Assembly (NCBI RefSeq): GCF_017311415.1
Contig: NZ_JAEKIS010000002.1
Coordinates: 248,001 to 312,000 of the forward strand
Direction of reading: 5' to 3'
Length of the DNA stretch: 64,000 nucleotides
From: Salipiger abyssi
Lineage (GTDB): Bacteria; Pseudomonadota; Alphaproteobacteria; Rhodobacterales; Rhodobacteraceae
Every line of letters starts with the position of its first letter. The first letter of the stretch is position 1. Positions 1-64,000 of this stretch are shown here, piece after piece. The notes under the pieces were generated by a model that ran no database searches, was not told the DNA's origin, and worked only from the letters and a program-made list of their open reading frames with translations. Position numbers and translations under genes: made by a program.

Positions 1-1964
1 CCATCCGCGCGCTGACGCTCGACGCGGTGGCCGCGGCCAATTCCGGCCATTCCGGCATGCCCATCGGCATGGCCGACGTGGCCACGGTTCTGTGGTCCAA
101 GCACCTGAAATTCGACGCGAAAAACCCGGCGTGGCCGGATCGCGACCGGTTCATCCTGTCGGCGGGCCACGGCTCGATGCTGATCTATTCGCTGCTCTAT
201 CTCAGCGGTGACGAGCAGATCACGCTCGACGAGGTCAAGAATTTCCGCCAGTGGGGCTCGCGCACCGCCGGACACCCGGAAAACACCCATGCCGCCGCCA
301 TCGAGATGACCACCGGCCCGCTCGGTCAGGGCATCGCCACCTCGGTCGGCTTCGCCATGGCCGAGGAAATGCTGCGCGCCCGCTTCGGCAAGGGCGCGGT
401 CGATCACCATACCTATGTGATCGCCGGCGACGGCTGCCTGATGGAAGGCGTCAGCCAGGAAGCCATCGGCATCGCCGGGCGCTACGGGCTCGGCCGGCTG
501 ATCGTGTTCTGGGACAACAACGACATCACCATCGACGGCAAGGTTTCGCTCTCCGACCGCACCGACCAGGTCCAGCGCTTCAAGGCCGCCGGCTGGCATG
601 TGCAGGAGATCGACGGCCACGATCCCGAGGCCATCGACGCCGCCATCGTCGCGGCCAAGGCCGCCCGCGATGTGCCCTCGATGATCGCCTGCAAGACCCA
701 TATCGCCCTGGGCCACGCCGCGCAGGACACCTCCAAGGGCCATGGCGCGCTGACCAATGCAGAGCAGAACGCCGAGGCCAAGGCGCTCTGGGGCTGGACC
801 ACCGGCCCGTTCGAGGTGCCCGCCGAGATCAAGTCCTGGTGGGAAGAGGTCGGCAGCCGCGGCGCCACGGCGCGCGGCGAGTGGGAAACCCGCCTCGCCG
901 CCCTGTCCGAGCGCAAGCAGGCGGAATTCGCCCGCGTCACCGCCGGTGAGGCACCGAAAAAGCTCTCCTCGGTGATCCGCGCGCTGAAGAAGCAGAACTC
1001 CGAAGCCGCGCCCAAGGTGGCGACCCGCAAGGCCTCGGAAATGGTGCTGGAAGTGGTCAACCCGGTGATGCCCGAGACCGTGGGCGGCTCTGCCGATCTC
1101 ACCGGCTCGAACAACACCAAGACCGGCGACATGGGGGTGTTCGACACCACCGATCGCAAGGGCCGGTATGTCTACTGGGGCATCCGCGAGCACGGCATGT
1201 CAGCGGCGATGAACGGTCTGGGCCTGCATGGCGGGCTGCGCCCCTATGGCGGCACCTTCATGGCCTTCACCGATTACGCCCGCCCGGCGATGCGCCTCGC
1301 GGCGCTGCAAAAGACGCCGACGGTGTTCGTCATGACCCACGACAGCATCGGGCTCGGCGAGGACGGCCCGACGCACCAGCCGATCGAACATCTGGCAATC
1401 TCGCGCGCCACGCCGAACATGCTGGTCTTCCGCCCCGCCGACGTGATCGAGACCGCCGAGGCCTGGGAGATCGCGCTGACGCAGACCGAGACGCCTTCGG
1501 TGCTGTCGCTGACGCGGCAGAACGTGAAAACCGTGCGCACCCAGCACAAGACCAACAACCTCGTCGAGAAAGGCGCCTATGTGCTGGCCGATGCCGAGGG
1601 CAAGCGTCAGGTGATCCTGATGGCCACCGGCTCCGAGGTCGAGATCGCGCTGGCGGCGCGGGATCTGCTTCAGGCCGAAGGCATCGGCACCCGCGTGGTC
1701 TCGATGCCCTGCTGGGAGCTTTTCGAGGCGCAGGACGAGGCCTATCGCAAGCGCGTGCTGCCGGGAGGCCCGGTGCGCGTGGCGGTCGAGGCCGCGGCGC
1801 GGTTCGGCTGGGACAAATGGCTGCTCGGCGAGCGCGGGCGCGAGGCCAAGGCGGCGTTTGTCGGCATGGAGAGCTTCGGTGCGTCGGCGCCTGCGGATGT
1901 GCTCTACGAAAAGTTCGGCATCACTGCCGAGGCCGTGGCCGAGAAGGCCAAGGCGCTGCTCTGA
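1..1964 (+). CDS. tkt: Transketolase, 5' end missing
   Basis: Thiamine-diphosphate enzyme that moves two-carbon ketol units between sugar phosphates in the pentose phosphate pathway. The reading frame is open to the left edge (residues [18 protein letters not shown] precede any start), so the true start lies outside and the GTG at 27 is internal. Visible landmarks are the GHSGMP motif, the TPP-binding GDGCLMEG followed by the metal ligands NDITI, the [12 protein letters not shown] segment and the [15 protein letters not shown] pyrimidine-domain motifs. Only a few N-terminal residues are missing, judged from the roughly 670-residue family length. A strong hairpin terminator follows directly. 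Confidence 0.97.
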
Positions 1965-1973
1965 GCTCTGAAA

Positions 1974-2006
1974 GCAGCCCCCGGGAATCTTCGGGGGCTG
2001 CCTTCA
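1974..2006 (+). terminator. Rho-independent terminator of tkt
   Basis: A perfect 10-bp stem, GCAGCCCCCG (1974-1983) with CGGGGGCTGC (1992-2001), has an 8-nt loop and a short T-containing tail. It starts 10 nt after the transketolase stop. Confidence 0.85.
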
Positions 2007-2050
2007 TTGCGAGATCAATCCCCTCTCCACTGGCCCGGAATCAAGGGCGT

Positions 2051-2088
2051 AGCCCGCCGGGCCCAGCGGTTGCCCGTCCCGGCGGGCT
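2051..2088. repeat. Inverted repeat in the tkt-DUF808 gap
   Basis: A perfect 11-bp inverted repeat, AGCCCGCCGGG at 2051-2061 and CCCGGCGGGCT at 2078-2088, has a 16-nt loop. It lies in the 350-nt gap 1965-2314, which otherwise holds only the tkt terminator. I see no convincing gene in that gap: the short open frames there have no family resemblance. Confidence 0.5.
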
Positions 2089-2314
2089 GCCGCTTTGGTG
2101 AAGCTGGTGCTCGGCTGAGAGATCTTTCGGATCTGGCAGGGATAAATCAAGGAATTCAGACACTCGGTGCGGCACCCCACGGGCAGCCGCCGGGCCTGGC
2201 TTGCGCTGCGCTCATAGTCTCTGAGGGCAACTTCCAATAGAGATGCCGCATCCGTGCGGTCCAAGAGTGCAAAGGCGGCTGGTGTGACCGCCTGTTTCAT
2301 CGATCATGTGACCA

Positions 2315-3283
2315 TCAATGCGCCGCGCGCTTCCCGGCAAAGAGCGGCATCACCAGCTTGGTCACCACCGGCACCAGCACCACACCCCAGATCAGCCCCA
2401 GCACCCCGTCAATCGTGGCCGTGGTCGTCCAGAGCGCCGCGCCTTCGAGCTCCGACCCCACCAGATGCGCCACCGCCTCGGCGGCGTGGTGGATCGTCTC
2501 CTCCGGCAGGTGCCAGCCCATCTGCGCCAGCGAATGCACGATGATCGAACCGCCGACCCAGAGCATCGCCACGGTGCCCACGGTTGAGAGCAGTTTCATC
2601 ACCCAGGGCATGCCCTTGACGATGCCGCGCCCCAGTGCCCGCGTGACGCCCAGCCGACCCACCTGGGTCAGCCACAGCCCGACATCGTCCATCTTCACGA
2701 TCACCGCCACCGCGCCATAGACCAGTGCCGTGATGCCGAGCCCCACAAGCGCCAGAACCACCGCCTGAATCCAGACCTCGCCGCTCTCGATGGTCGAGAG
2801 CGCCAGTGTCATGATCTCCGCCGACAGAATGAAATCGGTTTTGATCGCGCCCTTGACCCGCTGTTCCTCGAGATGCGCCGGATCGCCGACATCGTGGCTG
2901 CCATCGGGTCCGCCGGAATGGTCGTCATGCGGCATCAGCACATGCAGGATCTTTTCCGCCCCCTCGAAACACAGGTAGGAGCCGCCCATCACCAGCAGCG
3001 GCGGCACCAGCCAGGGCGCGAAGGCCGCCATCAAGAGCGCCGCCGGCAGCAGGATCACCAGCTTGTTGAACACCGAGCCGCGCGCGATGCGCCAGATGAT
3101 CGGCAGCTCGCGCGCCGCCTCGAAGCCATGCACGTATTTCGGCGTCACCGCCGCGTCGTCGATCACCACGCCAGCGGCTTTGGAGCCGGCCTTGGCGGCA
3201 TGTGCCGAGATATCGTCGACCGAAGCCGCCGCGATCTTGGCGATGCCCGCCACGTCGTCGAGAAGCGCCAAAAGCCCGCTCAT
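2315..3283 (-). CDS. DUF808 (YedI-type) inner-membrane protein
   Basis: A 322-residue integral membrane protein of the DUF808/YedI family, function unknown. The N-terminal MSGLLALLDDVAGIAK, the RELPIIWRIARGSVFNKLVIL stretch and GGSYLCFEGAEKILH are hallmarks of the family. Several hydrophobic segments follow in the second half. The ATG at 3283 was chosen because it gives the family N-terminus and has AGGAG a few bases upstream; an in-frame start 27 nt earlier has no such support. It is transcribed convergently with tkt and divergently from gap. Confidence 0.88.
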   Translation of the reverse strand: MSGLLALLDDVAGIAKIAAASVDDISAHAAKAGSKAAGVVIDDAAVTPKYVHGFEAARELPIIWRIARGSVFNKLVILLPAALLMAAFAPWLVPPLLVMGGSYLCFEGAEKILHVLMPHDDHSGGPDGSHDVGDPAHLEEQRVKGAIKTDFILSAEIMTLALSTIESGEVWIQAVVLALVGLGITALVYGAVAVIVKMDDVGLWLTQVGRLGVTRALGRGIVKGMPWVMKLLSTVGTVAMLWVGGSIIVHSLAQMGWHLPEETIHHAAEAVAHLVGSELEGAALWTTTATIDGVLGLIWGVVLVPVVTKLVMPLFAGKRAAH

Positions 3284-3380
3284 GCCTGTCTCCTGTCCTG
3301 CACCGGCCAAAGCCTAGCGCGCCCCGGCAAAGCTGCAAGCCATGGTCCGGAACGCGGGCCAGATATCCCGCGTCCGCGAT

Positions 3381-3445
3381 GTTATCGCAACCCCTGCCCG
3401 CCTGCTGCGCAACCGTTAGCGCAACCCTTAATATTTATCGCTAAC
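3381..3445. promoter_or_regulatory. Cluster of three LacI-type operator-like sites upstream of gap
   Basis: Three related 11-mers lie in this stretch: GTTATCGCAAC (3381-3391), GTTAGCGCAAC (3415-3425) and TTATCGCTAAC (3435-3445). They resemble the GTTA-CG-TAAC core bound by LacI-family carbon-flux regulators in Rhodobacterales. They lie upstream of the proposed gap promoter, which would suit activation, but the regulator is inferred. Confidence 0.45.
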
Positions 3446-3472
3446 ATACTGTCATGGAACGGCTTTTATGGA

Positions 3473-3500
3473 TTGGAATCTTGGCATACGTCCGTATACA
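3473..3500 (+). promoter_or_regulatory. Candidate promoter of gap
   Basis: TTGGAA (3473-3478) and TATACA (3495-3500) are separated by 16 bp, ending 35 nt before the gap start codon. This matches a sigma-70 arrangement only moderately. A good ribosome binding site (AGGAGA, 3523-3528) lies downstream. Confidence 0.4.
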
Positions 3501-3535
3501 CAGCGCAGCGAACGGATAATCTAGGAGACCCGCCC

Positions 3536-4543
3536 ATGACCGTCACCGTCGGAATCAACGGGTTCGGCCGTATCGGCCGCTGCACTCTGGCCCATATCGC
3601 CGAAAGCGCGCGCAACGATGTGCAGGTGGTGCGGATCAACGCCACGGGCCCGATCGAGACGGCGGCGCATCTGATGCGTTACGACAGCATCCACGGGCGC
3701 TTTGCAGGCGAGGTCAAGGTGGTGAACGGCAGCGCGCTCGATCTGGGCCGCGGACCGATCGACGTGATGTCGACCTATGACACATCCGAGCTCGACTGGT
3801 CGGGCTGTGACGTGGTGCTGGAATGCACCGGCAAGTTCAACGACGGCAACAAGGCGGTGCAGCACATCCATCAGGGTGCCAAATCGGTTCTGATCTCGGC
3901 CCCTGCCAAGAACGTGCAGAAAACCATCGTCTACGGCGTCAATCACCGCGATCTAGTGCAGGGCGACGTGATGATCTCGAACGGCTCCTGCACCACCAAT
4001 GGGCTCGCGCCGCTGGCCAAGGTGCTCGACGAGGCCATCGGCATCGAGAGCGGCGTGATGACCACGATCCACAGCTATACCGGCGACCAGCCGACGCTGG
4101 ACCGCCGCCACAACGATCTTTATCGCGCGCGTGCCGCCGCCATGGCGATGATCCCCACCTCCACCGGTGCTGCCAAGGCCATCGGCGAGGTGCTGCCCAA
4201 TCTCAAGGGCAAGCTCGACGGCTCGGCGATCCGCGTGCCCACCCCGAATGTCTCGGCTGTTGACCTGACCTTCCAGGCCTCCAAGGACGTGACCGTCGAG
4301 GACGTGAACGAGGTTGTGCGCGAAGCCGCTGCCGGTCGCATGGGCATGGTGCTGAGCTACGACCCGGAGCCCAAGGTCTCCGTCGACTTCAACCATACCA
4401 CGGCAAGCTCGATCTTTGCGCCCGACCAGACCAAAGTGGTCGGCAAGCGCACCGTTCGCGTGCTCGCCTGGTATGACAATGAGTGGGGCTTCTCCGCCCG
4501 TATGGCCGATGTGGCCGCGGCCATGGGCCGCCTGCATCACTGA
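3536..4543 (+). CDS. gap: Glyceraldehyde-3-phosphate dehydrogenase, type I
   Basis: Oxidises glyceraldehyde 3-phosphate with phosphate and NAD(P)+ to 1,3-bisphosphoglycerate, or runs in reverse in gluconeogenesis. The 335-residue protein has the Rossmann motif NGFGRIGR (8-15), catalytic Cys152 in SNGSCTTN and His179. The start has AGGAGA at the right distance. Two coenzyme-specificity places differ from classical NAD enzymes: the usual Asp after Asn35 is Ala36, and the usual Leu-Pro pair before the HKDL-like segment is Arg190-Arg191. This suggests relaxed or NADP preference, which is inference. A terminator follows. Confidence 0.95.
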   Translation: MTVTVGINGFGRIGRCTLAHIAESARNDVQVVRINATGPIETAAHLMRYDSIHGRFAGEVKVVNGSALDLGRGPIDVMSTYDTSELDWSGCDVVLECTGKFNDGNKAVQHIHQGAKSVLISAPAKNVQKTIVYGVNHRDLVQGDVMISNGSCTTNGLAPLAKVLDEAIGIESGVMTTIHSYTGDQPTLDRRHNDLYRARAAAMAMIPTSTGAAKAIGEVLPNLKGKLDGSAIRVPTPNVSAVDLTFQASKDVTVEDVNEVVREAAAGRMGMVLSYDPEPKVSVDFNHTTASSIFAPDQTKVVGKRTVRVLAWYDNEWGFSARMADVAAAMGRLHH

Positions 4544-4574
4544 CCCGAACGGGTCCGGGCCCTGTCCCACCCTG

Positions 4575-4607
4575 AGAGGCGGCGGAGGGGAGACCGCCGC
4601 CTCTTTT
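4575..4607. terminator. Terminator between convergent gap and FMN reductase genes
   Basis: AGAGGCGGCGG (4575-4585) pairs with CCGCCGCCTCT (4594-4604) and is followed by TTT. The 11-bp stem sits between two convergent genes and can serve the plus strand clearly, and perhaps the minus strand too. Confidence 0.85.
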
Positions 4608-4612
4608 CCGTT

Positions 4613-5161
4613 TCACGACAGCTTGTCGATCCAGGCATCGAAGCTGGCCATGAAGTTGGCGAGAAACGCCTTGGTGTCGGCATTCGTCACATTGCCGCTG
4701 TCGTCGAAGAGATCTGCCAGCCTGCCGATATAGGCTTCGGGCTGATGCATCGGCGCGGCGTTCAGAAACACCAGAGACTGACGCAGATGGTGGTTGGCGC
4801 CAAAGCCGCCGATGCCGCTGGGCGAGCCGGTGGCGATGGCTGTGGGCTTGCCGTCCCAGACGCTTTCGCCATAGGGGCGCGAGCCGACGTCGATGGCGTT
4901 CTTCAGGCTCGCCGGCACCGAGCGGTTGTATTCCGGCGTCACGAACAGCACCGCATCTGCGCGCGACACCGCATTGCGGAACGCCGTCCATTCCTCCGGC
5001 GGATTGCCGTCGAAATCCGGGTTGTAGAGCGGCAGTGCACCGGTGCCCACAAAGGTGAACTCCATGCCCTCGGGCGCGAGCCCGGCAAGCGTCTGGGCGA
5101 GTTTGCGATTGTCCGAGCCCTCGCGCAGAGAGCCGACGATCACGGCGATATGTTTCGACAT
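4613..5161 (-). CDS. NADPH-dependent FMN reductase family protein
   Basis: A flavodoxin-like reductase of 182 residues that probably transfers electrons from NAD(P)H through FMN to quinones, azo dyes or metal oxyanions. The phosphate-binding segment GSLREGSDNRKLA near the N-terminus and PEYNRSVPASLKNAIDVGSRP in the middle are typical of the FMN_red family (ChrR/YieF-like). The ATG at 5161 is preceded by GGAGG with 5-nt spacing, which settles the start; the frame open further upstream is not needed. The substrate cannot be told from sequence. Confidence 0.9.
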   Translation of the reverse strand: MSKHIAVIVGSLREGSDNRKLAQTLAGLAPEGMEFTFVGTGALPLYNPDFDGNPPEEWTAFRNAVSRADAVLFVTPEYNRSVPASLKNAIDVGSRPYGESVWDGKPTAIATGSPSGIGGFGANHHLRQSLVFLNAAPMHQPEAYIGRLADLFDDSGNVTNADTKAFLANFMASFDAWIDKLS

Positions 5162-5401
5162 TGTAGCCTCCAAAGTCCGATGCACAAAACATGGCCCCAA
5201 GGCGCCGTGCCGGGTAGGCCGATCCGCGCACCGGGTCTGTGCGTCATGTGACCGAACGCCTGGACGCCGGGCGCGTTCCACGCCACCCTTCTGCGCGCGA
5301 TGCACAGCCTGTCGGGCCTGCGATACAATTCGGGCTGGACGGCGCACGCGCCCTTGGATAGATCAACCGGCATGTCGCGAGCTCATTGGCCAACGACATG
5401 T

Positions 5402-5488
5402 GCGGGCGTGGCGGAACCGGTAGACGCGTCGGATTCAAAATCCGGTTTCCGAAAGGAAGTGTGGGTTCGAGCCCCACCGCCCGCACCA
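5402..5488 (+). tRNA. tRNA-Leu (anticodon CAA)
   Basis: An 87-nt class II tRNA with acceptor GCGGGCG pairing CGCCCGC, the loop TTCAAAA giving anticodon CAA (decodes UUG), a long variable arm, the T-loop GTTCGAG and an encoded CCA end. Confidence 0.96.
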
Positions 5489-5496
5489 TTATTATG

Positions 5497-5560
5497 GGCC
5501 TACCGCCTTCGGCTACTTGAGGCTCGTATAGCAGGCCTATCGCCTTCGGCTGCTTGAGGC
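5497..5560. repeat. Two 27-bp direct repeats with a hairpin core after tRNA-Leu
   Basis: Copies at 5497-5523 and 5534-5560 differ at two positions. Each contains CGCCTTCGGC, which can form a GCC-TTC-GGC hairpin, flanked by GCCT and AGGC that extend the pairing. They begin 8 nt after the tRNA CCA and may act in termination or be a dispersed repeat. Confidence 0.7.
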
Positions 5561-5676
5561 CGGTCGGTCGCTCATAGCTTTTCGAAATCTGAAACGGGTC
5601 GAGTGAGCTGCTCCCGACCAGCGCGCGGTTTTGCCCCTCATATGCCGAAGAGCGCGGAGGCGCCTCCGCGAAAGCG

Positions 5677-5964
5677 TTATTCCGAGGTTTCGACGATCAG
5701 CAGGTCGCGCTCTGAGGCGTCGCGCGCATGGCTCAGCGCTTCCTGATATTCCGGCGAGTGATAGCAGGCCTCGGCGGCCTCGACGCTGTCGAACTTCGCC
5801 ACCACGTTGCGCGGCCGGTCGGTGCCTTCGAGCTGCACATAACGCCCGCCGCGCGCGATGAAACGCCCGCCATGTTTGGCGATGGCCGGGCCTGCGAGCT
5901 TGGCGTATTTACCATAGGCGTCTTCGTCGGTGACGCTCACATGGGCGATCCAGAGTGCCGGCAT
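5677..5964 (-). CDS. DUF1330 family protein, copy B
   Basis: A 95-residue protein of the DUF1330 family, small dimeric alpha/beta-barrel-like domains of unknown function. Typical features are WIAHVSVTDEDAYGKY at the start, KHGGRFIARGG in the middle and the terminal RDLLIVETSE. It lies 2 nt downstream of a second DUF1330 gene on the same strand, so the two are co-transcribed. Their aligned motifs indicate an old tandem duplication. Confidence 0.88.
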   Translation of the reverse strand: MPALWIAHVSVTDEDAYGKYAKLAGPAIAKHGGRFIARGGRYVQLEGTDRPRNVVAKFDSVEAAEACYHSPEYQEALSHARDASERDLLIVETSE

Positions 5965-5966
5965 GA

Positions 5967-6251
5967 TCAGATTCCTTCTACGATGACGATATCCCGCGTG
6001 CTGGCACGCAGGGCGATGGGCAGGATCGCCTGATAGTCGGGCGAGTCGTACCAGGCCCGCGCGGTCGCCGCGTCCGGAAAGGCGATCACCACATGACGGC
6101 CCGGCCCCTCGCCCTCGACAAAGCTCTGCGGCCCGCCTTTCACCAGAAACCTCCCGCCCGCCTTTTCGGCGAGCGCGACTGTCTGCGCGGCATAGGTCGC
6201 GTAATCCTCCGGATCGGTAACCTCGATGCGGGCGATCAGATAGGCGGTCAT
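5967..6251 (-). CDS. DUF1330 family protein, copy A
   Basis: A 94-residue DUF1330 protein. It has YLIARIEVTDPEDYATY, EKAGGRFLVKGG and the C-terminal RDIVIVEGI, in register with its neighbour downstream. The ATG at 6251 is used because upstream in-frame sequence is Arg-rich antisense of alaS and not family-like. It begins 4 nt after the alaS stop, so recA-independent co-transcription with alaS is likely. The biochemical role is unknown. Confidence 0.88.
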   Translation of the reverse strand: MTAYLIARIEVTDPEDYATYAAQTVALAEKAGGRFLVKGGPQSFVEGEGPGRHVVIAFPDAATARAWYDSPDYQAILPIALRASTRDIVIVEGI

Positions 6252-6255
6252 GCGC

Positions 6256-8931
<2,676 letters not shown>

Positions 8932-9109
8932 GATCGTCCTTGAAAAGCTGGCGTCTCAGCGGTCCGCGCAGGTGTATCGCCCTGCTCCGCCCCTGTCCAT
9001 AAGCCGCAACAGAAAAGCCAGAGGGCCGTTCCTGTCTAAAAATACGCACCGGCACGACAGTCGGGCCTGCGCCGCGGCCGTGGGGTCTGCGGGTCTCATC
9101 CGCCGCCCC

Positions 9110-9146
9110 GAAACGCAAACGGGGCGCCCCACCCGGAGCGCCCCGT
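9110..9146 (-). terminator. Terminator of recA
   Basis: ACGGGGCGC at 9119-9127 pairs with GCGCCCCGT at 9138-9146. On the minus strand the stem is followed by TTTGCGTTT. It begins about 20 nt after the recA stop and separates recA from alaS. Confidence 0.8.
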
Positions 9147-9167
9147 CTGAAATCCTGTCACAGAGCC

Positions 9168-10256
9168 TCAGCTCTCCATCACGTCGCCATCGTCGTCGCG
9201 GCCTTCGCGGTCGTCCTCGGACATGTGGAACTCCAGCCCGTGTGCGGCACGGATCTTGTCCTCGATTTCCAGCGCGACGCGGGAATTCTCCTTGAGGAAG
9301 GTCTTGGCGTTCTCGCGACCTTGGCCGATGCGCTCGTCGCCATAGGAATACCAGGCGCCGGATTTGTCGACCACGCCGGCCTTCACCCCCAGATCCAGCA
9401 GCTCACCGGTCTTGGAGATGCCCTCGCCATACATGATGTCGAATTCCACCTGTTTGAAAGGCGGCGCCACCTTGTTCTTGACCACCTTCACGCGGGTGGA
9501 GTTGCCAACCACCTCGTCGCGGTCCTTGATCGCACCGATGCGGCGGATATCGAGACGTACGGAGCTGTAGAATTTCAGCGCATTGCCGCCGGTGGTGGTT
9601 TCGGGCGAACCGAACATGACGCCGATCTTCATACGAATCTGGTTGATGAAGATCACCATGCAGTTCGAGCGGCTGATCGAGCCGGTGAGCTTGCGCATCG
9701 CCTGGCTCATCAGGCGGGCATGCACGCCGACACTCGAGTCGCCCATATCGCCCTCGAGCTCGGATTTCGGCGTCAGTGCCGCCACCGAGTCGACCACGAC
9801 CATGCTCACCGCGCCGGAGCGCACCAGCGTGTCGGTGATCTCCAGCGCCTGTTCGCCGGTGTCGGGCTGCGAGATCAGCAGCTCGTCGAGATCGACACCC
9901 AGCTTCTTGGCGTATTGCGGGTCAAGCGCGTGCTCGGCGTCGACAAAGGCGCAGACACCGCCCTTTTTCTGCTCCTCGGCCACCGCGTGCAGCGTCAGCG
10001 TCGTCTTGCCCGAGCTTTCGGGCCCGTAGATCTCGATGATCCGGCCCTTGGGCAGGCCACCGATCCCCAGCGCGATATCGAGCCCCAGCGATCCGGTCGA
10101 CGTGGCCTCGATATCCTTCATGGCGTTGTCGCCGCCAAGCTTCATGATCGAGCCTTTGCCGAATTGCCGCTCGATCTGGGCCAGCGCCGAATCGAGCGCC
10201 TTTTGCCGGTCTGCGTTTTTCTTGCTGTCCATTGTCAGAAGATCTGCCGTTGCCAT
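9168..10256 (-). CDS. recA: Recombinase RecA
   Basis: ATP-dependent strand-exchange protein for homologous recombination and co-protease for LexA in the SOS response. The 362-residue sequence has Walker A GPESSGKT (78-85), the MAW-type core [21 protein letters not shown], the L2-region [15 protein letters not shown] segment and an acidic C-terminal tail rich in Asp and Glu. Its start matches the family. An exact alphaproteobacterial LexA box lies 52-66 nt upstream of the ATG, so SOS control is expected. Confidence 0.98.
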
Positions 10257-10307
10257 GCGTTTCGATCCTTATTTCACACCCCATCCGGGGCGGCAATCGC
10301 TGCTTTC

Positions 10308-10322
10308 GTTCGCCTCTTGTTC
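10308..10322. promoter_or_regulatory. LexA operator (SOS box) of recA
   Basis: GTTC-GCCTCTT-GTTC on the plus strand (GAAC-N7-GAAC facing recA) is an exact match to the direct-repeat operator of alphaproteobacterial LexA. It lies between the divergent recA and sulfotransferase-like genes. Confidence 0.88.
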
Positions 10323-10436
10323 TCATCCTGTATGAGATCAAAAAGAGAACATTTCAAGGTTAATTTTCATGGACCACTCTTCCGGCTCAGGGTTAAAGAG
10401 TGGTTTACGAGGGTGGAAAATATGAGGTGCGGGCGG

Positions 10437-11030
10437 ATGCTGGTATTCTGGAAAGCGCGGCTGGTGCTGCTGGCGGTGCCCAAGACGGGCAGCTCGGCCT
10501 ATGAGCGGGCATTGGCGCCACATGCGGCGATGAGCGTGCTCGACCCGCCGGAGCTGAAACATGCGCCGGTCTATCGCTACAACCGCTTCTTTCGCCCGAT
10601 GTTCGAAAAGATGGGCGTCGAGCATATGGAGCTGATGGCGGTGATCCGCGAGCCGATCTCCTGGCTGGGCTCGTGGTACAGATACCGCCAGCGCGGCTTT
10701 CTCGAAGGCCGCCCGACCTCGACCCGGGGCATCAGTTTCGACGCATTCGTCGATGCCTATGCGCGCGGCGAGCGCCCGCCCTATGCCAATGTCGGCAGCC
10801 AGGCGAAATTCGTCGAGCCGCGCCCCAACGGCACCAATGTCACTCAGCTTTTCCGCTACGAGAACCAGGCGGGAATCATCGGCTTTCTCGAAGAACGGCT
10901 CGGGGTGACGCTGGATCTTCCGCGCGAGAACGTCTCGCCCCGCGCCGATCTGGCGCTGTCGCCGGCGACCGAGGCCAAGCTGCGGCGCAAATGCGCTGCC
11001 GATTTCGAGATCTGGGAGTGCGCGCAATAG
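10437..11030 (+). CDS. Small sulfotransferase-like P-loop protein
   Basis: A 197-residue protein that looks like a compact sulfotransferase. It begins MLVFWKARLVLLAVPKTGSSAYERAL, where PKTGSS is the 5'-phosphosulfate-binding loop, and contains VIREPISWLGSWYRYR, the usual RDP/3'-phosphate region. ATG 10437 is preceded by GAGGTG at 6 nt; an in-frame ATG at 10422 is the alternative. It is divergent from recA and its stop lies 10 nt from the convergent cckA stop. The acceptor is unknown. Homologues of this type occur in Roseobacter-group genomes, often as lone genes. Confidence 0.78.
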   Translation: MLVFWKARLVLLAVPKTGSSAYERALAPHAAMSVLDPPELKHAPVYRYNRFFRPMFEKMGVEHMELMAVIREPISWLGSWYRYRQRGFLEGRPTSTRGISFDAFVDAYARGERPPYANVGSQAKFVEPRPNGTNVTQLFRYENQAGIIGFLEERLGVTLDLPRENVSPRADLALSPATEAKLRRKCAADFEIWECAQ

Positions 11031-11040
11031 CCCCACGCGC

Positions 11041-13371
11041 TCAGTGTAGCTGCCGCTGCACCGTCTCGGTCAGCTGGTTGAGCGAGAAGGGTTTCGGCAG
11101 GAAGACCGAATTCGGCACTTCGTCCTCGCCCTCGGCAAAAACATCCTCCGCATAGCCCGAGACGAAGACCACCCGCGTACCAGGTCGCGCCTCCAGCGCC
11201 TTGCGCACCCAGGTCGGCCCGTCCATGCCGGGCATGACCACATCGGTGACGAAGATATCCACGCGGACCATATCGTCGGCCAGCGTGTCGAGCGCATCCT
11301 CGGCAGTGCCCGCCTCGATCACCGTGTAGCCGCGCAGCCGCAAGGCACGGGCGGCGAAGGCGCGCACCGGCGCCTCGTCCTCGACCAGAAGCACCACGCC
11401 GTTGCCCTGCTGCGCCCGCTTGCGCGGCGCCTCCCGGTGCTGTGCCGGGGGCAGCTCTGCCGGCGCGTCATGGGCGGGAAAGAGCAGCGTGAAACAGCTG
11501 CCCTGCCCGATCACGCTGTCGACGAAGATGAAGCCGCCGGTCTGTTTGACGATGCCGTAAACAGTGGAGAGCCCGAGCCCGGTGCCCTCGCCGGTGCGCT
11601 TGGTGGTATAGAACGGCTCGAACACCTTTTGCAGCTTGTCCTGCGGGATCCCGGCGCCGCGGTCGATCACCTTGACGGCGGCATATTCCCCGGGCTCGAC
11701 CAGCGCGCGGTCGCGCTTGAGCGGGTCGAGCAAGGTGCGGCGCTCGGTCTCGATGGTGATCTCACCGCCCTCGGGCATCGCATCGCGGGCATTGACCACC
11801 AGATTCATCATCACCTGTTCCAGCTGCCGGCGGTCGCCGCGGATCGTCGGCAGAACCGGGTCGTGACTGAGCGTGAGCTGGACCTTTTCGCCGACCAGCC
11901 GGTTGAGCAGGTGAGTGAGATCGGAGAGCGTGTCGCGCAGGTCGAGCACCTCAGGGCGCAGGGTCTGCTTGCGCGAAAAGGCCAGGAGCTGACCGACCAG
12001 CGCCGCCGCGCGGTTGGCGTTCTGGTTGATCTGCACGAGATCGCCGTAATCGGGATCACCCTGATCGTGACGCAGGAGCAGCAGGTCGCAATGGCCCGAT
12101 ATCGCGGTCAGCAGGTTGTTGAAATCATGCGCCACGCCACCGGCGAGCTGACCGATCGCCTGCATCTTCTGACTTTGTACGAACTGCGCCTCGAGCGTCT
12201 TGAGTTCGGTCGCGTCGTTCAGCACCGCCACGAGCTCGGCATGGCCATTGCTGAACACCCGGTTCAGCGTGACCTGCACAAAGATCTCGCGATCTGCGCG
12301 GGTCAGTCGCAGGAACTCCGACCGGTGCAGGCCGCGCCCCGCCGCCGCCTCGCTGAGCCAGTCGGTGATCGAACGGCCCAGCCCCTCCATATAATCGGTG
12401 ATACTGCCGCCATCGGTGCGCTCCACCGCGAGGAGCCGGCAAGCCACGGCGTTGGCGCGCAACACCGTGCCGTCGGCAGCAAGCCGCAGCAGCGGCACCG
12501 GCAAAGCATCGAATCCGGCCGTGTCGGGTGCCGCAGCCCCGGCTGGTTCGAGCGGCTGAAGGACAAGCTCCTGCCGGCCGATCCCGGCATCGGCGCAGCG
12601 CACCCGGAAGCCGCGATGCCCATCCGGAGTGACAAAGCGATGGACCGCCCCAGGGGTGAGCGGCGGATCCTCGAGCACATCCTCGATGCGTTTGACTCGC
12701 CGGCCCAGAACCGCGCGGGCGCGCCCGTTCATATAGAGCACAGCCCCGCTGCGCCCCAAGGTGAGCAATGGCAGCTCTTCCTCTGCCTCGGAACTTTCGG
12801 AGAGGCCGGGACCGGCGCGGGGGTCGACCCGCCAAATCGCCCGCGCGCCGAAGCCCAGATGCAACGACAGCCGGAACCGCCCGGCATGGGTGGCGACATC
12901 CTCACGCGCGGTGCCGCTGTCGCGCGCGGCGAGCTTCAGCCGGTGCATCACCCCCTCGGCGCTGGCGATGCTGGCATTCAGCACTGCGGCGAGCGGGCGC
13001 TGCTCCGCCTCGCCGAACCGGTCGCAGGCGGCGGCATTGGCGAAAATCACAGTCTCATCGGCATCGGTGGCAAAAATCGGCGTGGGCACATCCTGCGAAA
13101 ACCGCACGATGGCGGCGAAATCCCGCGCCGCGCGCCGTCGCCGGCGCAGAAGGCCGAGCGCCACAAGCGCCGCCAGAGTGGCAAAGGCCGCCCCGGCCGC
13201 AAGAAGGGCAATCCGCCCCGCCCCGAGGGGCAGCAGCAGGACCAGACCGAAACAGGCCAGCGCGAGACCCAGCATGACCGCGACGCCCCGCATATAGCCG
13301 GGTGCCCATGCCGGGCGCCACCGCGCTGTCGCCGAACCCTCCGCCACTTGGCCCCCTTTTTCGCCGGTCAC
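11041..13371 (-). CDS. cckA: Hybrid sensor histidine kinase/phosphatase CckA
   Basis: Membrane kinase heading the CckA-ChpT-CtrA phosphorelay, which in Rhodobacterales controls motility and gene-transfer-agent production. The 776 residues contain two N-terminal membrane segments (28-48 and 52-74), two PAS-like regions (90-180 and 285-390), the H-box QKMQAIGQLAGGVAHDFNNL with His415, an HATPase domain and a C-terminal receiver with phospho-acceptor Asp710 and the VSGY/LPKPF motifs. The start is GTG with GGGGGAAG upstream; no ATG fits. The location beside recA is typical for this order. Confidence 0.93.
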   Translation of the reverse strand: MTGEKGGQVAEGSATARWRPAWAPGYMRGVAVMLGLALACFGLVLLLPLGAGRIALLAAGAAFATLAALVALGLLRRRRRAARDFAAIVRFSQDVPTPIFATDADETVIFANAAACDRFGEAEQRPLAAVLNASIASAEGVMHRLKLAARDSGTAREDVATHAGRFRLSLHLGFGARAIWRVDPRAGPGLSESSEAEEELPLLTLGRSGAVLYMNGRARAVLGRRVKRIEDVLEDPPLTPGAVHRFVTPDGHRGFRVRCADAGIGRQELVLQPLEPAGAAAPDTAGFDALPVPLLRLAADGTVLRANAVACRLLAVERTDGGSITDYMEGLGRSITDWLSEAAAGRGLHRSEFLRLTRADREIFVQVTLNRVFSNGHAELVAVLNDATELKTLEAQFVQSQKMQAIGQLAGGVAHDFNNLLTAISGHCDLLLLRHDQGDPDYGDLVQINQNANRAAALVGQLLAFSRKQTLRPEVLDLRDTLSDLTHLLNRLVGEKVQLTLSHDPVLPTIRGDRRQLEQVMMNLVVNARDAMPEGGEITIETERRTLLDPLKRDRALVEPGEYAAVKVIDRGAGIPQDKLQKVFEPFYTTKRTGEGTGLGLSTVYGIVKQTGGFIFVDSVIGQGSCFTLLFPAHDAPAELPPAQHREAPRKRAQQGNGVVLLVEDEAPVRAFAARALRLRGYTVIEAGTAEDALDTLADDMVRVDIFVTDVVMPGMDGPTWVRKALEARPGTRVVFVSGYAEDVFAEGEDEVPNSVFLPKPFSLNQLTETVQRQLH

Positions 13372-13455
13372 ATCTCTTCCCCCGATGTGACATGACAGGG
13401 TTTAACCAAAGGTAAACCAATTCAAAGATAGCCTCAAAATTCGAAAAAGGCGAGC

Positions 13456-16133
<2,678 letters not shown>

Positions 16134-16322
16134 TCACGGCGGTCGTGGCCGGGCAGGCACAGCTCTCCCGGGCTCGGCGCCGGTGGCCGAGGAGGCTTTG
16201 GCGTATTTGGAAAGAGAAGAAGCGCATGCTGCGGGAATGACCGGACGCCTCGCGCGGGCGGTTGCGATTCTGCGGGGCGCGGCGCAGGCTGGCGCGATCA
16301 CAGGCGACAAGGAGCGCGGCGC

Positions 16323-17276
16323 ATGGCGCATGGCTATCAGACGGGGCGGCTGAACCTGCCCTTCACCGGGATCTGCACCTTTGCCAAGAAGCCCCATGTG
16401 CAGGACTGGAGCGCGCTGGAGGCGGATGTGGCGGTGCTGGGCGCGCCCTTCGATGCAGGCACGCAGTGGCGGGCGGGCGCGCGGTTCGGACCGCGCTCGG
16501 TGCGCGAGGCTTCGACGCTGTTTTCCTTCGGCCACGCAGGCGCTTACGATCACGAGGACGATGTCACCTATCTCGGCCCGGAGGTGCGGATCGTCGATAT
16601 GGGCGACGCGGATATCGTGCATACCGACACGCTGGCGAGCCATGCCAATATCCGCGCCGGCGTGGAGGCGGCGCTGAAGGCCGGCGCGCTGCCAGTGGTG
16701 ATCGGCGGCGATCACTCGGTGAACATCCCCTGTATCGAGGCCTATGAGGGGCGCGCGCCGTTCCACGTCCTCCAGATCGATGCGCATCTGGATTTTGTCG
16801 ACGAGCGTCACGGGGTGACGCGCGGCCATGGCAACCCGATGCGGCGGGCGGCGGAGAAACCCTGGGTCTCGGGGCTGACACAGGTGGGGATCCGCAATGT
16901 CAGCTCCACCGCGAAGGAGGGCTATGACGACGCACGGGCGATGGGCTCGGATATTCTGTCGGTGCGCCAGGCGCGCGGGCTGGGTGCGGCGGGCGTGGCA
17001 GCGCGGGTGCCGAAGGGCGCTCCGGTCTATCTCACCATAGATATCGACGGGTTCTGCCCCTCGATCGCGCCGGGCACCGGCACGCCGTCGCATGGCGGGT
17101 TTCTCTATTACGAGGTGCTGGAGATCCTCCAGATCGTCGCGCGAGAGCATGAGATCGTCGGCGTGGATCTGGTGGAGGTGGCGCCGGATTACGACCCGAC
17201 GGGATCGACCGCGATCCTGGCGGCGCAACTGCTTATGAACCTGCTGGGGTTTGTCTTTCACGCGCGCGGACTGTGA
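16323..17276 (+). CDS. Agmatinase-family ureohydrolase
   Basis: A 317-residue manganese hydrolase of the arginase/agmatinase fold, likely splitting agmatine or a related guanidino compound into urea and an amine. Metal-ligand motifs are GGDHSVNIP, DAHLDFVDE with the HGN loop nearby, and DIDGFCPSIAPGTGTP, where classical agmatinases have DIDxxDPxxAPGTGTP. The Asp-to-Cys difference in that motif leaves both metal aspartates in place. AAGGAG at 16309-16314 supports the start. It is divergent from guaB and has no polyamine genes beside it, so the substrate is open. Confidence 0.88.
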   Translation: MAHGYQTGRLNLPFTGICTFAKKPHVQDWSALEADVAVLGAPFDAGTQWRAGARFGPRSVREASTLFSFGHAGAYDHEDDVTYLGPEVRIVDMGDADIVHTDTLASHANIRAGVEAALKAGALPVVIGGDHSVNIPCIEAYEGRAPFHVLQIDAHLDFVDERHGVTRGHGNPMRRAAEKPWVSGLTQVGIRNVSSTAKEGYDDARAMGSDILSVRQARGLGAAGVAARVPKGAPVYLTIDIDGFCPSIAPGTGTPSHGGFLYYEVLEILQIVAREHEIVGVDLVEVAPDYDPTGSTAILAAQLLMNLLGFVFHARGL

Positions 17277-17300
17277 CGCCCCTGCGCGGCGCTCGTAGGC

Positions 17301-18509
17301 TCAGACCTTGCGCAGCGCCAGCACCGCGTTCAGGCCGCCAAAGGCGAAGGCATTGGACAGCACCGCCGAAACATCCGCCTCGCGCGCCTCGTTCGGCACC
17401 ACGTCGAGCGCGCATTCCGGGTCGGGCTCTTCATAGCCGATGGTGGGCGCGATCACCCCCTCGCGCAACGCCATGATGCAAGCGAGCAGCTCCACAGCCC
17501 CGGTGCCGCCGATGCAGTGCCCGTGCATCGCCTTGGTCGACGAGATCATCAGCCGGTCGGCCTGCGGCCCCATCGCATCGGCCACCGCGGCGCATTCGGT
17601 CTTGTCATTCGCCGCCGTGCCGGTGCCATGAGCGTTGATATAACCCACCTCTTCGCGCGCGAGTTTGCCGTCGCGCAGCGCGCCGGTGATCGCCCGCGCA
17701 GCCCCCTGTTTCGACGGCATGACGATGTCGGAGGCGTCGGAGGTCATGGCAAAGCCCACCACCTCGGCAAGGATCTCGGCGCCGCGTGCACGGGCATGCT
17801 CGTATTCCTCGAACACATAGACGCCCGCCCCCTCGCCCTGCACCATGCCGTTGCGGTTGGCCGAGAACGGGCGGCAGGCGTCCTTGGACATCACCCGCAG
17901 CCCTTCCCAGGCCTTCACCCCGCCGAAACACAGCATGGATTCCGAACCGCCGGTGATCATCACCGAACAGCTGCCCGAACGCACCATCTGGAAGGCGAGC
18001 CCCATGGCGTGGTTCGAGCTGGCGCAGGCGGTCGCTACCGTGAAGGTGGGCCCGCGCAGGTTCATCTCCATGCTCACATGGGAGGCGGCAGCGTTGTTCA
18101 TCAGCTTCGGCACAACGAAGGGGTGAACGCGGTTCTTCCCCTCCTCATAGACCGAGCGGTAATTCTCGTCCTGCGTGGTCAGCCCGCCGCCGGAGGTGCC
18201 CAGCACCACGCCCGAGCAATCCGCCAGATCACCGTGAAAGCTGAGGCCCGATTGCGCGATGGCCTCGCGCGCGGCGATCAGCGCGAATTGCGTGAAACGG
18301 TCGTAAAGAGCAAGTTGCTGGCGGTTGAAGGCCGCCTCGGGCTCATAGCCCTTGACCTGCCCGCCGATGCGGATGGAGAGCCGCTCCACATCGCGGAATT
18401 CCAGCTCGGAGATGCCGCAACGGCCCTCGCGCATCGCCTCCAGCGTCGCCGGCACGTCGCGCCCCAGCGCGTTGACCGTGCCCGCGCCGGTGATGACGAC
18501 CCGTTTCAC
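17301..18509 (-). CDS. Beta-ketoacyl-ACP synthase (KAS II-like)
   Basis: Condensing enzyme that elongates acyl-ACP with malonyl-ACP. The 402-residue protein has the triad Cys162 (ATACASSNHA), His294 (INAHGTGT) and His331 (KAMHGHCIGGTGA). Translation starts at GTG overlapping the ACP stop (GTGA), so it is coupled to that ACP. Position 329 is His where housekeeping FabF has Thr in the TGH motif. With ACP and LpxD genes immediately upstream it is probably a specialised synthase feeding lipid A or another envelope lipid, not the main FabF. Confidence 0.9.
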   Translation of the reverse strand: MKRVVITGAGTVNALGRDVPATLEAMREGRCGISELEFRDVERLSIRIGGQVKGYEPEAAFNRQQLALYDRFTQFALIAAREAIAQSGLSFHGDLADCSGVVLGTSGGGLTTQDENYRSVYEEGKNRVHPFVVPKLMNNAAASHVSMEMNLRGPTFTVATACASSNHAMGLAFQMVRSGSCSVMITGGSESMLCFGGVKAWEGLRVMSKDACRPFSANRNGMVQGEGAGVYVFEEYEHARARGAEILAEVVGFAMTSDASDIVMPSKQGAARAITGALRDGKLAREEVGYINAHGTGTAANDKTECAAVADAMGPQADRLMISSTKAMHGHCIGGTGAVELLACIMALREGVIAPTIGYEEPDPECALDVVPNEAREADVSAVLSNAFAFGGLNAVLALRKV

Positions 18510-18766
18510 TTGGCCTGCTCGGCGATGAGCTTTTCGATCCCGGCGACGATGGTGGCCACCGAGGAGATGTCGAAATCGCTCTGCTCGGGTTCGTTGGCGT
18601 TGAACGGCACCGAGATGTCAAAGGCTTCCTCGATGGCAAAGATGCTCTCCACCAGGCCGAGACTGTCGATGCCCAGATCCTCCAGCGTGCTGTCCATCGT
18701 CACATCCGATGGTTCCAGAACGGCCTGTTCGGCGATAATCGCGATCACCCGGTCCTTCACACTCAT
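18506..18766 (-). CDS. Acyl carrier protein, specialised copy
   Basis: An 86-residue carrier protein that bears acyl chains on 4'-phosphopantetheine attached at Ser35 of LGIDSLGLVE. It is strongly acidic overall but has a longer loop (NANEPEQSDFD) than housekeeping AcpP. The ATG has AGGGAGC upstream. It lies 38 nt after lpxD and overlaps the ketosynthase start, so the three genes form one unit. The cluster suggests an ACP dedicated to an envelope acyl group, comparable in logic to AcpXL in rhizobia, although it is not clearly orthologous to it. Confidence 0.9.
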   Translation of the reverse strand: MSVKDRVIAIIAEQAVLEPSDVTMDSTLEDLGIDSLGLVESIFAIEEAFDISVPFNANEPEQSDFDISSVATIVAGIEKLIAEQAK

Positions 18767-18804
18767 GGCGGCGCTCCCTATTCGTCGCTCGATGCAGGGC
18801 CCGT

Positions 18805-19896
18805 CTACTCATTCCCCGCGAGCTTGGAAACCGCTTTCTTCAGCTCCGCGACATCGCGGAAGAGACGCGGCAGACGGCGCAGACCCTTGTAGCTTTCCAC
18901 ATGGCTGTCCATCTTGGTCGCCGGGTAGCCCAGCATCGCCCGCCCCGCCGGCACATTGGCCATCAGCATGGTGCCGGCACCGGTGATGACGTTGTCGCCG
19001 ACAAAGATATTGTCGACCACGCCGGTCTGCCCGCCCAGCACCACGTTGTTGCCGAGCCGGGTCGAACCCGCGATGCCCACCTGACCGCAGAGCAGGCAGT
19101 TTTCGCCCACCACAACGTTGTGGCCGACCTGCACGAGATTGTCGATCTTGGTGCCGGAGCCGACCCTCGTGTCGCGCACGGTGCCACGGTCGATACAGGC
19201 GTTGGCCCCTACCTCCACATCGTCGCCGACCGTGATCCCACCCAGCGAATGGATACGCGCCCAGACCTGCGCCTGCGCGTCGCCTTCCTTCCCCAGCGTC
19301 TCGCGCACCTTCTCGACGCCGGAGGGCTCGGGCGTGACAAAGGAAAACCCGTCGCCCCCCAGCACCGCACCCGGCTGCGCGATGAAGCGCGCGCCGATGG
19401 TGACGCGGGCGCCGATGGTGACGCCGGAATGCAGCAGCGCGCCCTCGCCCAGCACGCTGTCCCAGCCGATATGGCATTGCGGCCCGATCACCGAGCCCGC
19501 GCCGATCCGCACCCCGGCGCCGATCACCGTGAAGGGGCCGACAGAGACCCCCTCGCCCAGCTCGGCGGAGGGGTCGATCACGGCCGAGGGGTGAATACCC
19601 GCCGCATAGCCGGCGCCCGGGTCCATCATCGCCGAGAGGCCGGAAAGCGCGTGCCGGGGACGCTTGGCGAGAATCGCGGCGCGCAGCCCGTAGCTCTGCC
19701 AGTCGGCACCGTCCCAAAGCATGGCGGCGCGCGCCTGCCCCTGCCCGATTTGTGCGGCGAAATCCGGCTTCATCGCCAGTGCCAGCTGCTCCGGCGCCGC
19801 CAAGGCGGGCTCGGCCACGCCGCTCACGCGAAGATCGGTCTCGCCCTGCGCCTCCAGCCCGAGCGCTGCGGCGATGTCTGCGATGCTGTGCGACAT
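18805..19896 (-). CDS. lpxD: UDP-3-O-acylglucosamine N-acyltransferase
   Basis: Transfers a 3-hydroxyacyl group from ACP to UDP-3-O-acylglucosamine in lipid A synthesis. The 363-residue protein has an N-terminal substrate-binding domain (1-100), then about ten left-handed beta-helix hexapeptide turns (103-320) and a C-terminal helix. The catalytic His is in DNLVQVGHNVVVG. The ATG has GGAGG 5-6 nt upstream. It heads a three-gene unit with an ACP and a ketosynthase. None of the usual lpxA, fabZ or lpxB partners is present here, so this could be a second, specialised LpxD. Confidence 0.92.
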   Translation of the reverse strand: MSHSIADIAAALGLEAQGETDLRVSGVAEPALAAPEQLALAMKPDFAAQIGQGQARAAMLWDGADWQSYGLRAAILAKRPRHALSGLSAMMDPGAGYAAGIHPSAVIDPSAELGEGVSVGPFTVIGAGVRIGAGSVIGPQCHIGWDSVLGEGALLHSGVTIGARVTIGARFIAQPGAVLGGDGFSFVTPEPSGVEKVRETLGKEGDAQAQVWARIHSLGGITVGDDVEVGANACIDRGTVRDTRVGSGTKIDNLVQVGHNVVVGENCLLCGQVGIAGSTRLGNNVVLGGQTGVVDNIFVGDNVITGAGTMLMANVPAGRAMLGYPATKMDSHVESYKGLRRLPRLFRDVAELKKAVSKLAGNE

Positions 19897-19926
19897 GAAA
19901 GCCTCCGGGATCGTTCCCGGTAGGAC

Positions 19927-21561
19927 TTAACTCTGCGGAGCTGCCAGCGCCACCCCTGCGGCAGAAAGCGCATTCCAGAGCTTGGCGTCGCGTCCGTACA
20001 TGTCGTCGCGGTAATTCACCTTGCCCTTCGGCTGGGTAAAGGCGGTTCGGTAGATCAGATGCACCGGTACGGGTTCGTCGAGATTTACCCGGCTTTCGCT
20101 GCCGGTCCGCAGCCGCGCCTGAAAGAAGCCCACCGGATCGTCGGTCTGCCGCGCCAGCAACGCATAGGCGAAATCCTGAGGATCTCCGAGCCGGACGCAG
20201 CCATGCGAATAGGTCCGCTGCGTGCGATCGAACAGGCTTTTCGACGGCGTATCATGCAGATAGATATTGTACTTGTTGGGAAACATGAACTTCACCTGCC
20301 CCAGCGCATTGCGCGGCCCGGGCGGCTGACGCATGGCAAAGGGGAAGCTCGCGGCGGTGTATTGCGAGAATCCCCGGCCGCGATTGACCCGGCGCCCCCG
20401 GCTGTCGGTGATCTCCAGATGCCCCACGGCACCGGGGTTGCGGCGCAGCAGCGGCAGGTATTCGTTCACGATGATCGAGCGCGGCACATACCAGGACGGG
20501 TTGATCACCATGAATTCCATCACGTCGGAAAACTCCGGCGTGCGGCGGTCGGGATCCTGATGGCCGATCACCGAGCGGGTCTCGAAGCTGACCTTGCCGT
20601 CATCGATGATGCGGGCGTGGAAATCGGTAAGGTTGACGAGGACATGCCGCTGGCCCAACCCGTCGGGCAGGTTCATCCAGCGCTCGCGCTCCATCGCGAC
20701 GATGACCGATTTCAGTCGTTCCTCGGGACCGATATTGATGCTGGTGAGGGTCGAGGCACCGGCAACGCCGTCGGTTTCGAGCCCGTGATCCTCCTGAAAG
20801 GCCGTCACAGCCGCACGCAGCGGTTCGTCATAGCTGGCCGAGAGCGTGGGCGCGAGATAGCCCATCGCCACCAGCCGGTCGCGCAGCGCCACGACCGGAG
20901 CGCCGCTCTGCCCCGGCTCGATCTTGCCGGCACGGATCGCCGGGCCCCAGCCGCCACGGGCGATGCTCCGTTGCAGCACCATCTTTTCCCGCATCAGCCG
21001 GGCGTATTCCGGGCTCTGCGGCGCCAGATCGCGCAGCACCGCACGCGGCTCGCCAGCAGCCAGACGCTCGAGCAGCACCTGCGAAGACAGCCGTTGCGGC
21101 GGGCGCTTGATGCCGGAATCGACCCGGCGCCCGTCGAGCAGGCCGCCATTCAGGTCGTGAGCGAATTGCAGATAGGCACGGCTCAGCGCCACCTCCGCGA
21201 GGCCGCGCGCCCGGTCGCCGCGCACCGTCCGCAGCTTGGTCATAAGCCCGTCCACGTCGTAGCGCTGCGTCGGAAGCCCGTGCAGATCGGCGAGCGACAG
21301 CGCCTCGATCAGCGCCGCGCGGCGCTCGGTCGCTTTGGCATCGGCAGAGGTCCAGAGCGGTTCGAATCCCCGCGCGCGGTAGAACGCAGCCAGCCCCTCG
21401 TCTTCGGAAAGCGACTCGGCCACCGCCTGCTTGTAAGCGGTCAGCGACAGCGTTTGCGCTGACGCGCCGCCGGGCACCGCCGCCGTCATCCAGCCGGCGG
21501 CAAGCGCCACCGCCAACCCGGCCTTGATCCCCGTTGCGAACTGCCTGCGCGAATATGTCAT
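19927..21561 (-). CDS. Murein L,D-transpeptidase, YkuD type, Tat-exported
   Basis: A 544-residue cell-wall enzyme that forms 3-3 peptidoglycan cross-links or anchors proteins. The N-terminus MTYSRRQFATGIKAGLAVAL is a twin-arginine signal ending near ASA-Q. A peptidoglycan-binding domain lies at about 210-275 and a YkuD catalytic domain at about 300-480, with HDTPSKSLFDRTQRTYSHGCVRL carrying the catalytic Cys. The architecture matches the YcbB/LdtD group. The start at 21561 was chosen for its signal peptide. It is divergent from a DUF882 gene that also carries a Tat-like signal. Confidence 0.92.
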   Translation of the reverse strand: MTYSRRQFATGIKAGLAVALAAGWMTAAVPGGASAQTLSLTAYKQAVAESLSEDEGLAAFYRARGFEPLWTSADAKATERRAALIEALSLADLHGLPTQRYDVDGLMTKLRTVRGDRARGLAEVALSRAYLQFAHDLNGGLLDGRRVDSGIKRPPQRLSSQVLLERLAAGEPRAVLRDLAPQSPEYARLMREKMVLQRSIARGGWGPAIRAGKIEPGQSGAPVVALRDRLVAMGYLAPTLSASYDEPLRAAVTAFQEDHGLETDGVAGASTLTSINIGPEERLKSVIVAMERERWMNLPDGLGQRHVLVNLTDFHARIIDDGKVSFETRSVIGHQDPDRRTPEFSDVMEFMVINPSWYVPRSIIVNEYLPLLRRNPGAVGHLEITDSRGRRVNRGRGFSQYTAASFPFAMRQPPGPRNALGQVKFMFPNKYNIYLHDTPSKSLFDRTQRTYSHGCVRLGDPQDFAYALLARQTDDPVGFFQARLRTGSESRVNLDEPVPVHLIYRTAFTQPKGKVNYRDDMYGRDAKLWNALSAAGVALAAPQS

Positions 21562-21893
21562 ACCTATCCCCGAAAATACCGTTTTAAGAGCCAAACTATT
21601 CTTGTTCGTCAAATGCCTAGACTGTCTACTCACTTTTCCGCCAAATGCAAAGTTTCCCGCCGCGCGCGGCGGTGCTGCATCGCCGCGTGACGCTCGGCGC
21701 AAACGCGCCACAGGTCGCTGGAGATTTGCGCAGGAATTCGCCGAAACCTCTTGATAGTTACGATTCGTCCTAAAAGCGCCTTTCGGCACGATTCGAGTTG
21801 TGGCATATACTAAGTGCATCTGGGGAAAGATGGCAGGGTCGTCCAACGAGGCGGCGCAACAGGTACAGCGACTAACGGGACAGGCGCTTTCAT
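21562..21893. promoter_or_regulatory. Divergent promoter region of two cell-wall genes
   Basis: This 332-nt gap separates the L,D-transpeptidase from the DUF882 gene and holds no credible coding sequence. On the minus strand TTGACG (21612-21607) and TCTTAA (21589-21584) are 17 bp apart. On the plus strand TTCGGC (21782-21787) and TATACT (21806-21811) are 18 bp apart. Both are weak to moderate sigma-70 matches. Confidence 0.4.
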
Positions 21894-22463
21894 ATGACAG
21901 AACAAACTGCAGGCGGCCTCACGCGCCGCGGCCTTCTTGGCGCATTCGCAGCCACACTCGTCACAGCAGCTCCGACTTACGGCAATGCCGCAGGCTTCCT
22001 GCGCGGCGCTGGCGATATCCGACGGATCAAGATGTATTCTTCCCGCACCGGCGAGAAGCTCGATATGATCTATTGGATCGAGGGTGAGTACATTCGCGAA
22101 TCCCTCAAAGAAATCAACTATTTCATGCGCGATTGGCGCACCAATGATATCAAGAACATCGACGCCCGCACCGTCGATATCATGACCGCCGCGCACAATC
22201 TTATGGACTGCTCAGAGCCCTATATGCTGATCTCGGGCTATCGCTCGCCCAAAACCAACGCAATGCTGCGCGCCCGCAGCTCAGGCGTGGCAAAAAATTC
22301 CCGCCACCTGCGCGGTGAGGCGGCCGATCTGCATCTCAACTCGCGCTCCGTCAACCAGATGGCCCGGGCCGCACAAGCCTGTCGCGCCGGTGGCGTCGGT
22401 CGCTACACCAGTTCGAGCTTCGTTCACATGGATTGCGGGCCGGTTCGCAGCTGGGGAAGCTAA
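21894..22463 (+). CDS. DUF882 (YcbK-like) Tat-exported peptidase M15-fold protein
   Basis: A 189-residue protein of the DUF882 family, related to zinc D,D-peptidases of the M15 fold. It begins with a Tat-like signal (LTRRGLLGAFAATLVTAAPTYGNA). The family core ISGYRSPKTNAML, NSRHLRGEAADLHL and SSSFVHMDCGP supplies the predicted zinc ligands His, Asp and His. It probably cleaves or binds peptidoglycan peptides in the periplasm. It is divergent from an L,D-transpeptidase, as YcbK sits beside YcbB in enterobacteria. A terminator follows. Confidence 0.9.
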   Translation: MTEQTAGGLTRRGLLGAFAATLVTAAPTYGNAAGFLRGAGDIRRIKMYSSRTGEKLDMIYWIEGEYIRESLKEINYFMRDWRTNDIKNIDARTVDIMTAAHNLMDCSEPYMLISGYRSPKTNAMLRARSSGVAKNSRHLRGEAADLHLNSRSVNQMARAAQACRAGGVGRYTSSSFVHMDCGPVRSWGS

Positions 22464-22506
22464 AGTCCGGCCTTCTTGTTCCAACATCCTATCACAGAAC
22501 GCTCCG

Positions 22507-22541
22507 AAAGGCGTCCGGTTCCGGGCGCCTTTGGTTTTTTT
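22507..22541 (+). terminator. Terminator of the DUF882 gene
   Basis: AAAGGCGTCCGG and its partner CCGGGCGCCTTT form a 12-bp stem with one wobble pair and a 2-nt loop at 22507-22532. GG and seven T residues follow. Confidence 0.9.
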
Positions 22542-22611
22542 GATGGGAAGAGCATTTGAGTGGAAGAGTGATCGGATCCGGCCGGCGCCACGCGTTACGG
22601 CCGGACAGGCC

Positions 22612-23184
22612 TCAGCCCATGCGGCGCAAGTAGGTCCAGGTCGGCACCTTGGCGTTGCGCGCCACCGAAAACGCCTCGGCATCGCCGATATATTCGAAAC
22701 CGCAATTCGTCAGCACCCGCGCCGAGGCCGGGTTGTCCTGAAACACGCTCGCGAACATCGTGGCCGAGCCGTAGGGGTTCGCCTCGACCAGCGCGCGCAG
22801 CGCCTCCGAGGCAAGCCCGGTGTTCCAGTAAGGCGGCGCGACCCAGTAGCCGATTTCGCTCTGGTTGCGATCCATCCGCTCCAGCGAGATCACCCCCATC
22901 ACCTCGGCCCCGTCATGCGCCGAGGCATCCATCGCCCAGACCTCTTCGCTGCGCTTGGGATCGGCGGCACGCGCAATATAGGCCTCGGTCGCGCCCGGCG
23001 GCAGTGGATGCGGAATGGCCGTGGTCATGCGCGCGACACGCACATCGCCGCTGTAATGCGCGAGCAGCCCGGCATCGGAGCGGCGCAGTGGCCGCAGCGA
23101 AAACCGCTCGGTAACAATCACCGGCGGCGGCGCAGAAGGTTCCGGCGCGGCGGCCGGCGGTTGCTTCATCTGGTCGAGAATCAT
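22612..23184 (-). CDS. GNAT N-acetyltransferase (RimJ/RimL-like)
   Basis: A 190-residue acetyltransferase of the type that modifies ribosomal-protein N-termini or small amines. Motifs are RFSLRPLRRSDAGLLAHYSGD, EIGYWVAPPYWNTGLASEAL (acetyl-CoA region) and VFQDNPASARVLTNCGF. GAGGAG seven bases before the ATG at 23184 decides the start over the earlier in-frame ATG at 23205. It lies downstream of rplU-rpmA on the same strand but after a terminator-like hairpin, which suggests attenuated read-through. In related genomes such GNAT genes precede obgE; obgE is not here. Confidence 0.88.
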   Translation of the reverse strand: MILDQMKQPPAAAPEPSAPPPVIVTERFSLRPLRRSDAGLLAHYSGDVRVARMTTAIPHPLPPGATEAYIARAADPKRSEEVWAMDASAHDGAEVMGVISLERMDRNQSEIGYWVAPPYWNTGLASEALRALVEANPYGSATMFASVFQDNPASARVLTNCGFEYIGDAEAFSVARNAKVPTWTYLRRMG

Positions 23185-23235
23185 GTGCACGCTCCTCTTA
23201 TGCACTTACTCGGATGGATCGGCTCCACTCCCCCT

Positions 23236-23271
23236 GAAACGCCGAAGGGGACCGGCTTTTCGCCGATCCCC
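23236..23271 (-). terminator. Terminator-like hairpin between rpmA and the GNAT gene
   Basis: GGGGATCGGC pairs with GCCGGTCCCC (minus-strand reading, 23271-23247) through a 10-bp stem with one G-T pair and loop GAAAA. TTCGGCGTTTC follows, a weak T tract, so termination may be partial. Confidence 0.65.
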
Positions 23272-23297
23272 CATGTTTCGCATCTTGCGAGGTCGGC

Positions 23298-23567
23298 TTA
23301 TTCAGCAGCCTCCGCCGCCGGAAGCACGGATACGAAGGTGCGGCCCTTCAGGCCCTTGTGGAAGGTCACGGAACCGGTATCGGTCGCAAAGATCGTGTGA
23401 TCCTTGCCCATGCCCACGCCCTCGCCCGGCCAGAACTTGGTGCCGCGCTGACGGATGATGATGTTGCCCGGGATGGCCGCCTGGCCACCGTAGAGTTTCA
23501 CGCCAAGACGGCGACCTGCGGAGTCGCGGCCGTTACGGGACGAACCGCCTGCTTTTTTATGTGCCAT
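23298..23567 (-). CDS. rpmA: 50S ribosomal protein L27
   Basis: Component of the large subunit whose N-terminus reaches the peptidyl-transferase centre. The 89 residues contain [52 protein letters not shown] and a short Ala/Glu tail. There is no cleavable N-terminal extension of the Firmicutes type. It lies 18 nt downstream of rplU, the usual gene order. Confidence 0.98.
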
Positions 23568-23585
23568 GGGTCAGTCTCCTTTGTC

Positions 23586-24197
23586 TCAGTTACCGGCCAG
23601 GTCTTTGGCCTGGTCGATCCAGCCTTCGCGCTCGATACGGCCCTTGAAGGACAGTTTCTCGTCCATCTCGGCAATATCGGCTTCGGTCCAGGCGGCGATC
23701 TGCGCAAAGCTGGTCACACCGGCCTCGTGCAGTTTTTTCTCGAGCGCCGGGCCCACGCCCGACAGTTTCTTGAGATCGTCGGCGCCGGCAGCGGCGGTCG
23801 TGGCTTTCGCCTTCGGAGCAGCAGCGGCAGCGGCGGGAACGGAGCCCGCGCCGGCAGCGGCCTTGACGCCGGTGGCGTCGGCGCCCGAGGCGAGGATCTC
23901 GGTCACGCGCAGCAGGGTCAGCTGCTGGCGATGGCCCTTGGTACGCTGCGAGCTGTGCTTGCGGCGACGCTTGACGAAGTTGATGACCTTGTCACCCTTG
24001 ATCTGGTCGATCACCTCGGCCTGCACGGCGGCACCTGCCACCAGCGGCGCACCCACGGTAACGCTGTCGCCACCGAGCATGAGGATATCGTTGAACTGAA
24101 CGGTTTCACCCGCGTCTGCGGCCAGCTTCTCCACGCGGAGCGTATCGCCCGCCTGGACTTTGTACTGTTTGCCGCCGGTTTTCATCACCGCGAACAT
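23586..24197 (-). CDS. rplU: 50S ribosomal protein L21 with C-terminal helix-hairpin-helix domain
   Basis: Large-subunit protein binding 23S rRNA. Residues 1-103 are ordinary L21 ([41 protein letters not shown]). An Ala-rich linker (about 104-140) then leads to a helix-hairpin-helix domain ([21 protein letters not shown] and onward), making 203 residues where L21 is usually about 103. The same tail domain is seen fused to other proteins, such as NuoE, in Rhodobacterales. Its role here is unknown. rpmA follows directly. Confidence 0.96.
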
Positions 24198-24228
24198 CTG
24201 CGTCTTCCTTCGTTTCCCGCGTCCTGTG

Positions 24229-24290
24229 GCGCCCTTTCGGGGCTTTCCTGGGCCCTGTGCCCGCCTCGGACAGCGCGCCCTTTCGGGGCT
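24229..24290 (-). repeat. Duplicated 16-nt hairpin element in the rplU leader
   Basis: GCGCCCTTTCGGGGCT occurs identically at 24229-24244 and 24275-24290, 32 and 78 nt upstream of the rplU start. On the mRNA strand it reads AGCCCCGAAAGGGCGC, able to form a GCCC/GGGC stem capped by CGAAA. The spacing and duplication suggest a structured leader, possibly a ribosomal-protein autoregulatory site. Confidence 0.6.
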
Positions 24291-24391
24291 GTCGTTGATA
24301 TATGAATCGAAATCGGGGCCGCAATAGCCCCGTTACGAGCCGCGCTTATCGGAGGATCGCCGCCATTTGTCAACCGGAGCTTTAGACGGCG

Positions 24392-25213
24392 CTACAATTC
24401 CTGCGCCATCATCTGCTCCGCGGAGGCGAGCCCCAGAGCATAAGAGATCTCGTCATACATGGCGTTGAACCCGGCAAAGAGCGCGCGGTTCATCGCCCTG
24501 CCCTCCGGGCTCACCGACAGCGCCACATAGGTTTCGAGATCTTCCTGCGCCACCGGCCCGAGGGCCATCAGCAGAAACCCGTAGAGCCATTCGCGGGTGT
24601 CGGCGCGGGTCTCGGCCTCCTGCGACCAGACCTCGGTGAGAATCTCGCGCTCGGTCATCTCCAGCGCGCCGCCATTGGTCAGCCCGAGATAGAACTGATA
24701 GCTGGCATTGAGCGCCCCGACCACATTGGCCTCGACAAGATCGTTTTCCTGCACGAATTCCGTGATCATGGCGAGCCGCGGATCGGAGGAGCCGTCAAGG
24801 CCGCGGAACGCCTCGCGCGCGGCGGCTTCCACATCGTCATCGACCATCGCCCGGCGCGCCGAAAGCTCGACCTCGACGATACGGCTGCCGGTCTCGCCGG
24901 TGAAGAAGTTCAGCAGCGGTGTGGCATCGGTCTCACCGAAGCTTTCGGCGAACTGCGAGCGCACGATGTCTTCCATGACATCGGTGTCGTAGATCGTCGA
25001 AACCGACTCCTCCCAAGCCGGCGTCACGCCGCCGGGCAGCAGGTCGGCGGCCATTTCGCGCCCGTAATCCATGCCCTCCTCACGCATGATCTGCACGATT
25101 TTCGGCAGGCCGAGTGCATCGAGCAATGCAGCCGCCGGGTTTTCCGGATCGGCGGCGGCGGGCCAGGCCACAAGAGCGGCGGCGAGGAAGGCAGCGACAA
25201 AGCGCAAGAACAT
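24392..25213 (-). CDS. Secreted DUF2059-like protein
   Basis: A 273-residue protein with a clear signal peptide (MFLRFVAAFLAAALVAWPAAA-D) and a helical, acidic mature part. The segments around FTGETGSRIVEVELSARRAM and the repeated helical pattern resemble DUF2059-type periplasmic proteins of Rhodobacterales; function unknown. The ATG at 25213 was chosen because the signal peptide begins there and GGAG lies upstream, while the 35 residues before it look like leader sequence. It is transcribed alone, convergent with nothing nearby. Confidence 0.72.
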   Translation of the reverse strand: MFLRFVAAFLAAALVAWPAAADPENPAAALLDALGLPKIVQIMREEGMDYGREMAADLLPGGVTPAWEESVSTIYDTDVMEDIVRSQFAESFGETDATPLLNFFTGETGSRIVEVELSARRAMVDDDVEAAAREAFRGLDGSSDPRLAMITEFVQENDLVEANVVGALNASYQFYLGLTNGGALEMTEREILTEVWSQEAETRADTREWLYGFLLMALGPVAQEDLETYVALSVSPEGRAMNRALFAGFNAMYDEISYALGLASAEQMMAQEL

Positions 25214-25382
25214 ATGAGAGATTCTCCGGGTCTCTGGTCTCGCGCAGACTAGGCGCGATGCTACGTTTTTCCAAGGGCGCAGCGGGTCCGGTACGCAGCA
25301 CGGCGGGTTGTGACACAATCGGGGAAATTTCCCTGTTGCACCGCCCCGCGCATCCCGCTAAACGGCCCTCCACGACCCCCGC

Positions 25383-25472
25383 GGAGAGGTGCCGGAGTGG
25401 TCGAACGGGGCGGTCTCGAAAACCGTTGACCCTTCACGGGGTCCCAGGGTTCGAATCCCTGTCTCTCCGCCA
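25383..25472 (+). tRNA. tRNA-Ser (anticodon CGA)
   Basis: A 90-nt class II tRNA with acceptor GGAGAGG pairing TCTCTCC, loop CTCGAAA giving anticodon CGA (decodes UCG), a long variable arm, T-loop GTTCGAA and an encoded CCA. Confidence 0.95.
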
Positions 25473-25670
25473 TTTACCCCTGATTTCATGGGTAAAAGCG
25501 ATTTCCCGATATGGCTATACCGACCTCCCACCTGTCCAGGCGTGGGGTATTGCATCGCGACGACCGATCTCACCGATCATACCGGAGAACGCGTTCTGCC
25601 AAACGCCAAAGACCCCGCGAGGCGGGGCCTAAATTTCAGGCAAACGTGATTTTCCGTCGCGGCGAACCGC

Positions 25671-26135
25671 TCAGAGCTCGACGTTCGTGCGCGCGGTCTC
25701 GGCGGATTGCGCCGCAGTGGCATGTGCCGCCGCGTAGCTCTCGGCACCGCGCCGCATGCGCGTGGCCAAATCGCCCTCCTCGCCACCGCGTTCGAGCTGC
25801 GTAACGATCAGCGAGGACAAAAACGCCTGCTGCGCGGCAATCGCCTGAGCGCGCGCGTCGGACGATGCCGGCTCCCGGCTCTCTGGCGTTTCAACCAGGA
25901 CAGAGGACGACGCGGCCGGTGTCTCGGGCGCGGGACGCGCCGATGTGGCGGTGCTCTCTTCGCTCGCGGCAACCGGCGGCGTTTCGGGCTCCTGAGAGTT
26001 GGCCGGGGGCGTTTCAGCACTTGCGCCGGGCGCCTGGGTTTCTTCGCTCTCCGTGGACGTGCCGCTGCTCTGGGTCGAGCCGCCGCCGGAGGATGTACCC
26101 CATCCGCTGAACCCGCCCGTGATCAAACCTATCAT
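25671..26135 (-). CDS. Hypothetical Ser/Thr/Glu/Pro-rich protein
   Basis: A 154-residue protein I do not recognise. A short hydrophobic glycine-rich start (MIGLITGGFSGWG) leads into a low-complexity stretch of Ser, Thr, Glu, Pro and Ala (about 15-90). A helical C-terminus (about 95-150) contains AQAIAAQQAFLSSLIVTQLERGGEEGDLATRMRRGAESYAAAHA. The helical part is likely the conserved module. AAGG AAAGG-like sequence precedes the ATG. No signal peptidase site is obvious. It stands alone between tRNA-Ser and aroB. Confidence 0.6.
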   Translation of the reverse strand: MIGLITGGFSGWGTSSGGGSTQSSGTSTESEETQAPGASAETPPANSQEPETPPVAASEESTATSARPAPETPAASSSVLVETPESREPASSDARAQAIAAQQAFLSSLIVTQLERGGEEGDLATRMRRGAESYAAAHATAAQSAETARTNVEL

Positions 26136-26327
26136 CAAGATGAACCTTTCCTTATGGACGGCCCCTTTTCGTTAAAGATGAAGGAAAAAATACGGCACAC
26201 CCGGGGAGTCTCCGCGGCAATCACGGCACCGGTCGGGCCGGCAACCCACGAGAAAGACCGGCAATTTCAACCTCTAGGCGTATGAGACGCGCAACCAAGC
26301 GCAAAACACGAGAGCCGGGTGACCGGC

Positions 26328-27440
26328 TCAGCGCTCGGAAAGCCCGTCGCGCAGCACCCCCAGCACCGCCTCGCGCGGCACGTCAGAGGTCACGAAGGCC
26401 TCACCGATACCGCGCGCCAAGATAAAGCGGATCGCGCCATCGACCACCTTCTTGTCCTGCCCCATGAGGTCGAGCAGCGCCTCGGCGCCGGGCAGATCGC
26501 CGGGAATGTCGGCGAGATCGGCCTTCATGCCCATCTCGCGCAGATGCGCGCGCAGCCGCGAGGGGTCTTCCTGCGCACAGAGCCCCAGCCGCGACGACAG
26601 CTCGAAGGCCAGCGCGCAGCCGATGGCCACCCCCTCGCCATGCAACAGGCGGTCGGAATAGCCGGTCGCGGCCTCCAGCGCGTGACAGAAGGTGTGGCCG
26701 AGGTTCAGCAGCGCGCGGTCGCCCTGCTCGGTCTCGTCGCGCACCACGATCTCGGCCTTCATCTCGACCGAGCGCTTGACCGCATAGGACAGCGCCGCGC
26801 GGTCGCGCGTCGCCACGGCGCCGGCATTGGCCTCCAGCCAGTCGAAGAACGCCGCATCGCCCAGCAGCCCGTATTTCACAACCTCGCCATAGCCCGCGCG
26901 AAAATCGCGGTCGGTCAGCGTGTCGAGCACGCCGATATCGGCGAGCACCAGCGAGGGCTGGTGAAAGGCGCCAACGAGGTTCTTGCCGGCGGGAGAGTTG
27001 ATCCCGGTCTTGCCGCCGACCGAGCTGTCGACCTGCGCCAGAAGCGAGGTCGGCACCTGCACGAAGCGCACGCCGCGCCGCAGGATCGCGGCGGCAAAGC
27101 CCACCAGATCGCCGATCACCCCGCCGCCGAGCGCGACCACCACGTCGCGGCGTTCGACCTTCTGCGCCAGCAGCCATTCGACCACATGCTCCAGCTCGCG
27201 CCAGCATTTCGTGGCCTCGCCGGGCGGCAGTTGCAGCGCCTCCGACGCGATGCCCTCTGCCGCCAGCGCCGCCTGGAAGGCCTCCAGATGTGCGGCGGCC
27301 ACGGTGGAATCGCTCACCACCGCCACACGCTTGCGGCGCAGCAGCGGCGCGATCTCGGCCCCGGCCCCGGCCAGCAGCCCCGCGCCGATGCGCACATCGT
27401 AAGCCCGCTCTCCCAGCGCCACATGCACCGTTTCGGTCAT
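26328..27440 (-). CDS. aroB: 3-dehydroquinate synthase
   Basis: Second step of the shikimate pathway, converting DAHP to 3-dehydroquinate with NAD+ and a divalent metal. The 370-residue protein has GGGVIGDLVGFAAAILRRGV (nucleotide loop), PTSLLAQVDSSVGGKTGIN, the metal ligands in EVVKYG, NLGHTFCHALE and HGEGVAIG, and normal length. It lies 4 nt downstream of aroK, forming an aroK-aroB operon. Confidence 0.97.
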   Translation of the reverse strand: MTETVHVALGERAYDVRIGAGLLAGAGAEIAPLLRRKRVAVVSDSTVAAAHLEAFQAALAAEGIASEALQLPPGEATKCWRELEHVVEWLLAQKVERRDVVVALGGGVIGDLVGFAAAILRRGVRFVQVPTSLLAQVDSSVGGKTGINSPAGKNLVGAFHQPSLVLADIGVLDTLTDRDFRAGYGEVVKYGLLGDAAFFDWLEANAGAVATRDRAALSYAVKRSVEMKAEIVVRDETEQGDRALLNLGHTFCHALEAATGYSDRLLHGEGVAIGCALAFELSSRLGLCAQEDPSRLRAHLREMGMKADLADIPGDLPGAEALLDLMGQDKKVVDGAIRFILARGIGEAFVTSDVPREAVLGVLRDGLSER

Positions 27441-27444
27441 TCGC

Positions 27445-28014
27445 TCAGTCCTCTGTCAAAACGTCCGGGCGTGTCTTCAGCGCCGCGATCACCCGTGCCG
27501 CCATCGTGTCGACGGCAATCCCCTGTTCGGATTTCACCGAAAGATCCGACAGCGCATAGACCGGCACGCGCTGCGCATAGATCTCGCGCAGGGTGGCCTT
27601 CGGATCGGCGGTGCGCAGCAGCGGGCGGGTGTTCTTGTGCTTCACCCGGTTCCACAGCACCGGCAGCTCGGCATCGAGCCAGACCGCCACGCCGCGCTCG
27701 GTGATCATCGCGCGATTCTGCGGACGCATATAGGCGCCGCCGCCGGTCGAGAGCACCGCAGGCGCGCCGTCAAGCAGCCGCGCGATCACCTGGCTTTCCT
27801 TCTGGCGAAAGAACGGCTCGCCGTCGCGGGCAAAGATCTCGGCGATGCTCATGTTGGCGGCCCGCTCGATCTCGGCATCCGAATCGCGGAACGGCACGCG
27901 GAGGGCGGCGGCAAGCGCCCGTCCCACGGCGGTTTTGCCCGCGCCCATCATGCCCACCATCACCACGGTCTTCTTGAGCTTCAACGCCTGCACGCTTGTA
28001 TCTCGGCCATCCAT
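27445..28014 (-). CDS. aroK: Shikimate kinase
   Basis: Phosphorylates shikimate with ATP in aromatic amino acid synthesis. The 189-residue protein has Walker A GMMGAGKTAVG near residue 25, the shikimate-binding DSDAEIE and GEPFFRQKE, the GGGAY motif (STGGGAYMRP) and the lid segment NTRPLL. The ATG at 28014 leaves a normal short N-terminal extension; the much longer open frame upstream is antisense to the divergent genes. It precedes aroB by 4 nt. Confidence 0.95.
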   Translation of the reverse strand: MDGRDTSVQALKLKKTVVMVGMMGAGKTAVGRALAAALRVPFRDSDAEIERAANMSIAEIFARDGEPFFRQKESQVIARLLDGAPAVLSTGGGAYMRPQNRAMITERGVAVWLDAELPVLWNRVKHKNTRPLLRTADPKATLREIYAQRVPVYALSDLSVKSEQGIAVDTMAARVIAALKTRPDVLTED

Positions 28015-28110
28015 CGCCAATTCTGCTTTCCGGGGCCGTGAATGACGTGAGTTTGCCGAAAAGGCTAGGTATAAGTTCTGAAAAACACATGAGGCAGGAC
28101 ACACGACCGT

Positions 28111-28260
28111 ATGGGACGTATCATCAAATGGCTGTTCATCCTTCTGATCCTGGGCGGGATCGCGCTGGTGGGCTATGCCTATCTGGGGCCGTTCTTCGGC
28201 GCCGACTTCTCTCCGCCCCAGACAGAGATTCGCGAGCCCGTGGAGCTCGATGCGCAATAG
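28111..28260 (+). CDS. Small single-pass membrane protein (49 aa)
   Basis: A 49-residue protein with one transmembrane helix (MGRIIKWLFILLILGGIALVGYAYLG) followed by an acidic tail. I recall very similar short proteins at this place in other Rhodobacterales, which is memory and not a search. Its tail codons run into the next gene: the start of the secreted protein at 28250 lies inside it in another frame, an 11-nt overlap. This implies translational coupling. Function unknown; with its neighbours it may belong to an envelope function. Confidence 0.75.
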   Translation: MGRIIKWLFILLILGGIALVGYAYLGPFFGADFSPPQTEIREPVELDAQ

Positions 28261-29827
28261 AGCCGCCCTTCTCGCCTGTCTGAGCCTCGCCGCCGCGCCG
28301 CTTTCGGCGCAGGCGCCGATGTCGGCGATCGACTGGCTGAACGCCGGCAACAGCACCAATGCGCCCGCCGTGCTGCGGCCGCTGCCCGATCGCGGCAGCG
28401 GCACGGCATTGCCGCGTCGCGTCGAGCCGCCGGTGGCCAGTTCCGGCGCCAGCCCCGAGGTCGAGGTCATGCCGCTTGGCGCGCCCTCCGCCGAGGCGGT
28501 GGGGCTGCTGCCGATGTCGGCCACGGGCCTGCCGCGCAGCCTCTGGTCGGCCAGCGAGGCGCGGCGGCTGGTGCCGCTGATCGGCGAGGTGGATCCGGCG
28601 GTGCCGGCGCTTTCGGCGCTGCTCTTCACGCTGCTGCTGGCCGAGGCCGACGCGCCGCGCGGCGCGGGCGGCGGCGCACCACTGCTCACCGCGCGGCTCG
28701 ACCGGCTGCTCGCCGAGGGCGCCGTCGATCCGGCGCTGGCGCTGCTCGACCGGGCCGGCCCCGCCACCAGCCCGGCGCTTTTCGCGCGCTGGTTCGACCT
28801 GTCGCTGCTGGCCGGCACGTCCGAGGCCCCCTGCCAGGCGCTGCAACGGCAGCCGGAGCTCTCCGACGATCTCGCCACGCGAATCTATTGCGACGCCCGC
28901 CAGGGCAGCTGGGATCACGCGGTGACCGTTCTGGGCACCGCCCGCGCGCTGGGGCAGCTCGACGCGCGCGACACCGAGCTGCTGAGCCGGTTTCTCGACC
29001 CCGCACTGGCCGATGGCGCGCGCCCGGTGCCGGTGCCGCCGCGCCCGACGCCACTGCAATTCCGGCTCTTCGAGGCGGTGGGCGAGGCGCTGCCCACCCA
29101 GCCCCTGCCCCGCGCTTTCGCCGCCGCCGATCTTTCCGGCATGAGCGGCTGGCGCGCGCAACTCCTTGCCGCCGAACGGCTTGCGCAGCGCGGCGCGCTG
29201 TCGGAAAACCGGCTGCTGGGGATCTATTCCGACCGCAAACCCGCCGCCTCGGGCGGTGTCTGGGACAGGGTCGCGGCGGTGCAGGCGCTGGAATCCGCGC
29301 TGGACAGCGGTCGTGCCGATCTCGCCGGGCCGGCACTGCTCAAGGCCTGGCCGCAGATGCGCAGCGCCGGCCTGCTGGTGCCGCTGGCCAAGCTCTTCGG
29401 CGACCGGCTCTCGGGGCTTGCGCTCGACGGGCGCGCCGCCGCGCTGGCACGGCGCGCGGCACTGCTTTCCGACGAATACGAGGTCGCGGCGCGCGAGATG
29501 ACCGCGCCCACCGGCCTGATGGGCACGGTTGCCGCCATTGCCCAGGGCGAGGCCCCCGCGAGCCTGCCCATCCCCGCACGGCAGCAGGCCGTGGCGCGTG
29601 CCTGGTCCGATGCCACGCCGCCGCCGACGCTGGCCGAGATGCTGCGCGAGGGCCGGCTCGGCGAGGCGATCCTTCACGCCATCGCGCTGTTTTCGGACGG
29701 CGCCGAGGGCAACCATGCGGATCTCACCGACGCGCTGGCGACGCTGCGCGCCGTGGGACTGCAGGACACCGCCCGGCGCGCAGCGATCCAGCTGCTGATT
29801 CTCGACGACGAGGGGGCGCTGCGATGA
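28250..29827 (+). CDS. Exported protein of unknown function upstream of xerD
   Basis: A 525-residue protein with a signal peptide (MRNRAALLACLSLAAAPLSAQA) and a largely alpha-helical Ala/Leu-rich body without recognisable catalytic motifs. Its regular helical pattern could be a solenoid of TPR-like repeats, which is a guess. It overlaps the 49-residue membrane protein by 11 nt at its start and xerD by 4 nt (ATGA) at its end. The three genes are therefore a tightly coupled unit. I recall the same trio in related genomes. Confidence 0.8.
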   Translation: MRNRAALLACLSLAAAPLSAQAPMSAIDWLNAGNSTNAPAVLRPLPDRGSGTALPRRVEPPVASSGASPEVEVMPLGAPSAEAVGLLPMSATGLPRSLWSASEARRLVPLIGEVDPAVPALSALLFTLLLAEADAPRGAGGGAPLLTARLDRLLAEGAVDPALALLDRAGPATSPALFARWFDLSLLAGTSEAPCQALQRQPELSDDLATRIYCDARQGSWDHAVTVLGTARALGQLDARDTELLSRFLDPALADGARPVPVPPRPTPLQFRLFEAVGEALPTQPLPRAFAAADLSGMSGWRAQLLAAERLAQRGALSENRLLGIYSDRKPAASGGVWDRVAAVQALESALDSGRADLAGPALLKAWPQMRSAGLLVPLAKLFGDRLSGLALDGRAAALARRAALLSDEYEVAAREMTAPTGLMGTVAAIAQGEAPASLPIPARQQAVARAWSDATPPPTLAEMLREGRLGEAILHAIALFSDGAEGNHADLTDALATLRAVGLQDTARRAAIQLLILDDEGALR

Positions 29828-30750
29828 GCGATCGCAACTGGATCAGCGGGTTTCTCGAGGCGCAGGCCGCCGAGCGGGGTGCCGCCGACAACACCACCGC
29901 CGCCTACGCCCGCGATCTCGCCGATTTCTCCGGCTGGCTGGCGGCGCGCGGGCAAGGGCTCGACACCGCGCAGCGCCACGATGTGGAGGATTACCTGGTG
30001 CATTGCGAGGCGCAGGGGCTGGCGGTCTCCACCCGGGCGCGCAGGCTCTCGTCGATCAAGCAGCTCTACCGTTTCACCTTCGAGGAGGGGCTGCGCGCGG
30101 ACAATCCGGCCGTGCAGATCGCCGGGCCCGGCAAATCCAAGCGCCTGCCCAAGACGCTCTCCATTGAAGAGGTCGACCGGCTGCTCGCCGCCGCCGAGAC
30201 GCATGGCCGCAACGCCGATGACCGGCTGCGCAATGCCTGCCTGATGCAGCTGCTCTACGCCACGGGCATGCGGGTGAGCGAGCTGGTCACCCTGCCCGTC
30301 TCGGCGGCGCGCGGCGATCCGCGCATGCTGCTCATTCGCGGCAAGGGCGGCAAGGAGCGCATGGTGCCGCTGTCGCCGCCGGCACGCGAGGCGCTGGCCA
30401 ACTGGCTCGCCCGCCGCGACGCGCTGGACGAGATGGGCCGCGCCAGGGGCAAGCCGGCCTCACCGCATCTCTTCCCCTCGCGCGGCAAGGCGGGGCATCT
30501 GACGCGCCACGCCTTCTATTTGCTGATCAAGGACATCGCCGTCTCCGCCGGGGTCTCGCCCGCCAAGGTCACGCCGCACACGCTGCGCCACGCCTTCGCC
30601 ACGCATCTGTTGCAGAACGGCGCCGATCTGCGGGCGATCCAGACCTTCCTCGGCCATGCGGATGTGGCCACGACCGAGATCTACACCCATGTGCTGGAGG
30701 AGCGGCTGAAGGAGCTGGTGCTCGATCACCACCCGATGGCCCGCGACTGA
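29824..30750 (+). CDS. xerD: Site-specific tyrosine recombinase XerD
   Basis: Resolves chromosome dimers at dif together with XerC and FtsK. The 308-residue protein has the SAM-like core-binding domain (1-100) and catalytic residues Arg150 (GMRVSEL), Lys174 (GKGGKE), His252 and Arg255 (HTLRHAFATH), His278 (GHADVATTE) and Tyr287. The full set of residues and normal length indicate an active enzyme. It is coupled by 4-nt overlap to the preceding exported-protein gene. No integrase target or mobile element is nearby. Confidence 0.95.
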   Translation: MSDRNWISGFLEAQAAERGAADNTTAAYARDLADFSGWLAARGQGLDTAQRHDVEDYLVHCEAQGLAVSTRARRLSSIKQLYRFTFEEGLRADNPAVQIAGPGKSKRLPKTLSIEEVDRLLAAAETHGRNADDRLRNACLMQLLYATGMRVSELVTLPVSAARGDPRMLLIRGKGGKERMVPLSPPAREALANWLARRDALDEMGRARGKPASPHLFPSRGKAGHLTRHAFYLLIKDIAVSAGVSPAKVTPHTLRHAFATHLLQNGADLRAIQTFLGHADVATTEIYTHVLEERLKELVLDHHPMARD

Positions 30751-30758
30751 ACCGCGCA

Positions 30759-30804
30759 GCAAATTCCTTCGAAGGAATTTGCAAAAGTTTTCGAAAACTT
30801 TTGC
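30759..30804. repeat. Two fused perfect palindromes after xerD, possible bidirectional terminator
   Basis: A perfect 24-bp palindrome centred on TTCGAA spans 30759-30782 (half-site GCAAATTCCTTC). A second perfect 24-bp palindrome, also centred on TTCGAA, spans 30781-30804 (half-site GCAAAAGTTTTC). They share the dinucleotide GC. The first stem ends next to AAAAGTTTT, so it may terminate xerD transcription. Confidence 0.8.
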
Positions 30805-30904
30805 CGCACCGTCCCGCCGTGACGCCCCGGGGCGGAGCGCGCCCTTGATCCCGGACGGCCCCGCCCCCATAACCACCGGGACCGTCAGAAAAAACACGAG
30901 CACC

Positions 30905-32230
30905 ATGGACGCGACCACCGCCGCCACCGACGCAACCCTCTGGATCACCGCCGGCGCCATTCTGGTGCTGATCCTCCTCTCCGCCTTCTTCTCGGGCTCG
31001 GAGACCGCGCTCACCGCCGCCTCGCGCGGCAAGCTGCGCGCCGCTCAGGATCGCGGCTCCAAGGGTGCCGATACCGCGCTCAGGATCACCGAGGACAATG
31101 AGCGACTGATCGGCTCGGTGCTGCTCGGCAACAACCTGGTCAATATCCTCGCCACCTCGCTGGCCACCGCGCTCTTCACCTCGCTCTTCGGCGACAGCGG
31201 CGTGGCGCTGGCGACGCTGATCATGACGCTGCTGGTGCTGATCTTTGCCGAGGTGCTGCCCAAGACCTACGCCATCACCAATCCCGAGCTCGCCGCCAGC
31301 CGCGTCTCGGGTCCGATCTCAATGGTGATTCTGGTGTTCTCGCCCGTCGTGGCCGCCATCCGGGCCTTCGTGCGGCTGATGCTGCGCATTTTCGGCGTGC
31401 AGACCGATCCGGACAGTCAGATCCTCGCGGTGCGCGAGGAGATCGCCGGAGCGCTGCAACTGGGCCATTCCGAGGGCGTGGTCGAGAAGGAAGACCGCGA
31501 CCGCATCCTCGGCGCGCTCGATCTGGCCCAACGCACGGTCGAAGAAATCATGCTGCATCGCTCGAATATCGAGATGATCGACGCGGCAAACAGCCCCCGC
31601 GCGATCCTCCAGCAATGTCTGGAGAGCAACCACACCCGCCTGCCGATCTTCCGCGACGATCCCGAGAACATCATCGGCGTCGCCCATGCCAAGGATCTCA
31701 TGCGCGCCATGTACGAGACCATGGCCAAGGCCGGCGACCGCGGCTTCGAGGCGCTGGACGATTTCCGCATCGCCGATGTGATGATGAAGCCCTATTTTGT
31801 GCCCGACACCACCACGCTGGCCGATCAGATGCGCAATTTTCTGCGCAAACACACGCATTTCGCGCTGGTGGTCGACGAGTATGGCTCGCTCGAAGGGCTG
31901 CTGACGCTGGAGGACATCCTCGAAGAGATCGTCGGCGAGATCACCGACGAGCACGACCCGGATGCGGAACATCAGGTCAAGGCGGGCGACGATGGCTGGT
32001 ACTGGCTCGACGGCGCCATGACAATCCGCGACCTCAACCGCGCCACCGACTGGTCGCTGCCCGACGACGAGGCCAACACCATCGCCGGGCTGGTGATTCA
32101 CGAGGCGCAGATGATCCCCACCCCGGGCCAGCGCTTCAGCTTCCACGGCTTCCGCTTCGAGGTCATGGAGCGCGAACACAACCGGATCACCAAGCTGCGG
32201 GTACGGCCTCTGACTCCGGTCGCGGCCTGA
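30905..32230 (+). CDS. CNNM/CorC (HlyC) family membrane protein with CBS domains
   Basis: A 441-residue integral membrane protein of the CNNM/DUF21 group, probably a magnesium or other cation transport factor. The N-terminal DUF21 region has four membrane helices (about 10-190) with FFSGSETALTAASRGKL. CBS domains follow (about 215-345, ending in VVDEYGSLEGLLTLEDILEEIVGEI), then a CorC_HlyC domain (about 360-440). The ATG at 30905 was preferred over the frame open from 30779, which runs through the palindromes. Often annotated as hemolysin, but haemolytic function is unlikely. Confidence 0.92.
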   Translation: MDATTAATDATLWITAGAILVLILLSAFFSGSETALTAASRGKLRAAQDRGSKGADTALRITEDNERLIGSVLLGNNLVNILATSLATALFTSLFGDSGVALATLIMTLLVLIFAEVLPKTYAITNPELAASRVSGPISMVILVFSPVVAAIRAFVRLMLRIFGVQTDPDSQILAVREEIAGALQLGHSEGVVEKEDRDRILGALDLAQRTVEEIMLHRSNIEMIDAANSPRAILQQCLESNHTRLPIFRDDPENIIGVAHAKDLMRAMYETMAKAGDRGFEALDDFRIADVMMKPYFVPDTTTLADQMRNFLRKHTHFALVVDEYGSLEGLLTLEDILEEIVGEITDEHDPDAEHQVKAGDDGWYWLDGAMTIRDLNRATDWSLPDDEANTIAGLVIHEAQMIPTPGQRFSFHGFRFEVMEREHNRITKLRVRPLTPVAA

Positions 32231-32245
32231 GGGCGGGCAGCGCGA

Positions 32246-32479
32246 TCAGCCGTCGCAGGCACAGCCCGCGCCCTTGCGGCAGTTTTTGTCGCGGCTGATG
32301 CAGCTGTCGCCGCAGGCCTTGCCCTTGCGGCAGATCTTGCAGCAGGCGGCGAGCAGCGGCTTGCCGGTGCCAAGCATCTCGATCCGCTGCGACAGGCTCG
32401 GCTGGGGCAGCGCAGCGGAGGCCAGCGGCGACAGCGCAAGTGCCGCCGAAACAAGCAGGGACGTGATCGTCGAGATCAT
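32246..32479 (-). CDS. Secreted cysteine-rich peptide (77 aa)
   Basis: A 77-residue protein with a signal peptide (MISTITSLLVSAALALSPLASA) and a mature part with eight cysteines, clustered as CC-x2-C-x5-C-x3-C-x6-C-x5-C-x1-C. The pattern KGKACGDSCISRDKNCRKGAGCAC recurs, from my memory, in small exported proteins of many proteobacteria; function unknown. Metal binding or disulfide-stabilised folding are both possible. It is convergent with the CNNM gene and divergent from the nucleotidyltransferase gene. Confidence 0.75.
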   Translation of the reverse strand: MISTITSLLVSAALALSPLASAALPQPSLSQRIEMLGTGKPLLAACCKICRKGKACGDSCISRDKNCRKGAGCACDG

Positions 32480-32510
32480 GTTTGCGCCTTTTCACGCCAG
32501 GTTTTCGTGA

Positions 32511-32530
32511 AATATTAACAAATATTAACA
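32511..32530. repeat. Two tandem copies of a 10-bp AT-rich unit
   Basis: AATATTAACA is repeated twice in direct succession in the AT-rich divergent promoter region 32480-32606, which stands out from the GC-rich surroundings. Its TTAA cores are 6 nt apart, not the 7 nt of a CtrA site. Confidence 0.7.
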
Positions 32531-32606
32531 GCGCTTACGAACAAGTTTACAAAATCTATACCAAAAAACACGTACAGGTTGCCGGAACTCGGATATAAGG
32601 GCCGCC

Positions 32607-33212
32607 ATGGGAGGAATCGCTGTTCTGATTCCCGCCGCCGGTGCGAGTCGCCGTATGCGCGGGACCGATAAGCTGCTGATGGATGTCGGGGGCCAACCGC
32701 TCCTGCGTCGTCAGGCAGAGGCGGCGCTTGTCGCCGCAGATCATGTCGTTGTGGCCCTGCCGGGCCACGACCATCCCCGCGCCAAGGCCCTGAGCGGCCT
32801 GCCGGTGCAGGTTGTCGAAGTTCCCGATGCCGATCTGGGTATGTCCTCCGCGCTGCGGCGCGGTGTCAGTCTGCTGCCGCCCGGCATCGACGCGGTGATG
32901 ATCCTGCCGGCCGACATGCCGGACATCACCACCGCCGATCTGAGGCGCGTCATCGCCGCGTTCCGCACGGTACCGCGCCCGACGATCCAACAGGCCACCG
33001 CCGAGGATGGCACGCCGGGTCACCCGGTGCTATTCCCCGCCGACTGCTTCTCTGCACTGCTGGCGCTTAGCGGCGATATGGGGGCCAAGGCGGTGCTGCT
33101 GGCCAATGCGCATCGGGTCCGTTACGTGCCGCTGCCCGGACGCGGGGCGCTCACCGATCTCGATACGCCCGAGGCGTGGCGCGACTGGGAGGCGACGCGG
33201 GCGGCGGTCTGA
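32607..33212 (+). CDS. MobA/MocA-like nucleotidyltransferase
   Basis: A 201-residue NTP transferase that probably attaches CMP or GMP to molybdopterin. The start LIPAAGASRRMRGTDKLL is the nucleotide-binding loop and MILPADMPDIT supplies the metal-binding Asp. DGTPGHPVLF is the family loop after it. Residues in the RxMGxxKxLL loop (here RRMRGTDKLL) resemble MocA-type CTP enzymes more than MobA, but specificity cannot be fixed. It is next to a glycerate kinase gene on the other strand; no molybdoenzyme gene is near. Confidence 0.85.
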   Translation: MGGIAVLIPAAGASRRMRGTDKLLMDVGGQPLLRRQAEAALVAADHVVVALPGHDHPRAKALSGLPVQVVEVPDADLGMSSALRRGVSLLPPGIDAVMILPADMPDITTADLRRVIAAFRTVPRPTIQQATAEDGTPGHPVLFPADCFSALLALSGDMGAKAVLLANAHRVRYVPLPGRGALTDLDTPEAWRDWEATRAAV

Positions 33213-33266
33213 CCCGATCGGCACCGGCATGCGAACGGTGGGCAGGAATTGCCCAACCGGTACGTC

Positions 33267-34538
33267 CTATTCCGGCGCTCTGATCAGGATGGCGCGGAAA
33301 TCGTTCACATTCGTCCCGGTTGGACCGGGTACGAAGAGCGCGCTCACGCGGTCGAAGGCGCTCCAGGCGTCGTTGCGCGAAAGCGCCGTCATCGCATCAT
33401 CGCCGGTGTCGCGCAGCCGCGCAGCCGTACCGGCATCAGCAAAGGCCCCGGCATTGTCCTCGGACCCGTCGATCCCGTCGGTATCGGCGGCCAGCGCGTG
33501 CACGCCCGCCACCCCGTCGATCGCATGGGCGAAGGCCAGCAGAAACTCGGTATTGCGCCCGCCGCGCCCGCCTTCGCCGCGCAGCGTCACCGTGGTCTCG
33601 CCGCCCGAGAGCAGTACTACCGGCGGCGCAAAGGGCCGACCCCGTGCCGCCACCTCGCGGGCAATGGCCGCATGCACGAGCCCCACGTCGCGCGCCTCGC
33701 CCTCGACCGAATCCGACAGGATCGCCGCCGGCACCCCCGCCGCTTCGGCCTTGCGCGCGGCGGCTTCCAGCGACAGCCGTGCCGAGGCCACTACATGCAC
33801 CTCGTTGCGGGCAAAGACCGGGTCGTCCGGCATCGGCGCCGCCGAGGCTTCGCTGCGGATATGCGCCAGCACGCGCTCGGGCAGCGCGATGTTCCAGGCC
33901 TCGACCATGCCGAGCGCCGTCTTTGCATCCACCGCGTCGGGCACCGTGGGGCCGGAGGCGACCTGGGCGGGATCGTCGCCCGGCACATCCGAGACGATCA
34001 GGCTCACCACCCGCGCCGGCGCGCAGGCTGCCGCCAGCCGCCCGCCCTTGATCCGGCTCGCATGCTTGCGGATGGCGTTCATCACGCCAATAGGTGCGCC
34101 AGAGCCCAGCAGCGCCCGGTTCAGCGCCTGTTCGTCCTCCAGCGTCAGCCCCTCGGGCGGCGCCGGCAGCAGCGCCGAGCCGCCGCCGCAGACCAGCGCC
34201 ACGACGAGATCGTCCTCCGTGAGCCCCGCGACCGCCTCGAACAGCGCCGCACTGGCGTCGAGCCCCGCCGCGTCGGGCACCGGATGCGCGGCTTCCATCA
34301 CCCGGAGCTGCGCGCAGGGCGCGGCATAGCCGTAACGCGTTATGACCACGCCCTCGACCGGCCCGTCCCAGAGCCGCTCGAAGGCGGCCGCGAGCTGCGC
34401 CGCCCCCTTGCCGAGCCCGATCACCACGGTGCGCCCCTTCGGCCGCTCCGGAAGCGCCGCGCGCAGCGCGAGCTCGGGGTCGGCGGCAGCGACCGCAGCC
34501 TCGAAGAGCCCGGTCAGGAAAAGCCGTTCATCCTGCAT
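33267..34538 (-). CDS. Glycerate 2-kinase, MOFRL/GckA-TtuD type
   Basis: Phosphorylates D-glycerate to 2-phosphoglycerate. The 423-residue protein has GLGKGAAQLAAAFE, VCGGGSALLPAP, the SDVPGDDPAQVASGPTVPD core and the C-terminal MOFRL motif region VLLSGGETTVTLRGEGGRGGRNTEFLLA followed by DTDGIDGSEDNAGAFAD. Length and motifs are complete. In Rhodobacterales such enzymes serve glyoxylate, tartrate or serine-cycle metabolism. It lies 24 nt downstream of a reduced acyl-CoA synthetase-like gene in the same direction, so the two may be co-transcribed. Confidence 0.93.
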   Translation of the reverse strand: MQDERLFLTGLFEAAVAAADPELALRAALPERPKGRTVVIGLGKGAAQLAAAFERLWDGPVEGVVITRYGYAAPCAQLRVMEAAHPVPDAAGLDASAALFEAVAGLTEDDLVVALVCGGGSALLPAPPEGLTLEDEQALNRALLGSGAPIGVMNAIRKHASRIKGGRLAAACAPARVVSLIVSDVPGDDPAQVASGPTVPDAVDAKTALGMVEAWNIALPERVLAHIRSEASAAPMPDDPVFARNEVHVVASARLSLEAAARKAEAAGVPAAILSDSVEGEARDVGLVHAAIAREVAARGRPFAPPVVLLSGGETTVTLRGEGGRGGRNTEFLLAFAHAIDGVAGVHALAADTDGIDGSEDNAGAFADAGTAARLRDTGDDAMTALSRNDAWSAFDRVSALFVPGPTGTNVNDFRAILIRAPE

Positions 34539-34562
34539 GCGTGATGTCCTTCGCCTTCGTCC

Positions 34563-36281
34563 TCAGCCGCCCGCCGCTCGGATCCGCAGCCCGCTGGCCA
34601 GCGCCCTCCCGCGCCCGCCGGGGCGAAAGCCGAGCTCCAGCTCGGCAACGGTCCCGCCCTGGGCGACGACGTAATCCTGCACCGAGAGCAGCGCGGGAAC
34701 AACCGCCGCCACCTCCTCGCTCGACATCGGCAGCGACGAGAGCAGCGCCTGCGCCTCGCCCTCACGCAGCGGCAGCAGGCCCGAGACATGCGCCGCGCCG
34801 ATGCGGAAGGTCATAACATAACCATAGGCCGGATCCGCTGCGAGATGCAGATGCAGTTCGGTGCCTTCCGGCGGTGTGTCGGCGGCGAGCAGATGCACGC
34901 CGCGCGCCGCCAGCGTCGCCGTCGCGGCGGAGGGGTCGGCACCGTCGGGAGGTGTCGCGCCGCCAGCGGCGGGCATGAAGAGCGGCGCCGGATGGCGCAG
35001 CGGCCCGCCCAGCGTGACGCAGGCGGCCAGCGCCTCAAGCGCCGCGGCAAGCCCCGCCAGCGGGATCAGTTTCTGCTCGATCAGCGCCTCGGCGCGGGAT
35101 TCGGGCAGGCCCTCCGGCAGGGTCGAGACGATTGCCAGCGGCATGCCGACACGGGCCCGGGCGGCACCGGCCGCTTCGGTCACCCGTCGCCAGGTCTCGT
35201 CATCGCACAGCTCCTCGCGCGGGCAGTCGAGCACCACCAGGGTCAGCACAGCCCCACCAGACATCACTTCGGTAAAAACCCGGGCCAGATGGGGCACCGG
35301 CCGGCCGGCGGCGGCGCCGCATTCCAGCGGGTTTTCCACCACCGCACGCGGCTCGAGATCCTCGGCCAACACCCGCCGCTGCGCCTCGGAGAACGGGGCG
35401 AAGCTCAGCCCGTGCAGCGTCGCCATATCCTTCACCATCTGCGCGGTACCGCCGGTGCAGGCGACCGCCGCCAGCGCGTTGGCCGGCAGCGCCCCCATCA
35501 CATGCAGCACCTTCAGCGCCTCCAGCAGCGCCTCGGGACTGCGCAGCCGCGCCATGCCGCCGCGCGCGATCAGCGCCGTGGCACCGGCATCTTCACCGGA
35601 CCGCAACACGACCACCGGCTTGCCCAGCCGCTCCGCCGTCTTCGCGAGCGCAAGAAACGCTTCCGGATCACCCAGTTCCTCGGCCTGAATGCCCAGAGCG
35701 GTGATGCGGTCATCGTGCAACAGCGCCTCGCCCAGCCGCGCCAGGCCTGTCTGTGCCGCGCCGGCAGCCGCCACGACAATGCAGGCAATGGGCAGGCCGC
35801 GGCGCTGCATGGAAAGGCTCTGCGCCAGACTGGCACTGCGTGCGAGAATCGCCACGCCGCGCTTGACCGGGCGAAGCCCGTGCGCGCCCTCCCAGACCGG
35901 TGCGCGCTCCAGCGCGTTGACGATGCCCTTGCAACCCGGCCCCAGCACCGGCATCCGCCCGGCCGCTGCAGCGAGATCCTGCGGTTCTACCTGCCCCGCG
36001 CACATCGCCCCGCCGGCGCCGCGCGCGGCAAGCGCCGCAACCGCCGCGATGGCCGCCTCGCCATCGAATTCCACAAACGCGCTGTCCGGAGGCGCCGGCA
36101 GACGGTCGATGCTTTCGAAGCTGCGCATCTCCATCACCGAGCCTGCCCCTGGGACCACCGGCCAGATATCCCAGACATAGCCCATGGCGCGCAGATTGCC
36201 GATCACCCCACGGCACCAGACCTCAGACCCGATCAAAGCGATCGAGCGCGGTGTCAAAAGGCGTGAATAGTCTCGCGTCAT
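34563..36281 (-). CDS. ADP-forming acyl-CoA synthetase-like protein with incomplete ATP-grasp part
   Basis: A 572-residue relative of NDP-forming acetyl/acyl-CoA synthetases, which are usually about 700 residues. It has an N-terminal CoA-binding domain (LLTPRSIALIGSEVWCRGVIGNL, 1-130) and two succinyl-CoA-ligase-like regions (about 135-430). The tail (about 485-572: DPAYGYVMTFRIG, LPLREGEAQALLSSLP, ELELGFRPGGRGRALASGLRI) matches only the C-terminal half of the ATP-grasp domain; the nucleotide-binding lobe is absent. It may have lost ATP-driven ligation and act as a CoA-transfer or binding protein. It precedes glycerate kinase. Confidence 0.78.
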   Translation of the reverse strand: MTRDYSRLLTPRSIALIGSEVWCRGVIGNLRAMGYVWDIWPVVPGAGSVMEMRSFESIDRLPAPPDSAFVEFDGEAAIAAVAALAARGAGGAMCAGQVEPQDLAAAAGRMPVLGPGCKGIVNALERAPVWEGAHGLRPVKRGVAILARSASLAQSLSMQRRGLPIACIVVAAAGAAQTGLARLGEALLHDDRITALGIQAEELGDPEAFLALAKTAERLGKPVVVLRSGEDAGATALIARGGMARLRSPEALLEALKVLHVMGALPANALAAVACTGGTAQMVKDMATLHGLSFAPFSEAQRRVLAEDLEPRAVVENPLECGAAAGRPVPHLARVFTEVMSGGAVLTLVVLDCPREELCDDETWRRVTEAAGAARARVGMPLAIVSTLPEGLPESRAEALIEQKLIPLAGLAAALEALAACVTLGGPLRHPAPLFMPAAGGATPPDGADPSAATATLAARGVHLLAADTPPEGTELHLHLAADPAYGYVMTFRIGAAHVSGLLPLREGEAQALLSSLPMSSEEVAAVVPALLSVQDYVVAQGGTVAELELGFRPGGRGRALASGLRIRAAGG

Positions 36282-36433
36282 TCGGTCGGTTTCAGGTTCA
36301 CAGATGCCTCTCCCCGCATCCCGAATGAAAGTTTTGCGTGAAACTGCAAGCGGTTGCGAGCCTTTTCAAGCAATTGACGCAACGGAAATCCATGGCTGCC
36401 GCATTATTCAGCGTGGTGGCGGGCCGGCACATG

Positions 36434-36883
36434 TTAAACACCGTCGAGGCGCCGCAGGTCATACCCGTACCAGTCGAGGATCTCGCGCGCGGCGTGCAGC
36501 CGCTCTCCCGGCGCGCCGCCGCGGTCCATGATCCAGACTCGCGCGCCGGCGGGGTCGCCCATCGCCGCCGTCCGGTTGTCGGCATCGAGCCAGTGTACCC
36601 AGACCGTCTGGCCCGCCAGTTCGAACCGACCCGCGCCGCGCGTCGCCATCGGCATCGCCACCCCGTCGAGTGACATGGCCCGCTCGGAAAAACGCAGCCG
36701 CGTACCTGGCGCCACACCCGCGCCCTGCACCACCACCCACTCGCCCGCGAGCCGCGCCGCGGTGGCGTCGGCCTGGCTCGCCACCGGCGCGGTGGGGTTG
36801 CGCAGCGGAATCGTCACCTGCGGCAGGTCCGGCGCCCCTGAGCAGGCCGAAAGCAGCAGCAGCGCCGCGAACGCGCGCCTCAC
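36434..36883 (-). CDS. Small lipoprotein with META/lipocalin-like domain
   Basis: A 149-residue exported lipoprotein. The N-terminus MRRAFAALLLLSAC is a lipoprotein signal with Cys14 as the modified residue. The mature part (ARLAGEWVVVQGAGVAPGTRLRFSERAMSLDG and MATRGAGRFELAGQTVWVHWLD) looks like a small beta-barrel of the HslJ/META or lipocalin-like kind; this is a weak resemblance. It starts with GTG overlapping the SGNH hydrolase stop (GTGA), so the two genes are coupled. Confidence 0.72.
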   Translation of the reverse strand: MRRAFAALLLLSACSGAPDLPQVTIPLRNPTAPVASQADATAARLAGEWVVVQGAGVAPGTRLRFSERAMSLDGVAMPMATRGAGRFELAGQTVWVHWLDADNRTAAMGDPAGARVWIMDRGGAPGERLHAAREILDWYGYDLRRLDGV

Positions 36884-37515
36884 TGCAACCGCTCCAGCGC
36901 GCTGCGCGCCTGCTCCGCCATCACAGCGCCGAATCTCTCATGTTGCTCCGCCTCCCAATGCACGCCATCGCCTTGCGAGACCGAGACATGCGCGCCGGCC
37001 TCGACAAAGCCGCAACCGTGGCGCTCGGCCACCGCGCGCATATGCGCTTCGAGCCCGGCCTGCCGCGCCTCGGCGCCGGCGAAGACATCCGTGAGCGTGC
37101 CGGTCTCGCGCACCGGAGCCGGGCAGACGATCAGCTCGCCCCGCGTGACCGCCTCGGCCCGGGTGGCGAGCAGGATGCGCTCGACCGAGCGCGCGATCTC
37201 GTAGGCGCTGACCGAGAACCGGTTCTTGAGATCGTTTGTCCCAAGCATCAGGATCATCAGGTCAATCGGCTTGTGGCTGTGAAGGACGGCCGGCAACACC
37301 TTGATACCGTTTCGCTCTCCGCCTTCTACCGGATCGTCGTGAACGGTGGTGCGCCCAGGCAGGCCCTCGGAAATCACCTCATGCCCGGCGCCCAGGGCAC
37401 GCGCCATGACCTCGGGCCAGCGCTGCGCGCGCTGGTGCCTCTCCGATACGCCCGCGATGCGCATCGGTCGGGTGCCATGCGTGTTGCTGTCGCCATAACA
37501 AAGGATCACGCTCAT
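36880..37515 (-). CDS. SGNH/GDSL hydrolase
   Basis: A 211-residue esterase-like hydrolase. SGNH block I is ILCYGDSNTHG with the catalytic Ser, block III is LMLGTNDLKNRF with the oxyanion Asn, and block V is DGVHWEAEQHERFG with catalytic Asp and His. The ATG at 37515 gives the family N-terminus; the longer frame upstream covers a divergent gene. Without a signal peptide it is probably cytoplasmic, acting on acylated sugars or lipids. It is co-translated with the lipoprotein gene downstream. Confidence 0.9.
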   Translation of the reverse strand: MSVILCYGDSNTHGTRPMRIAGVSERHQRAQRWPEVMARALGAGHEVISEGLPGRTTVHDDPVEGGERNGIKVLPAVLHSHKPIDLMILMLGTNDLKNRFSVSAYEIARSVERILLATRAEAVTRGELIVCPAPVRETGTLTDVFAGAEARQAGLEAHMRAVAERHGCGFVEAGAHVSVSQGDGVHWEAEQHERFGAVMAEQARSALERLQ

Positions 37516-37681
37516 CCCGCCTGCCCACCCCGGTTCTGCCTGTTGCGGCACAGAGTGATCAACCGCGCCGGGATACGCAAGAGCGCCGGTCGCCCGATTT
37601 CCGCTCCAATTCCGTTCAAAAGCCGCCTTGTTTACGGAATAGAAAAATCTTCCGGCCAGAGTGTCCGGGAGGAGGAGCGCC

Positions 37682-37927
37682 ATGAACCGGCCTATCACAG
37701 AGAGGGTGACCGCCTTTCCGGTCACGGGTTTTCCAACATCCGCGCCGCAGCCTGACGCTGCAGCCGCTCCGCGGGCGCGCCTGTTCTCGCTCATGCGTCA
37801 GCAAGATAGCCAGACGCGCAGCGCCGGTTTCGTCGAGGAGCGGGTGATCTCTCCGTATTTCGCGCGGGCCTTTCAGGAACGGGCGGTGGCGTCATTCCGC
37901 CATCCGCCGGCCCTGAGGCAAGACTAA
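37682..37927 (+). CDS. Hypothetical protein, 81 aa
   Basis: An 81-residue basic protein I do not recognise, with no membrane segment. GGAGGAG lies five bases before the ATG, a strong ribosome binding site in this genome. The middle part ([42 protein letters not shown]) looks amphipathic. Its stop overlaps the stop of the convergent rlmE gene by 4 nt. It is divergent from the SGNH hydrolase gene. Coding status rests on the start signal and open frame. Confidence 0.55.
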
Positions 37928-38640
37928 CCGCGAAACCCCGTCGCGACCACGAATTTTTCCGAAGAATCAGAACGACTTGCCGGCGGCTTCACATTCGCCA
38001 CCTTGTCGAAGCGCTGCTTCAGCAGCGCCTGAAGCCCCTGTTCCGCACCGCCCGCCAGCACCTTGGCGACAAAGGTGCCGCCCACTTCCAGCACGTCAAA
38101 GGCCAGCTCCGCCGCCGCCTCGCACAGTGCCACGATGCGCAGGTGATCCGTCTGCTTGTGGCCCGAGGACGATGCCGCCATGTCCGACATCACCACATCC
38201 GCCTTGCCGCCGAGCCAGGCCTTGACCTTGTCGTCGGCGCCGTCCTCCATGAAATCGAGCTGGTGGATCTCGGCGCCCGGCACCGGCAGCACCTCTTGCA
38301 GATCGACCCCCAGGACATAGCCCTGCGGCTTGTTCTTCTTCTCTCCCAGCGCGTTCACCCGGGGCACCGCCACCTGACACCAGCCGCCCGGCGCACAGCC
38401 GAGATCGACCACCCGCGCGCCGGGCTTCAGGAAATGGAATTTCTCGTCCAGCTCCAGAATCTTGAAGGCCGCGCGCCCGCGATAGCCCTCGTCCTTGGCG
38501 CGCTTCACATAAGGATCGTTCAACTGCCGTTGCAGCCAGCGCGTCGAGCTGAGCTTGCGCCCGCGCGCCGTCTTGACCTTGACCTTCAGGTCGCGCTGAC
38601 CGCGCCCGGAGGTGTTCTTTCCCGATGGGGGCTTTGCCAT
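37924..38640 (-). CDS. rlmE: 23S rRNA (uridine-2'-O)-methyltransferase
   Basis: FtsJ-type SAM-dependent methyltransferase modifying U2552 of 23S rRNA. The 238-residue protein has a basic N-terminal extension ([24 protein letters not shown]), [15 protein letters not shown] (SAM loop), [18 protein letters not shown] and [10 protein letters not shown], which carry the K-D-K-E catalytic set. Two adjacent in-frame ATG codons (38646 and 38640) follow GGAAAGG; the second gives the family N-terminus, the first is possible. It lies downstream of a MoxR gene in the same direction. Confidence 0.95.
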
Positions 38641-38706
38641 GGCCATGCCGCCTTTCCGCAACTCTTCGGGGTCACATGGCCCCATCGCGACTATTCTGCA
38701 ACCAGA

Positions 38707-39615
38707 TCAGCCCGGTTCCAATGACGCTTTCGCCTCTTTCAGCAGCCGCGCCGCCTCCGAGCCCTGAATCTTCGCGATATCGTCCTGATATTTCAGGATC
38801 GCCCCCAGCGTGTCCGAGATCACCTCGGGCGAGAGATCGACCACATCCAGCGCCAGCAGGCATTTCGCCCAGTCGATGGTCTCCGCCACGCCCGGCTTCT
38901 TGAAGATATCCTCGGTGCGCAGCGCCTGCACAAAGGCGACGATCTCGCGGCTGAGCTGCTCGGCCAGATGCGGCTCGCGCGCATGCAGGATCTCGACCTC
39001 GCGGGCGAAATCCGGGTAGTCGACCCAGTGATAGAGGCAGCGGCGCTTGAGCGCGTCATGCACCTCGCGCGTGCGGTTCGAAGTCAGCACCACGATGGGC
39101 GGCTCGGGCGCGGTGATCGTGCCGAGCTCGGGGATGGTCACCTGAAAATCGCTGAGCGCCTCCAGCAGAAACGCCTCGAAGGGCTCGTCGGTGCGGTCGA
39201 GCTCGTCGATGAGCAGCACCGGCGCGCCATTCGCATCGGGCCGCATTGCCTGCAAGAGCGGTCGCTCGACCAGATAATCCGGCCCGAACAGCTCTTTCTG
39301 GAGGATCTCACGGTCGGCATCACCCTGCGCTTCCGCCGTGCGGATGGCGATCATCTGGGCGGGAAAGTTCCACTCATAGACCGCGCTCGCCGCGTCCAGC
39401 CCCTCATAGCATTGCAGACGGATCAGCCGGCGCCCCAGCGACGCGGCCAGCGCCTTGGCGATCTCGGTCTTGCCGACGCCGGCCTCGCCTTCGAGAAACA
39501 GCGGGCGGCCGAGCTTTAGCGACAGGAACACGACGGTGGCCAGCGCCCGGCCGCAGACATAGCCCGTCTGCGACAGCATCGCCTGCACATCGTCGATGGA
39601 ATTGGGGTTTTGCAT
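38707..39615 (-). CDS. MoxR-family AAA+ ATPase
   Basis: A 302-residue ATPase of the MoxR type, chaperones that insert metals or assemble protein complexes. Walker A is GEAGVGKTE near residue 43, Walker B is LLIDELDR, sensor 1 is VLTSNRTREV and an arginine finger region follows. The sequence is closest to the CoxD subgroup. These genes normally stand next to a von Willebrand A domain gene (CoxE-like), which is absent here; the next gene downstream is rlmE. The partner must be elsewhere if it exists. Confidence 0.9.
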   Translation of the reverse strand: MQNPNSIDDVQAMLSQTGYVCGRALATVVFLSLKLGRPLFLEGEAGVGKTEIAKALAASLGRRLIRLQCYEGLDAASAVYEWNFPAQMIAIRTAEAQGDADREILQKELFGPDYLVERPLLQAMRPDANGAPVLLIDELDRTDEPFEAFLLEALSDFQVTIPELGTITAPEPPIVVLTSNRTREVHDALKRRCLYHWVDYPDFAREVEILHAREPHLAEQLSREIVAFVQALRTEDIFKKPGVAETIDWAKCLLALDVVDLSPEVISDTLGAILKYQDDIAKIQGSEAARLLKEAKASLEPG

Positions 39616-39817
39616 GAGGCCTCCTCCTGCCCTCCGGCTTGCCCGCCCCGACCGGCCCGGTCAATACCCACAAGGTCGCAGAGCGCCGCCCGCAGATTGA
39701 CGACACGGCAGCGAGATGCGATGATTTCGGCAAGTTAGAAAGCCATGGCGGAGCAACCGCCGGGCGGTCAGGCGCAGCGGGCAGACCCATGGGCAACGAT
39801 TTCGCGGGAGCGCAGCC

Positions 39818-40840
39818 ATGCGCATAACCGCTGTGACATGTGTGAAGAACGAAGGCCCCTTCCTGCTGGAATGGATCGCCTTCAACCGTCTGATCGGCGT
39901 CACGGATTTCCTCATCTATTCAAACGATTGCACCGACGGCACCGACCGGCTGCTCGACGCGCTCGGCGAGTATGGCGTGGTGCATCTGCCGAACCCTGCC
40001 AAGGGGCGCAACTACCAGATGGAGGCGCTGAAACACGCCGCGAAACAGCCCTTGGTGCGTGATGCGGATTGGGTCTGGATCGCCGACGTGGACGAGTTCC
40101 TCAATATCCAAACGGGCGATCACACGATCCCCGCGCTGATCGCGGCCTGCGGCACTCCGCAGGCGATCTCGGTCACCTTCCAGTTCTTCGCCAATGACGG
40201 GATCGAGCGCTTCGAGGACCGCCCGGTGATCGAGCAGTTCACCCGCACCCACAATCCCGATCTATGGTGCGCAGACAGCGCCATCGAAGTCAAAACACTG
40301 ATCCGTAAGGATTTCCCCCTGCAATATTTCGGCGCACACCGGCCGTTTTTTCGCGAGGCCAAAGGGGCCGAGCTGCCCAGCTGGACCGACGGGTCTGGCC
40401 GCCCGGTGCCGCCGAAGTTCCACACCGCCGCCAACACACGCCGCATCCGCCGCTTTCCCGCCGCCGGCGCGCGGCGTTATGCGACGCTCAATCATTATGC
40501 TCTGCGCTCGCTCGACAGCTATCTCGTCAAGAACGACCGTGGCGACGTCAACCGCGAGGGCCGGGCCTTTGACGACAGCTATTGGCGCGAGCGCAACGAC
40601 CGCGCCTGGGAGGAGCGTTCAATCCACCGCTACCTACCCGCGCTTGAGGCGGCTCTGGCAGATATGAAGCGCGGAGAGATCGGCGCGCTGCATGACGAGG
40701 CGGTGCGCCTGCATCTCGAAAAGGTCAATGAACTCAAGAGGAAGACCGCCCATGCGGAGATGTGGAAGCATCTGCACGCGCTGCCGCCCTACCCGCCCGG
40801 CGAACTTGAGATCCGACATGAACTTGGACTGACAACCTAA
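39818..40840 (+). CDS. Glycosyltransferase family 2-like protein (Glyco_tranf_2_4), copy 1
   Basis: A 340-residue putative inverting glycosyltransferase. The start RITAVTCVKNEGPFLLEWIAFNRLIGVTDFLIYSNDCTDGTDRLL is typical of the Glyco_tranf_2_4 family, WIADVDEFLNI is the metal/nucleotide-sugar DxD motif, and NHYALRS later in the chain is conserved. It has no membrane segment and probably acts at the cytoplasmic face. It heads a cassette of five genes; its stop overlaps the next start as TAATG. Confidence 0.9.
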   Translation: MRITAVTCVKNEGPFLLEWIAFNRLIGVTDFLIYSNDCTDGTDRLLDALGEYGVVHLPNPAKGRNYQMEALKHAAKQPLVRDADWVWIADVDEFLNIQTGDHTIPALIAACGTPQAISVTFQFFANDGIERFEDRPVIEQFTRTHNPDLWCADSAIEVKTLIRKDFPLQYFGAHRPFFREAKGAELPSWTDGSGRPVPPKFHTAANTRRIRRFPAAGARRYATLNHYALRSLDSYLVKNDRGDVNREGRAFDDSYWRERNDRAWEERSIHRYLPALEAALADMKRGEIGALHDEAVRLHLEKVNELKRKTAHAEMWKHLHALPPYPPGELEIRHELGLTT

Positions 40841-41472
40841 TGGTTCACATCATAAATCTTGGACTTCCGAAGACCGGAACCACGACGCTGGGCGTGGCTT
40901 TGCAGCGTGCGGGCCTCACGGTGGCGGATTTCAAGCTGCGCCGGGGCAGTTGCCCGGACAAGACCATCGCCGGCAGCTATGTGGCGCGGCAGCTCTATGA
41001 CGGCTATTTCGGCGCTGGAGACCCTTTGGAACATCTCGGCGCGCTGGATGCGCTGAGCGAGATTTCCGTCCTGAACCCAACGCTCTGCCTCTGGCCGCAG
41101 ACCGATTTCGGCCTGATCGAGGCGATCCGCAGCCGCTATCCGGATCTGCGCTTTGTCGCCTCCTGGCGCGATCCGGACGATACCGCCCATTCCATCCTGC
41201 GCTGGTCAGATCTCGGCACGCGGCGGCTGCCCGAGGGCAATATCCCCGGCCTGCCCGCCGGCTATGGCGAGACGCGGCTGCAACGGGCGCAGTGGGTGGC
41301 GCAGCATTACGCCTTCCTGCGCCACATTTTCGCCGGCGATACCCGCTTTCTGGAATATGACACCGCCGATCCGGAGGCGCCGAAAAAGCTCTCCGACTTT
41401 TTGGGGCTGGAGCTTCCGTGGTGGGGAAAAGCGAATGAAAACAGATCCCTGAAAGCACCCGGCTCGGCATGA
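40840..41472 (+). CDS. PAPS-dependent sulfotransferase family protein
   Basis: A 210-residue protein likely to transfer sulfate from PAPS to a sugar or lipid. MVHIINLGLPKTGTTTLGVAL contains an intact 5'-phosphosulfate loop (PKTGTTT), and RFVASWRDPDDTAHSILRW gives the 3'-phosphate-binding RDP element. It is translationally linked to a glycosyltransferase on both sides (TAATG upstream, ATGA downstream). The context points to sulfation of the glycan made by the flanking enzymes; the acceptor is unknown. Confidence 0.88.
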   Translation: MVHIINLGLPKTGTTTLGVALQRAGLTVADFKLRRGSCPDKTIAGSYVARQLYDGYFGAGDPLEHLGALDALSEISVLNPTLCLWPQTDFGLIEAIRSRYPDLRFVASWRDPDDTAHSILRWSDLGTRRLPEGNIPGLPAGYGETRLQRAQWVAQHYAFLRHIFAGDTRFLEYDTADPEAPKKLSDFLGLELPWWGKANENRSLKAPGSA

Positions 41473-43811
41473 GGATCTATGTACATATCGGCCCCGACGC
41501 GACCGTGACCGACCGGCTGCAACGGGTGTTGCAGGCCAAGCGCGACCAGCTCGGCGGTAAGGGTGTGCTCTTTCCCCGCTCGCCCGGCACCAAGAACCAT
41601 ACCCGGCTCTTCATGGCGGTCACCGATCCCGAGGCGGTGGATTCGCTGCGCTTCAACCGGGGTTTCATCGCGCCGGAGAAACAGGCGGCGCTGCGTCAGG
41701 CGGTGGTGACCCAGCTCACTCAGGAGGTGGAGCAGGCCCGGCCCGACACGCTGGTCCTGACCGCGCACCAGCTCGGATCTTCTCTTATATCTCAGAGAGG
41801 AATCAAATCACTACGGGACATTCTTTCACCGATTTCCGAAGACATCCGCATCGTGGCGCATCTCGACGATCCGGCGCGCATGCTGGCCCGGCGCTATGCG
41901 GCGCAGGTGATGGACGGGCGCGCGGCGCCGCTGACACAGGAACTCGGTCTCGCCGATGCGCCCGACTGGTGGCAGTCGGCGCTCGACACACGCCCGGCGG
42001 CAGACCCGCGCGCGGGTCGGTTCCCTGAAACGCAGGGCGCGGTTTTCTGGCTCGATTACAAGCGGTTGCAGAAGGAATGGGAGGCGGTGTTCGGGCCGGG
42101 CTCGGTGATCTTCCGCAGCATTTCCCCGGAGCGGCTCTATGGCGAGGCCACCACCGAAGAGCTGCGCTCCGCCTTCGACATCGCAGACACCATCGGCAAG
42201 GCCGACCCCGTGACGCCGCCAACCGCGCCTTCCGCCGCCTGGCTGGCCCGATGCCGGCAACTCAACGACGTACTGCTGCGCTATCTGGCGCAGCATGAAG
42301 CTGTCCTCCCGCGCCCGCTCTGGCGGAAGTTTCTGAATGAAATCAAAGTGTCCGGCGCGCCAATTGACGCGGGAAGCTTGTCTGCCGTCTCGCAGCGCTT
42401 CGCCAGGGATCTCGCCGCGCTCTGCGCCACCCATCCCGGGCTCGATCCCGATCACCTGACCCCGGATCCGGCCACCGAAGACTGGCAGGAGGCCGACCCG
42501 ACGCGCGGCTTTCGCGCCACGCAATACCTGCTCGCCTTCCGTTGGCGCATCACGCAGGCGAGCAAGCAGGAGCTCGCCGCCAAGACCGCCGATCTTGCAG
42601 CGCTCGACCCGGCGGCAAAGCCCCGAATCGAGAAGACACTGACGCTCTCGCCCTCGGCAAAGGCGCATCTGCCGCCGCAGGCGATCCAGGCGCTGGCGAA
42701 GCTGCAAGGCTCGGTCTTTGCGCCGCATAACCGGCTGGGCCATCTCGATGAGGAGGCCGAGGCCGCGCCATATCCCCCCACCGAGGGCGGCAGCGGCGCC
42801 GTCATCGTCGGCTGCATGAAGAACGAGGCGCCCTATATCGTCGAATGGGTGGCCTATCACCGCGCCATCGGGGTTGATCATTTCCTCATCTATACAAATG
42901 GTTGCGAGGACGGCACGCGCGAGATCCTCACCCGGTTGCAGGAGATGGGCGTGCTCACCCATCGCGACAATGACGACTGGACGGGCAACTCGCCGCAGCA
43001 GCATGCGCTCGACAGCGCGCTGACAGAACCGATGGTCAAGGAGGCCGCATGGATCGCCCATATCGACGTGGATGAGTTCATCAATGTGCGCTGCGGCAAC
43101 GGCACGCTGGAGGATCTGTTTCAGTGCGTGCCCGACGCCACCAATATCGCCATGACCTGGCGGCTCTTCGGCCATAACGGTGTGGCGCGGCTCGAGGACA
43201 AGCTGGTGATCGACCAGTTCGACCGCTGCGCCCCGAAATACTGTCCCAAGCCGCATACGGTCTGGGGCTTCAAGACGCTGTTCCGCAATATTGGCGCCTA
43301 TGGCAAGCTCTCCTGTCATCGCCCGAACAAGCTCTTGCAAGGCTTTGATGACAAAGTGAAATGGGTCAACGGCTCTGGTGCCGACATGACCGGCGAGGCG
43401 CTGCGCAACGGCTGGCGCAGCTCGCGCAAGAGCATCGGCTACGATCTGGTGCAGCTCAACCATTACGCCCTGCGCAGCGCCGAGAGCTTTCTGATCAAAC
43501 GCCAACGCGGCCGCGCGCTGCATGTGGATCGCTCCATCGGGCTCAATTACTGGGTGCGCATGGACTGGACCGGCGCGCGCGATCTCACCATCAAGCGCAA
43601 TATCCCCCGGGTCCGCGCGGAATATGATAGGCTGCTCGCCGATCCCGAGCTGCGCAAATGGCACGATCACGGGCTGGACTGGCACCGCGCCAAGGCCGAC
43701 GCTCTGCATGCGACACCTGAGTTCGAAGAACTCTACCAGCGCGCGCTTGCCCTGCGTTTGACGGACCCCGAACGCGTGGCCTATGCGCTCGCGCTCGATA
43801 TGGAGAGCTGA
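41469..43811 (+). CDS. Fusion of a degenerate sulfotransferase-like domain and a glycosyltransferase
   Basis: A 780-residue two-part protein. The N-terminus (1-400) is patterned like Rhodobacterales sulfotransferases (IYVHIGPDATVTDRLQRVLQAKR, LVLTAHQL, IRIVAHLDDPARMLARRYAAQV), but the P-loop Lys and Thr-Gly-Thr-Thr are replaced, so PAPS binding is doubtful. Residues 440-780 are a Glyco_tranf_2_4 domain (VIVGCMKNEAPYIVEWVAYHRAIGVDHFLIYTNGCEDGT, HIDVDEFINV, LNHYALRSAESF). A stretch of rare AT-rich codons lies at codons 103-125. The first domain may be a scaffold or acceptor binder; that is inference. Confidence 0.85.
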   Translation: MRIYVHIGPDATVTDRLQRVLQAKRDQLGGKGVLFPRSPGTKNHTRLFMAVTDPEAVDSLRFNRGFIAPEKQAALRQAVVTQLTQEVEQARPDTLVLTAHQLGSSLISQRGIKSLRDILSPISEDIRIVAHLDDPARMLARRYAAQVMDGRAAPLTQELGLADAPDWWQSALDTRPAADPRAGRFPETQGAVFWLDYKRLQKEWEAVFGPGSVIFRSISPERLYGEATTEELRSAFDIADTIGKADPVTPPTAPSAAWLARCRQLNDVLLRYLAQHEAVLPRPLWRKFLNEIKVSGAPIDAGSLSAVSQRFARDLAALCATHPGLDPDHLTPDPATEDWQEADPTRGFRATQYLLAFRWRITQASKQELAAKTADLAALDPAAKPRIEKTLTLSPSAKAHLPPQAIQALAKLQGSVFAPHNRLGHLDEEAEAAPYPPTEGGSGAVIVGCMKNEAPYIVEWVAYHRAIGVDHFLIYTNGCEDGTREILTRLQEMGVLTHRDNDDWTGNSPQQHALDSALTEPMVKEAAWIAHIDVDEFINVRCGNGTLEDLFQCVPDATNIAMTWRLFGHNGVARLEDKLVIDQFDRCAPKYCPKPHTVWGFKTLFRNIGAYGKLSCHRPNKLLQGFDDKVKWVNGSGADMTGEALRNGWRSSRKSIGYDLVQLNHYALRSAESFLIKRQRGRALHVDRSIGLNYWVRMDWTGARDLTIKRNIPRVRAEYDRLLADPELRKWHDHGLDWHRAKADALHATPEFEELYQRALALRLTDPERVAYALALDMES

Positions 43812-43881
43812 CCATGGGCGAGGCGCGACAGGCCCATCCCGGCACGGGGGCCGGGGCGGGTTTCCCGAAGGCAGGACTGCC

Positions 43882-44952
43882 ATGAGCATCACCGCGATTC
43901 TCTGTGTGCGCAACGAGGGCGCCTTTCTGCTCGACTGGCTGGCGCATCACCTGATCTGCGGCATCGACCATGTGGTGGCGCTCTCGAACGATTGCGCCGA
44001 CGGCACCGACGCGCTGCTCGACCGGCTTGCCGAGATGGGCCATGTCACCCATATCCGCAACGACGGCCCCTACGATCAGGGCGGCATCCAGTTCACCGGG
44101 CTGAAACGCGCGGATCGTTGCGACGCCGTGCGCGCCGCCAAGTGGCTGCTGCCGCTCGATGTGGACGAGTTCGTCAATGTGCATGTGGGCGGGCGCACGC
44201 TGCCCGACCTCATCGCCGCCCTGCCCGAAGCCGATGCCATCACGCTCACCTGGCGGCTCTTTGGCAATGCCGGTGTGCTTCGCTATAAGGACAGCCCCAT
44301 CCCCGAGCAGTTCACCCGCGCCGCGCCGGTGCGCATGGTCTGGCCCTGGCGCTCGGCGATGTTCAAGACGCTCTACCGCAACAATGGCATCTACCGGAAA
44401 CTCGGCGTGCATCGGCCGCGCAACCCCGATCCGGCGCGTGTGAGCGGCGCGCGCTGGTTCGATGGCGAGGGGCGCGCGCTCGACGCGCAGTTCCGCACGC
44501 GGCGGATTTTCTCCAATTACGGCCGCTCGAACTATGCGCTTGCGCAGCTCAATCACTATCCGCTGGGCGCGATGGAGAGCTATGTGCTCAAGGCCGACCG
44601 GGGCCGCGCCGTGCATTCCGAGCATATGCTGGGGCTGGATTACTGGGTGGAGCGCAATTTCAACAGCGACGAAGACCGCTCGATCCTGGCGCTGGCACAG
44701 CAGGTGGCAGAGCAGCGCGCGGCGCTGGCAGCGGATCCACGGCTTGCAGAGCTGCACGCCGCCGCCGTCGATTGGCGCAAGGCGCGGTTCGAGGCGCTGA
44801 TGCTGGAGGAGCCCTATCGCGCGCTGATGGGCCGGCTTATGATGACGCCGCCAAGCCGGCCGCTGACGCCGCAGGGAGCGCGGCTTTTGCATGGGTATGC
44901 CAACAGCGCGCGCGCATCCTCCTACGGGGACACCGGCAAGGGCCATGAATGA
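43882..44952 (+). CDS. Glycosyltransferase family 2-like protein, copy 3
   Basis: A 356-residue glycosyltransferase related to the two preceding ones: SITAILCVRNEGAFLLDWLAHHLICGIDHVVALSNDCADGTDALLDRL, LPLDVDEFVNVHVGG as the DxD region and LNHYPLGAMESYVLKADRGRAVH. It carries RKLGVHRPRNPDP like family members with a basic pocket. The ATG at 43882 was chosen because the family N-terminus begins there; the ribosome binding site is weak (GGCAGGAC). A 70-nt spacer separates it from the fusion gene, and it ends the cassette. Confidence 0.9.
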   Translation: MSITAILCVRNEGAFLLDWLAHHLICGIDHVVALSNDCADGTDALLDRLAEMGHVTHIRNDGPYDQGGIQFTGLKRADRCDAVRAAKWLLPLDVDEFVNVHVGGRTLPDLIAALPEADAITLTWRLFGNAGVLRYKDSPIPEQFTRAAPVRMVWPWRSAMFKTLYRNNGIYRKLGVHRPRNPDPARVSGARWFDGEGRALDAQFRTRRIFSNYGRSNYALAQLNHYPLGAMESYVLKADRGRAVHSEHMLGLDYWVERNFNSDEDRSILALAQQVAEQRAALAADPRLAELHAAAVDWRKARFEALMLEEPYRALMGRLMMTPPSRPLTPQGARLLHGYANSARASSYGDTGKGHE

Positions 44953-45113
44953 AGCAGGTTGCCGGTTACGCGCGCCAACCTTGGCCATTTTGTCGACAAT
45001 CATCCAACCCCCCGTAAACTTTCCTAGCTTTCTGCATAATTCCGCCTCAAACCGCTTACAGAGTCCCCACAATTAACGACGCGCTAACGCGACACGCAGA
45101 ACGGCAGGCAACC

Positions 45114-46058
45114 ATGCAGGATCAGACAGACCTTTCAGCGGTCGATCTTACCGGGCTTCAGCGCGGCCAGTGGATCAAGGCGATCTCGGATATCGGCGAG
45201 GCGGAAGGATTCTCCGAACCGCTCGGCAAACGCCATCAGGCGGTCTTTGTCGAACGCGGCGACACGCTTCTGGTGAGCTTCGAGTCCCTGCCCGGCATCG
45301 AAGCACTGTCGGAGACCGCCACCCCTCTGGGCTGGGAATTGGCCAATACCAAGGGTTGGTCCTCGCTCGCGGTGATCTCTGCCGGCGACACCTGGTTTCG
45401 CGATGCGCTGGTCTATGACTTCTTCGACCAGCTGCTCGATGACGGCTTTTTCGACGATTTCGAAACCATCGTGTTCTATGGCGCCGGCCCCTGCGGCTAT
45501 GCCGCCGGCGCCTATTCGGTGACCGCCCCCGGCGCGCGGGTGGTGATGCTCCAGCCGCAGGCCACGCTCGACCCGCGCATCACCGACTGGGACGACCGTT
45601 TCGCCGATATGCGACGGCTGAATTTCACCGCGCGCTACGGCTATGCGCCCGACATGCTCGATGCTGCGCAGCAGGGCTATGTGCTCTTCGATCCGCGCGA
45701 ACGGCTCGACGCGATGCATTCGGCGCTGTTCGAGCGCCGCAACGTGACCCGCTTCCGCGTGCCCTTTATGGGCAGCGCACTTCAGGGGGATCTGCTGGAT
45801 CTCGGGCTCTTCGTGCCGATTCTCGAAGCCGCCGCCGAAGACAGGCTCGACGCGCTCAGTTTCGCGCGGATGCTGCGCAAGCGCCGCGATCATACGCCCT
45901 ATCTCCGCAAACTGCTCGCGCGGGTCGAGGGCGATGGCCGGCAGGCACTGGCCGAGGCGCTCTGTGCCAATGTCACCGCGCGCCTCGATGCGCCGCGCTT
46001 TGCCCGGCATCTCCAGGCGCTCCGAGCGGGCCACGCCAAGGCAAAGGCCGAGGCCTGA
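45114..46058 (+). CDS. Conserved hypothetical with hydrolase-like elbow, often labelled PAPS reductase
   Basis: A 314-residue protein resembling Roseobacter proteins that are commonly labelled phosphoadenosine phosphosulfate reductase, from my memory. It lacks the CysH signature ECGIH. The segment VFYGAGPCGYAAGAYS looks like an alpha/beta-hydrolase nucleophile elbow (family form GxSxGGY), but the Ser position is Gly, with Cys following. QPQATLDPRITDWDDRF and a helical C-terminus complete it. It sits 161 nt after the glycosyltransferase cassette on the same strand. Function unknown; a surface-glycan role is inferred from context. Confidence 0.65.
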   Translation: MQDQTDLSAVDLTGLQRGQWIKAISDIGEAEGFSEPLGKRHQAVFVERGDTLLVSFESLPGIEALSETATPLGWELANTKGWSSLAVISAGDTWFRDALVYDFFDQLLDDGFFDDFETIVFYGAGPCGYAAGAYSVTAPGARVVMLQPQATLDPRITDWDDRFADMRRLNFTARYGYAPDMLDAAQQGYVLFDPRERLDAMHSALFERRNVTRFRVPFMGSALQGDLLDLGLFVPILEAAAEDRLDALSFARMLRKRRDHTPYLRKLLARVEGDGRQALAEALCANVTARLDAPRFARHLQALRAGHAKAKAEA

Positions 46059-46064
46059 TCGGTC

Positions 46065-46832
46065 TCAGTCGGTGATCGCGCGCAGCGCCCGCACCCGGGC
46101 GGGGGGAATCGCCGCGACCTCGACGCCGGTGAAGACATGCAGCGTGTTCATCGCGCGATCCACCACCGCGTGGTCGCTGACCCAGCCGCCCATGCCCAGA
46201 TAAGTGCGCAGCAGCGGCGGAATCAGCTTCATCGCCGCGCGCGCATCCGCGCCCTGCTCGGGGAATCGCACCCGCTCACGCGCCTTTTCGCCCACCCGCC
46301 AGCGCTCCGGCGCCGCGTGACGGGCGCGCAGATGCGCGAAGGCGGCGGCATAGCGCGCCGGATCGGTGCCCTGAAAGCTGGCGCAGCCGAAGAGCAGCTT
46401 TGCCCCGCCCGAATCCACCAGCCCGGTGATCGCACCCCAGGCCAGCCTCAGGATATCGGGATCGCTGGGGCCGGGACGGATGCAAAAGCGCCCGAGCTCA
46501 AGCATCGGCCCGCCGAACCCGTCGAGCCGGCTCAGATCGTAATATTGCGCCGCATAGCTCTCGGTGATCGACGCTCCGTCCTCCAGCCAGAGATAGCGGT
46601 AACAGGCGAGCGGCGCGCCACCGGCGGCGTCCTCGACCAGCACATGCCGGCAGAGCGGATCGAAGCCATCGGCATCGCTGGGGCCGGTTTCGCCGAAAAA
46701 CGCCCGCCCGCGCAGCGCCTGCGCGGCGGCCAGATCGGCGTCGCTCACAGCCAGCCGGGCGCGATAGCGCCCGCGCCGCAACAGGATATCCGGCCCTTCC
46801 CCCGCGGCGCCACTGTCCTGCCGGGGGCTCAT
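46065..46832 (-). CDS. olsB: Ornithine-acyl-ACP N-acyltransferase OlsB-like
   Basis: A 255-residue GNAT-fold enzyme that makes lyso-ornithine lipid from ornithine and 3-hydroxyacyl-ACP. The sequence RYRARLAVSDADLAAAQALR, CRHVLVEDAAGG, SYAAQYYDLSRLDGFGGPMLELGRFCIRPG and IPPLLRTYLGMGGWVSDHAVVDRAMNTLHVFTGVEV closely follows the OlsB pattern. The partner acyltransferase gene olsA, usually adjacent, is not next to it here. It lies 9 nt upstream of nothing obvious and converges with the preceding gene; bamE precedes it on the same strand. Confidence 0.9.
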   Translation of the reverse strand: MSPRQDSGAAGEGPDILLRRGRYRARLAVSDADLAAAQALRGRAFFGETGPSDADGFDPLCRHVLVEDAAGGAPLACYRYLWLEDGASITESYAAQYYDLSRLDGFGGPMLELGRFCIRPGPSDPDILRLAWGAITGLVDSGGAKLLFGCASFQGTDPARYAAAFAHLRARHAAPERWRVGEKARERVRFPEQGADARAAMKLIPPLLRTYLGMGGWVSDHAVVDRAMNTLHVFTGVEVAAIPPARVRALRAITD

Positions 46833-46841
46833 GTCCCGGTC

Positions 46842-47294
46842 CTACTGTTCCATGAAATCGCCGAGCGCCAGCCCGCCGATATTGCCGAAGAGTTTGCGGA
46901 TGAAGCTCAGTTCGCCATCGGTGGTGCGGGTGACGCGACGCGACAGCGGCACGACATTGCCGTCTTCGAGACCGTAGCGCGCGATATTATCGACCACGCC
47001 CGCCTCGTCGAAGGTGATCGCCAGCACCTGCCGGTCGACGACTTCCGGCGCTTTCCAGGCGAACTGCCGCATCTCGGATTCGATATAGTAGAAGCCGCCC
47101 TCGTTCAGAACGCCCGAGGTGGTCGGCACGCCGATCACATCCTCGACGGTGCCCCGGGTATCGACCCCGGGCACGATCTGCTGAAGCTCGTCTTCGGAAG
47201 GGGCATAGCCGTGGCTCCGGTACTGCGCCGTGCAGGCGGTCAGCGCCAGCACGGCCAGCATCGCCGCCATCACTCGTCTTCCGGGTATTGCCAT
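46842..47294 (-). CDS. bamE: Outer-membrane assembly lipoprotein BamE (SmpA/OmlA)
   Basis: A 150-residue lipoprotein of the Bam complex, which inserts beta-barrel proteins into the outer membrane. The signal ends in LALTACTAQ, so Cys21 is lipidated. The SmpA core shows HGYAPSEDELQQIVPGVDTRGTVEDVIGVPTT and GGFYYIESEMRQFAWKAPEVVDRQVLAITFD. olsB follows 9 nt later on the same strand. It is divergent from yceD, which is the usual arrangement in this order. Confidence 0.92.
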   Translation of the reverse strand: MAIPGRRVMAAMLAVLALTACTAQYRSHGYAPSEDELQQIVPGVDTRGTVEDVIGVPTTSGVLNEGGFYYIESEMRQFAWKAPEVVDRQVLAITFDEAGVVDNIARYGLEDGNVVPLSRRVTRTTDGELSFIRKLFGNIGGLALGDFMEQ

Positions 47295-47389
47295 GGACTG
47301 CGCCCTGCCCTCTTGTCTTGGCCCTTGCGGGTTTCTATCCCGGATTACATAACCAAGCCAAGCCGTTCAAGCAAAGGAAAGGCGGGCCC

Positions 47390-47965
47390 ATGAGCAGAAG
47401 CGGAAAGAGCGACGACAGACTCCGGGTGGCGGCACTGCGCAACAACGCACCGACCGCCTTCGACATCCGCCCCGACGAGCATCAGCGCGCCGCGCTCGCC
47501 GACTCGCTGGGGCTGCTGGCGTTGCGCAAGCTGCGGCTGGCCGGCGAGATTCGCCCCGAGGGGCGCGGCTCCTGGCGACTGGTGGCCGAACTGGGCGCCA
47601 CTGTAACGCAGCCCTGCGTGGTCACGCTCGACCCGGTGACCACGCGCATCGACGAATCCGTCGAACGGCTCTGGCGCCCGGAAGAGCAGATCGCGACGCC
47701 CACCGAAGGATCCGAGATCGAGACGCCCGAGGACGATGCCGATCCGCTGCCCAATGTGATCGACCTGCGTGCGGTGATGCAAGAGTCACTGACCCTGGCG
47801 CTGCCGCTATATCCCCATAGCGAGGGCGCGGCGGCGGTCGCCACTGCTCTGGCCGAGGAGGCCGCACCGGAGCCTGAGGAGGCGCGCCCCAACCCCTTTG
47901 CCGCGCTCTCGGGCCTGCGCGACAAGCTGGCCAGCGACAAGGACGATGGTGAAAACGGTGCCTAG
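47390..47965 (+). CDS. yceD: DUF177/YceD family protein
   Basis: A 191-residue protein of the YceD family, tied by conservation to rRNA metabolism and usually encoded directly ahead of rpmF. It has LRLAGEIRPEGRGSWRLVAELGATVTQPCVVTLDPVTTRIDE, the single family Cys in QPCVVTLDPV, and an acidic C-terminus. The ATG at 47390 follows AAAGGAAAGG. It opens the block yceD-rpmF-plsX-fabH-ihfA-merR. Confidence 0.9.
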   Translation: MSRSGKSDDRLRVAALRNNAPTAFDIRPDEHQRAALADSLGLLALRKLRLAGEIRPEGRGSWRLVAELGATVTQPCVVTLDPVTTRIDESVERLWRPEEQIATPTEGSEIETPEDDADPLPNVIDLRAVMQESLTLALPLYPHSEGAAAVATALAEEAAPEPEEARPNPFAALSGLRDKLASDKDDGENGA

Positions 47966-47990
47966 CCCTGCCCGCGCGGCGAAATTGCGC

Positions 47991-48018
47991 TTGCGGTTTT
48001 GCAATAAACCCCTATTTT
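47991..48018 (+). promoter_or_regulatory. Candidate internal promoter of rpmF-plsX
   Basis: TTGCGG (47991-47996) and TATTTT (48013-48018) with a 16-bp spacer lie in the 174-nt gap between yceD and rpmF. The match is moderate. Confidence 0.4.
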
Positions 48019-48139
48019 CGCGCCTTCATCGGGATTCCGGGTTGCCATGGCCCTCTGCTTGCGACTATGAGGCCGGGCACGCCCGAACGGAACCGGGCAT
48101 CGAAATGCCCCCCATCACGCGAAAGATCGAGGTTGAGAC

Positions 48140-48346
48140 ATGGCCGTCCAACAGAACAAAGTATCCAAATCGCGCCGCAACAACCGCCGGGCGCATGACG
48201 CTCTCGTTGCCGGCAACCCCAACGAATGCGACAACTGCGGCGAACTCAAGCGCCCGCATCACGTCTGCCCCTCCTGCGGTCACTACGGCGAGCGCGAAGT
48301 CGTCGCCATGGCCGACGAGATCGAGCTGGACGAAGACGCAGCCTGA
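48140..48346 (+). CDS. rpmF: 50S ribosomal protein L32
   Basis: A 68-residue ribosomal protein with the basic start [20 protein letters not shown] and a zinc-ribbon of two CxxC pairs ([18 protein letters not shown]). The C-terminus is acidic ([11 protein letters not shown]). It lies 24 nt before plsX in the conserved order, linking ribosome and lipid synthesis genes. Confidence 0.97.
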
Positions 48347-48370
48347 ATGTCCTGAAGGCCCGGGCGCCGC

Positions 48371-49489
48371 ATGAGTTCCTCCGCACAGGATAACCGGCCG
48401 GCAAACGGGCCTCTGGTCCTTTCCATCGACGCCATGGGCGGCGATCGTGGCCCGGCAACCATCGTTGCCGGTCTTGATATCTTTGCGCGCCGCAACCGCA
48501 GCGCGCGATTCCTGCTGCACGGTCCTGCCGCGCAGCTCGAACCCCTCGTCCAGAAGAAACGCCGCCTTTCGGGCCGTTGCGAGATTCGCGACGCGCAGGG
48601 CGTTGTCTCGATGGAGGACAAGCCCAGCCATGTCATGCGCAACGGCCAGGACACCTCGATGTGGTCCGCGCTCGATTCGGTGCGCAATGGCGAGGCGACC
48701 GTGGCGGTCTCCTGCGGCAATACCGGCGCGCTGATGCTGCTGTCGATGGTGCGGCTGCGCAAGCTGCCGGGCGTTAACCGCCCCGCCATCGCCGTGCTCT
48801 GGCCGTCGAAGAACCCGCAAGGCTTCAACGTCATGCTCGATGTCGGCGCCGATATCCGCGCCGACGCGCAGGATCTGCTGAAATACGCGCTGATGGGCGC
48901 CTCTTATGCCCGCAACGGGCTGGCACTCGACCGCCCGCGCATCGGGTTGCTGAACGTCGGCACCGAAGAGCACAAGGGCCGCGCCGAGTTGAAACAGGCG
49001 CATGACCTGATCGCCGCGCAGGCCGAACAGGGCAATTTCGAATTCGTGGGCTTTGCCGAGGGCGGCGACATTCCCGGCGACCGCTGCGATGTTATCGTGA
49101 CCGACGGCTTCACCGGCAATATCGCGCTGAAGACCGGCGAAGGCACCGCCTCGCTGATCGGCCAGTTCCTGCGTGAGGCCTTTGCCTATTCGCCGCTTTC
49201 CCGCATCGCAGCCCTGCTGGCGCTGACCTCGCTGAAGCGGCTTCAGGCGCGCATCGATCCGCGTCGAAAGAATGGCGGCGTGTTCCTCGGCCTGAATGGC
49301 ACGGTGGTGAAATCCCACGGGGCGGCGGATGCGACAGGTGTAGCCGCCGCCGTCGAACTCGCCTACGATCTGGCGCAATCGGGATTTGGCGACAGACTCG
49401 CCGCCCGCATCGCCTCCGCCGCAAGCACGGCGGAAGACAGCGCCGCAATCGCCGGCGACGAGCAGAAAAAAGACGGAACGGATCCATGA
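48371..49489 (+). CDS. plsX: Phosphate acyltransferase PlsX
   Basis: Converts acyl-ACP to acyl-phosphate for phospholipid synthesis. The 372-residue protein has VLSIDAMGGDRGPATIVAG at the start, AVSCGNTGALM, IGLLNVGTEEHKG and IVTDGFTGNIALKTGEG, with normal length plus a short Ala-rich tail. The stop overlaps the fabH start by 4 nt (ATGA). Confidence 0.97.
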   Translation: MSSSAQDNRPANGPLVLSIDAMGGDRGPATIVAGLDIFARRNRSARFLLHGPAAQLEPLVQKKRRLSGRCEIRDAQGVVSMEDKPSHVMRNGQDTSMWSALDSVRNGEATVAVSCGNTGALMLLSMVRLRKLPGVNRPAIAVLWPSKNPQGFNVMLDVGADIRADAQDLLKYALMGASYARNGLALDRPRIGLLNVGTEEHKGRAELKQAHDLIAAQAEQGNFEFVGFAEGGDIPGDRCDVIVTDGFTGNIALKTGEGTASLIGQFLREAFAYSPLSRIAALLALTSLKRLQARIDPRRKNGGVFLGLNGTVVKSHGAADATGVAAAVELAYDLAQSGFGDRLAARIASAASTAEDSAAIAGDEQKKDGTDP

Positions 49490-50457
49490 CCATACGGGCG
49501 CAGGTGGCAGGGGTCGGGCATTATCTGCCCGAGCGCGTCGTACCCAACGCAGAGTTCGAGAAAACCCTGGACACGACCGACGAGTGGATTCGCACCCGCT
49601 CCGGCATCGAACGCCGCCACTTCGCCGCCGAGGGCGAGACGACCTCCGATCTGGCCACCCGCGCCGCGCAGGCCGCGCTGGCCGATGCCGGGCTGGAGCC
49701 GTCGGATCTCGATGCGCTGATCGTCGCCACCTCGACCCCGGATCTCACCTTCCCTTCCGCCGCCACCATGGTGCAGGCGCGGCTGGGCATGGAAACCGGC
49801 TTTGCCTTCGACGTGCAGGCAGTCTGCGCCGGCTTCGTCTTTGCGCTGACCAATGCCAACGCGCTGATCGTGTCGGGCGCGGCCAAGCGCATCATGGTGA
49901 TCGGTGCCGAGACCTTCTCGCGCATCATGGACTGGACCGATCGCGGCACCTGCGTGCTCTTTGGCGACGGCGCCGGCGCGCTGATCCTCGAAGCCGGCGA
50001 GGGCGATGGCGGCAAGGACGACCGCGGTGTGCTCTCGGTCGATCTGCATTCCGACGGGCGCTACCGCGATCTGCTCTACGTGGATGGCGGGGTGAGCACC
50101 AATTCCATCGGCCATCTGCGCATGGAGGGCAAGGAGGTGTTCCGCCACGCGGTCGCCAAGCTCGCCGCCACCGCCGAGACCGCAATGGAAAAGGCAGGGG
50201 TCGACCCGTCCGAGATCGACTGGATCGTGCCGCATCAGGCCAATATCCGCATCATCGCCGGCACCGCGAAAAAGCTCGGCCTGCCGATGAGCCGGGTCAT
50301 CGTGACGGTTCAGGATCATGGCAACACCTCCGCCGCGTCGATTCCCCTCGCGCTGTCGGTGGGCAAGGCGCAGGGCGATATCAAGCCCGGCGATCTCGTC
50401 GTGACCGAGGCGATCGGCGGCGGTCTCGCCTGGGGCTCGGTGCTGCTGCGCTGGTAA
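49486..50457 (+). CDS. fabH: Beta-ketoacyl-ACP synthase III
   Basis: Starts fatty-acid synthesis by condensing acetyl-CoA with malonyl-ACP. The 323-residue protein has GVGHYLPERVVPN, TRSGIERRHF, the catalytic Cys in FDVQAVCAGFVFAL, the His in VPHQANIRI and the Asn in VQDHGNTSAASIPLAL. It is translationally coupled to plsX and lies 108 nt before ihfA. Confidence 0.97.
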   Translation: MTIRAQVAGVGHYLPERVVPNAEFEKTLDTTDEWIRTRSGIERRHFAAEGETTSDLATRAAQAALADAGLEPSDLDALIVATSTPDLTFPSAATMVQARLGMETGFAFDVQAVCAGFVFALTNANALIVSGAAKRIMVIGAETFSRIMDWTDRGTCVLFGDGAGALILEAGEGDGGKDDRGVLSVDLHSDGRYRDLLYVDGGVSTNSIGHLRMEGKEVFRHAVAKLAATAETAMEKAGVDPSEIDWIVPHQANIRIIAGTAKKLGLPMSRVIVTVQDHGNTSAASIPLALSVGKAQGDIKPGDLVVTEAIGGGLAWGSVLLRW

Positions 50458-50511
50458 TTCCTGCAAAGGCGCGTTTTCACGCTCTGAATACGCTGTCGCA
50501 AGTGCTTGATA

Positions 50512-50541
50512 TTGACTCGGAAAATTCCCCGGGCCTATGCT
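50512..50541 (+). promoter_or_regulatory. Candidate promoter of ihfA
   Basis: TTGACT (50512-50517) and TATGCT (50536-50541) are separated by 18 bp, ending 24 nt before the ihfA start. A GGGAGG-type ribosome binding site follows. Confidence 0.5.
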
Positions 50542-50565
50542 GCCTGCAAACCGGGAGGGACGGGT

Positions 50566-50868
50566 ATGAGCGAAAAGACTCTGACGCGTATGGATCTGAG
50601 CGAGGCGGTGTTCCGCGAAGTCGGTCTGTCGCGCAACGAAAGCGCCGAACTGGTCGAGGCGGTGCTTCAGCACATGTCCGACGCGCTGGTGAGCGGCGAA
50701 CAGGTCAAGATTTCGTCTTTCGGAACCTTCTCGGTACGCGACAAGGCGGCGCGCGTGGGGCGCAATCCCAAGACCGGCGAAGAGGTGCCGATCCAGCCGC
50801 GCCGCGTGCTGACCTTCCGCCCGTCGCATTTGATGAAAGAGCGCGTGGCGGCGGGCAACAAAGGATAA
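50566..50868 (+). CDS. ihfA: Integration host factor subunit alpha
   Basis: One half of the DNA-bending IHF heterodimer. The 100-residue protein has [34 protein letters not shown], the [33 protein letters not shown] arm with the DNA-intercalating Pro, and [14 protein letters not shown]. The ATG at 50566 is preceded by GGGAGG. It is placed between fabH and a MerR regulator, as in many alphaproteobacteria. Confidence 0.96.
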
Positions 50869-50874
50869 GAACAC

Positions 50875-51990
50875 ATGAGCAAGTCCCGCGATGCATTCCG
50901 CACCATCAGCGAGGTGGCGGAGCTGCTGGACACGCCCGCCCATGTGCTGCGGTTCTGGGAGAGCAAGTTCACCCAGTTGAAACCGGTCAAGCGCGCCGGC
51001 GGGCGGCGCTATTACCGCCCCGGCGATATCGGCCTGCTTTCAGGCATCAAGAAGCTGCTGCATGACGATGGCATGACCATCAAGGGCGTGCAGAAAGTGC
51101 TGCGTGAGAAAGGCGTGAAACACGTCTCCGCCCTGGCGCCGCTGCCGCTGGACGACGAGGATGACATCGCCGAGCTGGTCGAAGACGCGCCCTATACCGA
51201 GGCCGAGCCCGAGACCGGCACGGTCCTGCCCTTCGCCCCGGCCCAGCCCGCCGCACCGCCGGCGGAGGAGCCGGCGCCCGTCGAAATGGCGGAAGAGGAA
51301 CCGTCCGAACCGCAGGCCCCTGCCGACGCAGAGCCGGAAGAGAGGATCGAGGCGATGGCGGAGCCGTTGGCCTCCGAGGACGACGTGGCTGTTCCGGAAG
51401 ACGTGCCGGAGGAATCACCGCCGGCGGCCATGTTGGATACCGGGCCCGAAACGGCTCCGGAGATGCCCCACGAGGCCTTTGCCGATGAGGGCTCGCAAGA
51501 GACCGAAGAAGACCCGGCGGAAGAGGCCCATGACCAGGCCGATCTCTTTGCCGAAGGCGCGCCCTCCGAGCCCGTCCTGGAAGACAACGGCGCCGATCTG
51601 CCCGATTTTCTCAGCCAGTCTCTTGAAGAGCGCGCCGATGCGCAGGGGGACGAACCAGCCGCCGCACCGGAAATCGCGCCGGCCGACGAATCGCCTGCCC
51701 CGGCCGAGCCTGACCTGCCGCCGCTCGAGCCGGAATCGGCCGTCACCGCGCTGCCCGAAGAGTCCTCTCCAGAGCCGTTGCCTGCTGAGGAAGCTGCGCC
51801 CGAGCCTCCGACCGCCATCGTCATCCCCGAGGTTCCGCCCCTCGCGGACATGCCGCCACCGCCGCCGGGTATTCTTTCCTATCTGGCACGGGTTGAGCGG
51901 CTCAGCCCTGAACAGGCGCAGGCGTTGGCACCGCAGATGGCGGCGCTGCGCGCGCTGGCGGCGAACGCTGGGCGGCGCGCGTCTCGTTAA
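50875..51990 (+). CDS. MerR-family regulator with a long acidic proline-rich tail
   Basis: A 371-residue protein. Residues 1-80 are a MerR winged-helix DNA-binding domain ([46 protein letters not shown]), the form conserved next to ihfA. The remaining 290 residues are low-complexity, rich in Glu, Ala, Pro and Asp, and end with a short helix ([30 protein letters not shown]). No metal-binding cysteines are present, so it is not a metal sensor. It begins 6 nt after ihfA. The terminal helix may be the working partner contact. Confidence 0.88.
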
Positions 51991-52067
51991 CTGGCCTGCC
52001 GCCCGATTTTCGTGCAAATGGGGGTTGCCCCCGCCGGTAAAAACGGTATGACACAGGTCCATCAAGT

Positions 52068-52144
52068 CGGGCTATGGCGCAGCCTGGTAGCGCGTCCGTC
52101 TGGGGGACGGAAGGTCGCAGGTTCGAGTCCTGCTAGCCCGACCA
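52068..52144 (+). tRNA. tRNA-Pro (anticodon GGG)
   Basis: A 77-nt tRNA with acceptor CGGGCTA pairing TAGCCCG, anticodon stem TCCGT/ACGGA with loop CTGGGGG giving anticodon GGG, T-loop GTTCGAG and an encoded CCA. Confidence 0.96.
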
Positions 52145-52275
52145 AATATCCCCTAACCTTCTGATTGCAAACGCATGTCTGCATGGCATGCGGCGCGGCT
52201 TCCTGCCGAGGGCTTTTTTGCCCTCCCCTTCGGCGCGCGCGCTTGCTAAGGACGTCCGAAGCAGAGGAGCAAGGC

Positions 52276-53352
52276 ATGACAGGGGTGCTCGCAAGCCAGC
52301 AAATCGCCGCGATGATCGCATCGGGGGCCATTCAGTCCGGCGCCGATCTCGCGCCCGGCCAGATCCAGCCCGCCAGCCTCGACCTGCGGCTCGGTACCGA
52401 GGCGATCCGCGTGCGCGCGTCGTTTCTCGCCGGCGCCGGGCGCCGCGTCGCCGACCGGCTCGACGAGTTCGAGATGCATCGCGTCGATCTCACCCGGGGC
52501 GCGGTTCTGGAAAAGGGCTGCGTCTATGTGGTGCCTCTGCTGGAACGGCTTTCCCTGCCCGGTGACCTGACGGCGGTCGCCAACGCCAAGAGCTCCACCG
52601 GCCGGCTCGACCTGCTGACCCGCACCATCACCGATGGCGGCACCGAGTTCGACCGCGTGCCGCGCGGCTATGACGGGCCGCTTTATGCCGAGATCTGCCC
52701 GCGCAGCTTTTCGGTGCTGGCGCGCACCGGCATGCGGCTGAACCAGATCCGCTTTCGCCGCGGCCAGTCGGTGCTGAGCGATGCCGAGCTGAGCGCGCTG
52801 CACGAAGCGGAGACGCTGGTCAATGGCGGGCCTGCGGTGATCGGCGAGGGGCTCGGCTTTTCGGTCGATCTGAAACCGGATGCGGGCACGCTGGTCGGCT
52901 GGCGCGCCAAACCGCATACCGGGCTGATCGACCTCGACAAGATCGGACATTACGATCCGGCGGAATTCTGGGATCCGCTGCACAGCGACAAGGGTCGGCT
53001 GATCCTCGACCCGGACGCGTTCTATATTCTGGTGAGCCGCGAGGCGGTGCATATTCCGCCGGCTTACGCCGCCGAGATGGCGCCCTATCTCGCCATGGTG
53101 GGGGAATTCCGCGTGCACTACGCCGGTTTCTTCGACCCCGGATTTGGCCATGCGGGCGCCGGCGGCACCGGCTCGCGCGGCGTGCTGGAAGTGCGCTGCC
53201 ACGAAGCGCCCTTCGTGCTGGAGCACGGCCAGGTGGTCGGACGGCTGGTCTATGAGCGCATGGATGAAGCACCCGAGCAGCTCTATGGCGCGGGGATTGC
53301 CTCGAATTATCAGGGCCAGGGGCTCAAGCTTTCCAAGCATTTCCGGGGCTGA
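52276..53352 (+). CDS. dCTP deaminase, two-domain form
   Basis: Deaminates dCTP to dUTP for thymidylate synthesis. At 358 residues it is about twice the length of single-domain Dcd and holds two related beta-barrel halves (about 1-175 and 176-358). Motifs include QIQPASLDLRLG, ANAKSSTGRLDLLTRTITDGG and GPLYAEICPRSFSVLARTG in the first half and EVRCHEAPFVLEHGQVVGRLVYERM in the second. GAGGAG precedes the ATG at 52276. Such fused enzymes are usual in this order. The catalytic Glu cannot be assigned with certainty. Confidence 0.9.
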   Translation: MTGVLASQQIAAMIASGAIQSGADLAPGQIQPASLDLRLGTEAIRVRASFLAGAGRRVADRLDEFEMHRVDLTRGAVLEKGCVYVVPLLERLSLPGDLTAVANAKSSTGRLDLLTRTITDGGTEFDRVPRGYDGPLYAEICPRSFSVLARTGMRLNQIRFRRGQSVLSDAELSALHEAETLVNGGPAVIGEGLGFSVDLKPDAGTLVGWRAKPHTGLIDLDKIGHYDPAEFWDPLHSDKGRLILDPDAFYILVSREAVHIPPAYAAEMAPYLAMVGEFRVHYAGFFDPGFGHAGAGGTGSRGVLEVRCHEAPFVLEHGQVVGRLVYERMDEAPEQLYGAGIASNYQGQGLKLSKHFRG

Positions 53353-53405
53353 GCCGTCGCGCGGCCATCCCCCCGCAAGGTGCACCAGACCGCGCGGCAC
53401 AGCGA

Positions 53406-53576
53406 TCACGACGACAGCGCGGCCCCGAGCTCGGCCTTGCGCGCATAGTCGATCTGTCGTAATAGCGCCCTTTGGCGCCACGCCTGTCGAGGGATCTGCG
53501 CCTGCCGCGAGTGCGCTTGCCGGGCCCGGGCCAGTCTGCCCCCCCCCGGCAAGGTGCCAACGCCGCCGGGGCTCAC
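53406..53576 (-). CDS. Possible small ORF (56 aa) after the degenerate-GGDEF gene
   Basis: A GTG-started frame of 56 codons crosses a run of nine G residues without interruption and ends with an Arg/Ala-rich helix (QAWRQRALLRQIDYARKAEL). It is in frame with the preceding gene, so stop-codon read-through would extend that protein. There is no clear ribosome binding site. It could equally be chance or gene remnant. Confidence 0.22.
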   Translation of the reverse strand: MSPGGVGTLPGGGRLARARQAHSRQAQIPRQAWRQRALLRQIDYARKAELGAALSS

Positions 53577-53588
53577 GCGGCGCAACGC

Positions 53589-54917
53589 TCAAGCGGCGAC
53601 CTTCAGAACCACGCGGTTGCAGCCCGCCCGCTCGGCCTCGCGCAGCGCGGCCTCGGCGCGGGCCGCCGCCGGCGACAGCGAGAGATCGCCGCGACGGGCG
53701 CGCACCGCGCCGGCGGAAAGGGTAAAGGCCGGGAGCTGATCCGCGCCTTGCCCGGTGAGCCCGATGCCGAGCTTACGCAGGGCCTCGGCCCGCGCCTCGA
53801 GCGCGTCCTGGTCGAGCCCGTGGGTCAGCGCCAGCAGCGTGCCGTCGTCGCGGCGCACCAGCACCTCGCCCGGCCCGAGCGCGGCGGCCACCCGCGCGCT
53901 CAGAAGATCGAGGATGCGCGCACTCGTGCCGTCGCCATGGCGCTCGTTCAGCCGCTCGCAATGGTCGATGCCGAGCATGATCAGCCCAACAGGCCCGATC
54001 TGCCCGAAAGCGCGCATATAGATCGCGGCCATGGCCGTCGACTGCAACCCGCTCGGCGGGTCGAGCCGCAGCGCCGCGGCGAGATCGCGGGCATCTTCGC
54101 GCCGGCGCTGGCTGCGCGCCTCGGCCTTCATCCCGAGATACAGCATCGCCGCCAGCGCCCAGACCGCCATCGCCATCAGCAAGACCATCAGCGCCGCCGA
54201 GCGGTAGGGCAGCGCCACCGCCTTCATGATCAGCGCTTCGCCCATCAGCCAGCCGACCCAGAGCAGCACCGTCATGCGGGTTGCGCGGCCCACTGGCGAC
54301 GTGCTGACCAGAGGCCGCAACAACGGGCGGCGCACGAAACGCGCTATGCCGGCCATGCCGAGCGCCAGCAGCATCGCGCTGGTGGGCAGCGACATCGCGC
54401 CGAAGAAGCCCTCATGCCCGTTGAGATAGCCAAACAGCGCCACGAAAGGCGGCGCCAGCGCCAGCAGCGCCAGACCGAAGGACGCGGTTTGCAGCCGCCC
54501 GAAGCTCAGATGCGCCAGCGCGAGCAGGATGAACCCGACCGCCGTATTCGTCCCCATTTCGCCGGCGCCGAGCGTGATCCCGCGCAGATGCAGATAGCGC
54601 GCGGCGAGACAGACCAAGATCACCAGCGCCCAGATCGCCATTTCCACGCGGTTCGGCAGCCCCAGGGGGCGTTGCATCAGCACCGCGCCGAAACTCAGTA
54701 TCGCGGCAACGACCGTCGGGATCGAGAACACCGCCGGCCCGACCGGCGCATAAAAATGCGGAATCGCATAGACATGTCCCTCGATCGCAACGACGCAAAG
54801 CAGGGCCACCAGGGTAAGGCAGGCGGCCCGGATCCAGACCATTCCACGTAACGATGGGCATCGAGGCCCGTTCCCGACCAGAGACCGGTTTCTGGACTGC
54901 CGAATGTGTGCAGGCAT
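53589..54917 (-). CDS. Membrane protein with a degenerate GGDEF domain
   Basis: A 442-residue protein with about eight hydrophobic helices in its first 270 residues and a C-terminal GGDEF-fold domain (about 300-440). The first metal-site Asp region is present (LIMLGIDHCERLNERHGDG), but the GGDEF signature is RRDDG, so diguanylate cyclase activity is very unlikely. It may sense a signal through its membrane part and bind c-di-GMP or GTP, or be a scaffold. The ATG at 54917 has GAGGGAGC upstream; an earlier in-frame start at 54962 is less likely. Confidence 0.8.
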   Translation of the reverse strand: MPAHIRQSRNRSLVGNGPRCPSLRGMVWIRAACLTLVALLCVVAIEGHVYAIPHFYAPVGPAVFSIPTVVAAILSFGAVLMQRPLGLPNRVEMAIWALVILVCLAARYLHLRGITLGAGEMGTNTAVGFILLALAHLSFGRLQTASFGLALLALAPPFVALFGYLNGHEGFFGAMSLPTSAMLLALGMAGIARFVRRPLLRPLVSTSPVGRATRMTVLLWVGWLMGEALIMKAVALPYRSAALMVLLMAMAVWALAAMLYLGMKAEARSQRRREDARDLAAALRLDPPSGLQSTAMAAIYMRAFGQIGPVGLIMLGIDHCERLNERHGDGTSARILDLLSARVAAALGPGEVLVRRDDGTLLALTHGLDQDALEARAEALRKLGIGLTGQGADQLPAFTLSAGAVRARRGDLSLSPAAARAEAALREAERAGCNRVVLKVAA

Positions 54918-55015
54918 GGAACGCTCCCTCAGTTCTTCGGATGCGGCCCGGACGGCACGCATCGGAGGAGCAGCCTAAGCGCGGAGCGTTGATGCTTCGT
55001 TAAGGCCTGGCGGTC

Positions 55016-55213
55016 TCAGAACCGCCCCATGCGGCGCACCATCCGGGCCGCCTGCCGTGCCCGGCGCATGCCGTCGGGCGCCTTGCCCGCGCCCGGCCCC
55101 TGCCTCCGGCCCTGCGATCCCAGTGCCTTGTTCAGCCCCGCATTCACTCCGCGACCGACCAGTTTGCGCATGACCATACGCAACACCATATTGACGATCT
55201 GATTGCCGTTCAT
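55016..55213 (-). CDS. Small basic hypothetical protein, 65 aa
   Basis: A 65-residue protein with an amphipathic Met-rich start (MNGNQIVNMVLRMVMRKLVGRGVNAGLNKALGSQ) and an Arg/Gly-rich tail. Similar short proteins occur in related bacteria as I recall; function unknown. The ATG at 55213 follows GGAG; a GTG nine nucleotides upstream is possible. It lies between the degenerate-GGDEF gene and scpB on the same strand. Confidence 0.65.
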   Translation of the reverse strand: MNGNQIVNMVLRMVMRKLVGRGVNAGLNKALGSQGRRQGPGAGKAPDGMRRARQAARMVRRMGRF

Positions 55214-55284
55214 GCCTCGCACTCCCTTTGTCCGCAGCCCTGGATAATACTAACAATTGCGAAGATTTCTGGGCGTTTACGTGC

Positions 55285-55989
55285 TCAATCCTCGAAGAGT
55301 TCGCTCTGCCCGGGCGCGTCGTCATCCTCGCCGGCCTCGCTCTCGCCCGCAAACGGCACCGCGCCGGGCGGCGGGCGGTTGTCGAGCAGCCCCGCCGCGC
55401 GCAGCTCCTTGAGACCGGGCAGATCGCGGGCATTCTCCAGCCCGAAATGATCGAGGAAATCCTGCGTCACCACAAAGGTCACCGGGCGGCCCGGGGTCAT
55501 CTTGCGGCGCCCGAAGCGGATCCATTCCATTTCGAGCAGTTGGTCCACCGTGCCGCGCGACACCGAGACGCCGCGCACCTCTTCGATCTCGGCACGGGTG
55601 ACCGGCTGGTGATAGGCGATGATCGCAAGGGTCTCGATCGCGGCACGGCTGAGCTTGCGGGTCTCAACCGTTTCTTTCTGCATGAGAAATCCCAGATCCG
55701 GCGCGGTGCGGATCGCCCAGGCATCGCCCACGCGCACCACTCGCACGCCGCGCCCCTCATAGCGCTTGCGCAGATGGACCAGCGCCTCCGCCGGGTCGCA
55801 GCCATGCGGCATGCGCGCCTCGAGCTCGCGCACGCTCACCGGCTCGGCGGAGGCGAAGAGGATCGCCTCGACCATGCGCTCCTGCTCGGCGATGGGCGGC
55901 GCCTCGAACAGCGTCTCACGCGGCGCCTCGGCCTCTGCGACGGAGCCGGTTTCCGGCGCCTCGGGGGCGGTGTCTTCGGCGTCAGTCAT
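55285..55989 (-). CDS. scpB: Segregation and condensation protein B
   Basis: Regulatory winged-helix subunit of the SMC-ScpAB condensin. The 234-residue protein has an acidic N-terminus and then the ScpB core: MVEAILFASAEPVSVRELEARM, WAIRTAPDLGFL, RKLSRAAIETLAIIAYHQPVTRAEIEEVRGVSVSRGTVDQLLEMEWIR and FLDHFGLENARDLPGL. The ATG at 55989 overlaps the scpA stop by 8 nt, so the two subunits are coupled. Confidence 0.95.
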   Translation of the reverse strand: MTDAEDTAPEAPETGSVAEAEAPRETLFEAPPIAEQERMVEAILFASAEPVSVRELEARMPHGCDPAEALVHLRKRYEGRGVRVVRVGDAWAIRTAPDLGFLMQKETVETRKLSRAAIETLAIIAYHQPVTRAEIEEVRGVSVSRGTVDQLLEMEWIRFGRRKMTPGRPVTFVVTQDFLDHFGLENARDLPGLKELRAAGLLDNRPPPGAVPFAGESEAGEDDDAPGQSELFED

Positions 55990-56779
55990 GCGGTGTCTCC
56001 CGTTTGCGCAGCTGGATCGGCGCGAAGGTTTCCGACTGCCGTATCTCGGCATGGCCCTCCTTCACCAGCTCCAGCGAGGCGGCAAAGGTCGCCGCCGTGG
56101 CCGAGCGCCATTTCACCGGATCGCCGTCCCAGCCCTCGGGCAGCCAGGAGGCGATATCCGTCCATTGCCCGGCAAAGCCCAGCAGCCCGCGCATGCGGTC
56201 GAGCGCCTGTTCCATGGTGTAGACGCTTTCGCGATCCATCACGAAGGGGCGGAATTCGTCGCGGGTGCGGATGCGGGCATAGCCCTGCATCAGGTCGAGC
56301 AGCGTGGCGGTGTACTGGACCTTGCGCACGCGCTCCATGCCCTCGGGCAGACCGCGTGCAAAGAAATCGCGCCCCAGCCGGTCGCGCGCCATGAGCCGCG
56401 CCGCCACGTCGCGCATTGCCTGAAGCCGTTCGAGCTGAAAGGCCAGATGCGCCGCCAGCTCCTCACCCGAGGGACCCTCTTCGGTGGGATCGGGCGGCAG
56501 CAGCAGGCGCGATTTCAGGAAGGCGAGCCAGGCGGCCATGACGAGGTAATCGGCGGCGAGCTCGATGCGCAGCGCCTTGGCCTTGTCCACGAAGGCGAGA
56601 TATTGCCGCGCCAGTTGCAGCACCGAGATCTTGCGCAGATCGACCTTTTGGGTGCGCGAGAGCGTCAGCAGCAGATCGAGCGGCCCCTCGAACCCGTCCA
56701 CATCGACAATGAGCGCCTCGGCGGCAAGGCGTTCGGCGACGCTGAGCGTCTGCACATTGCTCTCGACCTCGTCGTTCAT
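55982..56779 (-). CDS. scpA: Segregation and condensation protein A
   Basis: Kleisin subunit bridging SMC heads in chromosome condensation. The 265-residue protein has the N-terminal FEGPLDLLLTLSRTQKVDLRKISVLQLARQYL (SMC neck-binding helix region), ADYLVMAAWLAFLKSRLLLP, and a C-terminal winged helix (RSATAATFAASLELVKEGHAEIRQSETFAPIQLRK). It begins directly after nagZ without overlap and overlaps scpB. Confidence 0.95.
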   Translation of the reverse strand: MNDEVESNVQTLSVAERLAAEALIVDVDGFEGPLDLLLTLSRTQKVDLRKISVLQLARQYLAFVDKAKALRIELAADYLVMAAWLAFLKSRLLLPPDPTEEGPSGEELAAHLAFQLERLQAMRDVAARLMARDRLGRDFFARGLPEGMERVRKVQYTATLLDLMQGYARIRTRDEFRPFVMDRESVYTMEQALDRMRGLLGFAGQWTDIASWLPEGWDGDPVKWRSATAATFAASLELVKEGHAEIRQSETFAPIQLRKRETPHD

Positions 56780-57784
56780 TCAGGCACGCTCCGGCAGAAG
56801 CGCCTCACGTTCCGCGCTGAGCGCGGCGATGTCAAGCTCGGGCGCCGGTCTGCGCGCCGCCAGCGCCGCCTCTGCGCGGGCCTGTGCCGCCTCGCTCATC
56901 TCGCCGGCGCCGGCCATGAGCGGCGCCATCTCCGCCATCTCGCCATTGCAGTGCAGCACACAATCGCAGCCCGCCGCCAGCGCGGCAGCGCCGCGTTCGG
57001 CGACACTGCCCGAGAGCGCCTGCATCGAGATATCGTCGGTCATCAGGAACCCGGCAAAGCCGATCTCTTCGCGGATGAGCGCGATCATTGCCGGGTCGAT
57101 GGTGGCCGGACGGGTATTGAGCCCCTCGAAGACCAGATGCGCGGTCATGCCGAGCGGCAGGTCGTGGAACGGGCGGAAGGCGGCGAAATCCACCGCGTCG
57201 AGCTCCGCGCGCGGGGCGGAGATGCGCGGCAGGTCGAGATGGCTGTCGAGCCGCGCGAGGCCGTGGCCCGGCAGATGCTTGATCACCGGCAGCACGCCGC
57301 CCTGAAGATGCGCCTCGGCCACGGCGCGGCCAATCTCGGCCACGCGCTCCGGCGTCTCGCCATAGCAGCGGTTGCGCAGGAACGCGTGGGTTTCGGGCCG
57401 GGCGACGTCGAGCATCGGGGCGCAATTGCCGTCGATGCCGAGGGCGCGCAGTTCGGCGGCGATGATGGCGTAGCGCAGGAACATGGCGCGGGGCGCGTGG
57501 GCGCCAAAGCGCGCGGCATCGTCGAGCGGCGGCAGCCACTCGGTCGCCAGCGGCGGGCGCAGGCGCTGCACCCGGCCGCCCTCCTGGTCGATGAAGACCG
57601 GCGCGTCACGCCCCACACTATCGCGCAGATCGGCGGTCAGCGCGCGGATCTGATCGGCCGTGTCGAGATTGCGCGCGAAGAGGATGAAGCCGAACGGGTT
57701 GGAATCACGGAAAAACCGGCGCTCCTCGCCGGACAGTTGACGCCCCAAAGGCGCGAGGATCGCCGCCCCGAACCGCCCGCTCAC
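56780..57784 (-). CDS. nagZ: Beta-N-acetylhexosaminidase NagZ
   Basis: Removes GlcNAc from anhydro-muropeptides during cell-wall recycling. The 334-residue GH3 protein shows RNLDTADQIRAL, FIDQEGGRVQRL, the KHLPGHGLARLDSHLDLP motif carrying the catalytic His-Asp pair, and MTDDISMQAL with the nucleophilic Asp. Translation starts at GTG overlapping the stop of the SPOR gene (GTGA). The longer open frame upstream lies within that gene in another frame. Confidence 0.93.
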   Translation of the reverse strand: MSGRFGAAILAPLGRQLSGEERRFFRDSNPFGFILFARNLDTADQIRALTADLRDSVGRDAPVFIDQEGGRVQRLRPPLATEWLPPLDDAARFGAHAPRAMFLRYAIIAAELRALGIDGNCAPMLDVARPETHAFLRNRCYGETPERVAEIGRAVAEAHLQGGVLPVIKHLPGHGLARLDSHLDLPRISAPRAELDAVDFAAFRPFHDLPLGMTAHLVFEGLNTRPATIDPAMIALIREEIGFAGFLMTDDISMQALSGSVAERGAAALAAGCDCVLHCNGEMAEMAPLMAGAGEMSEAAQARAEAALAARRPAPELDIAALSAEREALLPERA

Positions 57785-58788
57785 CGCGTGGTCACCGGGA
57801 TGCAGTCGGCATTCTCGGCGACAAAGGCGGCGCAGAAGCGGCGGGCGTCGGAAAGATCGGCGAAGCCATGGGCGCGCAGGCGGTAGAAGACGCGGCCACC
57901 GGAGCTGGCGCGCTCGATCACCCGGTCCTTGCCTTCCATGAACTCGCCGAAGCGCGCGGAGAAGCGCTGCCATTCCTTGCGGGCGGTTTCCGGGCTGTCA
58001 TAGGCGCCGAGCTGCGCCAGGCGGGTGCCGGCGGGCAGGCTGGACGGGTCGATCTCGGTCGGGCCGGCCTGCGCCTCGAGCGCGGCCGCAAGCATCGCCT
58101 CGGGGGCGGGATTGGTGGAGAGCGAGGCCGGGCGCTGATGCGGGCGCAGCGAACGCACAAGCGCGCCCGCCGGTGCCGGCGCGGCGGCCTCTTCGATCTC
58201 TTGCGAGCCCTCATCGGACTCACCGCCAAGCGCGGTCACCACCTCGGCATCTTCGCCCGCTTCCAGATCAGAGAGCGGTTCGGCATCGGCGGCGATCTGA
58301 TCGGCGAGCGAGCGAATGAGCCCGGCGCTGTCGGCGGGCGCGCCGTCGGCGCCCGGCTCGGCCAGCGCGGTCTCGTCCTGCGGCGCGATCACCGCGGGCG
58401 CGATCTTGTCGGAGGGTTTGCGAACCGAGGCCGGCAGAGACGCCACCGGCACGTCCTCGTCGGAGAGCCCAGACTGCTCGGGCGCCAGCAGCAGCCGGTC
58501 GGGCACGGGGGCGGCCGTGCCATTGCCCGCCACCTCGTTCACCGCCAGCCCCTGGTGATCGGCCAGCGTGCCGCCGGGATCCTCGGGCGCGATGCGCATC
58601 GGGCCTTCCATCGCCTGCACCACCGGAATGCCGGTGACATCGCGCACCAGCAGCTTGTAGCCCCAGACGCCAACGCCGATCACCAGCGCAAGCGATACCG
58701 CCGCGCCGGCCCAGTTGGCGATATTTGCGACCTTTGCCCCCGCCGGCGCCTGCGTCTCCGCAGGACCGTCATAGGTGAAATCTGCCAT
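57781..58788 (-). CDS. SPOR-domain membrane protein
   Basis: A 335-residue bitopic membrane protein: cytoplasmic start, one helix at about 30-50 (WAGAAVSLALVIGVGVWGYKLLV), a long acidic disordered periplasmic linker, and a C-terminal SPOR domain (about 260-335, RLAQLGAYDSPETARKEWQRFSARF) that binds denuded septal peptidoglycan. It may take part in cell division. The ATG at 58788 has GAGG at 5 nt. It lies between argS and nagZ, overlapping the latter. Confidence 0.9.
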   Translation of the reverse strand: MADFTYDGPAETQAPAGAKVANIANWAGAAVSLALVIGVGVWGYKLLVRDVTGIPVVQAMEGPMRIAPEDPGGTLADHQGLAVNEVAGNGTAAPVPDRLLLAPEQSGLSDEDVPVASLPASVRKPSDKIAPAVIAPQDETALAEPGADGAPADSAGLIRSLADQIAADAEPLSDLEAGEDAEVVTALGGESDEGSQEIEEAAAPAPAGALVRSLRPHQRPASLSTNPAPEAMLAAALEAQAGPTEIDPSSLPAGTRLAQLGAYDSPETARKEWQRFSARFGEFMEGKDRVIERASSGGRVFYRLRAHGFADLSDARRFCAAFVAENADCIPVTTR

Positions 58789-58873
58789 ATTTGCCTCGCT
58801 GCCCCGCGCCGGGTTCCCCGTCACGCGGTGTCTGCTCTGCCCGTTCTTCCCCGGGGCGGCGCGGCGTTTGGGC

Positions 58874-60616
58874 TCAGCGCATTTCTTCCGCCGGGGTTAC
58901 GCCCAAGATACCAAGGCCGGCGGAAATGACAACCGCGACGGACCGCGCCAGCGCGATTTTGCTCTGGCTGGTGGCGGCATCGTCCTGAAGGAAGCGCAGC
59001 GCGGGCTCGTCATGGCCCTTGTTCCACAGCGCATGCAGATCCGAGGCCAGTTCGTTGAGCCAGATCGCCACCTTATGCGGCTCGTGCCCCTTGGCGGCGA
59101 TCTCGACCAGGCGCGGCCATTCGGAGAGCTTTTTCATCAGCCCGAGCTCGGCCTCGTGATCCAGCACCGCCAGATCCGCCTGCATCAGCGCCCGGTCGGA
59201 GACGTCGATCCCCGCCTCGGTGGCCTTGCGGATCACCGAACAGACGCGGGCATGGGCGTATTGCACGTAAAAGACCGGGTTTTCCTTTGATTGCTCCACC
59301 GCCTTGGCGAAATCGAAATCGAGCGGCGCGTCGTTCTTGCGCATCAGCATGACAAAGCGGGTCACGTCAGGGCCGACCTCGTCGACCACGTCGCGCAGGG
59401 TGACAAAGGTCCCTGCCCGTTTCGACATCTTGAAGGGCTCGCCGTTCTTGAAGAGCTTCACCAGCTGGATGAGCTTGATATCGAGCGGCACCCTGCCCTC
59501 GGAGAGCGCCGAGACCGCCGCCTTCATCCGCTTGACATAGCCGCCGTGATCGGCGCCGAACACGTCGATGAGCTGGTCGTAGCCGCGGCTCACCTTGTCG
59601 TAGTGATAGGCGATGTCGGGGGCGAAATAGGTCCAGCTGCCATCGGATTTCTTGATCGGCCGATCCACATCGTCGCCATGCTCGGTGGATTTGAACAGGG
59701 TCTGCTCGCGCGGCTCCCAATCCTCGGGCGTCTTGCCCTTGGGCGGTTCCAGCACGCCGCGATAGATGAGGCCCTTGTCGTTCAGGCTGTCGATCGCCGC
59801 TTCGATCCGGCCAGTGCCGTAGAGCGATTTCTCCGAGAAGAACCGGTCCATCTTCACGCCGAGCTGCGCCAGATCCTCGCGGATCAGCGCCATCATCTCC
59901 TCGGTGGCGAAGTTGCGGATCTCTTCGAGCCAGACCTGCTCGCCCTCGCCGACATATTTGTCGCCGACCTGCTCTTTCAGCTTTTCGCCCACCGGGATGA
60001 GGTAATCGCCCGGATAGGTGCCGTCGGCGAATTCCACCTCATGGCCCTGCGCTTCGAGATAGCGCAGATAGACCGAGCGGGCGAGCACATCGACCTGCGC
60101 GCCGCCATCGTTGATGTAATATTCCCGCGTCACGTCAAAGCCCGCGAAATCCAGCAGGCTGGCCAGCGCGTCGCCGAAAACCGCGCCGCGGGTATGGCCC
60201 ACATGCAGCGGGCCGGTAGGGTTGGCGGAGACATATTCGACGTTGATCTTTTCGCCCTGCCCCATATGCGAACGCCCGAAAGCCGTGCCGTCCGTCAGGA
60301 TCGCCTGGGGAAGCTGCTGCCAGAGCGACGGCGCCAGACGCAGGTTGAGAAAGCCCGGCCCCGCGACCTCGGCGCTGACGATGCGCTCGTCGGCACCGAT
60401 CTTGGCGGCCAGCGCCTCGGCAATGTCGCGCGGTTTCTGCTTTGCGGGCTTGGCCAGCACCATTGCGGCATTGGTCGCCATGTCGCCATGCAGCGGGTCG
60501 CGCGGAGGTTCCACCGTCACGGGGGCGGTGTTGAGGTCGACGGGCAGTGCACCCTCGGCCTGCAACGCCTCGATCGCCTGTAGCACAAGCGCGCGAATGT
60601 CGGTGAAGAGGTTCAT
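58874..60616 (-). CDS. argS: Arginine--tRNA ligase
   Basis: Charges tRNA-Arg. The 580-residue class I synthetase has an N-terminal Add-1 domain, the signature HIGH variant in ANPTGPLHVGHTRGAVFGDAL, the KMSKS-type PFKMSKRAGTFVT and a C-terminal DALR anticodon-binding domain. The ATG at 60616 gives the family N-terminus MNLFTDIRALVLQ, with GGAG upstream. It is the first gene of the argS-SPOR-nagZ-scpA-scpB operon. Confidence 0.97.
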   Translation of the reverse strand: MNLFTDIRALVLQAIEALQAEGALPVDLNTAPVTVEPPRDPLHGDMATNAAMVLAKPAKQKPRDIAEALAAKIGADERIVSAEVAGPGFLNLRLAPSLWQQLPQAILTDGTAFGRSHMGQGEKINVEYVSANPTGPLHVGHTRGAVFGDALASLLDFAGFDVTREYYINDGGAQVDVLARSVYLRYLEAQGHEVEFADGTYPGDYLIPVGEKLKEQVGDKYVGEGEQVWLEEIRNFATEEMMALIREDLAQLGVKMDRFFSEKSLYGTGRIEAAIDSLNDKGLIYRGVLEPPKGKTPEDWEPREQTLFKSTEHGDDVDRPIKKSDGSWTYFAPDIAYHYDKVSRGYDQLIDVFGADHGGYVKRMKAAVSALSEGRVPLDIKLIQLVKLFKNGEPFKMSKRAGTFVTLRDVVDEVGPDVTRFVMLMRKNDAPLDFDFAKAVEQSKENPVFYVQYAHARVCSVIRKATEAGIDVSDRALMQADLAVLDHEAELGLMKKLSEWPRLVEIAAKGHEPHKVAIWLNELASDLHALWNKGHDEPALRFLQDDAATSQSKIALARSVAVVISAGLGILGVTPAEEMR

Positions 60617-60687
60617 CGGTCGTGTCTCCATACGGTCGGCGATCCCTCTACCACTTTGGCGGTTGGGGTCAAATGCCCCTGCGGTGG

Positions 60688-60723
60688 CCCCGACGAAAAG
60701 AGCGGGCCGCGCGGGCCCGCTCT
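60688..60723 (-). terminator. Terminator downstream of the polyamine-type binding protein gene
   Basis: AGAGCGGGCC (60699-60708) pairs with GGCCCGCTCT (60714-60723) around GCGCG. On the minus strand the stem is followed by TTTTCGTC. It separates the binding-protein gene from argS. Confidence 0.85.
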
Positions 60724-60760
60724 GTTCGTTTTTGGTGGCTGGCCGCCGGGCGACCGCCGG

Positions 60761-61885
60761 TCAGGCGTTGGTGAGGATCTCGACATACTCGTTGCGGATC
60801 GGGTCGAAGAACGGCGTCGAGGCCTGCCACCACCACATATTGCCCAGCACCTCCTCGGTATAGACCTCGTTAAACTGGCGCTTGAACTCGTCGCTGGCGT
60901 AATCGGCGGCGCCGACCACGGCGGAGTTGTAGCCGGTGTTGTTGGCGAACATGCCGCCGGTCTCCGGCTTCAGCATGAAGTTGATGAAGGCGACCGCCTG
61001 CTCCGGGTTCGGCGCGTTGCGCAGGATGCCCATCGTGTCCATCCAGGTGATGATGCCTTCCTTGGGCGCGCGATAGACGTAATCGGGGTTTTCGCGGTTG
61101 AGCAACAGGCCGGTGGTGTCCCAGGTCTGGCCGATGACACAGCCCGCATCCTTGAAGGCGGCGGTCGCCTCGGTGGCGTTGTTCCAGAAGGCGCCGATGT
61201 TTTCCTTATGCGCGAGGATCCACTGGGTGATGGCACCCCAGACGCGGCGGGCGTCGTCCTCGGATTTGTAGACGTCGAGCATGCGGTTCGAGGGCACCTC
61301 GCCGGTGGCGTCGAGATAGAGCCCCGCACCCATGATCACCGATTTCTGGCGGAAGGCGGCGGCGCCCCGGGCGGCCTCTTGGGTGAAGAGATCGCCAAAG
61401 GAGAGATCGGCGTCCGAAATCGGCAGCGCGGCGCGGTTCAGCGTGAGGCCCTCGGTGCCCCAGTCATGCGGCAGCAGGATCTGCTTGCCGGCATGGGTGG
61501 CGCCTAGCGCGACGCTGTCGCGCAGGAAGCTCGGGTAGATCGCGTCCATGTTCACCGTCTCGGGGACCGGCGCGAAATAGCTGTCGCCACTCTCGTCGAG
61601 ATAGTTCACCGCCGTGTCGATGGAGGGGAAGACCACGTCGAAATCGCCGCCATTGGAGGCGCGCACGATGGATTGCGCCTCGTCGTTCGAGCCGAAAGTG
61701 GTGAGATCCAGCGTGATGCCGGTCTCGGCCTCGAAGGCCTCGGCGATGTTCGGCTGAACGTAATCCTGCCAGGCCAGAACCTTGACGCTGCCCGACGCGG
61801 CCAGCGCGTCATGGGCGCGCAGGATCGCGGGCGCGGCCACGACGGTGGCGGTCAGCTGCATGGCGGTACGGCGGGTGAGCTTCAT
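60761..61885 (-). CDS. Spermidine/putrescine-type periplasmic binding protein, orphan
   Basis: A 374-residue solute-binding protein of the PotD/extracellular family 1 kind. It starts with a twin-arginine-like signal (MKLTRRTAMQLTATVVAAPAILRAHDALA). The mature part VKVLAWQDYVQPNIAEAFEAETGITLDLTTFGSNDEAQSIV, AWPHDWGTEGLTLNR-like region and WWWQASTPFFDPIRNEYVEIL matches the family. No permease or ATPase gene is next to it; the neighbours are argS and a chemoreceptor, so any transporter partners lie elsewhere. A terminator follows. Confidence 0.9.
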   Translation of the reverse strand: MKLTRRTAMQLTATVVAAPAILRAHDALAASGSVKVLAWQDYVQPNIAEAFEAETGITLDLTTFGSNDEAQSIVRASNGGDFDVVFPSIDTAVNYLDESGDSYFAPVPETVNMDAIYPSFLRDSVALGATHAGKQILLPHDWGTEGLTLNRAALPISDADLSFGDLFTQEAARGAAAFRQKSVIMGAGLYLDATGEVPSNRMLDVYKSEDDARRVWGAITQWILAHKENIGAFWNNATEATAAFKDAGCVIGQTWDTTGLLLNRENPDYVYRAPKEGIITWMDTMGILRNAPNPEQAVAFINFMLKPETGGMFANNTGYNSAVVGAADYASDEFKRQFNEVYTEEVLGNMWWWQASTPFFDPIRNEYVEILTNA

Positions 61886-61998
61886 GGTCGTATCCCTTCG
61901 GAGAGTCCGGATGTGTCAGAAAAAATGACTGACCGCCGGGTAAAGGGAGATGGACTCAGCTTGATGACGGTTCGGTTACAGCTTCATGACGCCCCGCC

Positions 61999-63750
61999 TC
62001 ATGCCGCCTGACCGGGGGCGGCGCGCGCCGCCGCCGCGCCCTGCCCGCCCGCAGGCTGACCGATATCGAAGCGCGCCACCAGTTCCGAGAGCGCGCCGGC
62101 ATCGCTGCGCAGCATATGGGCGGCGGCGGTGGACTGCTCGACCATGGCGGCGTTCTGCTGCGTCACCCGGTCGAGATTGCCGACGCCGACATTGATCTCG
62201 TTGAGCCCCTGCGCCTGATCGGTGGACACGCTGGCGATGCCGCTGACCAGATCGGAGATCTGCCCGACCTGATGCACCACATCCCCCAGCGCCTCGCCCG
62301 CCCGCTCGACAAGCTGCACGCCCTCCTTGACCTGATCCGCCGAGCCGCTGATCAGCGTCTTGATCTGCTGCGCCGCGTCCGAGCTGCGCTGCGCCAGCGC
62401 CCGCACCTCGGAGGCGACCACCGCGAAGCCGCGTCCGCTCTCGCCGGCGCGCGCCGCCTCGACCCCGGCATTCAGCGCCAGAAGGTTGGTCTGAAAGGCG
62501 ATGTCGTCGATCACCCCGATGATCTCGCCGATCTGATCCGAGCTTTGCGCAATGCCGGCCATGGCAGAGACCGCCGAGCGCATGATCTCGCCATTCTCGT
62601 CGGCCATGCGGGCGGCGCCGCGCACGTTTTCCTCGACCTCCTTGGTGGTGCGGGCGGCGTCGCGCACGCTGCCCAGAAGCTGCTCGAGCGCCGCCGCCGT
62701 CTGCTCCAGCGTGGCAGCCTGGGTCTCGGTGCGGTGCGACAGGTCGTCAGAGCCGCTCGCGATTTCCTCGGCGTTGCTGTGAATGTTCTGGGCGCTCACC
62801 CGCACTTCGTTGATCGCGTCGCGCAGGCTGTCGACGGCGCGGTTGAAATTCTCGCGCAACGCCTCGTATTCGCTGGGAAACCGCTCCTGGATGCCTTCCG
62901 CCAGACCGCCATCGGCAAGCCGGTCGAGCGCCTCTGTCAGGTGGCGCACGACGCGGTCCTGAGCCGCATGCGCCGCCATGCGCGCCTCCTCCGCCGCGCG
63001 GCCCTGCGCCAGCGTGGCGGCGAGATCGCTGAGATGGCGCGCGATCTCGCCGAACTCGTCCGAACGCTCGCGCTGGTCGACGGCGCTGTCGTAATCGCCG
63101 CGCGCCACCCGGGCCATGGCCGCGTCGAGCCCGCCGAGCGGGCGCGCGATGATCCGGCGCAGCAGGAAGACGGTGAGCGCCATCATGACGACGAAGACCG
63201 CCAGCGCGGTCATCTGGATCTCGCGCTTGTCGCCGGCGGCGCTGGCCAGCACCGCCCGGTCGGTCCAGATCATTGCCACCGCGCCGGCGGGATCCGCGCG
63301 TCCCGGCAGCAGGATCGGCGCCGCGACCCAGAGCCCGTCCTGCGCGCTCTGCACCGAGGCTTCCGCGACCGCACGCGCCGCCAGCGCCGCGAGCGCGGCA
63401 CGGTCGCCGGCGGCGACGCCCGCATCGGCAAGCACCGTGCCGTCCGCCTGCACCACAGCCCCGCCAAGCGCATCCGCGCCGCCACTCTGCAAGCCGAGCG
63501 ACAACTGCTCGCCGAGCTTGCCCTCGTCCTTGAAGCGCAGCGGCTGCACCATGGCACCGGCCTGGCTTTCGACGGTCTTGTGCGCCATGGAGACGACCCC
63601 GTCGCGCGCGATGCGCATGGTCAGGTGCCAGGATTGCCAGGCCATGACCGAGGCTACCGCGATGGTTGTCACCGCCAGCAGCAGCGCCGCGCGGACGAAC
63701 ACCGAATGGAAAAGGCTGCGCAGCCGCGCGCCGGTTGCGGCGAGTTGCAT
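61999..63750 (-). CDS. Methyl-accepting chemotaxis protein
   Basis: A 583-residue receptor that passes ligand signals to CheA/CheW. It has membrane helices at 18-37 and 180-198, a periplasmic domain between them, HAMP at about 199-252, and a cytoplasmic coiled coil with the hairpin tip IIGVIDDIAFQTNLLALNAGVEAARAGESGRGFAVVASEVRALAQRS. The C-terminus lacks a clear NWETF methyltransferase-binding pentapeptide and ends in a Gly/Ala/Pro-rich tail. The partial gene upstream encodes a periplasmic sensor-like protein and probably belongs to the same unit. The ligand is unknown. Confidence 0.92.
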   Translation of the reverse strand: MQLAATGARLRSLFHSVFVRAALLLAVTTIAVASVMAWQSWHLTMRIARDGVVSMAHKTVESQAGAMVQPLRFKDEGKLGEQLSLGLQSGGADALGGAVVQADGTVLADAGVAAGDRAALAALAARAVAEASVQSAQDGLWVAAPILLPGRADPAGAVAMIWTDRAVLASAAGDKREIQMTALAVFVVMMALTVFLLRRIIARPLGGLDAAMARVARGDYDSAVDQRERSDEFGEIARHLSDLAATLAQGRAAEEARMAAHAAQDRVVRHLTEALDRLADGGLAEGIQERFPSEYEALRENFNRAVDSLRDAINEVRVSAQNIHSNAEEIASGSDDLSHRTETQAATLEQTAAALEQLLGSVRDAARTTKEVEENVRGAARMADENGEIMRSAVSAMAGIAQSSDQIGEIIGVIDDIAFQTNLLALNAGVEAARAGESGRGFAVVASEVRALAQRSSDAAQQIKTLISGSADQVKEGVQLVERAGEALGDVVHQVGQISDLVSGIASVSTDQAQGLNEINVGVGNLDRVTQQNAAMVEQSTAAAHMLRSDAGALSELVARFDIGQPAGGQGAAAARAAPGQAA

Positions 63751-63771
63751 TGAACGGACCTCCGGGCCGGA

Positions 63772-64000
63772 TTACATCAGCAGATCGGCATTCACGCCCA
63801 CGGTCATCGCCCCGATGGGCGCGCCGGTCTCGGGATCGCTGAGGGTGAGCGAGATCTGCGCCTGATAGCTCTGGCTCGATTCGTCGAATTCCACCTCGCC
63901 GTAATGCACCGCGCCGGCGCCCTGCCCGTAAGTCTCGGTGAATTTCGCCTCGTCGCCCTGCCAGTAATCCGAGGTGATCGCCGAGGCCGCCACGTTGAGC
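63772..64000 (-). CDS. Periplasmic sensor-like protein, 5' part beyond window
   Basis: The C-terminal 75 residues of a protein whose frame is open to the right edge. LNVAASAITSDYWQGDEAKFTETYGQGAGAVHYGEVEFDESSQSYQAQISLTLSDPETGAPIGAMTVGVNAD looks like a Cache/PDC-type ligand-binding domain. It ends 21 nt before the MCP start on the same strand, which suggests a split two-gene receptor. The GTG at 63993 is internal, not the real start. Its full length is unknown. Confidence 0.7.
   Translation of the reverse strand, partial: LNVAASAITSDYWQGDEAKFTETYGQGAGAVHYGEVEFDESSQSYQAQISLTLSDPETGAPIGAMTVGVNADLLM

Follow-up and report, generated by a model that had tools for sequence, protein, structure and literature searches.

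A set of genes combining glycosyltransferases with a sulfotransferase is conserved in Rhodobacteraceae, in about one third of the sampled genomes of the family. Sets of this type are already known in kind; what is new here is that two apparently dead enzymes belong to it as conserved parts. These two components, the N-terminal part of a fusion protein (C) and the product of the last gene (E), resemble, in their models and sequences, proteins with a transferase fold whose catalytic residues have been lost. The best explanation as a whole, to which a probability of about 0.6 is given, is that soluble cytoplasmic enzymes would build a sulfated oligosaccharide with the assistance of these pseudo-enzymes, the chemistry being a predicted one. 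The membership of E, the degenerate sulfotransferase fold in the N-terminus of C and a lost methyltransferase go beyond the original prediction made for this DNA. The window, as the whole stretch of 64,000 nucleotides analysed is called here, carries the following features:

39818-40840, + strand: A, glycosyltransferase, PF13704 (also PF01697, GT92); from Pfam and a DVDEF motif in 79/79 orthologues
40840-41472, + strand: B, PAPS-type sulfotransferase, PF17784; from Pfam and a P-loop in 76/76 orthologues
41469-42770, + strand: N-terminal part of C, sulfotransferase fold without the P-loop lysine (putative pseudo-sulfotransferase); from fold matches and the lysine in 0/80 orthologues
42771-43811, + strand: C-terminal part of C, glycosyltransferase, PF13704/GT92-like; from Pfam, a fold match to GalS1 and DVDEF in 80/80 orthologues
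43812-43881, + strand: deletion scar at the position of the FkbM-type methyltransferase gene X of relatives; from alignment to the sister genome G149
43882-44952, + strand: D, glycosyltransferase, PF13704; from Pfam, with the start set by homologues
45114-46058, + strand: E, alpha/beta hydrolase that has lost the nucleophile Ser and the catalytic His; from the model, fold matches and alignment

The three Glyco_tranf_2_4 enzymes announced in the original prediction were recovered, with PF13704 scores of 78.9 bits in A, 82.3 in C and 69.2 in D (cut-off 27.5). The same is true of the sulfotransferase gene, B, which matches PF17784 (Sulfotransfer_4) with 33.0 bits against a cut-off of 22.8, and of the central fusion protein, which is C, a single ORF (41469-43811, + strand) joining a sulfotransferase-fold N-terminus to a glycosyltransferase half. 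NCBIfam gave nothing for A, B, C, D or E. The genes had also been described as linked by overlaps, and this holds for A-B (TAATG) and B-C (ATGA) but not for C-D, which are separated by a gap of 70 bp, the homology of D beginning at 43882. An ATG at 43783 is an in-frame start 5' of the start of D, unsupported by the homologues of D. Hydropathy is low in all five proteins, with a top 19-residue mean of 1.37, and by this measure A to E look soluble.

Conservation was followed from C, with a search of one genome per species over 84,980 species that gave 264 related stretches, of which the best 80 were kept. The counts over these best 80 of 264 loci are limited to contigs reaching far enough, and the loci were picked by their similarity to C. 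Among the named relatives of protein C, the best come from Salipiger species, and the genome of the window (G000), that of a Salipiger-like member of the family, has 19 genomes of its genus in the search set. Among the best 80 of 264 loci, A is upstream of C in 79/79, B is present in 76/80 (it is absent from L036, L053, L057 and L071), D is downstream of C in 77/77 and E adjoins the cassette in 73/77; a divergent AAA ATPase gene lies upstream in 78/79. A and B overlap by 4 bp in 65 of 75 loci, and 72 of 76 have B and C overlapping by 1 or 4 bp. Hence, comparison of the gene order in relatives, as had been proposed, showed that the order and the same-strand overlaps are kept in these best 80 of 264 loci.

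Since those loci were selected by the similarity of C, a sample of 149 Rhodobacteraceae genomes was used as a fairer test. Orthologues of A and C were found in an identical set of 49 of the 149 genomes. For A, matches at 1e-70 or better were found in 51 genomes, of which G046 and G133 were set aside as carrying paralogues (43-44% identity); among the rest, the lowest identity is 56%. Orthologues of C were full-length or two-piece matches plus half-length matches at 60% identity or more, which included G056 and G118 (60-61%), and the next match (54%) was omitted as a paralogue; when these two half-length matches are left out, C is present in 47 of the 49 genomes of A. Both genes are adjacent in 46 of the 49 cassette genomes. 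In G056 the stretch that matches the second half of C is 1.7 kb from A, with B in between, and in G069 and G118 A and C are on separate contigs. In a sample of the class (289 genomes), C matches at 1e-90 or better appeared in three genomes, all of them Rhodobacteraceae.

The other genes follow this pair less strictly. B is present in 46 of the 49 cassette genomes, being absent from G027, G058 and G110, and it is separated from the cassette in G005, G041, G044 and G138, meaning that sulfation and the glycosyltransferases do not always go together; G046, which is without the cassette, has a 42% relative of B. In G005 and G044 the displaced B is a protein of 522-533 residues whose second half begins like another sulfotransferase, although this second half gave no Pfam match in G005. 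In the same sample of 149 genomes, 45 of the 49 with the cassette carry D, which was also found in 18 genomes that lack orthologues of A and C. E or E-like genes are carried by 43 of the 49 and absent from the other six; outside this set, they were found in 65 of the remaining 100 genomes. These counts of E, made at 1e-30, take in Ser-bearing paralogues. On whether the genes occur independently of each other in relatives, which had been named as the finding that would speak against a cassette, the result is therefore divided: A and C are inherited together, whereas B, D and E can be found apart. It could be argued from this that they are separate glycan enzymes, together by descent and not members of one pathway, considering that B can be lost or displaced, that X is present in 51/77 of the best 80 of 264 loci and that E and D-E occur without A/C. 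However, this is very improbable given the identical distribution of A and C, the same-strand overlaps that are kept and the regrouping of the same kinds of genes in other arrangements (L149, L150, L165 and L166).

Regarding the glycosyltransferases, the DVDEF motif is conserved, among the best 80 of 264 loci, in 79/79 orthologues of A (78 by pattern and L082 by eye) and in 80/80 of C, and D presents D[VIAM]DE[FY] in 77/77 (71 by pattern and six by eye). PF01697 (GT92) was matched by A with 37.9 bits and by C with 48.0, above the cut-off of 23, whereas D remained below it with 20.9. In the model of C, residues 441-724 resemble the plant galactan synthase GalS1 (8d3t; Z 17.0, rmsd 3.0, 223 aligned). 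Thus, A and C share PF01697 with the GT92 family, and the glycosyltransferase half of C also shares the fold. On the other hand, unlike GalS1, the cassette enzymes are bacterial, soluble by hydropathy and present as three copies in one operon, C is fused to a sulfotransferase-fold domain and D is under the family cut-off. The sugar donors are probably UDP-sugars, as suggested by the GT92-like fold and by the related cluster L166, which is flanked by UDP-glucose dehydrogenase-type and epimerase genes.

B has the features of PAPS sulfotransferases: in addition to its PF17784 match, it presents a P-loop, GLPK[ST]G[ST][ST], in 76/76 orthologues and an R-x7-S[MI] motif in 75/76 of those from the best 80 of 264 loci, with R110 and S118 invariant in an alignment of 45 rows. 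Both motifs are presumably involved in PAPS binding. Furthermore, an APS kinase gene was found in the genome of the window, so PAPS can be made. With this gene and the P-loop in all 76 orthologues, the claim of an intact PAPS sulfotransferase in a glycan-modifying cassette is well supported.

The N-terminal part of C, approximately 430 residues, had no match in Pfam, and a Pfam scan of its relatives gave one weak row. The AlphaFold2 model of C (pLDDT 86.6, pTM 0.58) showed that residues 1-332 resemble two sulfotransferase structures, 3rnl from a bacterium (Z 14.9, rmsd 4.0, 237 aligned) and 1nst, the sulfotransferase domain of the human heparan sulfate N-deacetylase/N-sulfotransferase (Z 14.1, rmsd 3.9, 230 aligned); with Foldseek alone, 3rnl ranked 26th with an E-value of 2.0e-3. 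Searches of PDB sequences with profiles of C, E and B returned one row, for E, which was non-significant. The fold is shared with the PAPS sulfotransferases, but the P-loop lysine is absent in 80/80 orthologues (best 80 of 264 loci), as well as in the alignment of 45 rows, and a glycosyltransferase is fused to the domain. A HIG start is retained, and no counterpart of the R...S pair of B was assignable in the alignment of C (45 rows). Considering the model and the lost motif, this domain is read as a putative pseudo-sulfotransferase.

The second degenerate component is E. This gene goes with the cassette, a point that was absent from the original prediction. No match for E was obtained in Pfam or NCBIfam, and its model (pLDDT 94.4) has the fold of an alpha/beta hydrolase. 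The best of 1000 realigned chains was Gap2 of the Gap123 complex (6oyc; Z 15.0, rmsd 3.5, 210 aligned), followed by the meningococcal capsule O-acetyltransferase CsaC (6yuo; Z 13.6, rmsd 4.1, 199 aligned) and by antigen 85 and esterases (Z 13.3 and below). Gap2 is ahead by 1.4 Z, and rows within one Z unit are taken as tied. Since the alpha/beta hydrolase fold is common and several rows are tied, the likeness to Gap2 and CsaC is a lead and not a family assignment.

With Gap2/Asp2 and CsaC, E shares this fold and its tie to glycosyltransferases, by position in the case of E and by fusion in that of E-like domains, which in L149 and L150 are fused to a glycosyltransferase domain. It differs from them in the loss of catalytic residues: 42 of 44 aligned sequences have Gly in place of the nucleophile Ser and are without the catalytic His, the sites having been assigned by alignment to paralogues and the two exceptions being the longer paralogues of L165 and L166. 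The Gly at the elbow is present in 73/73 loci (best 80 of 264). Eight E-like proteins or domains in related clusters retain both Ser and His, and four further rows had no readable elbow. The six E copies of the loci without cassette that were inspected (L172-L177) are also without Ser, and this loss is consequently older than the cassette or independent of it.

According to PMC5578698 and PMC7948813, the substrate of Asp2 is GlcNAc on an intracellularly glycosylated protein, which it O-acetylates; Asp2 also acts in transport, and its catalytic-site mutants still support export. For this reason, it could be proposed that the cassette glycosylates and sulfates a cytoplasmic protein, as the streptococcal serine-rich-repeat adhesin system does, with E in the place of Asp2. 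The best fold match of E and the soluble appearance of the proteins agree with it, as does the activity of Asp2 on an intracellularly glycosylated protein with export kept in catalytic mutants. Nevertheless, flagellin, the obvious candidate for such a protein, shows no link to the cassette, and the proposal is considered quite improbable. Flagellin was found in 44 of 49 cassette genomes versus 81 of 100 others (Fisher p 0.24, kinship ignored). It was also discarded as a required acceptor, since five cassette genomes are without it.

The set is nested, as E is found alone, as D-E and as A-B-C-(X)-D-E. Of the 18 genomes with D but not A/C, 16 have E closely 3' of D on the same strand (the exceptions are G040 and G124), so that D-E is a smaller unit; in some of these genomes a C-like paralogue is near D, for example in L153 and L165. 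For E alone, the six hand-picked genomes that bear it without the cassette (L172-L177) present a pyrC-like gene after E in five of six, as in many cassette-bearing relatives, and an AAA gene upstream in four of six. In G166, which belongs to the same genus as the window, E is retained along with the AAA gene and the glsB-like and bamE-like neighbours, and between E and the AAA gene there is just a fragment of A (L182; 128 residues matched). Together with the E loci free of the cassette, this indicates that E can persist after the loss of the block, and it has probably been at the locus for longer than the other genes. Moreover, PF13704 and E-like genes are found together again in other arrangements in L149, L150, L165 and L166, some of them also with a methyltransferase or a sulfotransferase-like gene; Pfam gave nothing for the sulfotransferase-like neighbours in these related clusters.

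A further component, X, is missing from the window. Of 77 loci (best 80 of 264), 51 carry it as an ORF some 230 residues long that separates C from D, and the copy of L011, the only one scanned, matches PF05050, FkbM methyltransferase, with 37.3 bits (cut-off 22.7). X of the relatives thus agrees with the FkbM methyltransferases, the difference being that the gene was deleted in the genome of the window. In G149, a sister genome with a C 94% identical to that of the window, X is followed by a spacer of 114 bp before D. In the window, no more than a few bases around the start codon of X are left, and the 3' part of the gap is similar to the spacer between X and D of G149 (28 of 33 nt identical); this alignment scores 46, whereas 300 shuffles gave no more than 37 and X itself gave 28. 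The same query found X in G149 and G088 and not in the genome of the window (G000), which points to a deletion of the gene and against its relocation. In the 26 other loci without X, C and D are separated by -1 to 42 bp (best 80 of 264). The possibility that the 70-bp gap is the end of a methyltransferase gene, with an FPKA-like peptide, was ruled out by the match of its 3' part to the spacer upstream of D.

The preferred explanation, a sulfated oligosaccharide made in the cytoplasm, brings together the PF13704 and PF17784 matches, the conserved motifs, the APS kinase gene, the co-inheritance of A and C and the order and overlaps that are kept. It also draws on the models of C and E, the proximity of D and E, the fusions of L149 and L150, the presence of X in 51/77 loci and the low hydropathy. 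According to it, A, C and D would act one after another to attach a few sugars, with UDP-sugars as the probable donors, to a pre-existing acceptor in the cytoplasm, and B would sulfate the product from PAPS. In many relatives X would probably O-methylate it, a step whose gene is gone from the genome of the window, and the N-terminus of C and E would probably serve to bind the acceptor or to keep the enzymes assembled. We infer this order of steps, as well as the acceptor, a cell-surface destination and the role of the N-terminus of C and E as scaffolds. The original prediction is of the right kind though short of several components, and the short decoration of an existing surface glycan that it names would be a candidate product.

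A larger product has to be weighed as well. The cassette could be an accessory arm of an exported sulfated polysaccharide, EPS or capsule, with the polymerase and the exporter elsewhere in the genome. Locus L178 of G000 contains PF13704, PF00535 and PF00534 glycosyltransferases, a PF00483 nucleotidyltransferase, a PF01370 epimerase and a Sulfotransfer_2 protein, and this content makes a link to a larger polymer possible; the dehydrogenase-type and epimerase genes flanking L166 point in the same direction. However, no polymerase or exporter was recognised beside the cassette in the window or in the neighbourhoods inspected, mostly read by eye, and the accessory arm is seen as unlikely. In the window, this covers the ORFs of 36-49 kb, among which no polymerase, flippase or exporter was recognised, seven of their proteins having been scanned against Pfam.

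A more specific version of the preferred explanation is offered tentatively, with the odds against it. The cassette enzymes could form a complex organised by a dead sulfotransferase domain on a GT92-like enzyme and by a dead Asp2-like scaffold, making a sulfated and variably O-methylated oligosaccharide on an undescribed protein or lipid. In that complex, the N-terminus of C would be the subunit that holds the acceptor, and E would be a general scaffold that also serves other sets of glycosyltransferases.

In the open-licence text of PubMed Central, no description of this cassette was found among roseobacter or Rhodobacteraceae sulfotransferase-glycosyltransferase clusters, and the genes for the sulfated glycans of heterotrophic marine bacteria are little described there. 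One gene set in which two unrelated folds have both lost catalytic residues would be a testable case of pseudo-enzymes organising glycan assembly. Furthermore, the set is small and is found naturally in shortened forms (E alone, D-E, without B, without X), which can be compared to assign each of the steps.

Finally, the surrounding genes should be mentioned, whose names (glsB-, bamE-, yceD-, plsX-, pyrC-, pyrE- and dnaB-like) are our own reading of the sequence. The glsB-like, bamE-like, yceD-like and plsX-like neighbours were set aside as functional evidence, because they are shared by just 6 of the best 80 of 264 loci (L011-L014, L031 and L055). For the glsB neighbour gene, PMC6298996 was the source. 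In most of the other inspected loci, E is followed by pyrC-, pyrE- and dnaB-like genes.

A gene encoding an AAA ATPase lies upstream of gene A and is transcribed away from the cassette:

38707-39615, (-) strand, AAA ATPase gene, divergent from the cassette (MadB-like by NCBIfam, below the cut-off)

The same divergent gene is found upstream of the cassette in 78 of the 79 loci whose contig reaches far enough, among the best 80 of 264 stretches related to gene C. Several relatives carry a CoxE-like VWA gene after it (the scanned example is in L017), whereas in the window no such gene adjoins it. In G166, from the same genus, the only part of the cassette left is one fragment of gene A, flanked by the AAA gene and the hydrolase gene E:

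L182:3353-6863, A remnant between E and the AAA gene, cassette gone

Concerning gene A, its match is split into two pieces in Salipiger bermudensis HTCC2601 (L013), unlike in L012 and L014, and this split is a frameshift or an assembly error. Regarding gene B, two genomes carry the sulfotransferase apart from the cassette, with a second, sulfotransferase-like half:

L184:4337-5938 (G005) and L185:3198-4766 (G044), B sulfotransferase with the extra half

Four related clusters (L149, L150, L165 and L166) combine PF13704 glycosyltransferases, E-like genes and sulfotransferase-like genes in arrangements other than that of the cassette; they also encode large fusion proteins, the longest of which has 1742 residues. 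The genome under study also has a second sugar locus, which holds its strongest PF13704 match together with further glycosyltransferases, a nucleotidyltransferase, an epimerase and a Sulfotransfer_2 protein:

Contig C1, 230-243 kb, second sugar locus (L178)

Downstream of E lie two genes on the opposite strand:

46065-46832, (-) strand, OlsB-like acyltransferase gene
46842-47294, (-) strand, adjoining bamE-like gene

With 131.3 bits, the acyltransferase falls short of the NCBIfam cut-off, which is 350. According to PMC6298996, the corresponding position beside a bamE-like gene in Ruegeria pomeroyi is occupied by the glutamine-lipid gene glsB; since the positions match, the window's OlsB-like gene is probably glsB.
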